Origin: Bacteroidales bacterium
Lineage (GTDB): Bacteria; Bacteroidota; Bacteroidia; Bacteroidales; UBA932
Assembly (NCBI GenBank): GCA_024401715.1
Contig: JAKSKO010000007.1
Location: 1 to 46,006, forward strand
DNA: 46,006 bases
Direction of reading: 5' to 3'
The notes under the pieces were generated by a model, which worked only from the letters and a program-made list of their open reading frames with translations, did no database searches and had not been told where the DNA came from. Below, one piece after another: positions 1-46,006 of the stretch; positions within the stretch are counted from its first letter, which is position 1; the number at the start of each line of letters is the position of its first letter. Made by a program: the position numbers and the translations under genes.

Positions 1-315
1 GAAGCCGTCCTTCACACCCAGATGGCCTATCTCCTGGTTGTTAGCCAGAACGGCCAGCTTGTTGCACTTGTGAAACTGGACGACAAAGTTATAGATTGGG
101 ACCACGAGGCAGAGGAGAAATTCTATGCCACACTGGAAGAGAAGAAGAAGGAGATTCTGAACTATGTGAACAAGAACGTTCGCAAGTCAAACAATATCAA
201 CGAGGTTCAGATTGTAAAGGAATCCTTTGCAAAAACTGCAACTATGAAGGTGAAACGCTTCCTTTACTCCAGCCCTAAACAGGAAGAGGAAAAGAAAGAG
301 GAGAAAAAAGATTAG
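1..315 (+). CDS. AMP-forming acyl-CoA synthetase (long-chain fatty acid-CoA ligase), C-terminal end only
   Basis: The reading frame is open from base 1 to a TAG at 313-315, so this is the 3' end (104 codons) of a gene starting outside the window. The segment has the look of the mobile C-terminal domain of long-chain acyl-CoA synthetases: a short beta stretch (YLLVVSQNGQLVALVKLD), a charged helix ending in a KEILNYVNKNV-type segment, then the closing FAKTATMKVKRFLY, which resembles the conserved T-x-K-(I/V)-K-R family terminus carrying the catalytic lysine. The extreme C-terminus is a run of Glu and Lys. The family activates fatty acids with ATP and CoA in the cytoplasm. The gene converges with the U32 gene and overlaps its stop codon by 4 bases. 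The family call is good; the substrate is not determined. Confidence 0.75.
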   Translation, partial: EAVLHTQMAYLLVVSQNGQLVALVKLDDKVIDWDHEAEEKFYATLEEKKKEILNYVNKNVRKSNNINEVQIVKESFAKTATMKVKRFLYSSPKQEEEKKEEKKD

Positions 316-2066
316 GACTCCCCAACTGTCATTTCACAGTTGGCACAGTCGAAATGCAGACTTAAGGTCTTGCCGTTATTTTTAAGGAACAGACCGCCGC
401 TGGCATCCACGCCACGGTGGTCTTTCTGTTTGGGACACAGGCCCATGCGGTGGCGTATGCAGTATTTAGTGCGCATCAGCTCTCCCTGGCGGCGCGGGTG
501 TGCAAGGTTTTCCGCCGATAAGCCAGCATCCACATTCTGCGTGGGGTGCACGCACTTCAGTGCCTTCACTTCAATTTCCTGAAGAAGCTGTGCCATATCG
601 CGGCGAATCCCGTTCAGAAAAGATGCGGGAAGCATGGCAAGAGGACCATCGGCCGAAAGGGACTTGAGGGTGAAATTATACTCGGCGGCAGTCTTGTTCA
701 GCTGGCTGGCAATCATCTCGCGCATTCTGTCCTGCTTCTGCGCCGTTTCAAAGCCCGAAAGATCATATTCCCTGCGCACAGCCACGCCGTCTTCCCTACG
801 GGCCTCAACTTTCAGTACGGAGGATTCGAAGGAGAGTGAGATATTCACCGCAAGCAGGCGCTGCGGAAGCGCGTTCTCCAGCTTGCGCTCGAACTCCGTA
901 TCGCGGTTGCGCCACAGCCTGTCTCCCGCCTTCAGGGCCGATGGAACCTTGCAGAAAACGCTGTTCCCTTCCACTTTGTCGGCACGGAAACCAAGCACCT
1001 CACCACTGCGGGAAACAATGCACAGGCCGTCTCCGTTATTCACTATTTTGCCGTTCAGGACAATGCAATCCCTTTTCACAGCCTTTACGCTGCCTATTTC
1101 CTCACCTATGTATTTGGCGGCATCACTGCTGTGCCACTGTCCCCTCTGCCCGTCTATGAAAAGACTGGTGTAGCCGCGATGGAAAGTCTTGTACAGGTCC
1201 GGGACAAAACCTCCTTCCACCCTACCGAAGGAAGAGCGGCAATATCGGCCGGCACTTCCATGCACAAGCTCATCCAAGGCAATGGAATAGGCCCTCACCA
1301 CGTTTTTCACATAGGATTCGTTCTTCAGACGTCCTTCTATCTTGAAGGATATAACCCCGGCATCGGCCAAAGCGGGAAGACGGTCTATGAGGCAGTAGTC
1401 TTTCAGGGAGAGCATGGGCTTGTTGCTGCACAGAACCCTGCCGCTGCCGTCCACCAGGTCATAGTTGTTCCTGCAGGGCTGGGCACATTCCCCGCGGTTG
1501 GCGCTGCGTCCGGTGAGGTATTCAGACAGATAGCAGTCTCCGCTGTAGCATACGCAAAGTGCACCGTGAACGAAAAACTCTATATCCGTGCCGGGAACAG
1601 CCTCCCTTATGGCCTTTATCTGTTCCAGTGAAAGCTCCCTTTCAAGAATGAGGCGCTGGAAACCCATGGCTGCAAGTTCACGTGCACGCTCCGGGGTTCT
1701 TATCGCGCACTGGGTGCTGGCATGGAATTCCTCTTCCCAAGGGCCGTTTTCCCTTAGCAGAGGCATCATGCCTGTATCCTGGATTATGAAAGAACTAATC
1801 CCGCGCCCCTTCATCTGAAGCATCATGCGCAACAGTTCCTCCCTTTCCTGCTGATTGTTGCAAAGGGTGTTCACCGTCACGAAAATCTTTGCACCGTAGT
1901 GCGATGCAAATGAGCACAGACGCTGTATCTCTTCTATGGAATTTCCCGCAGCAGCACGTGCACCGAAGGCCGGTCCCCCGATATACACCGCATCGGCACC
2001 GCAGCGTATTGCAGCGATGCCGATGTCAGCATTACGTGCCGGAGCAAGAAGTTCCAGCGGAGTCAT
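312..2066 (-). CDS. U32 family peptidase-like protein (collagenase-like / RlhA-type)
   Basis: 584 residues. The N-terminus (PLELLAPARNADIGIAAI) and the cysteine cluster CVCYSGDC at 171-178 followed by SANRGECAQPCR at 188-199 are hallmarks of the U32 family. Characterised members are either annotated as collagenase-like proteases or act in RNA modification (E. coli RlhA, tRNA hydroxylation proteins TrhP/YegQ); the cysteines are thought to hold an iron-sulfur cluster. The length, with a C-terminal region after about residue 340, fits the long U32 form common in Bacteroidota. Its ATG overlaps the stop of the upstream TPR gene (TAATG), so the two are probably translated together. I cannot choose between protease and RNA hydroxylation roles from sequence alone; the latter is better supported in recent work on the family. 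Confidence 0.8.
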   Translation of the reverse strand: MTPLELLAPARNADIGIAAIRCGADAVYIGGPAFGARAAAGNSIEEIQRLCSFASHYGAKIFVTVNTLCNNQQEREELLRMMLQMKGRGISSFIIQDTGMMPLLRENGPWEEEFHASTQCAIRTPERARELAAMGFQRLILERELSLEQIKAIREAVPGTDIEFFVHGALCVCYSGDCYLSEYLTGRSANRGECAQPCRNNYDLVDGSGRVLCSNKPMLSLKDYCLIDRLPALADAGVISFKIEGRLKNESYVKNVVRAYSIALDELVHGSAGRYCRSSFGRVEGGFVPDLYKTFHRGYTSLFIDGQRGQWHSSDAAKYIGEEIGSVKAVKRDCIVLNGKIVNNGDGLCIVSRSGEVLGFRADKVEGNSVFCKVPSALKAGDRLWRNRDTEFERKLENALPQRLLAVNISLSFESSVLKVEARREDGVAVRREYDLSGFETAQKQDRMREMIASQLNKTAAEYNFTLKSLSADGPLAMLPASFLNGIRRDMAQLLQEIEVKALKCVHPTQNVDAGLSAENLAHPRRQGELMRTKYCIRHRMGLCPKQKDHRGVDASGGLFLKNNGKTLSLHFDCANCEMTVGES

Positions 2067-2947
2067 TATTTGTTAAGCTGAGCCTTGAAAGCCTCGATTG
2101 CAGCTTTCATCTGTGCTGCGTCAGCTGCGTCAGGAGCAACCTCAAGGTATTTCTGGAGATTCTCCATTGCGCCTTTGATGTCACCTGCTTTCTGTGAGGC
2201 GATACCTGCAATCTTGTATGCGTTTGCAGAAGGTGCATAGCTTGCAGATTTAAGCGCAGCCTCAACAGCCTCTTTGTATTTCTGTGCCTTGTTCAGAGCG
2301 TTGGCATCCTTAAGGTAGATGGTTGAAAGCTGTTTGTTTGCGTTAGCCTCCTGGCCAAGACCTGCAGCTTTCTCGAATGCCTCGATTGCAGCCTCTTTCT
2401 TGCCGAGGGCGTTAAGAACCTGACCTTTCTGAAGAACAAGTTTGCCCATCTCCGGATTCTTTGCAAGCACAGCTTCCAGATGCTCAAGCGCTGATTTATA
2501 CTCCTCTGCCTTTGCTGCAGCATCCTTTGCTGTAGAAGCAGCTTTCATTTTTGCGCCTGCAATGGCCTGGTGGAGCTGATCCACTTTCTCTTCGGCTTTC
2601 TGTGCAATTTCCTCCTCGCCGTTTTCAACTGCGATTTTTGCCGTTGCAACATACTGCTCTATCGCCTCTTCAAGTTTACCCTCTTTTGCATATGCGTTTG
2701 CAAGGGCGTTGTTGGCCATTGTATAACCTTTCTTGCAAGTGGCAACAAGCTCTTCAGCTGCCTCCTCTGTGCTGTTTGCAGCCTCATTCCAAGCAGCCTT
2801 GAATGAATCAATGGCAAGTTTGAAATCACCGTTTACAAGAGACTCGTTAGCCTCTTTGGCAAGATTGCTTGCCTTCTCCAAATCCTGTGCAAATGCAAGT
2901 GTGGCCGATGCGATGACAGCCGAAACAAGAACGATCAATTTTTTCAT
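2066..2947 (-). CDS. Exported tetratricopeptide-repeat protein
   Basis: 293 residues starting at MKKLIVLVSAVIASATLAFAQ, a clear Sec signal peptide with probable cleavage after AFA. An upstream in-frame extension to 3175 is open, but it runs through the promoter and has no signal peptide, so I reject it. The mature protein is almost entirely helical and rich in Ala, Glu and Lys. It contains several 34-residue TPR-like units, for example LVNGDFKLAIDSFKAAW, AKEGKLEEAIEQYVATA, LGKKEAAIEAFEKAAGL and KAGDIKGAMENLQKYLEV. TPR proteins are protein-protein scaffolds; the signal peptide puts this one in the periplasm. It is translationally coupled to the U32 gene downstream. The partner is unknown. Confidence 0.85.
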   Translation of the reverse strand: MKKLIVLVSAVIASATLAFAQDLEKASNLAKEANESLVNGDFKLAIDSFKAAWNEAANSTEEAAEELVATCKKGYTMANNALANAYAKEGKLEEAIEQYVATAKIAVENGEEEIAQKAEEKVDQLHQAIAGAKMKAASTAKDAAAKAEEYKSALEHLEAVLAKNPEMGKLVLQKGQVLNALGKKEAAIEAFEKAAGLGQEANANKQLSTIYLKDANALNKAQKYKEAVEAALKSASYAPSANAYKIAGIASQKAGDIKGAMENLQKYLEVAPDAADAAQMKAAIEAFKAQLNK

Positions 2948-3001
2948 AATTTCACTCAGTATTTTTATTATTAACTTTTTTCCGATTCTGCAAACGAAAA
3001 G

Positions 3002-3009
3002 CAAAAGTA
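3002..3009 (-). promoter_or_regulatory. -7 promoter box for the TPR gene
   Basis: On the minus strand these bases read TACTTTTG, matching the Bacteroides consensus TAnnTTTG. A TTTG at 3032-3035 (minus), 22 bases upstream, could be the -33 element. The box lies about 55 bases before the TPR start at 2947 and interlocks with the oppositely directed box at 3022-3029. Confidence 0.55.
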
Positions 3010-3021
3010 ACAAAAAATGTG

Positions 3022-3029
3022 TAAATTTG
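3022..3029 (+). promoter_or_regulatory. -7 promoter box for the M16-like gene
   Basis: TAAATTTG matches TAnnTTTG exactly and ends 14 bases before the ATG at 3044, implying a very short 5' leader. No clear -33 TTTG is present at the usual distance. Confidence 0.5.
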
Positions 3030-3043
3030 CGCAAAATTACGCT

Positions 3044-5329
3044 ATGAGTAGAGTCAAATACATATTTACAGCCCTGTTTTTGCTGCTGATTCCCGCACTT
3101 CTTGAAGGACAGGATGGCAAGGAGGAGCCATTTGCGAACCTCCCGGAACTGAAGGACGACGCAAGTTTCATCCAAGGCAGTTTCGCCAACGGCATAAACT
3201 ATTGTTTTGCGGAAAACAATACCGACAAAGGCATGATGAACATATCCCTGGTACAGAAAATGGATTCCTCCATAGACGAGCAGGAACTCATGAACATTGC
3301 CAGGGAAGGCTTTTCAAAGGTTGATTTCGTCAGCCCCAGCTTCAACGGCTTCCTCTCACGCCACGGCATCTATCCTTCAGCAGACGGCTATGTCTCCGTT
3401 TGCAAAGGCGCCCTGCATTTCAATATAGAGCGTCTGTCATCGGCCATGAATGAAAATGTGCTGGACAGCACCTTCATATCCATATTCGAGCTTGCATCCA
3501 TACTTTCGGCAAAGGGAACGGATTCCAAATCCCAGCTTCTGATGATAAGCGGCGATGTGGACAGCAAAACAATGATTGGAAGGCTGAAGCTTCTTTCCCT
3601 TTTCATTCCCAGAAAAAACGGAGATGTTCCGGAACTGGAATACAGCTGGGACAGCACAAAGGTGTCCAATGCCTATTTCAAGGTGAATCATCACCACGGA
3701 ATTTCTGAAATCACGGTTGGACGCAAGGAAGCCAGACCCCCGAAGCAGTATATGAAAACTGTGCTGCCCGTAATATCGGACAAGCTGGCCAACGAATTCG
3801 GATGGCTGGTGGAAAAACGCCTGGTGAGTGCCTTTTCGTCCCGTAAGATGGCTATCTCAACAGAATTTCAGCATATAACCGCCTGCGACGGCCCTTACGA
3901 CGAAGAAATCATGCTTAACATAGTTTGTCCGTCGGCCGACACAGCCACGGTGAAAACCATCTTGATGGACGAACTCACCCGCCTTTACACCTGGGGGCTG
4001 AATGATGAGGAGTATGCCTGCGTGGAGAATTCATACAAATACCGCTGGATGCAGCAGGCGAAAACCTACATCAAGGACAATTCGGAACTGCAGAAGACTG
4101 GCAAGGCGGCCTGGCTTTACAACGGATCTCTGGCAAACGACATTTCCAAGATAGATTTTGTATACAGGGACATGAGCCTTGAGGTGAAAACCAGGCTCTT
4201 CAACAACTATATGTCCCGCCTTCTGGAAAAACTGTGCACAAAGAATCCTTATCTGCCCAGAAGCCTGCAAAGCGTGTCCAACAGCAGGGTGCAGACATGC
4301 ATAGATTCCCATGCCGATGTTCCCGCCATGAAAGCTCCGAAAGACAAGGACGAATATATGACCGGGGGCAAGATATGGACCTTTGCCAATAACGTGAACA
4401 TCATACACAAGAAGATGGACACAAAAGGGCTGGCCTATTACTCTTATGCCGTGAAAGGTTCGCGCCAGGATACGGATATAGACAATTTCGCCAGCATAGA
4501 CGGCCTTCCGGACGATATTTTCTCCAACTATCTGGCATCCACCGGAATAGAAATGAAGGTGAACCTTCAGCCCGCAGATGTGCGTCTGGAGGGCTGTGTG
4601 ATAGAGGAGAATCTTGAACAGCTGATAAAGATTCTTGTAGCCTTCTCGGCCCAGAAGGAAAATACGGGATGTCTGGGAGCAAACAACTATAAACTTCTGG
4701 TTATTGTATCCGACTACACCGACGAACAGATAAAAACCCTGGCTTCCAAATATGTATACGGCCTGCGTCCGGGTGTGAAATGGAAAGCCACCATGGAGAG
4801 CGATGACAGCTGGGACAGGGACCTGAACCTTCGCGGATTCCTCACCCAGGAAAAATTCTTCACCATAGACAGGACCGTGAACAATGAGGCCGTGGCCGAT
4901 GTGGCATCCTATGCATTGCTTGGCGCCCTTGCCAAGGAGTTTGACGGCTGTGACGTATATCCCGGCAACTGGTCCGCCTTTGTGGGCACAGAGGGAAAAT
5001 ACCATCTGATATATGGCGTGCATTCTTTCAACAGTGTAAAGGATAACCCTTATTTCACGATTAACGGGGAAAAAGAACTGAAATTCAGACTGTCCAAAGT
5101 CCTGTGGCAACTGTCCGGAAAAATGATTTCCAAAGAAGAACTGGAAGAATACAAGCTTAGGGCCGCCAATGCGCATGAAAGTAGAAGCAAAACCCCTTCC
5201 TTCATCATAGACCTTGCGGTAAACAGATATGTGGCAAACAAGGATTTCAGCCGATATGCCTCAAGGGTTAACCTGGTTACTGCAGAACAGATTCAGAATT
5301 TTTATGCTACCGCCACTTCTTCAAATTGA
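3044..5329 (+). CDS. Exported M16-family (insulinase-like) protein lacking the HxxEH motif
   Basis: 761 residues from MSRVKYIFTALFLLLIPALLEGQ, a signal peptide; the in-frame ATG at 3017 would sit in the promoter and lose the signal peptide. The overall pattern, with two repeated alpha/beta halves, segments such as LANEFGWLVEKRLVSAFSSRK and a C-terminal SKEELEEYKLRAANAH stretch, resembles the M16 domains found in pairs in Bacteroidota periplasmic peptidases. I find no HxxEH or HxxEHxxx(n)E zinc site; the expected N-terminal region has only LSRHGIYPS. It is therefore probably a non-catalytic M16 homologue, perhaps one partner of a heterodimer. The 3' end overlaps the DUF3109 gene by 26 bases. 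Family assignment is moderate because only distant features are visible. Confidence 0.6.
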   Translation: MSRVKYIFTALFLLLIPALLEGQDGKEEPFANLPELKDDASFIQGSFANGINYCFAENNTDKGMMNISLVQKMDSSIDEQELMNIAREGFSKVDFVSPSFNGFLSRHGIYPSADGYVSVCKGALHFNIERLSSAMNENVLDSTFISIFELASILSAKGTDSKSQLLMISGDVDSKTMIGRLKLLSLFIPRKNGDVPELEYSWDSTKVSNAYFKVNHHHGISEITVGRKEARPPKQYMKTVLPVISDKLANEFGWLVEKRLVSAFSSRKMAISTEFQHITACDGPYDEEIMLNIVCPSADTATVKTILMDELTRLYTWGLNDEEYACVENSYKYRWMQQAKTYIKDNSELQKTGKAAWLYNGSLANDISKIDFVYRDMSLEVKTRLFNNYMSRLLEKLCTKNPYLPRSLQSVSNSRVQTCIDSHADVPAMKAPKDKDEYMTGGKIWTFANNVNIIHKKMDTKGLAYYSYAVKGSRQDTDIDNFASIDGLPDDIFSNYLASTGIEMKVNLQPADVRLEGCVIEENLEQLIKILVAFSAQKENTGCLGANNYKLLVIVSDYTDEQIKTLASKYVYGLRPGVKWKATMESDDSWDRDLNLRGFLTQEKFFTIDRTVNNEAVADVASYALLGALAKEFDGCDVYPGNWSAFVGTEGKYHLIYGVHSFNSVKDNPYFTINGEKELKFRLSKVLWQLSGKMISKEELEEYKLRAANAHESRSKTPSFIIDLAVNRYVANKDFSRYASRVNLVTAEQIQNFYATATSSN

Positions 5330-5915
5330 CAACATACTGGTTTCCTCTGAAATCATAAGCGAATGTTTCGCCTGTGATTATGAAACATGCAGGGGTGCAT
5401 GCTGCATCATAGGAGACAGCGGAGCCCCCATGGACATCTTTGCCAAAGCAGACAGGAACGATGTTGAAAAGGGCATAGGCCGGAACGAAGCTGAAACAAT
5501 ACGCAACTGCTGGGAGGATTTCAAACCCCTGCTTGGCAAGGAGGCACTGGAAACGGTGGCGAAACAGGGATTCTGCGTTACGGACAGCGACGGAGACCTT
5601 GTCACACCACTTGTTCCCGGAACGGAAGAATGCGCTTTCTGCCATATGAGCCCGGAGAAAGGCTGTATGTGCGCCATAGAAATGAAAGGCGGGGTGAAAC
5701 CCATCTCCTGCTCTCTTTATCCCATACGCACAAAGGTTCTGCGCACGGGCATCCTTGCCCTGAACCTGCATCACTGGGATATATGCAAATGCGCTTTTGA
5801 AAAAGGCCGTAAGGAGAATATACGCGCCTATGAATTCCTTAAAGGCCCCATCACCAGAGCTTTCGGTGAAGAATTCTATCAGGCGCTGGATACGGCAAGA
5901 AAGGAATTGGAATAG
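5304..5915 (+). CDS. DUF3109 family cysteine-rich protein (YkgJ-like metal binding)
   Basis: 203 residues. The start is set at the ATG in MLPPLLQIDNILVSSEI, which matches the usual beginning of this family; the longer open frame back to 5229 only duplicates the coding end of the upstream gene. The protein contains cysteine groups FACDYETCRGACC near residue 22, ECAFCHMSPEKGCMCAIE near 115, and SCSLYPIR followed by ICKCAF, the layout of DUF3109 proteins, which are thought to chelate zinc or an iron-sulfur cluster. No signal peptide is seen, so it is probably cytoplasmic. The 26-base overlap with the M16-like gene implies co-translation. No biochemical function is known for the family. Confidence 0.8.
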   Translation: MLPPLLQIDNILVSSEIISECFACDYETCRGACCIIGDSGAPMDIFAKADRNDVEKGIGRNEAETIRNCWEDFKPLLGKEALETVAKQGFCVTDSDGDLVTPLVPGTEECAFCHMSPEKGCMCAIEMKGGVKPISCSLYPIRTKVLRTGILALNLHHWDICKCAFEKGRKENIRAYEFLKGPITRAFGEEFYQALDTARKELE

Positions 5916-5993
5916 CAGGCGCACCTGTGCTTAAAGAGGATTATTCGGGTTGGGTTTAACATTGATAGGCCGCCTGCCATTCGCTTTCCGTTT

Positions 5994-7190
5994 TTATTTC
6001 ACGTCTACTATACTGAAGGTGAGCCGCACGTCTCCGAAGTTGTGGCTTACATCGCCGCCGGCCTCTATGTAGCGCCGGCTAAGGTTCCCACGCCACACAA
6101 TATCGTCCCTGGAGCGGTACGGAATGGACATTTCAAATCCGTAACTCTTGGAATTGTATTTCACTACGGCGCTGCAGTTCCAGGAAGTCATCTCGCCGCC
6201 GTCATCCTCTATTATCATGAAGGCACAGCTTTGCAACTGCTGCGTCCAGTCACTAACCAGCAGGGTGTTAAGCGGCACGGCCTTTCCAAGCTGGGAACGT
6301 TTGATAACCACAATGAAGTCCGTTATGGAAGGATTGTACAGGTATATGTCGTTTTCCACCTTTGCAGTGAAAGATTCTATGCTGCCTATCTTCACGAAGA
6401 ACTCACTGGCTCCCTGGAACCAGTTATCGTAATTCCTGGTCATGGTGAAATCTTTCAGTATGAGGCTTTTTACCGGCCCGTCATCACTGGCAGATGCTTT
6501 GGTTTCAATCCTGATGTTGCCGCCTTCCACCCAGTCCGGATTTTTCTTCCTGAGGACATCAAGGGTCATGTGGCGTGAATCGTCATTGTTGTTCACTATC
6601 CACACCGGGCGCTGCTTTGCCATCTCCTCCGTCACATTCACTTTTTGCATCTTCCCCTTCTCATCCATATAATAACCCACATTGCTGGAAGAGCCGTTCA
6701 AGGGATCGAAACTTATCACCGGCAGCTGTTTCCCGTCCCAATTCTCGGAATACGGCCAGTATATCTGCATGTCGCTGCCACTGATATAGTTCAGATAGTC
6801 CTGTGCCGACAATCCGTCCCCGCCGGCCTTTGTCTTTTTGCCGTAATACTCATAGAACAATTCCCGAAGGGGTTTTGAATACCTTGCGGAACGGTCCTCG
6901 GCCTTGGTTCCCAGGGAGCTGTCCCCCACTCCCCTTCCCGGGCTTTCGAACATGTCCCGCATGGTATATTCCTGATCATAACCGTTGGAAAGTGAAGCCG
7001 ACACCGCATCATGAACCTCTCTCACCTGCGACAACTCCAGAGAGCTGCTGGAAAGCACATCCACCACATCCGTGAAACGGACATCGGCATCCGCCGGAAG
7101 CCTGCCGTCATCGGTCTTCACCTTGGTACACGAAGCCGCCGATATCAGGCTTGCGTATAGAAAAAGCATAAGTGTTTTTTTCATCTTCAT
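5994..7190 (-). CDS. Lipoprotein of unknown function
   Basis: 398 residues from MKMKKTLMLFLYASLISAASC; the lipobox cysteine is residue 21, so the protein should be lipid anchored. A six-codon longer start (7205) is possible but begins MRKKRM before the signal sequence. The mature region has no motif I recognise. It contains a section rich in Asp, Ser and Gly around residues 70-130, a hydrophobic YWPYSENWDG patch near 150, and a C-terminal half that looks beta rich (SLILKDFTMTR, DFIVVIKRSQ, AFMIIEDDGG, VRLTFSIVDVK). It stands alone between the DUF3109 gene (convergent) and the prmC terminator. It resembles the many Bacteroidota-specific lipoproteins with C2-like beta domains, but that is an impression, not an identification. 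Confidence 0.75.
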   Translation of the reverse strand: MKMKKTLMLFLYASLISAASCTKVKTDDGRLPADADVRFTDVVDVLSSSSLELSQVREVHDAVSASLSNGYDQEYTMRDMFESPGRGVGDSSLGTKAEDRSARYSKPLRELFYEYYGKKTKAGGDGLSAQDYLNYISGSDMQIYWPYSENWDGKQLPVISFDPLNGSSSNVGYYMDEKGKMQKVNVTEEMAKQRPVWIVNNNDDSRHMTLDVLRKKNPDWVEGGNIRIETKASASDDGPVKSLILKDFTMTRNYDNWFQGASEFFVKIGSIESFTAKVENDIYLYNPSITDFIVVIKRSQLGKAVPLNTLLVSDWTQQLQSCAFMIIEDDGGEMTSWNCSAVVKYNSKSYGFEMSIPYRSRDDIVWRGNLSRRYIEAGGDVSHNFGDVRLTFSIVDVK

Positions 7191-7208
7191 TCTTTTTTTC
7201 CGCAAAGC

Positions 7209-7245
7209 AAAAAAAAATTATCCGTGTAAAAAAATACACGGATAA
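7209..7245 (-). terminator. Intrinsic terminator of the mrcA-ddl-prmC operon
   Basis: A perfect 11-base inverted repeat, TTATCCGTGTA at 7218-7228 and TACACGGATAA at 7235-7245, encloses a six-base A loop. On the minus strand the stem is followed by nine T residues (7217-7209). It lies about 26 bases after the prmC stop codon, the expected place. Confidence 0.9.
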
Positions 7246-7271
7246 TTTCGGAAAATCTCTGTTTGAAAGGG

Positions 7272-8183
7272 CTAGGCGCTGTGTTTTTCAAAAACAACCA
7301 TCCTTTCTTTGTTGCAAAGATCCTTCACAATTTCCACCTCTTTGAAGCCCGCCTGGACAAAAAGCGCCTTTGTATCGGCTCCCAGGGCCTCATTTATTTC
7401 CACAAGGCCGCAAATTTGGGTGTTGGAATTTGATACCGATATTTCTGCTATTTTTTTGTAAAAAATCAGCGGATTGTCGTCCGGAACGAACAAAGCAAGG
7501 GCTGGTTCGAAGTCCAGGACATTCTTTTTCATCTGGGCTTTCTCCTTTTCCATCACGTATGGAGGGTTGCTTACTATCACATCGAAAGGTCCATACTCCT
7601 TAATGATGGCCGCCATCGCATCTGCATCCATGATGTCGGCCTTTTTGAAATACGGCCTTCTGTGCACGTCCAGTTTTATGTTCTGGCCCATGGCAGTTTT
7701 CACCGCCTCTGCGGAAATGTCCACGCCCACAACAAGGCTGTCCGGGACATTCAGGGCCATTGTCCAGGCTATGCAACCGGAACCGGTACAAAGGTCCAGT
7801 ATGCGCACGGGCTCTGCCTTCGGGCCGAAAGCACTGCGCTTGCGGTATATGATCATCGCCTTCTCTATGGCCTTGCGGCAAAGTTCCTCTGTTTCCGGAC
7901 GCGGAATAAGGACAGAAGGGTTGACATTGTATTTCTGGCCATAGAACTCCGTATAGCCAAGCACATACTGCAAAGGCTCGCCCGTAAGAAGGCGTTCCAG
8001 TGCCTGGTTGGCCTTGGCAATAAGACTGTCCTTGATGTCCAGGGATGAATTTACTATGTATGTATATCCCTGAACTCCAAGGTATTCGGAACACAAAGAG
8101 GACGCGATTGCGGCAGCCTCCTTATCCGAATACAGTCTGGACAGGGACTCTCTTGCAGAGAGCACGAATTCTTTTATCTGCAT
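7272..8183 (-). CDS. prmC: Peptide chain release factor N5-glutamine methyltransferase PrmC (HemK)
   Basis: 303 residues starting at MQIKEFVLSARESL. It has the helical N-terminal release factor-binding domain with GEPLQYVLGYTEFYG at about 68-82, the linker IPRPETEEL at 93-101, the S-adenosylmethionine loop LDLCTGSGCI at 129-138, an acidic ribose-binding GVDIS near 153-157, and the catalytic NPPY at 206-209. The enzyme methylates the glutamine of the GGQ motif in release factors RF1 and RF2. The open frame continues upstream to 8396 but that part overlaps ddl in another frame, so the ATG at 8183 is chosen. Its start overlaps the end of ddl by 10 bases, and a strong terminator follows. Confidence 0.95.
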   Translation of the reverse strand: MQIKEFVLSARESLSRLYSDKEAAAIASSLCSEYLGVQGYTYIVNSSLDIKDSLIAKANQALERLLTGEPLQYVLGYTEFYGQKYNVNPSVLIPRPETEELCRKAIEKAMIIYRKRSAFGPKAEPVRILDLCTGSGCIAWTMALNVPDSLVVGVDISAEAVKTAMGQNIKLDVHRRPYFKKADIMDADAMAAIIKEYGPFDVIVSNPPYVMEKEKAQMKKNVLDFEPALALFVPDDNPLIFYKKIAEISVSNSNTQICGLVEINEALGADTKALFVQAGFKEVEIVKDLCNKERMVVFEKHSA

Positions 8184-9169
8184 TTCGACTCTATTACTGT
8201 TGTTAAAAAATCTTTCATACTCATTCCGGATGTGCGAACCATCTTCGGAACCAGGGAGGCGCTTGTCATGCCCGGAATGGTATTCAATTCCAGAAAATAC
8301 AGGCCTTTCTCGGACAGGATGTAATCCACCCTCACAAGACCCTCGCAGCCAAGCTGCCCATATATCTTCACAGAGCTGTCTTGAACCATGTCCCACACAT
8401 CCTTTTCAAGGTTTGCGGGGCATATTTCGTCACTGAGGCCGTTATACTTAGCCTCGTAATCGAACCACTCTGTGTGGGGTACGATCTCCACTATGGGAAG
8501 GGCTCTCAGCGTACCATTGTCATTATAAACCGCACAGGTAATTTCCCTGCCGCTGATGGCTTCCTCGGCAATAACGGTCTTCCCTTCTGCGAATGCAGCC
8601 TCAACCGCCGGCAGAATATCCTCTCTGGTCTTCACCTTTGTTACACCGAAACTGCTGCCTCCGTCTGTTGGTTTCACAAACATCGGAAGACCAAGTTTCT
8701 CCACCCACTTGTCCGGATCCACGGCCTGTCCCTTGCGCACGAATATGTCCTTTGCGCAGTTCACATAGGAGACATCGCGCAGATAGCTTTTGCAACTGTA
8801 TTTGTCGAAGGTTGTGGCGGCCACGAAAGAGCTGCAGCTGCTGAACGGAATGCCAAGCATCTCAAGATATCCCTGCATCTGGCCGTTCTCTCCCGGAGCA
8901 CCATGCTGCATGATATAGACAAAATCGAAGTGCACGCCGTTCACGGAAAAATCTGTCTTGTCCACCTGCGGACGCTCCCCCTCCGGGATGCACACCCTGC
9001 TGTTCTCTCCAATCCTGTAAGCCGCAAGGCTCCAGTTGCCGAAGCGCGCAAATATCTCATAGACATTGTATTTCTCCGGATCGAACTGGCTGGCCGTAAA
9101 CTCTCCGCTTCGGATGGAAACCTCCCATTCCGAAGAGTCACTGCCGTATATAATCGCTAAATTTTTCAT
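8174..9169 (-). CDS. ddl: D-alanine--D-alanine ligase
   Basis: 331 residues of the ATP-grasp fold. Visible signatures are HGAPGENGQMQG at 89-100 (Ddl signature 1 HGxxGExGxxQ), KPTDGGSSFGV at 166-176 (ATP-binding loop), and ELNTIPGMTSASLVPKM near the C-terminus (signature 2, with the metal-binding Glu and Asn). The enzyme joins two D-alanines with ATP in the cytoplasm to make the dipeptide end of the peptidoglycan precursor. It sits 3 bases after the penicillin-binding protein gene and overlaps prmC by 10 bases, so all three share a transcript. The precursor made here is the substrate of the wall enzymes encoded next to it and in the rod operon further on. Confidence 0.95.
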   Translation of the reverse strand: MKNLAIIYGSDSSEWEVSIRSGEFTASQFDPEKYNVYEIFARFGNWSLAAYRIGENSRVCIPEGERPQVDKTDFSVNGVHFDFVYIMQHGAPGENGQMQGYLEMLGIPFSSCSSFVAATTFDKYSCKSYLRDVSYVNCAKDIFVRKGQAVDPDKWVEKLGLPMFVKPTDGGSSFGVTKVKTREDILPAVEAAFAEGKTVIAEEAISGREITCAVYNDNGTLRALPIVEIVPHTEWFDYEAKYNGLSDEICPANLEKDVWDMVQDSSVKIYGQLGCEGLVRVDYILSEKGLYFLELNTIPGMTSASLVPKMVRTSGMSMKDFLTTVIESKCR

Positions 9170-9172
9170 TTT

Positions 9173-11566
9173 TTACTCAAAAAAGTTATCATCATCACTG
9201 TCTTCCTGCACATGGCCGCTGGATGCCGCCACCATATCTTCCCCGCAATCCAGATTCATGGCGAAATTGCCCGGTGCCTGGAAGTAATCCACACTTGTTA
9301 TTGTTCCATCGGCCAAACACTTCTTCAGGAATATGCCCCAGATAGGGAGGGCCATATTAGATCCGCCACCCAGCTGGAGGCTTTTGAAATGCACCTGACG
9401 ATCCTCGGCTCCAACCCATACACCAGCGGTGATCTTAGGGGTGTAACCTATGAACCAGCCATCGGCCTGATCGTTGTTTGTACCTGTTTTGCCAGCAATC
9501 GCTCCCGGAAGATTGTATGTTGCACGCAGCCTGATTGCCGTTCCGGAATTCACAACTCCGGACATGAGGTTCTCCATAAGGTATGCCGAATGCTCGCTTA
9601 TGGCCTCATGCTTGTGATTCGTGAAACTTGTGAGGACATTGCCCATGTTGTCTTCTATGGAGGATACGAATATAGGCGAAGCATACACACCGCGCGAAGG
9701 GAAGGTGTTGTATGCGGGAACCATCTCGTAGAGAGAAACGTCGCAGGAACCCACACAAAGGGAATAAACCTCGTCCAGGTGCGAACTGATACCCATTCTC
9801 CGCATCATCTGCACCATTGCGGCCGGGCCGAACTGCTTCATAAGGTAGGCCGAAATGTTGTTTGAAGACTTCATAAGACCCCACTTCAAGGTAACGCTCT
9901 GGCCAATCCACTCATCCTTATCCGTACTCCTTGGCGTCCAGGTCTCGTCCTGTCCCACGATATCGAAGGTCTGCGGCACATTCACAACGCGGTCGCAAGG
10001 GGACATGCCCTCCTGCATTGCAAGAGTGTAGAGGAAAGGTTTCACTGTTGAACCCACCTGACGCTTGCCCTGGCGCACGTTGTCATATTTGAAATACCTG
10101 TAGTTAGGGCCGCCCACATAAGCCTTCACCTCACCTGTGAAAGGTTCAACGGCCATAAAGGCGGCGCGTATGATGCCCTTGTAGTAGAGGATGGAGTCGT
10201 TCGGCGTCATAAGCGTATCTATTGCCTTGCCCACCACAGTCTTGCGGCCGAATGCGTCCTTTTCTGTCTTCCATGCGAAGATCTTCATCTCTGTCTTCTG
10301 GTTGAAAGACTTCATGATCTCACTCTCCGAATAGCCGGCATTCTTCATGCTGCGGTAACGGTCGCTCCACTTGCGGGCCTGTTTCATCAGCAGGTCTATG
10401 GTCTCTTTCGGAGTGTCATCTGCGAAAGGACGGTTCACCTTGTAGCGGTTCTCCCTGGTGAATGCGTCCTGAAGACTGCCCCCAAGATGCTCTGCAACAG
10501 CCTCCTCGGCATATTTCTGCATATTGTAATTGATGGTTGTGTGTATGCGCAAACCATCCTTGTCCAGATTGTAATCGCTTCCGTCGGCCTTCTTGTTCTT
10601 GTTAAGCCAGCCGTATAACTGGTCATCGGCCCAAAGCAGAGAATCCGCGGTATAATCCTCCCTCTGCGAATAATTGCTGCGCTTGGGCTCCTTGGCATTC
10701 ATCACGCGGCGCAGCATGTCACGGAAATAAGGGGCCAGACCGGAGTTGTGGTCATGAACCATATAGTTCAGCTCTATAGGCAACGCGATTATGGAGTCCC
10801 TGCCGTGACGGCTGATGTATCCCTTTTCCTCCATTTTGGTGAGGACATAATCCCTGCGTCCCTTGCTTAGCTCCGGGTTCAGGGCCGGATTGTATCTGGT
10901 TGGCTTGTTCACCATGCCCACCAGTGTTGCAGCCTCCTGCACGTTAACCTCTATGGGCAGCTTTCCGAAGAATGTGCTTGCCGCAGCCTTTATACCATAT
11001 GAATTGCTGCCGAAGAAGATGGCATTCATATACATGGTAACAATCTCGTTCTTGGTATAGCATTTCTCCAGCTTCACTGCGGTAACCCACTCCTTCAGCT
11101 TTATCCACACCATCTTCACCTTGCTCCAGCCGGGGATGCTGCTGCTTACATCGGCACGCGGATACAGCGTTTTGGCAAGCTGCTGGGTTATGGTACTGCC
11201 GCCGCCCTGCGAAGAATCGCGCAGGAGGAGGGTTTTGAACAGAACTCGGCCCAGACCGGGGATATCAATGCCGGAATGGTCATAGAACCTCTTGTCCTCC
11301 GTTGCAACAGCCGCCTGCACAAGATAAGGGGAAAGTTCGTCGAAAGACACGAACGAACGGTTCTCTATATGAAAAGTGGTCAGAACCCTGCCGTCATCGG
11401 AGAGGATCTGAGTTGCAAGCTTGGTGTTCGGACTTTCCAGATCCTCGAAGGAAGGAATGTCTGCAAAAGCCCAAATCAGGCACAAAGTCAATATAAGTAT
11501 TGAAATTGGTGTGAGGAAAAGAATCCAGAACCATTTTACAATTTTCCTGCGCAATGAATTGTCCAT
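9173..11566 (-). CDS. mrcA: Class A penicillin-binding protein 1A (transglycosylase/transpeptidase)
   Basis: 797 residues from MDNSLRRKIVKWF; the first residues precede one transmembrane helix at about 11-35. The glycosyltransferase family 51 domain shows the catalytic Glu in ATEDKRFYDHSG (Glu90) and GGSTITQQLAKTLYP at 122-136. The transpeptidase domain has the acylating serine in GSTVKPF (Ser506, Lys509), an SSN triad element in MKSSNNISAYL, and AGKTGTNNDQADGW with Lys693. It polymerises and crosslinks peptidoglycan on the outer face of the inner membrane. The C-terminal tail is acidic (EDSDDDNFFE). The open frame can be extended 8 codons to 11590, but these cover the -7 box. First gene of the mrcA-ddl-prmC unit. 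Confidence 0.93.
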   Translation of the reverse strand: MDNSLRRKIVKWFWILFLTPISILILTLCLIWAFADIPSFEDLESPNTKLATQILSDDGRVLTTFHIENRSFVSFDELSPYLVQAAVATEDKRFYDHSGIDIPGLGRVLFKTLLLRDSSQGGGSTITQQLAKTLYPRADVSSSIPGWSKVKMVWIKLKEWVTAVKLEKCYTKNEIVTMYMNAIFFGSNSYGIKAAASTFFGKLPIEVNVQEAATLVGMVNKPTRYNPALNPELSKGRRDYVLTKMEEKGYISRHGRDSIIALPIELNYMVHDHNSGLAPYFRDMLRRVMNAKEPKRSNYSQREDYTADSLLWADDQLYGWLNKNKKADGSDYNLDKDGLRIHTTINYNMQKYAEEAVAEHLGGSLQDAFTRENRYKVNRPFADDTPKETIDLLMKQARKWSDRYRSMKNAGYSESEIMKSFNQKTEMKIFAWKTEKDAFGRKTVVGKAIDTLMTPNDSILYYKGIIRAAFMAVEPFTGEVKAYVGGPNYRYFKYDNVRQGKRQVGSTVKPFLYTLAMQEGMSPCDRVVNVPQTFDIVGQDETWTPRSTDKDEWIGQSVTLKWGLMKSSNNISAYLMKQFGPAAMVQMMRRMGISSHLDEVYSLCVGSCDVSLYEMVPAYNTFPSRGVYASPIFVSSIEDNMGNVLTSFTNHKHEAISEHSAYLMENLMSGVVNSGTAIRLRATYNLPGAIAGKTGTNNDQADGWFIGYTPKITAGVWVGAEDRQVHFKSLQLGGGSNMALPIWGIFLKKCLADGTITSVDYFQAPGNFAMNLDCGEDMVAASSGHVQEDSDDDNFFE

Positions 11567-11587
11567 ACCGCTAAAAATATATATCTG

Positions 11588-11595
11588 CAAAATTA
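11588..11595 (-). promoter_or_regulatory. -7 promoter box for mrcA-ddl-prmC
   Basis: Minus-strand TAATTTTG matches TAnnTTTG. It lies 22 bases upstream of the mrcA start at 11566. No convincing -33 partner. The divergent topA gene has a weaker match, TTACTTTG, at about 11631-11638. Confidence 0.5.
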
Positions 11596-11657
11596 CATTA
11601 AAAATTTGGAAATTTGGGGAGAAAGTGGTTTACTTTGCAAAAAAGAATTCAGTTGAT

Positions 11658-13961
11658 ATGAAGGGAAATCTAGTTATTGTGGAGTCTCCAACCAAGGCGA
11701 AAAAAATTCAGGGATACCTTGGAAAAGAATATACGGTGAAGTCTAGTCAGGGTCATATCAGGGATCTTCCGGACAAATCCCTAAGCATTGATATAGACCA
11801 TGGATTCAAACCAAACTATGTAATCCCCGCAGACAAGAAGAAGATAGTTTCGGAACTTAAGGAACTGGCCTCAAAAGCCGATATGGTGTGGCTGGCATCC
11901 GATGAGGACCGCGAGGGAGAGGCCATTTCATGGCACCTTGCGGAGACTCTTGGCCTGGACTCTTCGAAAACAAAACGAATAGTGTTTCACGAGATCACCA
12001 AGCCTGCCATTCTGGAGGCTGTTCAGAATCCGCGCAACATAGACATGAACCTTGTATCGGCCCAGCAGGCACGCAGAATCATGGACCGTCTTGTGGGTTT
12101 CGAACTAAGCCCGGTGCTGTGGAAAAAGATACAGCCGAAACTTTCCGCCGGCAGGGTGCAGAGCGTTGCACTGCGTCTGGTGGTGGACAGGGAGAGGGAA
12201 ATTTCCGCATTCAACGCAGAGCAGTTCTACAGGGTTGAGGCAATTTTCATTCCCGAAGGATCTTCACAGGCAGTGAAGGCCGTGCTGGACACACGCTTCA
12301 GCTCCGAGGCCGATGCATACGCCTTCCTGGAAAAAAGCATAGGCGCACAGTACCACGTTGGAGACATAAATTCAAAAGAGGGCGTCAGAACCCCTGCGGC
12401 TCCGTTCACAACCTCGTCTCTCCAGCAGGAAGCCGCCCGCAAACTGGGCTTCAGCGTAAGCCAGACAATGCAGGTTGCCCAGAAGTTGTACGAAGAGGGT
12501 CTTATCACCTATATGCGTACAGACTCCACCAACCTTTCCTCCCTCGCCATCAATACCGCAAAAAAATTCATCTGTGACAACTTCGGTGAGGAATATTCGA
12601 AATCCCGCCAGTACAAGACGAAAACCAAAGGTGCACAGGAGGCGCATGAAGCGATACGCCCCACATACATAGAAAATACGGAAATCAAGGGTACATCGGC
12701 CGAAATGCGCCTGTACAACCTGATATGGAAGCGCACCGTTGCCAGCCAGATGGCCGATGCCAAAGTTCTTAACACCAGCATCGAAATCCTTAGCGGAAAC
12801 TTCGCGGAAAAATACTGTTCCGAGGCAAGCAAAGTGCTTTTCGACGGCTTTCTTAAGCTGTATATGGAAAGCAGCGACGATGAAAGTGCAGACAGCGGTG
12901 AGGTGATACTCCCGGATATACACAGCGGCACAATCATGCACGAAAACGGCATCAGCGCCCTTTGCAAATTCACCCAGGCCCCTCTTCGATACAGTCAGGC
13001 AAGCCTGGTGAAAAAACTGGAGGAACTGCAGATAGGCCGCCCTTCAACATATGCAAGCATCATAAGCACCCTTATCAAAGGCAGGGGTTACATTGTTGAG
13101 GGAGACAAGGAGGGCAAGGAAATAAGCATCCACAACCTCAGCCTGAAGGACGGCAGGATAAGCGTGAGCACGAAAACGGAGAAACTCGGGGCCGAAAAAC
13201 GCAAACTGCTGCCGCAGGATATAGGAATGATGGTTACAGATTATCTTGTGGAGAATTTCGCCGATGTGCTGGATTATGGTTTCACCGCCGGCGTGGAGGA
13301 GAGCTTCGACCTTATCGCCGAAGGCAAGATGACCTGGGAGCAGGTAATCTCCGATTTCTACGCACCTTTCCACGAGGGCGTGCAGAGAAGCCTCACCCAG
13401 ACAAATTACAGCCGTCTTGAAAGAGAGATAGGCATAGACCCGGCTGACGGGCAGAAAATCACCGCAAAATATGGCCAGTTCGGCCCGTACGTTCAGAAGG
13501 GCGAGGGGGAAAACAGGGTGTTCGCATCGCTTGCAAAAGGCCAGATTATAGAAAACCTTACACTGGAGGATGCTATTGCCCTGCTGCAGCTGCCAAGAAC
13601 TCTTGGACAGATAGACGGAACAGATGTTACAATTCTTAAGGGACGCTTCGGACCATACATTAAATTCGGTGACAGAAACGTTGCTGTTGCAAAGGGTACA
13701 GACCCTCTGAAGATCACGCTTGAACAGGCTCAGGCCATGATTTCGGATGCCCTTAACAAACCTGCCTCAAAGGTGATTGCACAATGGGAGGGAATACAGG
13801 TTCTGGAAGGTGCATACGGCCCTTATATCAAGGCAAACGGGGCCAATTACAAGCTGCCGAAAGGTACGGATGCTTACAGTTTGAAAGAGGAAGAGGCAAA
13901 AAACATTATAGAAAATAGCCAGCCAACGTCAAAAAAACGTGGTGGATTTAAGAAAAAGTAA
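11658..13961 (+). CDS. topA: DNA topoisomerase I (type IA)
   Basis: 767 residues from MKGNLVIVESPTKAKKI. The Toprim domain gives the catalytic Glu in VIVESPTKA and the DxD motif in ASDEDREGEAISWH. The nucleophilic tyrosine is Tyr285 in GLITYMRTDSTNLS. The C-terminal third replaces zinc fingers with at least three short repeats of the Topo_C_Rpt type, each containing GPY: YGQFGPYVQKG, KGRFGPYIKFG and EGAYGPYIKANG. It ends in a basic tail (KKRGGFKKK). The enzyme relaxes negative supercoils. An in-frame upstream extension to 11421 overlaps mrcA on the other strand and is rejected. It is followed by an Lrp-type regulator with its own promoter box. Confidence 0.95.
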   Translation: MKGNLVIVESPTKAKKIQGYLGKEYTVKSSQGHIRDLPDKSLSIDIDHGFKPNYVIPADKKKIVSELKELASKADMVWLASDEDREGEAISWHLAETLGLDSSKTKRIVFHEITKPAILEAVQNPRNIDMNLVSAQQARRIMDRLVGFELSPVLWKKIQPKLSAGRVQSVALRLVVDREREISAFNAEQFYRVEAIFIPEGSSQAVKAVLDTRFSSEADAYAFLEKSIGAQYHVGDINSKEGVRTPAAPFTTSSLQQEAARKLGFSVSQTMQVAQKLYEEGLITYMRTDSTNLSSLAINTAKKFICDNFGEEYSKSRQYKTKTKGAQEAHEAIRPTYIENTEIKGTSAEMRLYNLIWKRTVASQMADAKVLNTSIEILSGNFAEKYCSEASKVLFDGFLKLYMESSDDESADSGEVILPDIHSGTIMHENGISALCKFTQAPLRYSQASLVKKLEELQIGRPSTYASIISTLIKGRGYIVEGDKEGKEISIHNLSLKDGRISVSTKTEKLGAEKRKLLPQDIGMMVTDYLVENFADVLDYGFTAGVEESFDLIAEGKMTWEQVISDFYAPFHEGVQRSLTQTNYSRLEREIGIDPADGQKITAKYGQFGPYVQKGEGENRVFASLAKGQIIENLTLEDAIALLQLPRTLGQIDGTDVTILKGRFGPYIKFGDRNVAVAKGTDPLKITLEQAQAMISDALNKPASKVIAQWEGIQVLEGAYGPYIKANGANYKLPKGTDAYSLKEEEAKNIIENSQPTSKKRGGFKKK

Positions 13962-13969
13962 TATCTTTG
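13962..13969 (+). promoter_or_regulatory. -7 promoter box for the Lrp/AsnC gene
   Basis: TATCTTTG matches TAnnTTTG directly after the topA stop codon and 24 bases before the regulator's ATG at 13994. Confidence 0.5.
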
Positions 13970-13993
13970 CCACTTAACAAAACCTAACAAACT

Positions 13994-14530
13994 ATGCAGA
14001 ATATCCAAATTGACCACACAGACAGAAAGATTTTGAGCTTTCTTGTCAAAAACGCCAGGCTCCCGTTTCTGGAAATAGCAAGGGAGTGCGGTGTGTCCGG
14101 CGCGGCAATCCACCAGAGGGTGAAAAGACTGGAAAATGCCGGAATCATAACCGGTTCCCGCCTACTTGTGAAACCCGAGGCACTGGGCATACAGGTTTGC
14201 GCCTACATACAGATTGCCCTTTCGGAAGGTAACAAGTACCTTGACGTGGTTCAGGCCCTGGAAAAGGTTCACGAGGTTGTGGAATGTCACTTCGTAACAG
14301 GCAAGTATTCCCTGCTGGTAAAACTCTTCTGTATGGACAACGAGCACCTGATGGAGGTTCTGGTGAACACCATCCAGAAAATCCCATACATCCAGAGCAC
14401 GGAGACACTCATCTCGCTGATGCAGCCTATAGAGCGTCAGCTCTGGGTTAAGGAGTTCGAGAACACACGTTTCAACGCCGCCACCAAAGCGGAGGGAAAA
14501 AAGAGTTCCGGCAAAAGGAAAAAAGAATAG
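13994..14530 (+). CDS. Lrp/AsnC family transcriptional regulator
   Basis: 178 residues. The N-terminal winged helix-turn-helix is typical: DHTDRKILSFLVKNARLPFLEIARECGVSGAAIHQRVKRLENAGII is spread over residues 7-52. The ligand-binding RAM domain follows, with GIQVCAYIQIAL at about 66-77, HEVVECHFVTGKYSLLVKL around 95-113 and a last strand at STETLISL. The C-terminus carries an extra basic tail (KAEGKKSSGKRKKE) that is longer than in E. coli Lrp. Family members form dimers to octamers and respond to amino acids or other small molecules. The gene converges with ispD (one base between stop codons). The target genes and ligand cannot be read from the sequence. Confidence 0.9.
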   Translation: MQNIQIDHTDRKILSFLVKNARLPFLEIARECGVSGAAIHQRVKRLENAGIITGSRLLVKPEALGIQVCAYIQIALSEGNKYLDVVQALEKVHEVVECHFVTGKYSLLVKLFCMDNEHLMEVLVNTIQKIPYIQSTETLISLMQPIERQLWVKEFENTRFNAATKAEGKKSSGKRKKE

Positions 14531-14531
14531 G

Positions 14532-15224
14532 TCAGCGTAAAAGTTTTTGCGCGAAATCCATATCCTCGGGGGTAGTCAGCTTGATGTTGTATCTTTCCCC
14601 GGGGATATATTTTATTGCGCATCCCATGGCCTGCACAACCGATGCATCATCCGTGAATGCAGTGTCGTACGGCTGTTCATAGGCCTTTTTCAAAACATCG
14701 GCACGGAAAAGCTGCGGGGTTTGGGCGCCGAAAAGAACACTGCGGTCCGCCTTGCTTCCAGGCACTTCCTCCAGCTCTCCCGCTTCATTGGCTTTCAAAA
14801 CCTTAAGGGTGTCCGTAACGGGGATGACAGGGATAACTGCAGGGTGAAGTTCGGCAAGTGAAAACAGGGTCCGGATCAGCTCTATGCCCGCAAAAGGACG
14901 GACGGCGTCATGCACAGCCACCAGGGCATTGTCCGGAACCTTTTCAAGGGCGTTCTTGACAGAATGGAAGCGCGTGATTCCGCCATCCACAATTCTCTGG
15001 CGTATGTCAAAAGACTGCCTTTCACATTCTTCGGCCCAGAACTCCCTGTATTGCGAAGGAAGCGCCAGCACCACCTGGACATCCGGGACAGCCTCCAGCA
15101 CCCTTTCTATGGACAGCTGAAGTATGGTTTTGCCCTCCAGTCTAAGGAACTGTTTGGGAACTTCTGCCCCCATTCGCGTCCCCCTGCCTCCGCATGCGAA
15201 GATTATGTATTTTTCCACCGCCAT
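14532..15224 (-). CDS. ispD: 2-C-methyl-D-erythritol 4-phosphate cytidylyltransferase
   Basis: 230 residues. It has the nucleotidyltransferase loop GGRGTRMGAEVPKQFL at about 12-27, the catalytic-region Asp in VAVHDAVRPF near residue 106, the IPVTDTLK strand-loop, FGAQTPQLF and a final FTDDASVVQ section, all in IspD order. It transfers CMP to methylerythritol phosphate in the non-mevalonate isoprenoid pathway, feeding undecaprenyl phosphate, the lipid carrier for the wall synthesis encoded around it, and quinones. The usual A-A-G-x-G of the first loop is A-C-G-G-R-G here. It is transcribed divergently from mreB with its own -7 box. Confidence 0.93.
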   Translation of the reverse strand: MAVEKYIIFACGGRGTRMGAEVPKQFLRLEGKTILQLSIERVLEAVPDVQVVLALPSQYREFWAEECERQSFDIRQRIVDGGITRFHSVKNALEKVPDNALVAVHDAVRPFAGIELIRTLFSLAELHPAVIPVIPVTDTLKVLKANEAGELEEVPGSKADRSVLFGAQTPQLFRADVLKKAYEQPYDTAFTDDASVVQAMGCAIKYIPGERYNIKLTTPEDMDFAQKLLR

Positions 15225-15242
15225 TTTCTATTGATTTATAGG

Positions 15243-15250
15243 CAAATATA
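15243..15250 (-). promoter_or_regulatory. -7 promoter box for ispD
   Basis: Minus-strand TATATTTG matches TAnnTTTG, 18 bases upstream of the ispD start at 15224. It faces the mreB box at 15263-15270. Confidence 0.5.
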
Positions 15251-15262
15251 ATATTTTTTACA

Positions 15263-15270
15263 TATCTTTG
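15263..15270 (+). promoter_or_regulatory. -7 promoter box for the mreB-rodA operon
   Basis: TATCTTTG matches TAnnTTTG and lies 38 bases before the mreB ATG at 15309. No clear -33 TTTG at the usual spacing; upstream is a T-rich run. Confidence 0.55.
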
Positions 15271-15308
15271 CACGATAGTAGACTAATTATAGAAACTTCT
15301 TAACAAAT

Positions 15309-16331
15309 ATGGCATATTCATTTCTAACACAAGAACTGGCCATCGACCTTGGAACCGCAAACACTGTGATTTTCCATAACGATCAGATTGTTCTTGATGA
15401 GCCCAGCATCGTGGCTGTTGACAACCTCAGCGGCAAACTCGTCGCCCTTGGTCAGCAGGCAAAACTGATGTACGAAAGAACCAACCCGAAAATACGTGCC
15501 GTGCGTCCGATGAAGGACGGTGTCATTGCCGACTTCAATGCCGCAGAGCTTATGATCAAAGGTTTCATCAAACAGGTGAACCAGAAACACCGTTCGCTTT
15601 TCACACCAAACATCAAATGCGTGATAGGTATCCCTTCAGGCAGTACGGAGGTTGAAATCCGTGCCGTACGTGACTCTGCAGAGCATGCCGGCGGACGTGA
15701 CGTATTCCTCATCTACGAGCCTATGGCAGCAGCCCTGGGTATAGGTCTGGACGTTCTTGCACCTAAAGGCAACATGGTGGTTGATATCGGAGGCGGTACA
15801 GCGGAGATTGCAGTTATATCTCTGGGCGGTATCGTAGTCCAGAACAGTATTGACACCGCAGGCGATATCTTCACAAGCGACATCCAGCAGTATCTGCGCC
15901 AGCAGTACAACCTTCGCGTGGGTGAGATTACCTCAGAGGAGATTAAGATTGCCGTTGGTGCTGTAATCCAGGAGCTTGACGACGAACCGGAGCCATACAC
16001 CGTAAGAGGTGCGAACATGATGACAGCACACCCTGTAAGCATCACCGTAACATATCAGGAGATTGCGCAGTGCCTGGACCGCTCGGTTGCAAAAATAGAG
16101 CAGGGCATCATGACTGTTCTGGAGCAGACTCCACCGGAGCTTTACTCTGATATCGTGCAGAATGGTATTTTCCTTTCCGGCGGCGGCGCACTGCTTCGCG
16201 GTATCGCAAAACGCTTCTCAGAGAAGATCAACATACCTTTCCACATTGCAGACGACCCTCTTCGCGCAGTGGCCAGGGGTACATGCATCGCACTTAAGGG
16301 CGCCGATCACTATCCATTCCTAATGCGCTAA
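15309..16331 (+). CDS. mreB: Rod shape-determining protein MreB
   Basis: 340 residues of the actin/Hsp70 ATPase fold. Phosphate loop 1 is LAIDLGTANTVIF at about 11-23, the connecting segment is IPSGSTEVEIRAV, phosphate loop 2 is VVDIGGGTAEIAVISLGG at about 157-174, and the adenosine motif is LSGGGALLRGI near 295. MreB polymerises on the inner membrane and guides the elongasome. It heads an operon with mreC 21 bases downstream, mreD, mrdA and rodA, the standard order in this phylum. Start at ATG with the family sequence MAYSFLTQELAIDLG. Confidence 0.97.
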   Translation: MAYSFLTQELAIDLGTANTVIFHNDQIVLDEPSIVAVDNLSGKLVALGQQAKLMYERTNPKIRAVRPMKDGVIADFNAAELMIKGFIKQVNQKHRSLFTPNIKCVIGIPSGSTEVEIRAVRDSAEHAGGRDVFLIYEPMAAALGIGLDVLAPKGNMVVDIGGGTAEIAVISLGGIVVQNSIDTAGDIFTSDIQQYLRQQYNLRVGEITSEEIKIAVGAVIQELDDEPEPYTVRGANMMTAHPVSITVTYQEIAQCLDRSVAKIEQGIMTVLEQTPPELYSDIVQNGIFLSGGGALLRGIAKRFSEKINIPFHIADDPLRAVARGTCIALKGADHYPFLMR

Positions 16332-16352
16332 TTTCATCCGGAGACTTTGCCT

Positions 16353-17153
16353 ATGGCAGGTAGGAGACCAAGTTATATCACTAATGCAGCCGTTTTCATT
16401 TTATTGGAGGCGGCTGCATTGTGCGTCCTGTACTCATCACGTGAGGGAGAGGACACTCCTCTGGAGCATATCTCAACCTTCTTCTACACGCATGTGTGGG
16501 GCAGTTTTGAAAGCATAAACAATTATCTGCGCCTGGACGAGGAGAACAAAAGGCTGGCACAGGAGAACTTTGAACTGTACAACCAGATTCAAACCATCAC
16601 AGACCAGCTTGCCACAGGAAGTCTGGAGTGGACGAAATCACGTCAGAACTTCATCACCATGCCTTGTACGATAGTATCCAGGACCGACATTTCCCAGCAT
16701 AACTATGTTATCATAGACCGCGGACTTGCAGACAACGTGAAGGAAGGAGACGGTGTTATTACGGAAAAGGGCGTCATTGCAATAGTCAACAGCGTAAGCG
16801 AGAACTACAGCAGGGCTATTTCCATAAAGAACAGCAAGGTGAATGTAAGTGCCAAGATAGGAAAGGACGGATATGTGGGCAGTCTGAACTGGGACGGAGT
16901 AAGCAACAGGGGAGCCATTCTATCCGGTATTCCAATCCAGGACAGGGTTGAACCGGGAGACACCGTGTATACCAGCGGATATTCATCAATCTTCCCGGCC
17001 GACATACCTATTGCCAGGGTTAAGAACTCCCGCATTCACGGCGGAAGCTCGGCAGAGATAGAGGTAGAGTTCATGGAAGACCTTTCACGCGTGAGATATG
17101 TGATGATTGTGAAAAACTGTGACTCCGAAGAACTAAACGAACTGGCACAATGA
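16353..17153 (+). CDS. mreC: Rod shape-determining protein MreC
   Basis: 266 residues from MAGRRPSYITNAAVF, with one N-terminal membrane helix at about 10-28, then a periplasmic coiled coil (LRLDEENKRLAQENFELYNQIQ) and a double beta-barrel domain. VVSRTDISQHNYVIIDRG-like and GYSSIFPADIPIARV segments match the conserved core of MreC. MreC links the MreB filament to the transpeptidase encoded by mrdA and activates it. Its last codons overlap the mreD start by 4 bases (ATGA). A TTG two codons earlier is possible but the ATG is preferred. Confidence 0.93.
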   Translation: MAGRRPSYITNAAVFILLEAAALCVLYSSREGEDTPLEHISTFFYTHVWGSFESINNYLRLDEENKRLAQENFELYNQIQTITDQLATGSLEWTKSRQNFITMPCTIVSRTDISQHNYVIIDRGLADNVKEGDGVITEKGVIAIVNSVSENYSRAISIKNSKVNVSAKIGKDGYVGSLNWDGVSNRGAILSGIPIQDRVEPGDTVYTSGYSSIFPADIPIARVKNSRIHGGSSAEIEVEFMEDLSRVRYVMIVKNCDSEELNELAQ

Positions 17154-17662
17154 GAAACAAGAGATACACAATCTGCTTTATCCTGCTCTTTATTGCGCAG
17201 CTGGTTCTGGCAAGATACTGCCAGATAGGGCCATATATCTACATAAGCCTGCTTCCGGCAATGATCATGTGCATGCCGATGTCCGTTCCAACATGGCTGA
17301 ACTGCATCATAGCCTTCACCTGCGGAATGGCTGTTGACGGCCTTGCAGACGGGGTATGGGGCCTTAACGCCATGGCTATTGTTCCCGTTGCATTCCTGAA
17401 TAAAAGCCTGATAGGGATTTTCATAAGCAGGGAGGTTGTGGAAAGGGAATACAGCATCTCCTTCTACCAGCACGGCATATTCAGCATAGGATTCAACCTC
17501 TTCATCATATCGCTTCTCTACTTCGGCATTTATATTTGCTTCGATACCGGAGCCGACAGAACCCTGGTTTTCAATCTCATAAAACTGGCTGCCAGCATAG
17601 TTTCAAGCATGATTTTCGGCCTGGTAACAGTTAATCTCCTTTGTCCGCGTCCGGAAAGATAG
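17150..17662 (+). CDS. mreD: Rod shape-determining protein MreD
   Basis: 170 residues, almost wholly hydrophobic with about five membrane helices (for example ICFILLFIAQLVLA, IYISLLPAMIMCMPM, LFIISLLYFGIYICF). MreD proteins are poorly conserved, so the call rests on size, hydrophobicity, the FxCGMxVDGLxDGxWG loop near 60-75 typical of Bacteroidota MreD, and position between mreC (4-base overlap) and mrdA (7-base gap). It is a membrane partner of MreC in the elongasome. Confidence 0.88.
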   Translation: MRNKRYTICFILLFIAQLVLARYCQIGPYIYISLLPAMIMCMPMSVPTWLNCIIAFTCGMAVDGLADGVWGLNAMAIVPVAFLNKSLIGIFISREVVEREYSISFYQHGIFSIGFNLFIISLLYFGIYICFDTGADRTLVFNLIKLAASIVSSMIFGLVTVNLLCPRPER

Positions 17663-17669
17663 GCCAAAT

Positions 17670-19508
17670 ATGACAATAGAAAAACACAGCAAACTCCTGT
17701 TCGGGCTTGTGCTTTTCGCACTTGTCCTGATTGCCCGTCTGTTCTCCATCCAGATTCTTGATGAAAAGTACAAGACCAGCGCGGATAACCAGGCGATGTT
17801 CTACCAGACCATCTATCCGGCAAGGGGTGTAATCTATGACCGCAACGGAAAAACACTGGCCGGAAACGCCATAGTCTATGACATAATGATTACTCCGAAA
17901 GAGTGTCAGGGCATACAATTCGATACCCTTGAACTTGCCAGAACCCTGAATCTGGACGTAGAGTATATCAGGGAGCGCTTCGATTACTACAGGAAATACC
18001 GCAGGAGAATAGGCTGGCAGCAGCAGATTTTTGCAAAGCGCGTATTGCCGGAAGTGTACATGAAATTTGCCGAGATCATGTACAAATATCCCGGCTTCCG
18101 CGGCGTGAAGAGAAGTGTGAGGTCATACCCGATTAATGCCGGAGGAAACCTTCTGGGATATTGCTCGGAGGTGGATGACAATTACATGCAGAAACATCCC
18201 GGCATATACCGCCCGGGCGATTATGCAGGCAGAACGGGCATAGAGATTGCCATGGAGGAAGAACTTCGCGGAGAAAAGGGATACAACATTTTCCTGCGCG
18301 GATCCAACAGCCAGATAAAGGCGAAATACAAGGATGGTGAAATGGATCTTGAGGCCATCCCCGGTAAAAACGTGGTAACCTGCATCGATGCAGACCTCCA
18401 GAGTTATGGACAGAGGCTTATGGAGAACAAGGTGGGTGCGATGGTTGCAATAGAGCCGGGCACGGGAGAAATCCTGGCCCTGATTTCCTCTCCGGGCATA
18501 GATGTAAACATGCTTAATGACTTCGGAGCAAATTACAGCATCATAAGTGAGAACAAATACCGTCCGATGTTCAACAGGGCTGTTGCTGCCTCCTACCCTC
18601 CGGGTTCGGTATTCAAACTTGTGAACGGCCTCATAGGCCTGCAGGAAGGTGTTCTCACCCCTGAAACCAGATACAAATGCGACCACGGTTTCTATTACGG
18701 AAACAAAAGGCTTGGCTGCCACTGGCACAATTCACCGCTGGATATGGAATTCAGCATCATGACTTCCTGCAACGCCTATTATTGCTACGTTTTCAAGAAT
18801 ATTCTGGAAAACCCGAAGTATTCTTCAATTCAGGAAAGGTTTGACCGATGGAACGAAATGGTTCACAGCTTCGGCTTCGGCCAGAAACTTGGAAGCGACT
18901 TCCCTTCAGAGCTTGCCGGAAACATCCCAACATCGGAGTTTTACGACAAACGCTATAAAAAGAACTGGAACGCATACTCCGTGATTTCCCTGTCCATCGG
19001 CCAGGGAGAGATAGGTTGTACGCCGCTGCATATCGCAAACCTTGCCGCAACAATCGCAAACCGCGGCTATTACTACATTCCGCACATCATCAAGGCCAGT
19101 GACGGAGTGGAGATAGATCCGAAATACTACCAGAAGAACTACACCATGGTGGACACCACCCATTTCCAGAAAATAATAAAAGGTATGTACAAGGCGGTGA
19201 ACGCGGGCCAGGGCAGCGGTGCCACAGCCTGGGTGGGAGAGGTGAAAGGTCTGGATATCTGCGGAAAGACAGGTACCGCACAGAACCCGCGCGGCGACGA
19301 CAACTCCGTGTTCATATGTTTTGCACCGAAGGATGACCCAAAGATAGCAATCGCGGTGTATGTGGAAAACGGAGGCTTCGGAGCAACCTGGGCCGTACCT
19401 ATGGCATCCCTCATGGTTGAAAAGTACCTTACCGGAGAGATAACCCGTCCGGAGATGGAAAAGCGCATACTGGAAGGCGACCTTATGTATAAAGTGAAAC
19501 CATACTAA
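17670..19508 (+). CDS. mrdA: Penicillin-binding protein 2 (elongation-specific transpeptidase)
   Basis: 612 residues. One N-terminal membrane helix (about 9-26), then the pedestal domain with GVIYDRNGKTLAGN, and the class B transpeptidase with the acylating serine in PPGSVFKLVNG (Ser313, Lys316), the SCN variant of the SxN motif in MTSCNAYYCYVF, and CGKTGTAQNP (Lys533). It crosslinks newly made glycan strands during side-wall growth, paired with the RodA polymerase encoded 2 bases downstream. Length is normal for the Bacteroidota form. Confidence 0.96.
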   Translation: MTIEKHSKLLFGLVLFALVLIARLFSIQILDEKYKTSADNQAMFYQTIYPARGVIYDRNGKTLAGNAIVYDIMITPKECQGIQFDTLELARTLNLDVEYIRERFDYYRKYRRRIGWQQQIFAKRVLPEVYMKFAEIMYKYPGFRGVKRSVRSYPINAGGNLLGYCSEVDDNYMQKHPGIYRPGDYAGRTGIEIAMEEELRGEKGYNIFLRGSNSQIKAKYKDGEMDLEAIPGKNVVTCIDADLQSYGQRLMENKVGAMVAIEPGTGEILALISSPGIDVNMLNDFGANYSIISENKYRPMFNRAVAASYPPGSVFKLVNGLIGLQEGVLTPETRYKCDHGFYYGNKRLGCHWHNSPLDMEFSIMTSCNAYYCYVFKNILENPKYSSIQERFDRWNEMVHSFGFGQKLGSDFPSELAGNIPTSEFYDKRYKKNWNAYSVISLSIGQGEIGCTPLHIANLAATIANRGYYYIPHIIKASDGVEIDPKYYQKNYTMVDTTHFQKIIKGMYKAVNAGQGSGATAWVGEVKGLDICGKTGTAQNPRGDDNSVFICFAPKDDPKIAIAVYVENGGFGATWAVPMASLMVEKYLTGEITRPEMEKRILEGDLMYKVKPY

Positions 19509-19510
19509 AG

Positions 19511-20923
19511 ATGAATTATCCATACGATACAGAACGCTCTTTCAAGAACACCATTGACTGGTGGCTTTTAGGCTGCTATATTGTGCTTGTGGTCTTTGGA
19601 TGGCTGAACATATACGCTTCCGTTCACGGAGACGAGGAGGCATCTATCTTTGATTTCGCAACCCGCAGCGGAAAACAGTTCGTATGGATACTTTCCTCTC
19701 TTGGCATTGCCGGAATTATTCTTTTCATTATTCCGCCGCGTGTCTACGAAGTTATTTCCCCTCTGCTGTACAGCATAGTGGTGTTCCTGCTGATTGCCGT
19801 AATCTTTGTGGGTACGGATATCAAGGGTTCCCACAGCTGGTTCCAGTTTGGTCCTGTTTCGTTCCAGCCGGCGGAAATAAGCAAGATAACCACTTCTCTG
19901 ATGCTGGCAACCATGATGAGCCACAACGGCTTCAAGATGCAGGGCAGGAATTTCTGGATAACTGTGGCCATAATCCTTCTTCCGATGCTGATTATCATTG
20001 CGGAAAAGGAGACGGGATCGGCCCTTGTATATGTGGGATTCATTTTCATGCTGTACAGGGAAGGACTTTCCGGCTGGCTGCTTAGCATTGTAGGCCTGGT
20101 GATTGTGGTGTTCATCCTAACCATTGTATACTCCCCTTTCATAGGCATACTGATTGCCCTTGTGCTTATATCGCTGTTTGACGCCGCCCAAAGCAAATCC
20201 CTGCTGATATGGGCCCTGGTGGCAATTCCTCTGATTATCCTTAACTTTCTTGTGTCTGAAAGATACCAGCTTACGGCTATTTCCGTAGAGGCTGTCCTTT
20301 ATATACTGTACTCTGCATTCATGGCTGCGCGCGGCCTGCACCAGAAATTCCGCTGGGCCACAATTTCAGTGCTTGCCGGAATGACGCTGCTTGTTTTCAG
20401 CGCCGATTTCGTCTTCAACGACATCCTTAAAGACTACCAGAGGGCGCGTATAGAGGTGCTGCTTGGCATGAGGGAGGACATGTCCGGTGTCGGTTACAAC
20501 GTGAACCAGAGCAAGATTGCCATAGGATCCGGCGGACTGCTTGGAAAAGGATTCTGCCAAGGAACACAGACAGCCTATGGGTTTGTGCCGGAGCAGAGCA
20601 CGGACTTCATCTTCTGCACAGTGGGAGAGGAATGGGGCTTTGTGGGCTGCGTAGCCCTGATCATTGTCTATCTGACCCTCATTTTCAGGATAGTTCTGGA
20701 CAGCGAGCATTCACGCAACGCATTCACCCGCATTTACGGCTATTGCTTTGCCAGCTGCATCTTCATGCACCTGTTCATCAACATAGGCATGACCCTGGGC
20801 CTTATGCCTGTCATAGGCATCCCGCTGCCTTTCATGAGCTATGGCGGTTCATCCATGTGGTCTTTCACCACCATGCTCTTCATTTTCATTGCACTTGACA
20901 AAGACGAAAGAAAATATTTTTAA
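19511..20923 (+). CDS. rodA: Rod shape-determining protein RodA (SEDS glycosyltransferase)
   Basis: 470 residues, a polytopic membrane protein of the SEDS family with about ten helices. Recognisable elements are the long conserved block GSHSWFQFGPVSFQPAEISKI near 100-118 and the C-terminal PVIGIPLPFMSYGGSSM motif. Between them is the catalytic-loop segment with GVGYNVNQSKIAIGSGGLLGKG and FVPEQSTDFIFCTVGEEWGF. RodA polymerises lipid II into glycan chains with PBP2. It is longer than E. coli RodA, with an extra hydrophobic stretch around residues 190-290, as is usual in this phylum. Confidence 0.95.
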   Translation: MNYPYDTERSFKNTIDWWLLGCYIVLVVFGWLNIYASVHGDEEASIFDFATRSGKQFVWILSSLGIAGIILFIIPPRVYEVISPLLYSIVVFLLIAVIFVGTDIKGSHSWFQFGPVSFQPAEISKITTSLMLATMMSHNGFKMQGRNFWITVAIILLPMLIIIAEKETGSALVYVGFIFMLYREGLSGWLLSIVGLVIVVFILTIVYSPFIGILIALVLISLFDAAQSKSLLIWALVAIPLIILNFLVSERYQLTAISVEAVLYILYSAFMAARGLHQKFRWATISVLAGMTLLVFSADFVFNDILKDYQRARIEVLLGMREDMSGVGYNVNQSKIAIGSGGLLGKGFCQGTQTAYGFVPEQSTDFIFCTVGEEWGFVGCVALIIVYLTLIFRIVLDSEHSRNAFTRIYGYCFASCIFMHLFINIGMTLGLMPVIGIPLPFMSYGGSSMWSFTTMLFIFIALDKDERKYF

Positions 20924-20926
20924 ACC

Positions 20927-21700
20927 ATGAAACTGCTTCAGAACAAAGTTGCCATCATAACTGGCGGAACACGTGGAATTGGAAAAGCCATCGCCCTGAA
21001 ATATGCAGGCGAGGGTTGCCGCATTGCCTTTACCGGCCGAAGCGACAGTCCCGCAATGCAGCAGACCCTGGCAGAGATAGAGGCTGCCTGCCGTGCTGCC
21101 GGAGTATCGGAAGAACTGGCCTGCAAGGCATATGTGAACGATTCCACAAACTTTAATGAAGTGGATGCACTGGTTAAGAAGATAGTTGAAGATTTCGGCC
21201 ACATAGACATTCTGGTGAATAATGCCGGAATCACCAAAGACACCCTGATGCTTAGGATGTCAGAGCAGGTATGGGACGATGTAGTGGACACCAATCTGAA
21301 GGGTGCCTTCAATTTCACCCACGCCTGCGTGCCTTTCATGGCCCGCCAGCGCAGCGGCTCACTCATCTATATGAGTTCAGTTGTTGCACAGGGAGGAAAC
21401 GCCGGACAGGCAAACTATGCTGCCTCCAAGGCCGGTCTCATAGGTCTTTCGCATTCCATGGCCAAGGAGTTCGGAGCAAGGGGCATACGCGCCAACTGCA
21501 TCACCCCGGGCCTTATCCTCACTGATATGAGCGCCGCCCTCGGAGACAAAATCATAGAGGACAATCTGCAGTATATCCCTATGAAGAGAGCAGGCAAGCC
21601 TGAAGAAGTTGCCGGAGCAGCCCTCTTCCTTGCCAGCGACCTCAGCTCCTATGTGACAGGCAGCGTCATTTCCTGCGACGGAGGCCGTTTCATATTCTAG
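20927..21700 (+). CDS. fabG: 3-oxoacyl-[acyl-carrier-protein] reductase FabG
   Basis: 257 residues, a classical short-chain dehydrogenase. It has the NADPH loop TGGTRGIGKA at about 12-21, the NNAG motif in VNNAGITKDTLMLRMS, a catalytic serine in YMSSVVAQGGN, and Tyr164/Lys168 in ANYAASKAGLIG. The NNAGITKD(T/N)L phrase and C-terminal YVTGSVISCDGG are typical of FabG rather than other SDRs. It reduces beta-ketoacyl-ACP in fatty acid elongation. It begins 3 bases after rodA, so membrane lipid synthesis is transcribed with wall elongation; its stop overlaps the stop of convergent rmuC by 4 bases. Confidence 0.9.
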   Translation: MKLLQNKVAIITGGTRGIGKAIALKYAGEGCRIAFTGRSDSPAMQQTLAEIEAACRAAGVSEELACKAYVNDSTNFNEVDALVKKIVEDFGHIDILVNNAGITKDTLMLRMSEQVWDDVVDTNLKGAFNFTHACVPFMARQRSGSLIYMSSVVAQGGNAGQANYAASKAGLIGLSHSMAKEFGARGIRANCITPGLILTDMSAALGDKIIEDNLQYIPMKRAGKPEEVAGAALFLASDLSSYVTGSVISCDGGRFIF

Positions 21701-22896
21701 TCCATCATCTGGGGAAGGTCTTTCTTGGGTTTGGGAACACCCAGCTTCACCAGTTCGTTTGCCGAATGCAATATGGTTTTGCCGTTGGCCTGAAGCCTTA
21801 CGGTGTTGCGGTTATAGCATTCCAGTGCATCGGAAAGCTTCTTGCCCATTTCGGCATGCTCTCCAAGGAAGGTGGAAACCCTCTCTATCATAACCTTGGC
21901 CTCGTCTATGATTTTCTGCTGGTTGGCAATCTGCTCCTGGTTTATCCAGGCAGTGCGTATGATGCGAAGGAATGGCATCACGGTTTCCTCCGTTGTAATC
22001 AGAACATTCTGCCTGAAGGCCTCGGTGAAGATATTGGGCTGAATCTGCTTTGCAAGCTGCAGGGCGCCGTAGTTGGGGATGAACATCATCACATAACCAA
22101 GGGTCTTGCGCCCGCTTTTCTCGTTATACTTCTGGTATTCCTTGGCGGTAAGCTCCTTTATATGGCTCACAACGCTGTCGTAATTGCGTTTTGCGGCCGC
22201 ATCCCTATCCTGCTGCGTTTCGGCAGAATAATAATCGCTGAGGGCGCTTAAAGACACTTTGCTGTCAACTATTACATCGGTGTCGTCCGGGAAATGCAGA
22301 ATGAAATCCGGCCTCATCCTGGTTCCAAGGTCCTCGTTGTGCAGGATATTGCCGTTGGCATCCCTTAGGGTGTACTCCCTGTCGAAGTCACGGCCTTCCA
22401 CCATGCCCTCCTGCAGGAAAATGTTTTCCAGAAGGGTCTCACCCATGCAACCCTGCATCTTGTTGCGCCCGCGAAGGGCGGCTGCCAGATTCTCCGCCCC
22501 CTTTGTAACCTCGTTGGTCTGCTGGATAAGGCTTTTTGCAGTGGCTTCAAACTGGCTTTTTATGCTGGCCGTGCTTTCCGTATGCTCTTTTTTCTGGGCT
22601 TCGAAAGACTCCTTCATACGCTTGATATCCTCGTCCAGAGCACCTGTAATGCTTCGGAAAGACTCCACTGCCTCCTTCTTAAGGGATTCCTCGCTCTGCT
22701 TCTGCAGCTTGGTGTTCTCTGCTGTGATTGTGGATTTTATAACATCCAGCTGGGAAACAAGCGTCCTGTCAATATTCTCCTCGTACATCTTCTTCTCTGC
22801 CTTGCGCATGGAAATCTGATACAGCAAAGCGGCAGACAGACCTGCAATCACCAGAATGCAAATCCCTATTACAATTATTGATATTGTTTGTGTCAT
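21697..22896 (-). CDS. rmuC: DNA recombination protein RmuC family
   Basis: 399 residues from MTQTISIIVIGICILVI. The order is an N-terminal membrane helix (about 5-26), a long coiled coil to about residue 150, then the RmuC nuclease-like core with RNKMQGCMGETLLENIF, TRMRPDFILHFPDDTDVIVDSKVSL and GYVMMFIPNYGAL. The P-D...D-x-K pattern is the expected PD-(D/E)XK site. RmuC limits DNA inversions at short repeats in E. coli. A long upstream open extension to 23337 overlaps comF and is rejected. The start is 7 bases from its own -7 box, so the mRNA may be leaderless. Confidence 0.93.
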   Translation of the reverse strand: MTQTISIIVIGICILVIAGLSAALLYQISMRKAEKKMYEENIDRTLVSQLDVIKSTITAENTKLQKQSEESLKKEAVESFRSITGALDEDIKRMKESFEAQKKEHTESTASIKSQFEATAKSLIQQTNEVTKGAENLAAALRGRNKMQGCMGETLLENIFLQEGMVEGRDFDREYTLRDANGNILHNEDLGTRMRPDFILHFPDDTDVIVDSKVSLSALSDYYSAETQQDRDAAAKRNYDSVVSHIKELTAKEYQKYNEKSGRKTLGYVMMFIPNYGALQLAKQIQPNIFTEAFRQNVLITTEETVMPFLRIIRTAWINQEQIANQQKIIDEAKVMIERVSTFLGEHAEMGKKLSDALECYNRNTVRLQANGKTILHSANELVKLGVPKPKKDLPQMMD

Positions 22897-22902
22897 AGAC
22901 GG

Positions 22903-22910
22903 CAAATATA
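22903..22910 (-). promoter_or_regulatory. -7 promoter box for rmuC
   Basis: Minus-strand TATATTTG matches TAnnTTTG and ends only 6 bases from the rmuC ATG (22896), so transcription would begin at or next to the start codon. Confidence 0.5.
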
Positions 22911-22922
22911 TGAAAAATTGTA

Positions 22923-22930
22923 TATCTTTG
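22923..22930 (+). promoter_or_regulatory. -7 promoter box for comF
   Basis: TATCTTTG matches TAnnTTTG and ends 5 bases before the comF ATG at 22936; it faces the rmuC box 12 bases away. Confidence 0.5.
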
Positions 22931-22935
22931 CCCCC

Positions 22936-23706
22936 ATGATAACCGGAATTTTCCGTGATATCGCCGATCTGCTTTTTCCGCGCTATTGTCCCGTTTGCGG
23001 TAACAAGCTGTTGACCGATGAACATATCCTGTGCGAACGCTGCACCACTGAAATGCCTCTCACCTACTTCTGGACGATGGGCCGGCACGACATGTCCGAA
23101 AGCATCAATGAAAAGATAGAAAAGCTGAGGGCCCGGGACAACGTATCCTATTACGAACCCTTCTGCAACGCCTGCGCCCTCTACTTCTACAAAAAAGGCT
23201 ACAGGAATATCTCCAGGCAGGTGAAGTATCACGGACGCTACGATATAGGCTTTCACATGGGCAGGGAACTTGGCCTGAAGATGGCCGATACAAAATATTC
23301 CGGGGACATAGACCTTGTGGTTCCCGTCCCCCTTCACTGGAGCAGAAAGCTGTCCAGGGGATACAACCAGGCCGCCATCATTGCCGAAGGATTGGCAGGC
23401 GCTCTGGGGGTGGAATGCAATTGCAAACTGCTGAAAAGAAGCCGCAGGACAAAATCACAGGCCAGGATAGGCGTGAATGAGAGGGACGGCAATGTTGCCG
23501 GAGTGTTTGCAATGGACTGCAGACAGGCGGAAAAGCTGCTTCTGACGGGTGTCAGACACATCCTGCTTGTTGATGACGTATTCACCACCGGTGCAACCCT
23601 TAGCGAGGTCCAGCACTGCATAAGGCAGGGTCTGCACAGCATAGACAAGAAACTTGCAGGCAGCGTTAAGATTTCCGTAGCTACACTGGCCTGCGTTGGA
23701 GAATGA
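22936..23706 (+). CDS. comF: ComF family phosphoribosyltransferase-like protein
   Basis: 256 residues from MITGIFRDIADLLFP. An N-terminal zinc ribbon CPVCGNKLLTDEHILCERC (about 16-34) precedes a phosphoribosyltransferase fold with the PRPP loop HILLVDDVFTTGATLSEV. Middle segments YKKGYRNISRQVKYHG and VVPVPLHWSRKLSRGYNQA are the family's conserved core. In Gram-positive competence ComF helps single-stranded DNA entry; in Bacteroidota the role is not settled (recombination or nucleotide salvage). A longer frame back to 22888 would start before the promoter box and overlap rmuC. One base separates its stop codon from the next gene's ATG. Confidence 0.9.
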   Translation: MITGIFRDIADLLFPRYCPVCGNKLLTDEHILCERCTTEMPLTYFWTMGRHDMSESINEKIEKLRARDNVSYYEPFCNACALYFYKKGYRNISRQVKYHGRYDIGFHMGRELGLKMADTKYSGDIDLVVPVPLHWSRKLSRGYNQAAIIAEGLAGALGVECNCKLLKRSRRTKSQARIGVNERDGNVAGVFAMDCRQAEKLLLTGVRHILLVDDVFTTGATLSEVQHCIRQGLHSIDKKLAGSVKISVATLACVGE

Positions 23707-23707
23707 T

Positions 23708-24583
23708 ATGAGGAATTTATTATATATACTGCTGTTTTCCATCGTGTTCTGGAACGTGGAAAACTATTTTGACTGGCGTGACGGGGGCTTTTCATCCTCG
23801 GACAGTGAATTCTCTTCCAAGGGTGCAAAACACTGGACACGCAAGCGTTTTGACGCAAAGACAGCCCTTATCGGCAAGACTTTCCTTTGGGCCGGGCTTC
23901 CCGATGTCATAGGGCTTGCCGAGGTGGAGAACGAAACGGTGCTGAAGGCCCTCATTTACAGCGAAGTGCTGCAGAAGGCCGGATACCGTTATATCCATTA
24001 TGAGTCCGGGGACAGCCGCGGGATAGACGTTGCAATGCTGTATCGCACCTCCAGGGTGGAAGTGCTGGAGTCCAAGACAATAAAGATTGAAGGTATCCGA
24101 AGCAGGGATATACTGTACGTTTGCGCCGAAGACAGGGACGACCACAGCGTATGGCACCTGTTTGTGAACCACCACCCCTCCAAATACGGTGGCAGCGGAA
24201 CATCACAAGGCAGGATGCTGGCCATGGAATGCCTGAAAGAGATGGTGGACAGCCTTCTGCAGGCGGGCCAGCGCAATATTGTGGCAATGGGAGACTTTAA
24301 CGACACCCCGGATTCACCGGCTTTCAGGATAATAGAGCCATACCTTATAAATAAAGGGGCCGGATTGGGGGCACAGGGCAGCATACGCTTCCACGGCAAC
24401 TGGCAGCTTATAGACAACTTCCTGTGCTCACCGGAGCTGAAGGACAAAAAAATGGAGGTCCTGAGACCTCCATTCATTCTGGAAAGAGACCGGCAATATC
24501 CGGGAGACAAGCCTAAAAGAACTTACATAGGCCCGCGCTACAATGGCGGCGTCTCTGATCACCTGCCGGTGAAACTCTATTGA
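23708..24583 (+). CDS. Endonuclease/exonuclease/phosphatase (DNase I-like) family protein
   Basis: 291 residues from MRNLLYILLFSIVFWNVENYF; the hydrophobic start overlaps the first conserved strand FWNVEN. Conserved elements of the EEP fold in order: the metal-binding Glu in IGLAEVEN near 65, GIDVAMLYR near 104, VNHHPS near 154, MGDFNDTPDS near 195, LIDNFL near 237 and the final SDHLPVKLY with the catalytic Asp-His pair. Substrate could be nucleic acid, a phosphoinositide or a nucleotide; members in Bacteroidota are often exported. Here the signal-like stretch is very short and runs directly into the fold, so location is unclear. Co-transcribed with comF; convergent with secDF. Confidence 0.88.
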   Translation: MRNLLYILLFSIVFWNVENYFDWRDGGFSSSDSEFSSKGAKHWTRKRFDAKTALIGKTFLWAGLPDVIGLAEVENETVLKALIYSEVLQKAGYRYIHYESGDSRGIDVAMLYRTSRVEVLESKTIKIEGIRSRDILYVCAEDRDDHSVWHLFVNHHPSKYGGSGTSQGRMLAMECLKEMVDSLLQAGQRNIVAMGDFNDTPDSPAFRIIEPYLINKGAGLGAQGSIRFHGNWQLIDNFLCSPELKDKKMEVLRPPFILERDRQYPGDKPKRTYIGPRYNGGVSDHLPVKLY

Positions 24584-24585
24584 AA

Positions 24586-27500
24586 TTACTCTTTCTCTGC
24601 TGCCTTTGTTGCATCGTACATTACCGGAGTACCGATGAAGATAGATGCGTAGGTACCGATGATGATACCAAGGATGAGGGCAACTGCAAGACCACGGATA
24701 ACCTCACCGCCGAAGATTGCAATGGCAAGCATTGTAACCAGAGTTGTGAGTGATGTATTCATGGTACGTGAGAGTGTAGCGTTAAGCGCAAGGTTTACAT
24801 TCTCCTTGAAGTCTGCCTTAGGATGAGCCATCTTGTACTCACGGATACGGTCGAAGATAACCACGTTATCGTTGATAGCGTAACCGATGATGGTAAGGAT
24901 AGCTGCGATGAATGTGGCATCAACGTCCAGTGAGAAAGGAAGGATACCGCTGAATACAGAGAAGAATGCGATAACGATGAGGGCTGTGTGTGCGAGTGAA
25001 ACAACACCACCGAGACCCCATGTCCATTTGCGGAAACGAACTGCGATGTAAACGAAGATCACAAGCAGGGAGATGAGCACTGCGATGATTGCGTTTCTCT
25101 TGATATCGTTTGCGATTGTAGGACCTACAGCGTCTGAAGATACGATACCGTTAGGGTTGTCAAGAGTTGAACGGAACTCGTCGAATGAAAGTTCTGAAGC
25201 ATAGAAGCCTTTCAGAGAGTTGTAGAGAAGCTCCTCGATCTCTGCGTTTGCCTCGTTTGTAGTATCGTCGTTCTTGTAGGCTGTAGTAATCTTAACCTGG
25301 CTCTCGGCACCAAACTGCTTAACCTCGGCAGCACCTGCAGCCTTAACATTCTCATCTGCCTGTGCAGCAGTTGTGAAGGCGTCTGTAACGGCAGCGCGAA
25401 CCTCCTCTGTAGAAACAGTCTGGTCGAAACGTACTACGTATGTACGGCCACCTGTGAAGTCTACACCGTAGGTGAAGCCCTTGGTGAAGATGCTTACAAG
25501 ACCAAGAACGATGATTACACCAGAGCAGATGTAAGCATATTTTCTCTTGCCTACAAAGTCAAAGTGAGTATTCTTGAGGAAGTCTTTTGTGAGGTTGTTC
25601 TGGAAAGTGATGTTCTTGCCTTTCTCCACACGGCTGTTGAACATGAGACGTGGGATGAAGATAGAAGTGAGCACTGAAGTTACGATACCGATGATGAGGG
25701 TTGTAGCGAAGCCCTGTACAGGACCTGAACCGAAGAGGAAGAGCACGATACCTGTAAGGAGGGTAGTGATCTGACCGTCAACGATAGCGCTGTATGCATT
25801 GCGGAAACCGTCCTCGATAGCTTTGCTGAGGCCTTTGCCTGCAGCAATCTCCTCTTTGATACGCTCGTAGATGATAACGTTCGCATCCACTGCCATACCC
25901 AGGGTAAGTACCAGACCGGCAATACCTGGAAGGGTGAGGACAGCACCGAAAGATGTGAGTGTACCGAACAGGAAGAGTACGTTGCAGATAAGGGCAACGT
26001 TTGCAACAAGACCTGCACCCTGGTAGAAGAGTACCATGTAGATAAGTACGAGGATGAAGGCGATGATGAATGAGATAAGACCTGCGCGGATAGACTCTGA
26101 ACCAAGTGAAGGACCGACAACGCTCTCCTGAACGATAGTTGCAGGGGCAGGGAGCTTACCTGATTTCAAAACGTTTGCAAGGTCTTCTGCCTCCTCAAGT
26201 GTGAAGTTACCGGTGATCTGTGAAGAACCGCCGTTGATTTCACTGTTTACGCGTGGGTAAGAATATACCATACCGTCCAGAACGATGGCAATCTGCTTAC
26301 CGATGTTCTCTTTGGTCATGCGGGCCCAAACGTTTGCGCCCTCAGCGTTCATTGTCATTGAAACCTCAGGATGGCTCTGGCCCTGTGCAGCGTACTGTAC
26401 GCGTGCATCGGTAACAACGCCACCGTCAAGAGGTGCCTTGCCGTCACGTGAAGCGGCTTTGATTGCAACAAGCTCGTATACGTTGCCGCCCTGGATGTAA
26501 GATGAAGGTTTTACGCTCCACATAGGACGGAACTCTGCAGGGAACAGAGCTGCAACCTGAGGGTCGCGAAGGATACGTCCTACAGCTGCTGTATCGGCAT
26601 AGTTTGCATAACCTATGCAAGAGCCCTCTGCGATGCGTCCGCCGTAAGTGTTAGGCTGGAGAACAGCGAAGAGAGGGTTTGATTTCTTGTACTGTGCAAG
26701 CTCTGCTGCCTCATCGGCTGCGGCTGCACCAACCTCCTCAGCAAGAATATCCTCTGCTGCAGGAGCCTCCTGTGCTGCAACAGGCTCTGCTGCATCGGCA
26801 TTCTGAAGCTCTGCCATAAGGGCGTTGGCCTCCTGAAGATAAGGGAAGATCTCTGAGTTCTCGTAGCAAGTCCAGAACTCCAGTGATGCGGTACCCTGGA
26901 GGAGTTTGCGTACACGCTCCGGCTCTTTGACGCCAGGGAGCTCCACAAGGATACGGCCGCTCTCGCCAATCTTCTGGATGTTAGGCTGTGTTACACCGAA
27001 ACGGTCGATACGGTTACGAAGTACGTTGAAAGAGTTGCTGATTGCGCTCTCTGCCTCTTTGCGGATTACAGAGATAACCTCTGCATCCGAAGTCTGGGCA
27101 TTGATCTTGGAGCTCATCTCATATGTGCCGAAGATCTGTGCAAGCGGAGTGCCGTTTGCAACCTCTTTCCAGGCATCGGCGAAAAGTGTGATGAAATCCT
27201 GACGGCTGTCGATGGAACGCTCCTGTGCAAGCGCGATAGCCTGTGCGAACTCCGGGCTCTGATTATTGTCTGCAAGAGCTTTTACAAGATCTACAAGCTG
27301 TACCTGGAGGGTGACGTTCATACCACCTTTAAGGTCCAGACCAAGGTTGATCTCTTTTGCTTTCACCTCTTTGTAGGTGTAGCCGAAGAATACCTTCTCT
27401 GCAGAGATGGAATCAAGATACCATCTTGTTTTCTCTTTAGTCAACTGATCAAGAGCGAATGCACGATCGCCCTCTGCGATTTTTGCGAATTCGTCGCCGG

Positions 27501-27642
27501 CCTTGTAAGCCTCAACGGCAGCAGCAGCATATTTTTCTGCCTTTTTCTCCTGCAGTGAAGACACCACGGTGAAAGAGAGCTGCCAGATGGAAGCAAGACC
27601 AAGAAGAATCGCAACCAAGCGGATAAAACCTTTACTTTGCAT
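24586..27642 (-). CDS. secDF: Fused protein translocase subunits SecD-SecF
   Basis: 1018 residues. The SecD half has one N-terminal membrane helix, GLDLKGGMNVTLQVQ (residues about 100-115), FGVTQPNIQKIG, the P1-head region and the block of five helices with LGMAVDANVIIYERIKEE. The SecF half begins near residue 690 with NTHFDFVGKRKYAY and GVDFTGGRTYVVRFD and ends with NDNVVIFDRIREY and the last helices. The fusion is usual in Bacteroidota. SecDF uses the proton gradient to pull secreted proteins across the inner membrane. An Ala/Glu-rich low-complexity insert lies near residues 275-315 in the periplasmic part. The repetitive choice of a few codons suggests high expression. Confidence 0.96.
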   Translation of the reverse strand: MQSKGFIRLVAILLGLASIWQLSFTVVSSLQEKKAEKYAAAAVEAYKAGDEFAKIAEGDRAFALDQLTKEKTRWYLDSISAEKVFFGYTYKEVKAKEINLGLDLKGGMNVTLQVQLVDLVKALADNNQSPEFAQAIALAQERSIDSRQDFITLFADAWKEVANGTPLAQIFGTYEMSSKINAQTSDAEVISVIRKEAESAISNSFNVLRNRIDRFGVTQPNIQKIGESGRILVELPGVKEPERVRKLLQGTASLEFWTCYENSEIFPYLQEANALMAELQNADAAEPVAAQEAPAAEDILAEEVGAAAADEAAELAQYKKSNPLFAVLQPNTYGGRIAEGSCIGYANYADTAAVGRILRDPQVAALFPAEFRPMWSVKPSSYIQGGNVYELVAIKAASRDGKAPLDGGVVTDARVQYAAQGQSHPEVSMTMNAEGANVWARMTKENIGKQIAIVLDGMVYSYPRVNSEINGGSSQITGNFTLEEAEDLANVLKSGKLPAPATIVQESVVGPSLGSESIRAGLISFIIAFILVLIYMVLFYQGAGLVANVALICNVLFLFGTLTSFGAVLTLPGIAGLVLTLGMAVDANVIIYERIKEEIAAGKGLSKAIEDGFRNAYSAIVDGQITTLLTGIVLFLFGSGPVQGFATTLIIGIVTSVLTSIFIPRLMFNSRVEKGKNITFQNNLTKDFLKNTHFDFVGKRKYAYICSGVIIVLGLVSIFTKGFTYGVDFTGGRTYVVRFDQTVSTEEVRAAVTDAFTTAAQADENVKAAGAAEVKQFGAESQVKITTAYKNDDTTNEANAEIEELLYNSLKGFYASELSFDEFRSTLDNPNGIVSSDAVGPTIANDIKRNAIIAVLISLLVIFVYIAVRFRKWTWGLGGVVSLAHTALIVIAFFSVFSGILPFSLDVDATFIAAILTIIGYAINDNVVIFDRIREYKMAHPKADFKENVNLALNATLSRTMNTSLTTLVTMLAIAIFGGEVIRGLAVALILGIIIGTYASIFIGTPVMYDATKAAEKE

Positions 27643-27696
27643 AACTTTATTTTTTAATATTATTTTCGTTATCGGGCACTAAATGCCAATGGGGCA

Positions 27697-27704
27697 CAAA
27701 TTTA
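27697..27704 (-). promoter_or_regulatory. -7 promoter box for secDF
   Basis: Minus-strand TAAATTTG matches TAnnTTTG. It predicts a 5' leader of roughly 45-50 bases ahead of the secDF start at 27642. Confidence 0.5.
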
Positions 27705-27712
27705 CTTATTTT

Positions 27713-27744
27713 TTTGCATATTCCACGATAAAAGCCTAATTTTA
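27713..27744 (+). promoter_or_regulatory. Promoter of the alarmone/partner-switch operon
   Basis: A -33 TTTG at 27713-27716 and a -7-like TAATTTTA at 27737-27744 (one mismatch to TAnnTTTG at the last base) are 20 bases apart, the spacing expected in Bacteroides promoters. The first gene starts at 27767. Confidence 0.5.
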
Positions 27745-27766
27745 GCAAGTTTTTTACATTATTTAT

Positions 27767-28858
27767 ATGGAAAATTACGGACTGGACCTTCACTGTTCAA
27801 TGCTTTTGGATGATTACCGTGAACTTTTGCCAACTCTTCACCAGTTGGAAAAGGTGGTAGCCGACACATTGAACGGCATAGTATCCGACAACGGCATATA
27901 CATAAACGCCATCGAACACCGCATAAAAGCGGAAAAATCGCTGGCCGGAAAATTGGAACTGAAAGGTCACAAATACAATAGCATAGACGATATCACAGAC
28001 CTTCTCGGTGCCCGCGTGATAACATTCTATTCCGATGAGGTGGACAAGATTGCCGCACTTGTGGGAAAACAGTTCATCGTGGACTGGAACAACAGCATAG
28101 ACAAGAGGAAAATGCACGAGCTGGACAGTTTCGGCTACAATTCCCTCCATTTCATATGCAAGGTTCCGAAAGAACTCTACTTCAATCCGGAGTTCCCGAA
28201 ATTGAACGACATACGCTTCGAAATCCAGATGCGCACCGCCATGCAGCATGTATGGGCCACGATGTACCATGACACGGGATACAAATCCGGCGTGGAGATT
28301 CCTAAAGAGTATCTTCGCAACCTGAACCGCTTGGCAGGCATGCTGGAGCTGGCCGATGAGCAGTTCAGCATCATACGCACTGAAATCAACGACTACAGGC
28401 GCAGGGTGCAGAATCTTGTTAGCACAGGTGAGTTCGAACAGGTTATCCTGGACGGCGACAGTTTCAAGAGCTATCTGAAACTGAATCCTTTCGATGCCCT
28501 GAACAGAAAGATTGCCGCAACAAACCAGGCCGAAATCATGCCAACCTCACTTATCCCTTACCTGGAGGTTCTGAAACGTTTCCACTTCAACACCCTGGGA
28601 GACATCGAAAAGATGATAAAGGAAGAAGGAGACTCCGCATATCAGCTGGCAGTCTATCAGCTTGGAAACACAGACATTGACATCATAAGCAGCTCTGTTG
28701 CCCTGCAGAACCTCATTCTTGCAAAAATCATCAGATCCGGCAGCGGTGAACCGTTCGTGAAACTTTTCTACGACACTCTGTACGGAGAATCGGATTACAA
28801 CCAGGAAAGGGCCCGCAGAATAATTGAAGACGCAAAAAAACTAGGTATTTTGAAATAA
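27767..28858 (+). CDS. RelA/SpoT-domain (p)ppGpp synthetase, stand-alone form with C-terminal extension
   Basis: 363 residues. The alarmone synthetase fold occupies roughly 45-180: HRIKAEKS at 51-58 (the R-x-K substrate motif), DDITDLLGARVI at 74-85 with the metal-binding Asp, GYNSLHF at 123-129 for guanosine stacking, and FEIQMRTAMQHVWA at 151-164 with the second catalytic acid. All key residues are present, so it should transfer pyrophosphate from ATP to GTP or GDP. There is no HD hydrolase, TGS or ACT domain, unlike long RelA/SpoT proteins; a helical region of about 180 residues follows the catalytic part. First gene of a five-gene operon; a hydrolase gene starts after a single spacer base. 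It could also be a toxin-type synthetase making another product. Confidence 0.87.
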   Translation: MENYGLDLHCSMLLDDYRELLPTLHQLEKVVADTLNGIVSDNGIYINAIEHRIKAEKSLAGKLELKGHKYNSIDDITDLLGARVITFYSDEVDKIAALVGKQFIVDWNNSIDKRKMHELDSFGYNSLHFICKVPKELYFNPEFPKLNDIRFEIQMRTAMQHVWATMYHDTGYKSGVEIPKEYLRNLNRLAGMLELADEQFSIIRTEINDYRRRVQNLVSTGEFEQVILDGDSFKSYLKLNPFDALNRKIAATNQAEIMPTSLIPYLEVLKRFHFNTLGDIEKMIKEEGDSAYQLAVYQLGNTDIDIISSSVALQNLILAKIIRSGSGEPFVKLFYDTLYGESDYNQERARRIIEDAKKLGILK

Positions 28859-28859
28859 G

Positions 28860-29438
28860 ATGAACGCAAAACTTGAAACAAGCCTTCTGGACAAGGCCAT
28901 AATATTCGCCACAAAAGCACATGCCGGCACAGAGCGCCGCGGAAAGGGATTCCCTTACATCGTTCACACCATGGAAGCCATGGAAATTGTGGCCACAATC
29001 ACCCCGGACCAGGAGATGCTTGCCGCTGCGGCCCTGCACGACACCGTAGAAGATACCGATACCACCATCGAACCGATACAAGCCGAAGTCGGCGAAAGGG
29101 TGGCAAGACTGGTACATTCAGAATCGGACGTGGTTATTGAAGGTGCAGAGTGCGACACATGGCATGCACGCAAACAGGCTGCAATAGACCGCCTGGCTGC
29201 CGCGCCTCATGATGCAAAGATTGTTGCCCTGGGAGACAAACTGTCCAACATGAGGGCAATATACCGCGATTACATGACCGTAGGAGACAATTTGTGGAAG
29301 ATTTTCCATGCACCGAACGGCAAACCGGACCATGAATGGCATTACAGGGGCCTTGCAGCATCACTTTCAGAGCTGAAAGACACTTTTGCATATCAGGAAT
29401 TTGTAGAACTAATAGATAAAGTATTCAACCATGATTAA
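28860..29438 (+). CDS. HD-domain alarmone hydrolase (MESH1/SpoT hydrolase-like)
   Basis: 192 residues. The SpoT-type hydrolase metal site is complete: His36 (PYIVHTMEA), His60-Asp61 in ALHDTVEDT, and Asp126 in LGDKLSNMRAI; Glu64-Asp65 form the ED pair required for (p)ppGpp hydrolysis. The size fits single-domain small alarmone hydrolases. It would remove the 3'-pyrophosphate from (p)ppGpp, opposing the synthetase encoded one base upstream. Its last 8 bases overlap the anti-sigma ATPase gene. Keeping the two activities in separate coupled genes, instead of one bifunctional protein, is the notable feature. Confidence 0.87.
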   Translation: MNAKLETSLLDKAIIFATKAHAGTERRGKGFPYIVHTMEAMEIVATITPDQEMLAAAALHDTVEDTDTTIEPIQAEVGERVARLVHSESDVVIEGAECDTWHARKQAAIDRLAAAPHDAKIVALGDKLSNMRAIYRDYMTVGDNLWKIFHAPNGKPDHEWHYRGLAASLSELKDTFAYQEFVELIDKVFNHD

Positions 29439-29826
29439 AAGATTCGACCCGATTGAAGGCAGAAATTCCGACATAATCGAGAGCATTATGCAGAGCGACG
29501 AGGTCGTAGGTTTGGGAGACGACCTCAAATTCAAAATACGCCTCTGTGTTGAAGAGGTGGAGGAAAATATACTTTGTTACAGTGGTTCCACCTGGGTGGA
29601 GGCCGGTGCAGAGGTGGAAGGCGACCACCTGTCCATAAGCTTCCGCGACGGAGGAGTGGAGTTCGACCCTCTTGCAAAAGCGGATCCGGACATTAACGCC
29701 CCTCTGGAGGAGAGGCAGATAGGCGGTCTTGGCATTTTCCTTTGCAAACAGATGATGGATGTTGTGGAATACAAGCGTGAAGGCGACCACAACGTGCTAA
29801 AAATGAAAATCAATATCAAACTTTAA
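29431..29826 (+). CDS. RsbW/SpoIIAB-like ATP-binding anti-sigma regulatory factor
   Basis: 131 residues of the GHKL ATPase fold. The N box is EEVEENILCYS with Asn46, the G1 box is FRDGGVEFDPL at 71-81, and the G2 box is GGLGIFLCKQMMD at 98-110, followed by VEYKREGDHNVLKMKI, which closely follows RsbW-type kinases. Such proteins bind a sigma factor or other partner and phosphorylate a serine on a STAS antagonist. Here the STAS gene is next downstream. No sigma factor gene is in the window, so the target may not be a sigma factor. It overlaps the hydrolase gene by 8 bases, so expression is tied to the alarmone genes. Confidence 0.87.
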   Translation: MIKRFDPIEGRNSDIIESIMQSDEVVGLGDDLKFKIRLCVEEVEENILCYSGSTWVEAGAEVEGDHLSISFRDGGVEFDPLAKADPDINAPLEERQIGGLGIFLCKQMMDVVEYKREGDHNVLKMKINIKL

Positions 29827-29836
29827 TTCTTTTTTC

Positions 29837-29844
29837 TAACTTTG
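29837..29844 (+). promoter_or_regulatory. Internal -7 promoter box before the STAS gene
   Basis: TAACTTTG matches TAnnTTTG, in the 37-base gap after the anti-sigma ATPase gene, and is 19 bases before the STAS ATG at 29864. It suggests that the antagonist and phosphatase genes can be expressed without the upstream genes. Confidence 0.5.
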
Positions 29845-29863
29845 CAATCAAAATCTTAATAAT

Positions 29864-30166
29864 ATGGACGTAACTATCAAAAAAGAAGGCGCACAGACCC
29901 TTGTAACCCTAGTAGGACGCCTGGACACAACAAACGCAGACCAGTTCCAGAAGGACATCACTCCGCTTATGCAGGACGAGAATCCGGATATTGTGCTGGA
30001 TTGCACCGATATGGAATACACATCGTCACAGGGCCTCAGAATGTTCCTTCTGCTTCAGAAGAGCGTTTCTTCAAGAGGGGGCAAGATGGTAATGACAAAC
30101 ATGAAATCACAGGTTAAGGAAGTGTTTGACATCACCGGCTTCTCCAATATCATCAAGATACTTTAA
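29864..30166 (+). CDS. STAS-domain anti-sigma factor antagonist (RsbV/SpoIIAA-like)
   Basis: 100 residues, a single STAS domain. The strand-helix order is typical: VTLVGRLDTTNADQFQKDI at about 14-32, DIVLDCTDMEYTSSQGLRMFLLLQK at about 42-66, and the last helix region VKEVFDITGFSNIIKIL. By alignment with B. subtilis SpoIIAA (Asp57-Ser58-Ser59-Gly60) the phosphorylated serine corresponds to Ser55 in Ser54-Ser55-Gln56-Gly57; the residue before glycine is Gln, whereas it is usually Ser or Thr. In partner switching the unphosphorylated protein binds the RsbW-like ATPase and frees its target. Its stop codon overlaps the start of the phosphatase gene (TAATG). Confidence 0.9.
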   Translation: MDVTIKKEGAQTLVTLVGRLDTTNADQFQKDITPLMQDENPDIVLDCTDMEYTSSQGLRMFLLLQKSVSSRGGKMVMTNMKSQVKEVFDITGFSNIIKIL

Positions 30167-30972
30167 TGTACACATTCGCCACACAGTCCATTCATCTTAC
30201 CAGCGTTATCAACGCAAGAGAGCTGGGTGGATATAAACTCCCCGACGGACGCACAATCCGTTGGGGATGCTTGCTTCGTGGCGGAAGTTTCGCAAACCTT
30301 ACCCCTGAAGACAGGGCTATCCTCAGGGATAAATTCCACCTGAACACAAACTTCGACTTCCGCACCGAAACAGAGGTCACCTATGCTCCGGACCGCCCTG
30401 TACAGGGTGCCAAGCATATATGGCTGCCGACCATAGACCCCGCTACGGAAACACTGTCGGACCAGTCCTTTCCTGCAGATGCATACAAGGACCTCGGCAA
30501 CTATCTGGTGGAACACGCATCGGAACCGATAGCCCAGAAACTGGCCAGAAACCTGTACACCGATATGGTTATGAATGAGTATACACAGCTTCAGTATGCC
30601 GCATTCATGCAGACCATAGTGAACAGCCCCGGCGGAGCCATCTACTGGCACTGTTCGCAGGGAAAAGACCGTACTGGCCTTGGTGCAGCCTTCATCCTGT
30701 GTGCCCTTGGTGCAGACAGGGAACTTATCCTTGCCGATTACAGGATTTCCAACGAATTCTATAAAGACCTTTTGGAAGAATTATACAAAAAGGTTTCCAC
30801 CCAGGAGGAAAGAGATGTTCTCCTAACCTTCATCGGTGTTAATGAAAAATACTTCTGCAACGCCCTGGATCTCATAGACAGGCGTTACGGAAGCCTGGAG
30901 GGCTATCTGAAAGGCCCTCTTTGCATGAGCGACGAAGATATACAGACCCTTCGTGACCGCTATACAGAATAA
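30166..30972 (+). CDS. Tyrosine / dual-specificity protein phosphatase (HCxxGKDRTG type)
   Basis: 268 residues. The N-terminal part (VINARELGGYKLPDGRTIRWGCLLRGG) and the P-loop HCSQGKDRTG at 162-171, with nucleophile Cys163 and Arg169, put it in the MptpB-like/Y_phosphatase3 family. The Lys-Asp pair inside the loop is typical of members reported to act on phosphotyrosine, phosphoserine/threonine and phosphoinositides. No signal peptide, so cytoplasmic. Its start codon overlaps the STAS stop, so the two are made together. In known partner switches the STAS phosphatase is a PP2C enzyme; none is encoded here, and this protein occupies that place. Function as STAS phosphatase is inference. Confidence 0.88.
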   Translation: MYTFATQSIHLTSVINARELGGYKLPDGRTIRWGCLLRGGSFANLTPEDRAILRDKFHLNTNFDFRTETEVTYAPDRPVQGAKHIWLPTIDPATETLSDQSFPADAYKDLGNYLVEHASEPIAQKLARNLYTDMVMNEYTQLQYAAFMQTIVNSPGGAIYWHCSQGKDRTGLGAAFILCALGADRELILADYRISNEFYKDLLEELYKKVSTQEERDVLLTFIGVNEKYFCNALDLIDRRYGSLEGYLKGPLCMSDEDIQTLRDRYTE

Positions 30973-31017
30973 CATTCTGATATTTTTTTTTAACATCTGA
31001 ACAAATTGGATAGGCGG

Positions 31018-31031
31018 CATATTGCAATATG
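31018..31031. promoter_or_regulatory. Perfect palindrome, operator-like
   Basis: CATATTGCAATATG is a perfect 14-base palindrome ending 3 bases upstream of the -7 box at 31035, where a dimeric repressor would block RNA polymerase. No regulator gene is adjacent. Confidence 0.5.
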
Positions 31032-31034
31032 TCG

Positions 31035-31042
31035 TAGATTTG
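31035..31042 (+). promoter_or_regulatory. -7 promoter box for the remnant/small RNA unit
   Basis: TAGATTTG matches TAnnTTTG. Predicted transcription would start near 31049 and reach the terminator at 31184-31230, about 180 bases. Confidence 0.45.
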
Positions 31043-31074
31043 TTGTTAGACAAAACACACTTAAATCCAATATC

Positions 31075-31182
31075 ATGAAAAAATCCTTACTCTTCTTGCA
31101 GGCCTCGCACTCAAGAAGGTTCTCCTACTTTCGTTTTAGGATAGCGAAATCGCAAGCGAAGCATTTGGAGATAGAGGTATAA
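31075..31182 (+). pseudogene. Frameshifted signal-peptide remnant of a lost exported-protein gene (or 35-codon small ORF)
   Basis: The frame from the ATG reads MKKSLLFLQASHSRRF and stops at 31180-31182 after 35 codons. If one base is restored at the TTGCA near 31096-31100, the product becomes MKKSLLFL followed by AGLALKKVLLLSF, which looks like the n and h regions of a lipoprotein-type signal peptide, and then meets a TAG at 31137. I read it as the 5' end of a surface-protein gene with a one-base deletion and most of the gene lost, still under its own promoter. Alternatives are a genuine small protein or a small RNA; the sequence cannot decide. Confidence 0.4.
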
Positions 31183-31183
31183 A

Positions 31184-31230
31184 GAGTGGGACTTCAAGTC
31201 TTACGGCTTTAAGTCCCACTCCCTCTTTTT
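31184..31230. terminator. Bidirectional intrinsic terminator
   Basis: GAGTGGGACTT (31184-31194) pairs perfectly with AAGTCCCACTC (31211-31221), with a 16-base loop. On the plus strand CCTCTTTTT follows; on the minus strand TTTATA follows. It ends the small plus-strand unit and also lies 25 bases after the stop of the minus-strand surface-protein gene. Confidence 0.8.
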
Positions 31231-31245
31231 ATATCTCGGAAAAAA

Positions 31246-33969
31246 TTATTGATTAGAAACCGGGGTCATGATTTCTCCCGTTTCAGTATTTCTCCAAGTG
31301 GTTTTCGCCTTGTAAGAATCGTCACCACCATAATAGAAGCATGCGTGCAGATTGTTCATAAATTCAGGTGAACAATATATTGTAACGTTATCAACTTCTG
31401 CCGCGAAGTCTCGGAATGTAAAACTTGCATCGTCTTGATTATTCAGTTCATCCACTGTGAACACGAAATCTTTGCCAAGTTTCAATTCCTTCATGTTTTT
31501 ACATTCGGCAAAAATGCTACCCAAACCGGTTGTATGTCCTCTTGTGAATGAAGAAATATCCAAGTCCTCAAGACCGAAACAACTGCCAAACATGATTGCG
31601 ATATTTGTTGCTGAACTCATGTTAAAGAAATTGAGGTTAAGGCTCTTCAATGATCTACAACCGGCAAACATGGCGCGGAAGTTCTCTGCATAATGTGTGT
31701 CAAAATTGTCTCCCCAGGTTATTGTTGTCAAGGCTTTGCAATCCTGCAGCATTGATTCAAAACTAATAACTTTGGAAGTCTTGAACTTACTGAAGTCAAG
31801 TGAGGTAATCTTTTCACATTCCATGAACATTCCGCTCATATCTGTCAGTTGTTCCGTGATGAAATATGATCCTTATGATAATGACTTGAGATTCTTGCAA
31901 CCGCCAAACATTTCGCACATTGTTGTTACCTCAAATGTCTTGAAGTTTTCAAGGTTAATGGTAGAAAGTTTTAAACAATGAGCAAATAGTCTGGTCATAT
32001 CTTTGACATTCGATGTATTCCATGCTGAAACGTTTATTGACTCCAGTGAACTGCAGCCATCGAACATTTCATAAAGATCTACTGCCTTTGACGAAACAAA
32101 TCCGCTAACATCTATTCCTGTCAATGAAGAACAATTTTTAAAGAAACTTCTGTAGGACTCGGCATTTACACTGAAGCTTGTATAACTTAGTGAACGTAAT
32201 GCAGAACAACCCTCAAAAACATTGTCAGCCCTTGTAACATTCTGGATGTTGAAGTTTCCAAGATTTATTGATTCCAATGAAGAACAGCCATTAAAGGCGC
32301 TTGTAAGACGGTCACCTCCAGTATTGGACCAACCGAAATTATGGAGATCTAGTGTTGCAAGGTTCTCACATCCCATGAACATTCCATCATATTCTGCGCA
32401 CCCGGACATATCAATGTCTGTCATATCAATATTTACCATGTTTGTACAGCCATTAAACATCTCATTAGCCCCGCTTATCTTACACCCGTCAAAACATGAA
32501 AGGTCTATGCTTGTAAACGAACGGCAGCCTTTAAACATCTCTCCACACCAAAGGTCTTGATCTTTAGGGAATGTCTTTCCACTTGGCCATGTAATAGATG
32601 TTAATTTTTGACAACCTTCAAACGCAAAATAGGGCTCGACAATACCGGACAGTTCCCAAGATGACAAGTTAAGTGACGTCAATTCCTGACAATTATAGAA
32701 TGTACCCATCATGGATTTTGTGTATTCCGTTGAGAAATCCTGAAAATCAATACTTTCGAGATTGACAAGATTCTTGAACATGTACTGAATTGTCTCTCCT
32801 CCAAATACGTGTGCATCAGGGCTCTTGATATACATCGTACTTGCAGTTGGATCCCAAACAGCATAGATAGGACTGGTTGAGTTCTGATCGGAAACATCTA
32901 CATATTGTAATGAAGGTGTTCCACTGCTGTGTGCACTAAATACTATGTGCTTTATCAAATAGTCTTTCTTGTCCAATATGAAGTCTTCCCCATTTGCCAG
33001 CGATTTGATTGCAATATTGAATTGTTCTCCGTGCTCAATCATATTTACGTCTCCACCTTCAAGATTGTCAAGCTCCGGACGTGATGCGGTACCTGGCTTA
33101 TATGGTTTTCCTTCTGCTCTGGTGAAATGAGTGACAAACGTAGCGTGAGGCCCCTTAAGTTTCACCTTTATCTGTTTGCCCGAGAAATCATCCGGAGCCA
33201 TGATAAGGTTGACAACCACCCGCTGATTAGGTTCTGTCGTGGCAAAATTCTCAAGGGCAATCTCAAATTCATCACACCACTCCGTTGCTGTAATTGACGG
33301 TTCTCCTCCCGATGTGATATCTATCGTACCACAAGAAATGAAAGGTTTACCCTCACATGTGAGCGAAAGAGAAGTGTATTCTGCAACCTTTGGAACCACC
33401 ATCTGGAACTGAAGGATTACACCCAGATGCTTGAAATCGAAACCGATATTACCATTAGCCGATGGTTCTGTAGGCGTGGTAAGCATATAATCGTAGCCTG
33501 TAAGGTGCCCTGTAGTTCCGTTACCAACCTGAACCTGTCCGATATAGGAAACAGGAATAGCCGTCATGTCAAGATCCATGTCAGGAACAAACGGGTAATA
33601 TGAAGAGTAATTCTCGGCTTTCATGACAGCCCAACCATTACCGGTGAAATTGGCATTTGATGTACTTGATCCGCCTTCTACCTCTCCGTCTGAGATAGGG
33701 AATTTAACCTGCGTACCCTTGCCGTTGTTTGGGAATACTCCCACAACATCATTGCTTGACCAGCTGAAATTCAAGCCGTCAGACCCAAGCGTTATGGCGG
33801 TCTTCGTGCCGCCGTCCTCCAGAATGAAATTGTGTGCAGTCATGGTAACGCTTTCAATATCCACGAGTGCCCTCGGTTCCTCAAAAACGGGAGCCTGCTT
33901 TACACAAGATACAAGTCCCATAAGCGATATGACGCTTAATAGGGATAAAGATGTAGTAATCCTTTTCAT
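31246..33969 (-). pseudogene. BspA-like leucine-rich-repeat (DUF285) lipoprotein with fimbrillin-like N-terminus, interrupted by one in-frame stop
   Basis: Translation from 33969 starts MKRITTSLSLLSVISLMGLVSC, a lipoprotein signal with lipobox Cys22. Residues of about 40-290 look like a fimbrillin/Mfa-type beta domain (GGTKTAITLGSDGLNFSW, KPYKPGTASRPEL). From about residue 390 on come tandem repeats of roughly 23-25 residues with the pattern MFxxCxxLxxLxLSxF, the DUF285/BspA leucine-rich repeat. A TAA at 31873-31875 stops the frame after 698 codons. The same frame continues with GSYFITEQLTDMSGMFMECEKI and five or so more repeats to a natural end at 31246 (NTETGEIMTPVSNQ). The stop lies in what looks like a 9-base insertion (tcataagga next to tcatat). 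The first 698 codons could still make a shorter surface protein. Such proteins mediate adhesion in oral and gut species. Confidence 0.8.
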
Positions 33970-33987
33970 TATGATTTTGTTTTGTTG

Positions 33988-34152
33988 TTAATCGTCCCAA
34001 GGGAAACCGGATGCACTGCCAGTATTGTTTTCATCATCGGCAATATTTCCGCCGGGGCTTGTACAAATAATAGTTTCACTCTCCATCTCAATTACCGCTA
34101 CATGTGGCGAAGAATACCTCAATTCTGTGGTGATTGGTGTTAATATTTTCAT
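33988..34152 (-). CDS. Small 54-residue protein preceding the surface lipoprotein
   Basis: Reading the minus strand from the ATG at 34152 gives 54 residues and a TAA at 33988-33990. It begins MKILTPITTELRYSSP and continues HVAVIEMESETIICTSPGG, ending in an acidic Asn/Asp/Gly-rich tail NTGSASGFPWDD. The gene ends 18 bases before the lipoprotein start, so the two are in one operon. There is no signal peptide or membrane segment. From memory, short ORFs of this style (a Tyr-Ser-Pro segment, an acidic strand, Ile-x-Cys-x-Ser-Pro-Gly-Gly, acidic or aromatic end) recur ahead of Bacteroidales surface-protein genes, but I cannot verify this here and no function is known to me. A regulatory leader peptide or a small precursor peptide are both possible. 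Confidence 0.6.
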   Translation of the reverse strand: MKILTPITTELRYSSPHVAVIEMESETIICTSPGGNIADDENNTGSASGFPWDD

Positions 34153-34446
34153 ACGCTTGAACCATTATCAGCCGGCACCAACTGACACTAATAAAAACGA
34201 CAAAGGTGTGGGCCGTTTTCGTAAATTCCCGTTGGACGTTCCGGACGAACGTAAAGCAAGAAAAAACAATCGTACTCCACACCCGCTCTGTATGAAGTAC
34301 ACAATGGGAAGAAGCCCACCATACAACATAGACAAGACAGGCGGAGTGTTTTGACCGTAACCCTTGCTTTATTTGAAAATTGTCCGGATTTCCAACGCGG
34401 GTTGGCGAAAAACACCTTCGCAATATGTAATGCCGACATCAGTCAG
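34153..34446 (-). promoter_or_regulatory. Long hairpin-rich 5' leader of the small ORF/surface-protein operon
   Basis: About 290 bases lie between the predicted start site near 34445 and the small ORF at 34152. Three inverted repeats are seen: CCAAC/GTTGG at 34392-34405, GTACT/AGTAC at 34272-34300 with a 19-base loop, and ACGTTC/GAACGT at 34236-34252 with a 5-base loop. Open frames cross it on both strands but have no coding character, so it is best read as a structured untranslated leader. Confidence 0.45.
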
Positions 34447-34451
34447 CACTA

Positions 34452-34459
34452 CAAATATA
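34452..34459 (-). promoter_or_regulatory. -7 promoter box for the small ORF/surface-protein operon
   Basis: Minus-strand TATATTTG matches TAnnTTTG. A TTG on the minus strand at 34482-34484, 22 bases upstream, may be part of a -33 element. Confidence 0.45.
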
Positions 34460-34617
34460 CGATTTTATCTCAAAGAGAGAACAATTTAGAGTCTAATCTA
34501 TCATTTCCTCTATTCATCACAATAAAAGAAAGTCCAAAATCTGCTCTTGTTATAGAAAATAAGTATTATTATCTTAGGCCAAGTCAGCCAACAAAATACT
34601 GATTATTTCCACGCACA
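34460..34617. other. AT-rich intergenic spacer without a recognisable gene
   Basis: Poor in G+C, with no ORF that has coding character and no clear hairpin. It separates the leader of the surface-protein operon from the repeat block to the right. Confidence 0.5.
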
Positions 34618-34780
34618 TGACGCAAATGGGGATAATGTGGCATTCAGAGCGCAGGAGGCATGGTTGCTTCCTGTTTGCGACGGGGAAATGCCAATATCGG
34701 CTGGTTGCGTGACGCAAACGGGAGTGCAATGTGCATCTCAAAACGCAGAACGGTGATCACGTCCCCGTTTGCGCAAACCG
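34618..34780. repeat. Degenerate intergenic repeats built on GCAAAYGGG
   Basis: Two imperfect direct copies, 34618-34643 and 34710-34736, both begin TGACGCAAA(T/C)GGG and end in ATGTG(G)CAT. A related TTTGCGACGGGGAAATGCC lies at 34674-34692, and an inverted form CCCCGTTTGCGCAAAC at 34763-34778. The spacing is about 40-50 bases. No ORF of credible coding character covers them. Confidence 0.5.
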
Positions 34781-34807
34781 GAATAAATGTAAATACATGC
34801 CCAAGAC

Positions 34808-34877
34808 GGGATAAATCCCTACTGTAAGGTTCGCGAAGCTTATAGGACTGGGCATAGCCTGATGAGGGCCTGCCCAG
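34808..34877. repeat. Inverted repeats between the repeat block and the Rpn terminator
   Basis: GGGAT/ATCCC form a tight stem at 34808-34819. CTGGGCA at 34848-34854 pairs with TGCCCAG at 34871-34877, with GCC/GGC inside extending the stem. A TTCGCGAA palindrome lies between them at about 34831-34838. Structured RNA or a mobile-element remnant are both possible. Confidence 0.4.
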
Positions 34878-34900
34878 CCCTTGCGGAGAGGCCCGATATA

Positions 34901-34927
34901 AAAAGAGACCGGCCAAAAATCTCTTTT
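34901..34927 (-). terminator. Intrinsic terminator of the Rpn-family gene
   Basis: On the minus strand AAAAGAGA and TCTCTTTT form an 8-base stem around an 11-base loop, followed by TATA. It lies 32 bases after the stop codon at 34960. Confidence 0.65.
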
Positions 34928-34959
34928 AGTCGGCCCCCCTCCTATTGAAGTATTAGTTT

Positions 34960-35886
34960 CTAAAGAGCGGTGATTTGTCCCTCTGACAATCCAGTATACT
35001 TGACAATAATTTTGACATCAACGCCATCGGCCTTCATGGCTTTGGCAATTTCCACTTGCTTTTTGGTCTCGCCTTTGGCAATACCTTTGGCTTCTCCTTT
35101 GAGTTCGGCGTCAAGAAGGCTGTCTTCGATATCGTACTTAGTATCCATAATCCTGTCGTACTCCAGTTGTTCTTCTGCTTTGAGGTTTGCATACAGACTG
35201 GCCTCAAAATAGGCCGCTGCGCCGGGATCATCGGCAAATTCCTGCGGAACCTCTTTCATGTGCTTGGAGTTACGCAACAAAGTTAACCACTTTTTCTCAA
35301 ACTCATTCACATTTTCCACAAGTTTGTCCGATTTGCGGAGCTGCAGGAAGATGTATTCCGGTGAAGCCGGCATCTTTTTGCCTGTATCCACATTGGTGGT
35401 GCGATAATGGATTATAGTACTTTCAAAGTCGTCATCCTTCTCATAAAAGTCCAGGTTGAAGTTAAGGATGGCAATCACATACGTACCCTTGATGTCGTAG
35501 TTGAATTTCCGCTTGTTCTTCTGCTTTTTGGACTTCTTATCATCTGTTTTCTCCAGATCCTTAAGTTTTGAAATGACTTTGGAGGCATAAAACATCATTC
35601 TCTCCCTGAAGTAATAGTGACCGGCGTTTTGCATCTCGATGATGAAATGGTTGCCCTTGTCGTCTTTTGCCAGCACGTCCACTATGGTAGTGCGTTCGTT
35701 CTTGCTCTCCTTGTCCTGCACCGTATTGAGGAACTCAACGCTCTGCACATTGATGCCCTCGATAAAGCTGTTGATAAGGTCGATTGTTGCCGATGAATAC
35801 TCTTTTGTTCCAAAAATCTTCTTGAACACGAAGTCCACTGTCGGGTCTGCAAACACAATGTTGCTGCGATTTCTTTGTTTACTCAT
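34960..35886 (-). CDS. Rpn family recombination-promoting nuclease / PD-(D/E)XK transposase-like protein
   Basis: 308 residues from MSKQRNRSNIVFADPTVDFVFKKIFGTKE; an ATG 4 codons earlier (35898) is also possible. The N-terminal FADPTVDFVFKKIFG is the standard opening of Rpn-type proteins. The nuclease core follows with the Asp of IVDVLAKDDKGNHFIIEMQN at about 75-94, giving the D...E-x-Q variant of the PD-(D/E)XK site, then YYFRERMMFYASKVISKL. The C-terminus has a GEAKGIAKGETKKQVEIAKAM-like repeat and a short helix-turn-helix-like end (IVKYTGLSEGQITAL), both common in the family. E. coli relatives promote RecA-independent recombination. It stands alone in the AT-rich island, with a terminator after it. 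Confidence 0.9.
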   Translation of the reverse strand: MSKQRNRSNIVFADPTVDFVFKKIFGTKEYSSATIDLINSFIEGINVQSVEFLNTVQDKESKNERTTIVDVLAKDDKGNHFIIEMQNAGHYYFRERMMFYASKVISKLKDLEKTDDKKSKKQKNKRKFNYDIKGTYVIAILNFNLDFYEKDDDFESTIIHYRTTNVDTGKKMPASPEYIFLQLRKSDKLVENVNEFEKKWLTLLRNSKHMKEVPQEFADDPGAAAYFEASLYANLKAEEQLEYDRIMDTKYDIEDSLLDAELKGEAKGIAKGETKKQVEIAKAMKADGVDVKIIVKYTGLSEGQITAL

Positions 35887-35911
35887 AGCTTGATACATTT
35901 TAATCAAGCTG

Positions 35912-35919
35912 CAATACTA
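35912..35919 (-). promoter_or_regulatory. Possible -7 box for the Rpn-family gene
   Basis: Minus-strand TAGTATTG has one mismatch to TAnnTTTG and lies 26 bases before the chosen start codon. Weak. Confidence 0.3.
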
Positions 35920-36007
35920 TAAGATTATTTCCTGAAATCACAGAAATTAAAAGCTCCGATGTAAGATTTTGTGAATTTTTGTGCTTTTTGTTTATTTTGA
36001 AATTTTT

Positions 36008-36030
36008 TGAGACGAGTTCCAACTGTCTCA
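36008..36030. repeat. Inverted repeat in the gap before the Rpn-family gene
   Basis: TGAGAC and AGTT pair with AACT and GTCTCA (one bulged G, two-base loop), a 10-base stem. No T run follows on either strand, so it is not a standard terminator. It may mark transcript end of the ThiL-like gene or a protein-binding site. Confidence 0.4.
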
Positions 36031-36081
36031 GATAAAACTGACCCATGCTAAGATAAAAAAAAGGCGATGAGGCTGGCTGTT

Positions 36082-37044
36082 TTAGATATTGTGCTCCAGG
36101 CCGTCAGGAGAGACAATGACGGTTCCCACCTCCGGCTTTGCCAGGTGTCCAATCACATCCCAGCTCTGAAAATCATGACGGAATTTTTCGTGCTGTCCAA
36201 TAGGTATGGTGAACAGCAGGCAGTTGTCGTCTCCACCCTTCAGTGCCGCCTGAAGCGGATCCACGCCAAGCTCTTTGGCCGCATCAATGCTGCCTCCTGC
36301 AAAAGGAAGCTTGTCCACATATATTTTTATTCCCAGACCGCTGTCGGCTGAAAGCTGCTGAAGAGTGGCCTGCAGTCCCTTGGTGCAGAAATAGGCATAA
36401 GAAGGGATAATTTCCGCCTCATCAAGGGCTTTCAGTGTATATGGAGAGAGTTCGGGCTTCAGATATGCACGCACAAGCTGTTTGTAAGACTCCAGTTTTG
36501 CGTTTCTCTTGTCCTGTGGGAGACTCTGTGCCTTACGCAACATCTGCTCTCCAAGGAAAGCGGCTCCTGCATTGTTGCTTATGCAGATAAGGTCCATGGA
36601 TTTTGCCGCCGGCCTTGCCGATGGGTCTTTGGTGTCCACGCCGCTTGCACACAGGCTTAGGCTGAGACCTGTGAGAGAAGGCTGCAGATCCAGGGCCACG
36701 GACTCGTAGGAAAAGTCTTTCGCTGCGGCAACCACACCTTCCCAGATGCCGGAAACCTCGGCATAATCCAGCTTGGAGCTTACTCCAATGCATATTTTAA
36801 GGATTTTTGGAGTTGCAAGGGTGCTGTAAAGCTCTCCTGTCACCTGCACAACAGCCTTGTATCCAAGGTGCTTGAAAGGAACAAAGGTGAGATCGAAATC
36901 CATACCTTCAAGCAAAAGCCTGGAAGCACTAACCACATGGCCTCCCTCAACTTTGAAATACGGATTAGAACAAGCCTTGAAGCCGCTGTTCTCATACAGT
37001 TTTCTGATAGCACCCGCTGTGCCAAGTTCCTTGAATGTATCCAT
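36082..37044 (-). CDS. ThiL/PurM-superfamily (AIR synthase-related) protein without catalytic motifs
   Basis: 320 residues. The middle of the protein follows thiamine-monophosphate kinase: SRLLLEGMDFDLTFVPFKHLGYKAV at about 41-65 corresponds to the ThiL Asp-x-x-x-Glu-Gly-x-His-Phe segment, and LKGGDDNCLLFTIP at about 274-287 to the C-terminal GGEDYELLF. But the N-terminal GDDAA metal loop is missing (GGHVVSASR in its place), the first Asp is replaced and the N-L-S-D and G-G-D-T motifs are not present (QVTGELYST, LDLQPSLTG). It is therefore probably not an active kinase. It lies 5 bases after dnaE, in the same transcript. Role unknown. Confidence 0.7.
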   Translation of the reverse strand: MDTFKELGTAGAIRKLYENSGFKACSNPYFKVEGGHVVSASRLLLEGMDFDLTFVPFKHLGYKAVVQVTGELYSTLATPKILKICIGVSSKLDYAEVSGIWEGVVAAAKDFSYESVALDLQPSLTGLSLSLCASGVDTKDPSARPAAKSMDLICISNNAGAAFLGEQMLRKAQSLPQDKRNAKLESYKQLVRAYLKPELSPYTLKALDEAEIIPSYAYFCTKGLQATLQQLSADSGLGIKIYVDKLPFAGGSIDAAKELGVDPLQAALKGGDDNCLLFTIPIGQHEKFRHDFQSWDVIGHLAKPEVGTVIVSPDGLEHNI

Positions 37045-37049
37045 TGTCC

Positions 37050-40000
37050 TTACTTAACTATTTTCCATTGAATGCCCATCTGATCCAGGGCCTCGGTGAG
37101 ACTTACGCTTACGCGAACCTTGTATTTGTGGCAGATGAAATCCACAGAGTGTCCGCTTTTCGGGTCCGAAACTATAAGGCTTACAGTTGTGGCTCCCTTG
37201 TTGGCCTTGAACAGCGACGACAAAGCCTTCACATCCACCGTTTCATCGGCACGCACCAGCATTCTGAATTCCTTCACCAACTGCTCCGACACTGTTCCAA
37301 GCATACTTATCTTCCTGAGTTTGAAGCCGTAATCCGGGTCTCCCTTCTCTTTGCGGTCTTCCGGACGCACAAAGAATTTCTCGTCTATCTTGCCCTCTAT
37401 GAAAATGGCGTTGTGAACCTTGAAGAAGGCGAAGAAACTTTCGTAATCCTTGCCGTTCAGCCTTATTTCGTAGGCCCCGTCAAAGTCTTCTATCACTGCC
37501 CTGCCCCAGTTCTTGCCTGATGCCGAAACACCTTGCTCGAAACTGGTTACATAGCCGGCAATGTTCATGTTGCAAGGTTTCTTTGCCTGCTGGGCCCTGG
37601 CTATTATTGAAGGCAATTCCGCGCAGGTGCAACCGGCAAACTGCTCCATCTCAAGCCTGTACATATCCAGAGGGTGAGAGCTCAGGTACATGCCCACAAG
37701 GTCTTTTTCCAGCCTCAGAAGCTCCATCAGATCCGGTTCCGCCTTCATTACAGGAAGCTCCGGTCTCACCGGCTTCATCTCTTCCGATCCGCCGAAAAGC
37801 GATGCACCCTCGTCATAGCTATCGTTCTTCACCATATCCGCATAGCGCACAAGGGCATCTGTAAAGGTTTCGCCGTTAGGCATAGGCATGCGGTACTGCC
37901 AGCGCGGAATGCCGAAACTGTCGAAGGCACCGGAATAAAGCAGGTTCTCGAAGGTGCGCTTGCTCATCATGGAGGACATTCGCTCTGCGAAATCGTAGAT
38001 ATCGGTGAAGAGACCGTTCTCGTCCCTTTCCCTTAGAAGTTCCTGCACAACGTTGTCTCCGAAGCCCTTTATACCGCTTAGGCCGAAGCGTATGTCACCC
38101 GCAGCATTTACAGTGAACTTGTTGTCCGACTCGTTCACATCTGGGTTCAGAACCTTTATCTTGTGGGCCTTGCAATCGGCCATTATCTTCTTGATCTCAT
38201 CCATTTTGGAGAGATTGCAGGTGAGGTTGGCGGCAAGGAATTCGGCCGTGTAGTGGGCCTTCAGATAGCCTGTCTGGTAGCTTACCCAGGCATAGCAGGT
38301 TGCGTGGCTCTTATTGAAGGCATACTGGGCGAATTTCTCCCAATCCTTCCATATCTTGTCCAGAACCTTCTCCGGATGGCCGTTGGCAACACCGTTCTTC
38401 ATGAACTTCTCCTTCAGCTCCTGCATCACGGCTATCTGCTTCTTACCCATGGCCTTACGCAGCTTGTCCGCCTCACCCTTGGTGAAAGAGGACAGCTGGC
38501 GGCTTAGAAGCATCACCTGCTCCTGGTAAACCGTAACACCATATGTATCGGCCAGATACTTCTCCATATCCGGCAGGTCATACACGATAGGGGCAACGCC
38601 CAGCTTGCGGTCTACGAAATCCGGGATGTAATCCATAGGACCCGGACGGTAGAGGGCGTTCATGGCTATGAGGTCCTCGAAACGCGAAGGCTGAAGCTTC
38701 TGCAGCCACTTTTTCATGCCCGGAGACTCGAACTGGAACACGCTGTCCGTGTCTCCACGGCCGTAAAGCTGATAGGTTAGAGGGTCGTCGATAGGAATCT
38801 TTTCAATGTCGAATTCCTCTCCCCTTCTGGCCTTGATGGTGTTCATGCACTCCTTGATGATACTTAGGGTGTTCAAACCCAGGAAGTCCATCTTCAGCAT
38901 GCCCACCTCCTCTATGAAGTGGCCGTCATACTGGGAAATCCACATATCCTCTCCCGTTTCCTTGTCCTTGGCAATGGAAATAGGAATGTAATCCGTGAGG
39001 TCTCCCCTGCCTATGATTGTGGCGCAGGCATGCACACCCACCTGGCGCACGCTTCCCTCCAGCTTCTGGGCATAGTAAAGAACCTCCTTGTTCACCTCCG
39101 GTCCGTTGGCAAGCTCTTCCTTGAATTCCGGAACCAGACGATAGCAATTCTTCAGGTTTATCTTAACATCCACCTCTTCCAGGCCCTTCTGGAACCATTT
39201 TTTCTCTATGGTCTTTTCTCCGGTCTCCTTGTCTTCCACCTCCACTTCCTTCTCGAAGGACTTGAAACCGGGCTTCAGCTCGTCCAGCTTGGGATTGAAA
39301 GGATATTCCTTCTCCACCCTCTCGCTTAGGCGGTCCGGAACCATCTTGGCAAGGCGGTTGCTTTCGTCTATGCTAAGCTGGGTGATGCGGGCAACATCCT
39401 TGATGGCGCTTTTCGCAGCCATCGTGCCGAAGGTGATAACCTGGGAAACATGCTCGTTGGAATAGGTACGCTTCACATAATCGTGCACCCACGGCAGGTT
39501 CTCAAAATCCACATCTATATCCGGCATGCTTATACGGTCCGGATTCAGGAACCTCTCGAACAGAAGGTCATATCTGATAGGGTCCAGATTGGTGATTCCA
39601 AGGCAGTAGGCCACAACGGAGCCCGCTGCGGAACCACGTCCAGGGCCAACATACCAGCCCGCCTTCCTGGATGCCGCAATATAGTCCTGAACTATAAGGA
39701 AATAGTCCGGGAAACCCATACGGCAGATGGTCTTTAGCTCGAAATCCAGACGTTCCGCCTGCTCCTGGTTCAGGGTTTCGCCATAGCGCTCCCTGGCACC
39801 CTCGAAGGTAAGATGGCACAGATAAGCAACGGAATGGCAGAACTCGTCGCCGCGATAGGTCTTGTCTATGACCTCGCCTGTCTTCTTGTCCTTCTTTATG
39901 GTGTAGCGGCCCTCATCTATGATTTCCCTGTACTTCTCCAGATAAGAGTCTATCTGCGCCATGAAGGCAGGGTCTATCTCGTATTTCGGAAGCACGTGGC

Positions 40001-40886
40001 CGCGGTCTATCTCGTAGGACTCTATCTTGTCCACTATCTCCTGCACGTTGGAAATGGCCTCCGGATGGTCCGGGAACAGGGCCAGCATCTCCTCCTCGCT
40101 CTTGAGATATTCCTGCTGGGTATAGCGCAGACGTGAAGGGTCGCTTATGTTGGCGTTGGTGGTGAGGCATATCAGGCGGTCGTGAACCGGGCCATCCTCC
40201 CTGCGCACGAAATGAACATCGTTCGTTGCAACGGTCTTCACCCCGCACTCTTCGGAGAGCTGGAAAATAACTTCGTTAACCTCCTTCTGGCGGTCGTAAA
40301 CCTCTATAACCCTTGAATAAGCCTCCGCAGGAAGGTCCGATACCTCTGTCTTGTGAAGCTGCACTTCCAGATAGTAATCCTCCCCGAACACCTTTTTGTG
40401 CCACTCAATGGCCTCTTTCGCCCCCTCAATGTTGCCGGCCATGATGTTTTTAGGAATCTCTCCGGCAAGGCAGGCACTGCAGCAGATGAGGTTTTCGTGG
40501 TACTGCTCTATTATTTCGTGCGTAACACGGGGCTTGCCGTAATACATACCGTTGATGTGGCCTTCGGAAACTATCTTCATCAGGTTCTTGTAACCGTCAT
40601 AGTTCTTGGCCAACAGTATCAGGTGGTAGTATTTGCGGTGTTCGTTATCCTTCAGTTTGTGGCTGTAGTGCATGGTCACATACACCTCGCAGCCTATGAT
40701 AGGCTTCACCGAAGGATGTTTCCTGCTTTCGTTCATGAACACCTTCACACCGTACATGTTGCCGTGGTCTGTGATGGCCAGGGCGGGCATATTCAGCTCT
40801 TCGCAACGCGAAAACAGATCCTTGATGGCCGAAAGACCGTCAAGGATTGAATACTGGGTATGTACGTGAAGGTGACTGAACGCCAT
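37050..40886 (-). CDS. dnaE: DNA polymerase III alpha subunit (DnaE)
   Basis: 1278 residues from MAFSHLHVHTQYSILDG. The N-terminal PHP domain retains a complete set of metal ligands: His7 and His9 (HLHVHT), Asp16 (ILDG), the His of TDHGNM, the Glu of GCEVYV, the His of YYHLIL, the Cys of CCSACLAG, and the Asp and His of TNDVHF. The polymerase core has the catalytic PDIDVDF at about 455-461 and DFLGLNTL further on, then the helix-hairpin-helix, OB-fold and C-terminal tau-binding regions. It is the replicative polymerase. A TTG two codons upstream is open, but ATG is preferred. It sits between glyS and the ThiL-like gene. Confidence 0.96.
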   Translation of the reverse strand: MAFSHLHVHTQYSILDGLSAIKDLFSRCEELNMPALAITDHGNMYGVKVFMNESRKHPSVKPIIGCEVYVTMHYSHKLKDNEHRKYYHLILLAKNYDGYKNLMKIVSEGHINGMYYGKPRVTHEIIEQYHENLICCSACLAGEIPKNIMAGNIEGAKEAIEWHKKVFGEDYYLEVQLHKTEVSDLPAEAYSRVIEVYDRQKEVNEVIFQLSEECGVKTVATNDVHFVRREDGPVHDRLICLTTNANISDPSRLRYTQQEYLKSEEEMLALFPDHPEAISNVQEIVDKIESYEIDRGHVLPKYEIDPAFMAQIDSYLEKYREIIDEGRYTIKKDKKTGEVIDKTYRGDEFCHSVAYLCHLTFEGARERYGETLNQEQAERLDFELKTICRMGFPDYFLIVQDYIAASRKAGWYVGPGRGSAAGSVVAYCLGITNLDPIRYDLLFERFLNPDRISMPDIDVDFENLPWVHDYVKRTYSNEHVSQVITFGTMAAKSAIKDVARITQLSIDESNRLAKMVPDRLSERVEKEYPFNPKLDELKPGFKSFEKEVEVEDKETGEKTIEKKWFQKGLEEVDVKINLKNCYRLVPEFKEELANGPEVNKEVLYYAQKLEGSVRQVGVHACATIIGRGDLTDYIPISIAKDKETGEDMWISQYDGHFIEEVGMLKMDFLGLNTLSIIKECMNTIKARRGEEFDIEKIPIDDPLTYQLYGRGDTDSVFQFESPGMKKWLQKLQPSRFEDLIAMNALYRPGPMDYIPDFVDRKLGVAPIVYDLPDMEKYLADTYGVTVYQEQVMLLSRQLSSFTKGEADKLRKAMGKKQIAVMQELKEKFMKNGVANGHPEKVLDKIWKDWEKFAQYAFNKSHATCYAWVSYQTGYLKAHYTAEFLAANLTCNLSKMDEIKKIMADCKAHKIKVLNPDVNESDNKFTVNAAGDIRFGLSGIKGFGDNVVQELLRERDENGLFTDIYDFAERMSSMMSKRTFENLLYSGAFDSFGIPRWQYRMPMPNGETFTDALVRYADMVKNDSYDEGASLFGGSEEMKPVRPELPVMKAEPDLMELLRLEKDLVGMYLSSHPLDMYRLEMEQFAGCTCAELPSIIARAQQAKKPCNMNIAGYVTSFEQGVSASGKNWGRAVIEDFDGAYEIRLNGKDYESFFAFFKVHNAIFIEGKIDEKFFVRPEDRKEKGDPDYGFKLRKISMLGTVSEQLVKEFRMLVRADETVDVKALSSLFKANKGATTVSLIVSDPKSGHSVDFICHKYKVRVSVSLTEALDQMGIQWKIVK

Positions 40887-40895
40887 AGACAACTA

Positions 40896-42434
40896 TTAGA
40901 GATTCCTAAGCAGATTGTTAAGGTTAACCTCTTTGTCTATAAGGCTGCGCAGATCTTCAATTTTAACACGCTCCTGCTGCATTGTATCGCGGTGACGCAC
41001 TGTGACGCAACCGTCATTGAGAGAATCGTGGTCTACTGTGATACAGAAAGGTGTGCCGATTGCATCCTGGCGGCGGTAACGCTTGCCGATGGAATCTTTC
41101 TCCTCGTACTGGCAGTTGAAATCGTATTTCAGATCGTCCATAATCTTCTGCGCAAGCTCTGGAAGGCCGTCCTTCTTGACAAGAGGAAGCACTGCAGCCT
41201 TCACTGGTGCAAGCGGAGCAGGGATGCTGAGCACAACGCGGGTCTCGCCGTTCTCCAGCTGCTCCTCCTTGTATGCGTGGCTAAGCACTGCAAGAACCAT
41301 ACGGTCCACACCGATTGATGTCTCGATAACGTACGGAGTGTATGAGCGGTTCTCCTCCGGATCGAAGTACTCTATCTTCTTGCCGCTGAACTTCTGGTGG
41401 TTGCCAAGGTCGAAATCTGTACGGCTGTGGATACCCTCAAGCTCCTTGAAGCCGAACGGGAAGTTGAACTCCACGTCTGTTGCCGCATTTGCATAGAGAG
41501 CGAGTTGCTCGAGGTCGTGGAAACGGTAGTTCTCCGCACCCATGCCAAGATTAACGTGCCACTTCATACGGGTCTCTTTCCATTTCTTGAACCAGTCAAG
41601 CTCTGTGCCCGGTTTAATGAAGAACTGCATCTCCATCTGCTCGAACTCGCGCATGCGGAAGATGAACTGACGTGCCACAATCTCGTTACGGAAGGCCTTT
41701 CCTATCTGTGCTATACCGAAAGGAATCTTCATACGGCCTGTCTTCTGCACGTTAAGGTAGTTCACGAAAATACCCTGTGCTGTCTCCGGACGCAGATAGA
41801 TTGTGCTTGCGCCGTCCGCTGTAGAGCCCATGGAGGTGCTGAACATGAGGTTGAACTGACGCACCTCTGTCCAGTTGCAGGTGCCGCTGATAGGACATAC
41901 GATGTTGCAGTCCACGATAATCTGGCGGTACTCCTCGAAATTGCTCTCCTGCTGTGCCTTCAGGAAACGGCCGTGAACCTCGTCATATTTGGCCTGCTCA
42001 CGTTTCACATTAGGGTTGGTGGCGCGGAACTGGGTCTCGTCGAAGCTCTCGCCGAATTTCTTGCGGCCCTTCTCCACCTCCTTGTTCATCTTCTCATCTA
42101 TCTTTGCAAGATAATCCTCGATGAGGACATCGGCGCGATAACGCTTCTTGCTGTCCTTGTTATCGATTAGAGGATCGTTGAAAGCACCAACGTGGCCCGA
42201 TGCCTCCCAGATTCTAGGGTGCATGAAAATACATGAGTCAATACCCACGATATTCTCGTTCAGGCGTGTCATTGCATTCCACCAGTACTGTTTGATGTTC
42301 TGTTTAAGCTCCGATCCCATCTGGCCGTAATCATAAACAGCGCCAAGACCGTCATAGATCTCTGATGACGGGAAAATGAATCCGTACTCCTTACAGTGAG
42401 CAACCAGGATTTTAAAAAGTTCTTCTTGTGTCAT
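40896..42434 (-). CDS. glyS: Glycyl-tRNA synthetase (dimeric, archaeal/eukaryal type)
   Basis: 512 residues, a class II synthetase. The N-terminal FIFPSSEIYDGLGAVYDYGQMG, the ISGTCNWTEVRQFNLMF block, RPETAQGIFVNYL and motif 2 in FGIAQIGKAFRNEIVARQFIFRMREF are all typical, as is motif 3 in PYVIETSIGVDRMVLAVL. The anticodon-binding domain follows from about 400. This single-chain alpha2 form replaces the glyQ/glyS pair of proteobacteria and is the usual type in Bacteroidota. It charges tRNA-Gly. The dnaE start is 9 bases after its stop codon. Confidence 0.96.
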   Translation of the reverse strand: MTQEELFKILVAHCKEYGFIFPSSEIYDGLGAVYDYGQMGSELKQNIKQYWWNAMTRLNENIVGIDSCIFMHPRIWEASGHVGAFNDPLIDNKDSKKRYRADVLIEDYLAKIDEKMNKEVEKGRKKFGESFDETQFRATNPNVKREQAKYDEVHGRFLKAQQESNFEEYRQIIVDCNIVCPISGTCNWTEVRQFNLMFSTSMGSTADGASTIYLRPETAQGIFVNYLNVQKTGRMKIPFGIAQIGKAFRNEIVARQFIFRMREFEQMEMQFFIKPGTELDWFKKWKETRMKWHVNLGMGAENYRFHDLEQLALYANAATDVEFNFPFGFKELEGIHSRTDFDLGNHQKFSGKKIEYFDPEENRSYTPYVIETSIGVDRMVLAVLSHAYKEEQLENGETRVVLSIPAPLAPVKAAVLPLVKKDGLPELAQKIMDDLKYDFNCQYEEKDSIGKRYRRQDAIGTPFCITVDHDSLNDGCVTVRHRDTMQQERVKIEDLRSLIDKEVNLNNLLRNL

Positions 42435-42439
42435 ATTTT

Positions 42440-42868
42440 CTAATTGTTTCTTATTTCATTCAAAGGAATCATCACAAAATCGCGCTCCAGCATCCGCGGA
42501 TGCGGTATTTGCAAATCTTCTTCATTTATTGTCAAATCCGAATAAACAAGGATGTCTATATCTATGGGCCTGTTGCTGTATATGCGGCGGCCGTTTTCGT
42601 CAAACTTCGGCCCTGTGCATTCCCTGCCCATCTCCCTCTCTATCCCCTTCAATGCCGATAAAAGGGCCCGGGGCTGAAGTTCCGTACGTATTTCACAGCA
42701 CAGGTTCAGAAAATCGTTGCCGTCAAAACCTTCGGCCTTTGTCTCCAGCACAGAAGAAACTTTCACAACACTTGTTCCTTCCAGCCGGTTTATGGCTTGC
42801 AGGGCCCTTTCCAGCATTTCCTCTCTGTTGCCCATATTGGAGCCCAGGCCAAGGAAAACGCTATTCAT
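42440..42868 (-). CDS. folK: 6-hydroxymethyl-7,8-dihydropterin pyrophosphokinase
   Basis: 142 residues from MNSVFLGLGSNMGNREE. HPPK motifs in order: LGLGSNMGNR, KVSSVLETKAEG, NDFLNLCCEI, and the catalytic RPIDIDILVY with its two metal-binding Asp residues, then IPHPRMLERDFVMIPL. It transfers pyrophosphate from ATP to hydroxymethyl-dihydropterin in folate synthesis. A longer frame to 42898 overlaps the DUF59 gene by 38 bases; the shorter start overlaps by 8 and matches the family. It ends 5 bases before glyS begins. Confidence 0.94.
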   Translation of the reverse strand: MNSVFLGLGSNMGNREEMLERALQAINRLEGTSVVKVSSVLETKAEGFDGNDFLNLCCEIRTELQPRALLSALKGIEREMGRECTGPKFDENGRRIYSNRPIDIDILVYSDLTINEEDLQIPHPRMLERDFVMIPLNEIRNN

Positions 42869-43166
42869 CCAAACCAAGTTCAACAAGAGCCTCTTCACTC
42901 ATCCTGCTCTTATCCCAGGCAGGCTCCCAAACAAGCTCTATCTCACTGCTTACAACGCCGGGAACATCGTCCACAGCCTCCTTCACCTGCTGCACAACGT
43001 AATCAGCCATAGGACAATTGGGTGCAGTAAGGGTCATCTGTATCTTAACGTGATGATTTTCATCAACTTTAAGTTCATAAATCAGGCCCAGGTCATATAC
43101 GTTCACGGATATCTCCGGATCGTAAACCTGACGCAGTGCCATCACTATATTTCTTTCCAGTTCCAT
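42861..43166 (-). CDS. DUF59 (MIP18/SufT-like) iron-sulfur cluster assembly factor
   Basis: 101 residues, a single DUF59 domain: MALRQVYDPEISVNVYDLGLIY at about 9-30, MTLTAPNCPMADYVVQQV with the conserved Cys51, and IELVWEPAWDKSRMSEEAL at the end. These proteins help mature iron-sulfur proteins (eukaryotic MIP18, bacterial SufT) or ring-hydroxylating systems (PaaD). The sufE and sufS genes 1.1 kb away on the same strand support the iron-sulfur role. First gene of the unit leading into folK (8-base overlap). Confidence 0.9.
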   Translation of the reverse strand: MELERNIVMALRQVYDPEISVNVYDLGLIYELKVDENHHVKIQMTLTAPNCPMADYVVQQVKEAVDDVPGVVSSEIELVWEPAWDKSRMSEEALVELGLDE

Positions 43167-43183
43167 TTTCTTATATAAACGTA

Positions 43184-43191
43184 CAAAGATA
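43184..43191 (-). promoter_or_regulatory. -7 promoter box for DUF59-folK-glyS-dnaE
   Basis: Minus-strand TATCTTTG matches TAnnTTTG, 17 bases before the DUF59 start at 43166. It faces the box at 43215. Confidence 0.5.
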
Positions 43192-43214
43192 GCAATTTTA
43201 TATCTTTTTATCTT

Positions 43215-43222
43215 TATCTTTG
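43215..43222 (+). promoter_or_regulatory. -7 promoter box for the 43247 lipoprotein gene
   Basis: TATCTTTG matches TAnnTTTG and lies 24 bases before the lipoprotein ATG. Confidence 0.5.
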
Positions 43223-43246
43223 CCGACGTAAAATAAAAAAGTTTTT

Positions 43247-44311
43247 ATGAAAAAAATACTGTCATTTTCGCTCATAGCATTTTCAGTGCTGCTTACATCC
43301 TGTTTCAAACCGCAGCAACCAGAAAAAATAAACATCAACTACTATATCTGCGGCAACATAAACTCCGATACTCCCGCAAATGATCCTGTCATATATAAAA
43401 ACGGTGTGATAAGCCACCTTTCAACGTCAGGAGAATACTGTTTTGTATCGGACATGTGTGTTAACGGAGGCGATATTTATGCAGCCGGCTACAGCATAGA
43501 CGAAAACGGAGATATGTATTTCAAATTCTGGAAAAACGGTGAAAGCCATCTCCCTCTTCTTCGCGCAAAGGGAGAAATAAGCAAAATCACTTTCAATGAC
43601 AGCAAAATGTACGCAGTGGGCACCATAGACAAGGAAGGTGTTTCCCATGGTGTGATACTGGAAGACGGCAATCCAATTTACGAATGCCAGGATGAAGACT
43701 CACATTTCAATCTTTTCGGTACCAACGGAAATTTCTTCCTGGTTGCCGGAACGGTTGGTCATGAGGGTGTTTACTGGATTATTTCCAAAGAGAATGAAAA
43801 ATACGCTACAGAAAAGGTGTCCGTACTTAAAAAAGAAGGTTTTCAATACATCCCAAGCGACATCACCGGTACATACAATACCCCTGTAATTTCATGGAAT
43901 GAGACAAACATGGAAGATTCAAGTTCCAGAGGATGTTTCACTGTGGGAAAATCCAATACAATGCTGAAGGAGGAAAATTCCCATATCAACAGCATTTATG
44001 TCTACAATGGATTCTATAATTCTGCCGGATACATCCGTAAAGGTTCTGAAACAAAGGCCTATACCTGGGCTGGAACTGAAGCGAACGAATACGGAAGAAG
44101 CCTCAGCGGAAACAGCTATGTATTCAAAACCGTCTTTGACGGTTCATCCGTCCACATGGTAACCGTTGCTGAAAGTGAAAACAATATATACTTCGATGTA
44201 AGCGGCATGATAGGTTATGGTACATTCAAGATGAAATATGATCAGGGATTCACTCCAAGCAGCATATTCATAACCTACACCAAAGACTCCAACGGATCTG
44301 TAGAGATTTAA
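43247..44311 (+). CDS. Lipoprotein with propeller-like repeats, function unknown
   Basis: 354 residues. MKKILSFSLIAFSVLLTSC is a lipoprotein signal (lipobox Cys19). The mature part has a recurring unit of the form (I/M)YAxGxxxxxGxxxxxxWKNG, for example DIYAAGYSIDENGDMYFKFWKNG-like near 78-100, KMYAVGTIDKEGVSHGVILEDG-like near 123-144, FFLVAGTVGHEGVYWIISKENE near 162-183, and AGYIRKGSETKAYTWAG near 262-278. This spacing suggests a beta propeller of four to six blades. The strand is opposite to both neighbours; its stop overlaps the end of sufE by 4 bases. I do not recognise a family with a known function; a surface-exposed binding role would fit. Confidence 0.78.
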   Translation: MKKILSFSLIAFSVLLTSCFKPQQPEKININYYICGNINSDTPANDPVIYKNGVISHLSTSGEYCFVSDMCVNGGDIYAAGYSIDENGDMYFKFWKNGESHLPLLRAKGEISKITFNDSKMYAVGTIDKEGVSHGVILEDGNPIYECQDEDSHFNLFGTNGNFFLVAGTVGHEGVYWIISKENEKYATEKVSVLKKEGFQYIPSDITGTYNTPVISWNETNMEDSSSRGCFTVGKSNTMLKEENSHINSIYVYNGFYNSAGYIRKGSETKAYTWAGTEANEYGRSLSGNSYVFKTVFDGSSVHMVTVAESENNIYFDVSGMIGYGTFKMKYDQGFTPSSIFITYTKDSNGSVEI

Positions 44312-44712
44312 TTGGCAGCTATCCGGCGTATGGTTTCTATCATTGAAACCAGGCCGTTGGCCCTTGTAGGGGAAAGATTCTCTCTGAGGCCTATACGGTC
44401 CACAACGGAGAAATCAGACGCAAGAATCTCCGATGCCGGAGCGCCGCTATAGATGCTAATCAGCAGGGAAATGATGCCTTTGGTTATTATTGCATCGCTA
44501 TCGGCCTTGAAATAAACACAACCATCCTTCTTTTCGGCATCAAGCCATACACGAGACTGACACCCTTTTATCAAGTGGTCGTCAGTCTTTTTTGATTCCG
44601 GATACTCCTGGAGGTTCTTTCCAAGTTCTATGATATACTCGTATTTGTCCAGCCACTCGTCATAGATTTCAAAATCCTCCACAACCTGCTGCTCTTTCTC
44701 TCTAATAGACAT
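44308..44712 (-). CDS. sufE: Cysteine desulfuration protein SufE
   Basis: 134 residues. The conserved core is complete: YIIELGKNL, then HLIKGCQSRVWL with the sulfur-accepting Cys51, ADSDAIITKGIISLLISIYSG, and a C-terminal LSPTRANGL stretch. SufE takes persulfide sulfur from the SufS desulfurase, encoded 9 bases upstream, and passes it to the SufBCD scaffold. No sufBCD genes are in the window, so the remaining Suf genes must lie elsewhere. Confidence 0.95.
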   Translation of the reverse strand: MSIREKEQQVVEDFEIYDEWLDKYEYIIELGKNLQEYPESKKTDDHLIKGCQSRVWLDAEKKDGCVYFKADSDAIITKGIISLLISIYSGAPASEILASDFSVVDRIGLRENLSPTRANGLVSMIETIRRIAAN

Positions 44713-44721
44713 ATTTCGTTT

Positions 44722-45960
44722 TTATTTTAACATTGAAACTGCCCTTTCAAGGCATTTTATAAAGCTTTGCGCCTCCTGTATGGTATTATATTGCAGAAGA
44801 GACACCCTAAGCATTCCCGTCTGGCCGAAATGGCTCATAAGCGGCTCCGCACACATCTGTCCGCTGCGGCTTGCCACGCCCATCTTGTCCAGAAGGATTG
44901 CAAGATCCTCGTGATGAACGCCGTCTATGCAAAACGAGAACACAGGAAGTTTCCTGTCCAGGCCCACTGCTCCCTCCACTCCGGCATCTCCGTAAATATG
45001 CAATCCATCAATACCTTTCAAAGCCGCCAAAAGATATTCCTTTGTAGCCTCAAATTCTGCGTTTAACTCTTTATCATCCAATACTTTAGACATAATATCC
45101 AAAGCTGGTGGCAAAGCTGCTGCATTTATAAAATTCTGTGTTCCTGCCTCAAACTTCATGGGCAGCGGTGCAAAAGTTGTTTTCTCCAGCGTAACCGTTC
45201 CAACCATCTCTCCTCCACAAAGGAAAGGAGGCATTTGCTCCAGAATTTCCCTCTTGCCATACAGCACACCAACGCCCGTCGGGCCGAAAAGTTTATGGGC
45301 AGAGAAAGCATAGAAATCGCAGTCCAAAGCTTGAACGTCCACCTTGCAGTGAACAGCCCCCTGGGCCCCGTCCACAAGAACAACAGCTCCCTTTGAATGG
45401 GCAAGATCTATAAGTTCCTTCACGGGATTAATTATACCTATGACATTTGACGCGTGGTTGAAAGCCACAAGTTTAGTTCTCTCTGAAAGGAGTTCCTTTA
45501 AACTTTCAGGACTGTAGGCATTGTCACTTCCAAGGCGCAGAAACTTCAAAACACATCCCTGCCTCTTGGCAAGTTGCTGCCATGGAACCAAATTGGAATG
45601 ATGCTCCGCCTCACCTACGATAATCTCATCGCCCGCTTTCAGAAGCATTCCATAAGAATAGGCCACAAGATTTATGGCCGATGTTGTTCCTGCTGTGAAT
45701 ATGATCTCCTCCCTGTGCCCGGCGTTCAGGAAAGCTTTCGCCGCATCGCGCGCATTTTCGTATGCTGCCGTTGCTTCGGCCGAAAGAGTATGAACCGCAC
45801 GGTGAATGTTGGCATTGTGAAGAAGGTTAGCCTCATTCATCATATCCACAACCGCCTGCGGACGCTGCGATGTTGCCGCATTATCGAAATACAGCAGAGG
45901 CTTTCCGTAAACCTCACGTTCCAGTATCGGAAAATATTTTCTTAATTCTTCAGCCTTCAT
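44722..45960 (-). CDS. sufS: Cysteine desulfurase SufS (class II)
   Basis: 412 residues from MKAEELRKYFPIL. PLP enzyme signatures: DNAATSQRPQAV at 26-37, GTTSAINLVA at 91-100, EHHSNLVPWQQL at 119-130, the PLP lysine in SAHKLFGPTG (Lys223), and the persulfide cysteine in RSGQMCAEPLM (Cys370). E. coli SufS has His-His before this cysteine; here it is Gln-Met. It draws sulfur from cysteine for iron-sulfur clusters with SufE. A TTG-initiated extension of two codons (45966) is possible, but the ATG is preferred. Confidence 0.95.
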   Translation of the reverse strand: MKAEELRKYFPILEREVYGKPLLYFDNAATSQRPQAVVDMMNEANLLHNANIHRAVHTLSAEATAAYENARDAAKAFLNAGHREEIIFTAGTTSAINLVAYSYGMLLKAGDEIIVGEAEHHSNLVPWQQLAKRQGCVLKFLRLGSDNAYSPESLKELLSERTKLVAFNHASNVIGIINPVKELIDLAHSKGAVVLVDGAQGAVHCKVDVQALDCDFYAFSAHKLFGPTGVGVLYGKREILEQMPPFLCGGEMVGTVTLEKTTFAPLPMKFEAGTQNFINAAALPPALDIMSKVLDDKELNAEFEATKEYLLAALKGIDGLHIYGDAGVEGAVGLDRKLPVFSFCIDGVHHEDLAILLDKMGVASRSGQMCAEPLMSHFGQTGMLRVSLLQYNTIQEAQSFIKCLERAVSMLK

Positions 45961-45970
45961 AATCAAGGGA

Positions 45971-45978
45971 CAAAATTA
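45971..45978 (-). promoter_or_regulatory. -7 promoter box for sufS-sufE
   Basis: Minus-strand TAATTTTG matches TAnnTTTG and ends 10 bases before the sufS ATG at 45960. Confidence 0.5.
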
Positions 45979-45989
45979 ATAAATTTACT

Positions 45990-45997
45990 TATATTTG
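45990..45997 (+). promoter_or_regulatory. -7 promoter box for a gene leaving the window
   Basis: TATATTTG matches TAnnTTTG. An ATG follows at 46000-46002, but only seven bases remain, so no gene can be assigned. Confidence 0.4.
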
Positions 45998-46006
45998 CGA
46001 TGAATA

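What the first reader, a model, noticed from the sequence alone, without database searches (positions are those of the whole stretch)
27767..30972. Operon joining a split alarmone synthetase/hydrolase pair to a partner-switching module and a tyrosine-type phosphatase
Seen: five genes in one direction, with gaps or overlaps of 1, -8, 37 and -1 bases, encode a RelA/SpoT synthetase domain protein with all catalytic motifs, a single-domain HD hydrolase with complete metal ligands (His36, His60, Asp61, Asp126) and the ED pair, an RsbW-like ATPase, a STAS antagonist with the target serine, and an HCxxGKDRTG phosphatase. Known: alarmones and partner switches are both stress controls, usually encoded apart. 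Inference: the operon may couple (p)ppGpp level to release of a sigma factor or another target. The synthetase could need the hydrolase as an antidote, as in toxic small alarmone synthetase systems.
Basis: partly seen in the sequence, partly recalled or inferred. Interest (0 to 1): 0.75.

Follow-up and report, generated by a model that had tools for sequence, protein, structure and literature searches.

The report
Alarmone enzymes wired to protein switch
In a group of gut bacteria, genes for enzymes that look able to make and destroy a starvation-signal nucleotide usually sit beside the genes of a membrane-sensor protein switch known elsewhere for freeing sigma factors, which suggests that the switch controls the starvation signal.

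Summary
Confirmed: five same-strand genes encode a RelA/SpoT synthetase (SYN), single-domain HD hydrolase, RsbW-like ATPase (ATP), STAS antagonist and Y_phosphatase3 (PTP). The link is not chance: of 80 loci with SYN relatives (53-65% identical), 45 have 7 kb on both sides; HD, ATP and STAS all lie on SYN's strand within 7 kb in 37, plus a sensor PP2C phosphatase in 35, in many orders. Among 61 same-genus genomes, STAS occurs in 31 of 31 with SYN and 3 of 30 without; HD in 29 of 31 and 1 of 30. Five loci titled Fibrobacter also carry cassette genes, suggesting transfer between phyla. No annotated recurrent neighbour is a sigma factor, and no SigB/F/G-type match reaches cut-off. Closest working analogues: Pseudomonas SiaABCD and HsbA-HsbD, where partner switches gate diguanylate cyclases. 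I propose that PP2C, kinase and STAS gate SYN and/or HD: a partner switch with an alarmone output. Association is shown; contact, direction and product are inferred. My literature searches listed no description of it.

The parts
27713..27744 (+). possible Bacteroidetes-type promoter (TTTG, 20 bases, TAATTTTA) upstream of SYN
   Evidence: read by eye; consensus recalled; one mismatch; weak
27767..28858 (+). SYN: 363-aa alarmone synthetase (RelA_SpoT domain aa 51-175) with an uncharacterised C-terminal region of about 150 aa
28860..29438 (+). HD: 192-aa single-domain alarmone hydrolase (SAH-like, HD_4)
29431..29826 (+). ATP: 131-aa RsbW-like HATPase_c_2 protein, presumed STAS kinase
   Evidence: (RsbW models below cut-off)
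29837..29844 (+). TAACTTTG, possible internal -7 box before STAS
   Evidence: 33 matches in window, 25 expected, so weak
29864..30166 (+). STAS: 100-aa anti-sigma-antagonist-type protein, invariant Ser54-Ser55; only match in this genome (E <= 1e-6)
30166..30972 (+). PTP: 268-aa Y_phosphatase3 (HCSQGKDRTG), accessory member of the cassette
31174..31237 (.). terminator-like hairpin between PTP and the convergent leucine-rich-repeat gene
   Evidence: -33.3 kcal/mol, z -6.7

Best explanation
The five genes are a compact version of a conserved signalling cassette in which a partner switch controls an alarmone synthetase/hydrolase pair. A membrane PP2C phosphatase with a periplasmic PDC/dCache sensor (sometimes with a periplasmic binding protein) dephosphorylates the STAS protein at Ser54/55 when it senses its signal; the RsbW-like ATPase rephosphorylates it. 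The unphosphorylated STAS, or the ATPase left free by phospho-STAS, binds SYN and/or HD and sets net alarmone production. Shown: gene content, intact catalytic residues, conserved linkage, co-occurrence, fusions. Inferred: the chemistry of each step, which protein touches SYN or HD, the sign of control, and the product. In this genome the sensor phosphatase must act from another locus (candidate: DAGK-SBP-PP2C on contig C10), or is missing from the draft.
For:: of 45 loci with both flanks >=7 kb, same-strand genes within 7 kb of SYN are HD 40, ATP 39, STAS 38, PP2C 37, APH 28; HD, ATP and STAS together 37, with PP2C 35. Order varies (38 order strings in 80 loci, some cut by contig ends) but neighbours recur: SYN>HD 57, ATP>STAS 43, PP2C>ATP 41, HD>APH 37, STAS>SYN 33. 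Fusions: PP2C+ATP 20, HD+APH 18, PP2C+STAS 1, SYN+HD 1. STAS in 31/31 SYN+ and 3/30 SYN- genomes of the genus; HD in 29/31 and 1/30; where SYN and HD are apart, HD sits with PP2C-ATP-STAS in L155 and L156; active sites intact; five Fibrobacter-titled loci form one SYN clade with cassette genes, though their SecDF is only 34-42% identical to the window's; type of switch follows the SYN tree (3 changes, shuffled mean 18.5). Precedents, passages only: PMC8457831, PMC7647112, PMC6482189.
Against: The window's operon has no PP2C, and the C10 PP2C is at best 38% identical to cassette PP2Cs. SYN with about 8 kb on both sides but no HD, ATP, STAS, PP2C or APH exists (L030, L063). In 6 of the 31 SYN genomes of the genus the STAS match is on another contig than SYN (G002, G008, G014, G015, G047, G057), so it need not be the cassette's STAS. 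STAS relatives occur without SYN in eight other genomes of the order (six inspected) and in G018 and G048 of the genus, so the switch is not exclusive to alarmones. Linked genes of related species are not independent observations.
Confidence: 0.55

Rival explanations
1. Parallel outputs: the switch frees another target (a sigma factor or other regulator), and the alarmone pair is co-expressed because both answer the same stress.
For: RsbW/RsbV-type proteins classically act on sigma factors (start of abstract of PMC11619594 in the listing). PP2C-ATP-STAS sets exist without SYN elsewhere in the order.
Against: No sigma factor among the recurrent neighbours that gave a Pfam match; only sub-cut-off SigB/F/G matches in this genome. 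STAS was found in only 3 of 30 same-genus genomes without SYN, odd if it had an independent main target. STAS directly precedes SYN in 33 adjacent pairs. A non-sigma target has not been looked for.
Confidence: 0.2
2. [quoted passage not shown]
For: SYN>HD adjacency in 57 pairs; HD in 29 of 31 SYN genomes of the genus and elsewhere in 8 of 10 genomes picked for lack of adjacent HD. FaRel is flanked by an SAH antitoxin gene (PMC11782079 passages). Distant SYN relatives occur without cassette genes in virus contigs, and plasmids hold partial matches.
Against: SYN exists without findable HD in G012, G025, G453, G459 (drafts). This genome has three other RelA_SpoT proteins, two with HD hits. In the PDB profile search synthetases named GTP pyrophosphokinase score far better (E 8e-16 to 2e-14) than 7ztb, a CapRel entry (E 0.003). 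A bare toxin-antitoxin pair does not explain sensor, kinase and STAS.
Confidence: 0.15
3. SYN makes, and HD, APH, PTP or DAGK process, a different pyrophosphorylated small molecule rather than (p)ppGpp, and the cassette is a dedicated new messenger pathway under the switch.
For: Recurrent kinase- and phosphatase-family genes near SYN in the 80 loci, either strand: APH 51 (18 HD+APH fusions), DAGK 10, cytidylate-kinase-like 5, PTP 9. The genome already has other RSH-type proteins.
Against: Core synthetase and hydrolase motifs are canonical (motif identity recalled); nothing tested about substrates.
Confidence: 0.1

Closest known systems
SiaABCD of Pseudomonas aeruginosa (PP2C SiaA, kinase SiaB, STAS-like SiaC, diguanylate cyclase SiaD)
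   Same: PP2C phosphatase + kinase + STAS-related protein co-encoded with a nucleotide second-messenger synthetase; unphosphorylated SiaC binds and activates SiaD (PMC8457831, PMC7647112 passages)
   Different: Here the enzyme is a RelA/SpoT synthetase plus a hydrolase, STAS is PF01740 rather than SiaC (PF09345), the kinase candidate is HATPase_c_2; APH, PTP and DAGK accessories; no binding shown
HsbR-HsbA-HsbD of P. aeruginosa
   Same: Phosphorylation state of a STAS protein decides binding to a diguanylate cyclase (PMC6482189 passages)
   Different: There the phosphorylated form binds the cyclase, and HsbA also acts on FlgM; output is c-di-GMP
RsbU-RsbW-RsbV / SpoIIE-SpoIIAB-SpoIIAA partner switches
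   Same: PP2C (in relatives), HATPase and STAS with Ser
   Different: No cognate SigB/F/G-type sigma factor found; RsbW models matched below cut-off
toxSAS modules (FaRel/aTfaRel, CapRel)
   Same: Small synthetase beside a small alarmone hydrolase in FaRel (passages)
   Different: Profile nearer to GTP-pyrophosphokinase-type small synthetases than to CapRel; partner switch attached; toxicity unknown
SAS and SAH of the RSH superfamily (Atkinson 2011, PMC3153485, passages)
   Same: Single-domain synthetase and hydrolase
   Different: The passages shown list long RSHs (Rel, RshB) as the set of Bacteroidia and describe no SAS/SAH-switch cassette

Membership tests
Small alarmone synthetase (SAS) | RelA_SpoT synthetase domain with catalytic motifs and no HD domain in the same chain | tested here: met
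   one relative (L031) is a SYN-HD fusion
Small alarmone synthetase (SAS) | makes (p)ppGpp or related alarmone | not testable with these tools
   no assay
Small alarmone hydrolase (SAH) | stand-alone HD_4 domain with metal ligands and ED pair | tested here: met
   36 of 36 keep H36, H60, D61, E64, D65, D126
RsbU/W/V partner switch | HATPase kinase candidate and STAS with conserved Ser side by side | tested here: met
   NCBIfam RsbW models matched only below cut-off; kinase activity not tested
RsbU/W/V partner switch | PP2C (SpoIIE) phosphatase in the same locus | tested here: inconclusive
   within 7 kb of SYN in 61 of 80 relatives' loci; absent from the window operon; three SpoIIE matches elsewhere in the genome
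RsbU/W/V partner switch | cognate SigB/F/G-type sigma factor | tested here: not met
   two matches, 116 and 107 bits, cut-off 234; genome 90% complete
toxSAS toxin-antitoxin | synthetase always accompanied by its neutraliser | tested here: inconclusive
   HD in 29 of 31 SYN genomes of the genus; not found in 2 of 10 genomes picked for lack of adjacent HD; drafts
toxSAS toxin-antitoxin | toxicity of the synthetase | not testable with these tools
   no assay
SiaABCD | SiaC (PF09345) regulator and diguanylate cyclase output enzyme | tested here: not met
   STAS is PF01740 and the enzyme is PF04607; so it may work like SiaABCD but is not a member
Y_phosphatase3 (PF13350) | family profile and P-loop HCxxGKDRTG | tested here: met

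The most novel reading that the evidence does not exclude
A partner switch directly gates an alarmone synthetase/hydrolase pair: an outside signal read by a membrane PP2C sets the phosphorylation of a STAS protein that binds SYN (or HD), making the starvation nucleotide a dedicated output of a transmembrane sensor, independent of ribosomes and of any sigma factor, carried as a cassette that also moves between phyla. The recurring APH, DAGK and PTP enzymes may further tailor the product.
Probability: 0.45. Interest if true: 0.82.

Novelty: new variant of a known kind. Interest (0 to 1): 0.68.

Why it matters
Small alarmone synthetases are mostly thought to be controlled by transcription, allostery or antitoxin binding (recalled). 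A conserved cassette that puts one under a membrane phosphatase/STAS switch would give the stringent response a direct outside input, extend the partner-switch-to-second-messenger idea from c-di-GMP to alarmones, and suggest what RsbW/RsbV-like proteins do in bacteria without a SigB. It is directly testable with a few purified proteins.

Tried and rejected
Chance neighbours: rejected. Simple synteny of close relatives: rejected as sole cause. SYN relatives are 53-65% identical, the window's SecDF lies within 7 kb of SYN in only 1 of 80 relatives' loci (1 of the 45 with full flanks), and on the SYN tree the STAS position changes at least 4 times and the HD separation 5 (a quick tree with 29 of 80 inner branches open). 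PTP as replacement for the PP2C: not supported, since 8 of the 9 loci with PTP also hold a PP2C. SYN C-terminal region: no convincing Pfam match. Known defence system: PADLOC matched the synthetase domain only (PDC-S33, E 1e-14, about a third of the protein) plus hits at E about 0.01. Spread of the whole cassette by plasmids: no plasmid place covers 80% of SYN; three virus relatives carry no other cassette gene in the 7-11 kb held. Three distant relatives in the phylum (G557, G737, G570) are without cassette genes in the 16-17 kb fetched. G028 has HD without SYN or STAS.

Limits. The profiles used to count neighbours were built from the same loci, which helps detection but not position. One search kept the best 80 of 157 relatives. 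Some genome search genomes are the same records as loci (equal contig lengths: L146/L046, L147/L024, L148/L076), so counts from the two are not added. Of 13 loci without an HD profile hit, five end within 600 bases downstream of SYN (L011, L048, L052, L060, L066), and L048 shows the start of an HD gene by tblastn. Recurrent gene clusters 6, 7 and 16 look like antisense frames and were not scanned against Pfam; clusters 13, 15, 19 and 22 gave no Pfam match at 1e-5.
Full report
What is there. Pfam gives RelA_SpoT, HD_4, HATPase_c_2, STAS and Y_phosphatase3, each over its cut-off; of the narrower NCBIfam models only the STAS one is passed. The catalytic residues are invariant in alignments of relatives (45 SYN; 36 HD; 43 ATP, 45 STAS, 10 PTP). 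SYN resembles solved small synthetases named GTP pyrophosphokinase (E 8e-16 to 2e-14 with a profile) far more than 7ztb, a CapRel entry (E 0.003). Its C-terminal region of about 150 residues has no convincing Pfam match. The HD protein is nearest to solved single-domain HD proteins (7qoe, 7qoc), with an entry named Small Alarmone Hydrolase further down. A terminator-like hairpin follows the last gene. A TAACTTTG box before STAS may be an internal promoter, but such boxes are hardly above chance in the window.

Where the window comes from. It is contig C67 of a 1.98 Mb draft genome, about 90% complete. Record titles of relatives name mostly Bacteroidales from animal gut and rumen metagenomes, including Candidatus Cryptobacteroides, Cacconaster and Colimorpha; five are titled Fibrobacter. 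The same genome holds three other RelA_SpoT proteins, two with HD hits.

Conservation. A scan of genome contigs found 157 relatives of SYN and kept 80 loci. Profiles built from the recurring genes were run on all six frames. Of 45 loci with at least 7 kb on both sides, same-strand genes within 7 kb of SYN were HD 40, ATP 39, STAS 38, PP2C 37, APH 28 (34 on either strand), PTP 6, NMT1 binding protein 4, DAGK 4; HD, ATP and STAS together in 37, with PP2C in 35. Over all 80 loci, cut ones included and either strand, HD was near SYN in 67, ATP in 63, STAS in 63, PP2C in 61, APH in 51, PTP in 9. Six of 80 (L030, L041, L048, L052, L063, L066) had none of HD, ATP, STAS, PP2C or APH by profile; three of the six end within 600 bases downstream of SYN. 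There are 38 order strings, some cut by contig ends: SYN-HD-APH-PP2C-ATP-STAS in 11, ATP-PP2C-STAS-SYN-HD-APH in 8, PP2C-ATP-STAS-SYN-HD with APH antisense in 8. PP2C+ATP are fused in 20 loci, HD+APH in 18, SYN+HD in one, PP2C+STAS in one. The exact order of the window, SYN-HD-ATP-STAS-PTP, recurs in L007 (followed by binding protein and PP2C) and in genomes G055 and G010. HD follows SYN within 300 bases in 55 of 74 loci with room downstream.

Missing parts found. The PP2C is a membrane protein with PDC/dCache, HAMP and SpoIIE domains; the APH is a phosphotransferase-family protein with HGD and DLGD motifs invariant in 12 of 12 aligned (motif meaning recalled). In the window's genome three SpoIIE matches lie on other contigs. 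One, on C10, sits in a tight DAGK-binding protein-PP2C run, genes that also occur in cassettes of relatives, but it is at best 38% identical to their PP2Cs. Whether it serves the window's STAS is open. APH relatives of this genome are on C78 and C18, with no other cassette gene in the 14 and 10 kb fetched. PTP is found with a PP2C in 8 of 9 loci, and follows HD, or HD-APH, in L152, L157 and L158, so it looks like an accessory rather than a substitute for the STAS phosphatase.

Co-occurrence. Of the 101 relatives, 61 are taken as same genus (G000-G060; inferred from the handles and from 41 genera among 101 genomes). SYN is in 31 of the 61. STAS (E 1e-6, one query) is in all 31 and in 3 of the 30 others (G018, G048, G060); it is on SYN's contig in 25 of the 31. 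G060 holds an APH-PP2C/ATP-STAS fragment on a 3.3 kb contig of a 72% complete genome, so its SYN may be missing from the draft; G048 has binding protein-PP2C/ATP-STAS and G018 PP2C-STAS, without SYN. HD is in 29 of 31 and 1 of 30 (G028). Fisher P values are below 1e-13 but overstate the case, since linked genes in related genomes are not independent. In 10 genomes picked because no HD was seen beside SYN (two of these loci, L060 and L066, are cut just downstream), HD was elsewhere in 8 and not found in 2. Around those eight HD genes, PP2C-ATP-STAS lay beside HD in L155 and L156, a SYN cassette in L162, and PTP in L156, L157, L158 and L161; L159 and L160 had neither.

Spread. In 393 genomes of the order, 10 including this one passed E 1e-30; eight others were strong (E 1e-157 or better), from five further families by code, and one was weak. 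Of those eight, all had HD near SYN and six had switch genes; L150 and L151 had SYN-HD beside an ABC transporter with an extracellular solute-binding domain. In 395 genomes of the phylum only three distant relatives appeared besides this genome, without cassette genes nearby. The five loci titled Fibrobacter (L015, L016, L039, L043, L059) form one starred clade on the SYN tree and hold SYN-HD-APH-ATP-STAS, SYN-HD (cut), HD-APH-SYN, HD-SYN-PP2C-ATP-STAS and HD-SYN with a fused PP2C-STAS gene beyond. Their SYN is 58-61% identical to the window's, but SecDF, a housekeeping protein, only 34-42%, against 49-70% (best piece) in the three genomes not titled Fibrobacter that had a good match (L024, L007, L036; a fourth, L055, had none). 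This fits the Fibrobacter titles and a transfer of the cassette between phyla, but one marker is thin evidence. STAS relatives occur in eight other order genomes without SYN at that sensitivity; six were inspected: PP2C-ATP-STAS in four (L197-L200), two of these with a binding protein (L198, L200), ATP-STAS in two (L201, L202), and SiaC-family genes beside L202. The switch is thus portable. On the SYN tree the switch type changes at least 3 times (shuffled mean 18.5), STAS position 4 times and HD separation 5 (quick tree).

How it most likely works. The recurrent set is sensor phosphatase, kinase candidate, STAS, synthetase, hydrolase. No recurrent neighbour with a Pfam match is a sigma factor (some clusters gave no match), and SigB/F/G matches in this genome are below half the cut-off. 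In P. aeruginosa, STAS-type proteins SiaC and HsbA bind diguanylate cyclases according to their phosphorylation, SiaC when unphosphorylated and HsbA when phosphorylated (passages of PMC8457831, PMC7647112 and PMC6482189). By analogy the STAS protein or the ATPase gates SYN and/or HD.

What is known. Searches for alarmone with partner switching and STAS (20 of 56 listed), SAS/SAH and Bacteroidetes (41, 20 of 22), ppGpp with partner switching (45, 15 of 88), SpoIIE/STAS/Bacteroidetes (47, 7 of 7), alarmone synthetase with antagonist or PP2C (65, 10 of 26), small alarmone synthetase with partner switch (66, 2 of 2) and Cryptobacteroides with stringent response (64, none) listed no title or abstract start that describes such a cassette. 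Of the listed papers I looked at passages of PMC3153485, PMC9765508, PMC6482189, PMC7647112, PMC8457831, PMC8256260 (terms not found) and PMC11782079 only. The library lacks most subscription papers, so this is no proof of novelty. The passages of Atkinson 2011 list long RSHs for Bacteroidia. A review of STAS-only proteins (PMC8256260) has no occurrence of c-di-GMP, ppGpp or alarmone.

Verdict.

Noticed in passing
L188, L189, L190 (virus contigs): Relatives of SYN in open frames of 361-366 aa in virus contigs, no other cassette gene nearby; L188 and L189 match phrog_9640 (unknown function).
   Followed up: partly
L015, L016, L039, L043, L059: Cassette genes in five records titled Fibrobacter, one SYN clade, with SecDF only 34-42% identical to the window's: possible transfer between phyla.
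   Followed up: partly
L202:2716-3489: Two SiaC-family genes beside an STAS-ATP pair in another genome of the order, without SYN.
   Followed up: no
L198 and L200: PP2C-ATP-STAS with a binding-protein profile hit and an ABC-ATPase profile hit nearby, no SYN: a possible transport-linked partner switch.
   Followed up: partly
L176 (G054): SYN-HD-STAS-APH with no ATPase or PP2C hit within the 17 kb fetched: a reduced cassette.
   Followed up: no
L031:7980-9677: SYN and HD in one open frame, synthetase first.
   Followed up: no
L017, L054, L057, L063, L074, L150, L151: ABC transporter genes (solute-binding/permease and ATPase profile hits) beside SYN or its cassette (Pfam on two representatives), a possible nutrient input.
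   Followed up: partly
window 31873-33969 and 34960-35907: BspA-type leucine-rich-repeat protein and PD-(D/E)XK transposase-family gene downstream on the - strand.
   Followed up: no
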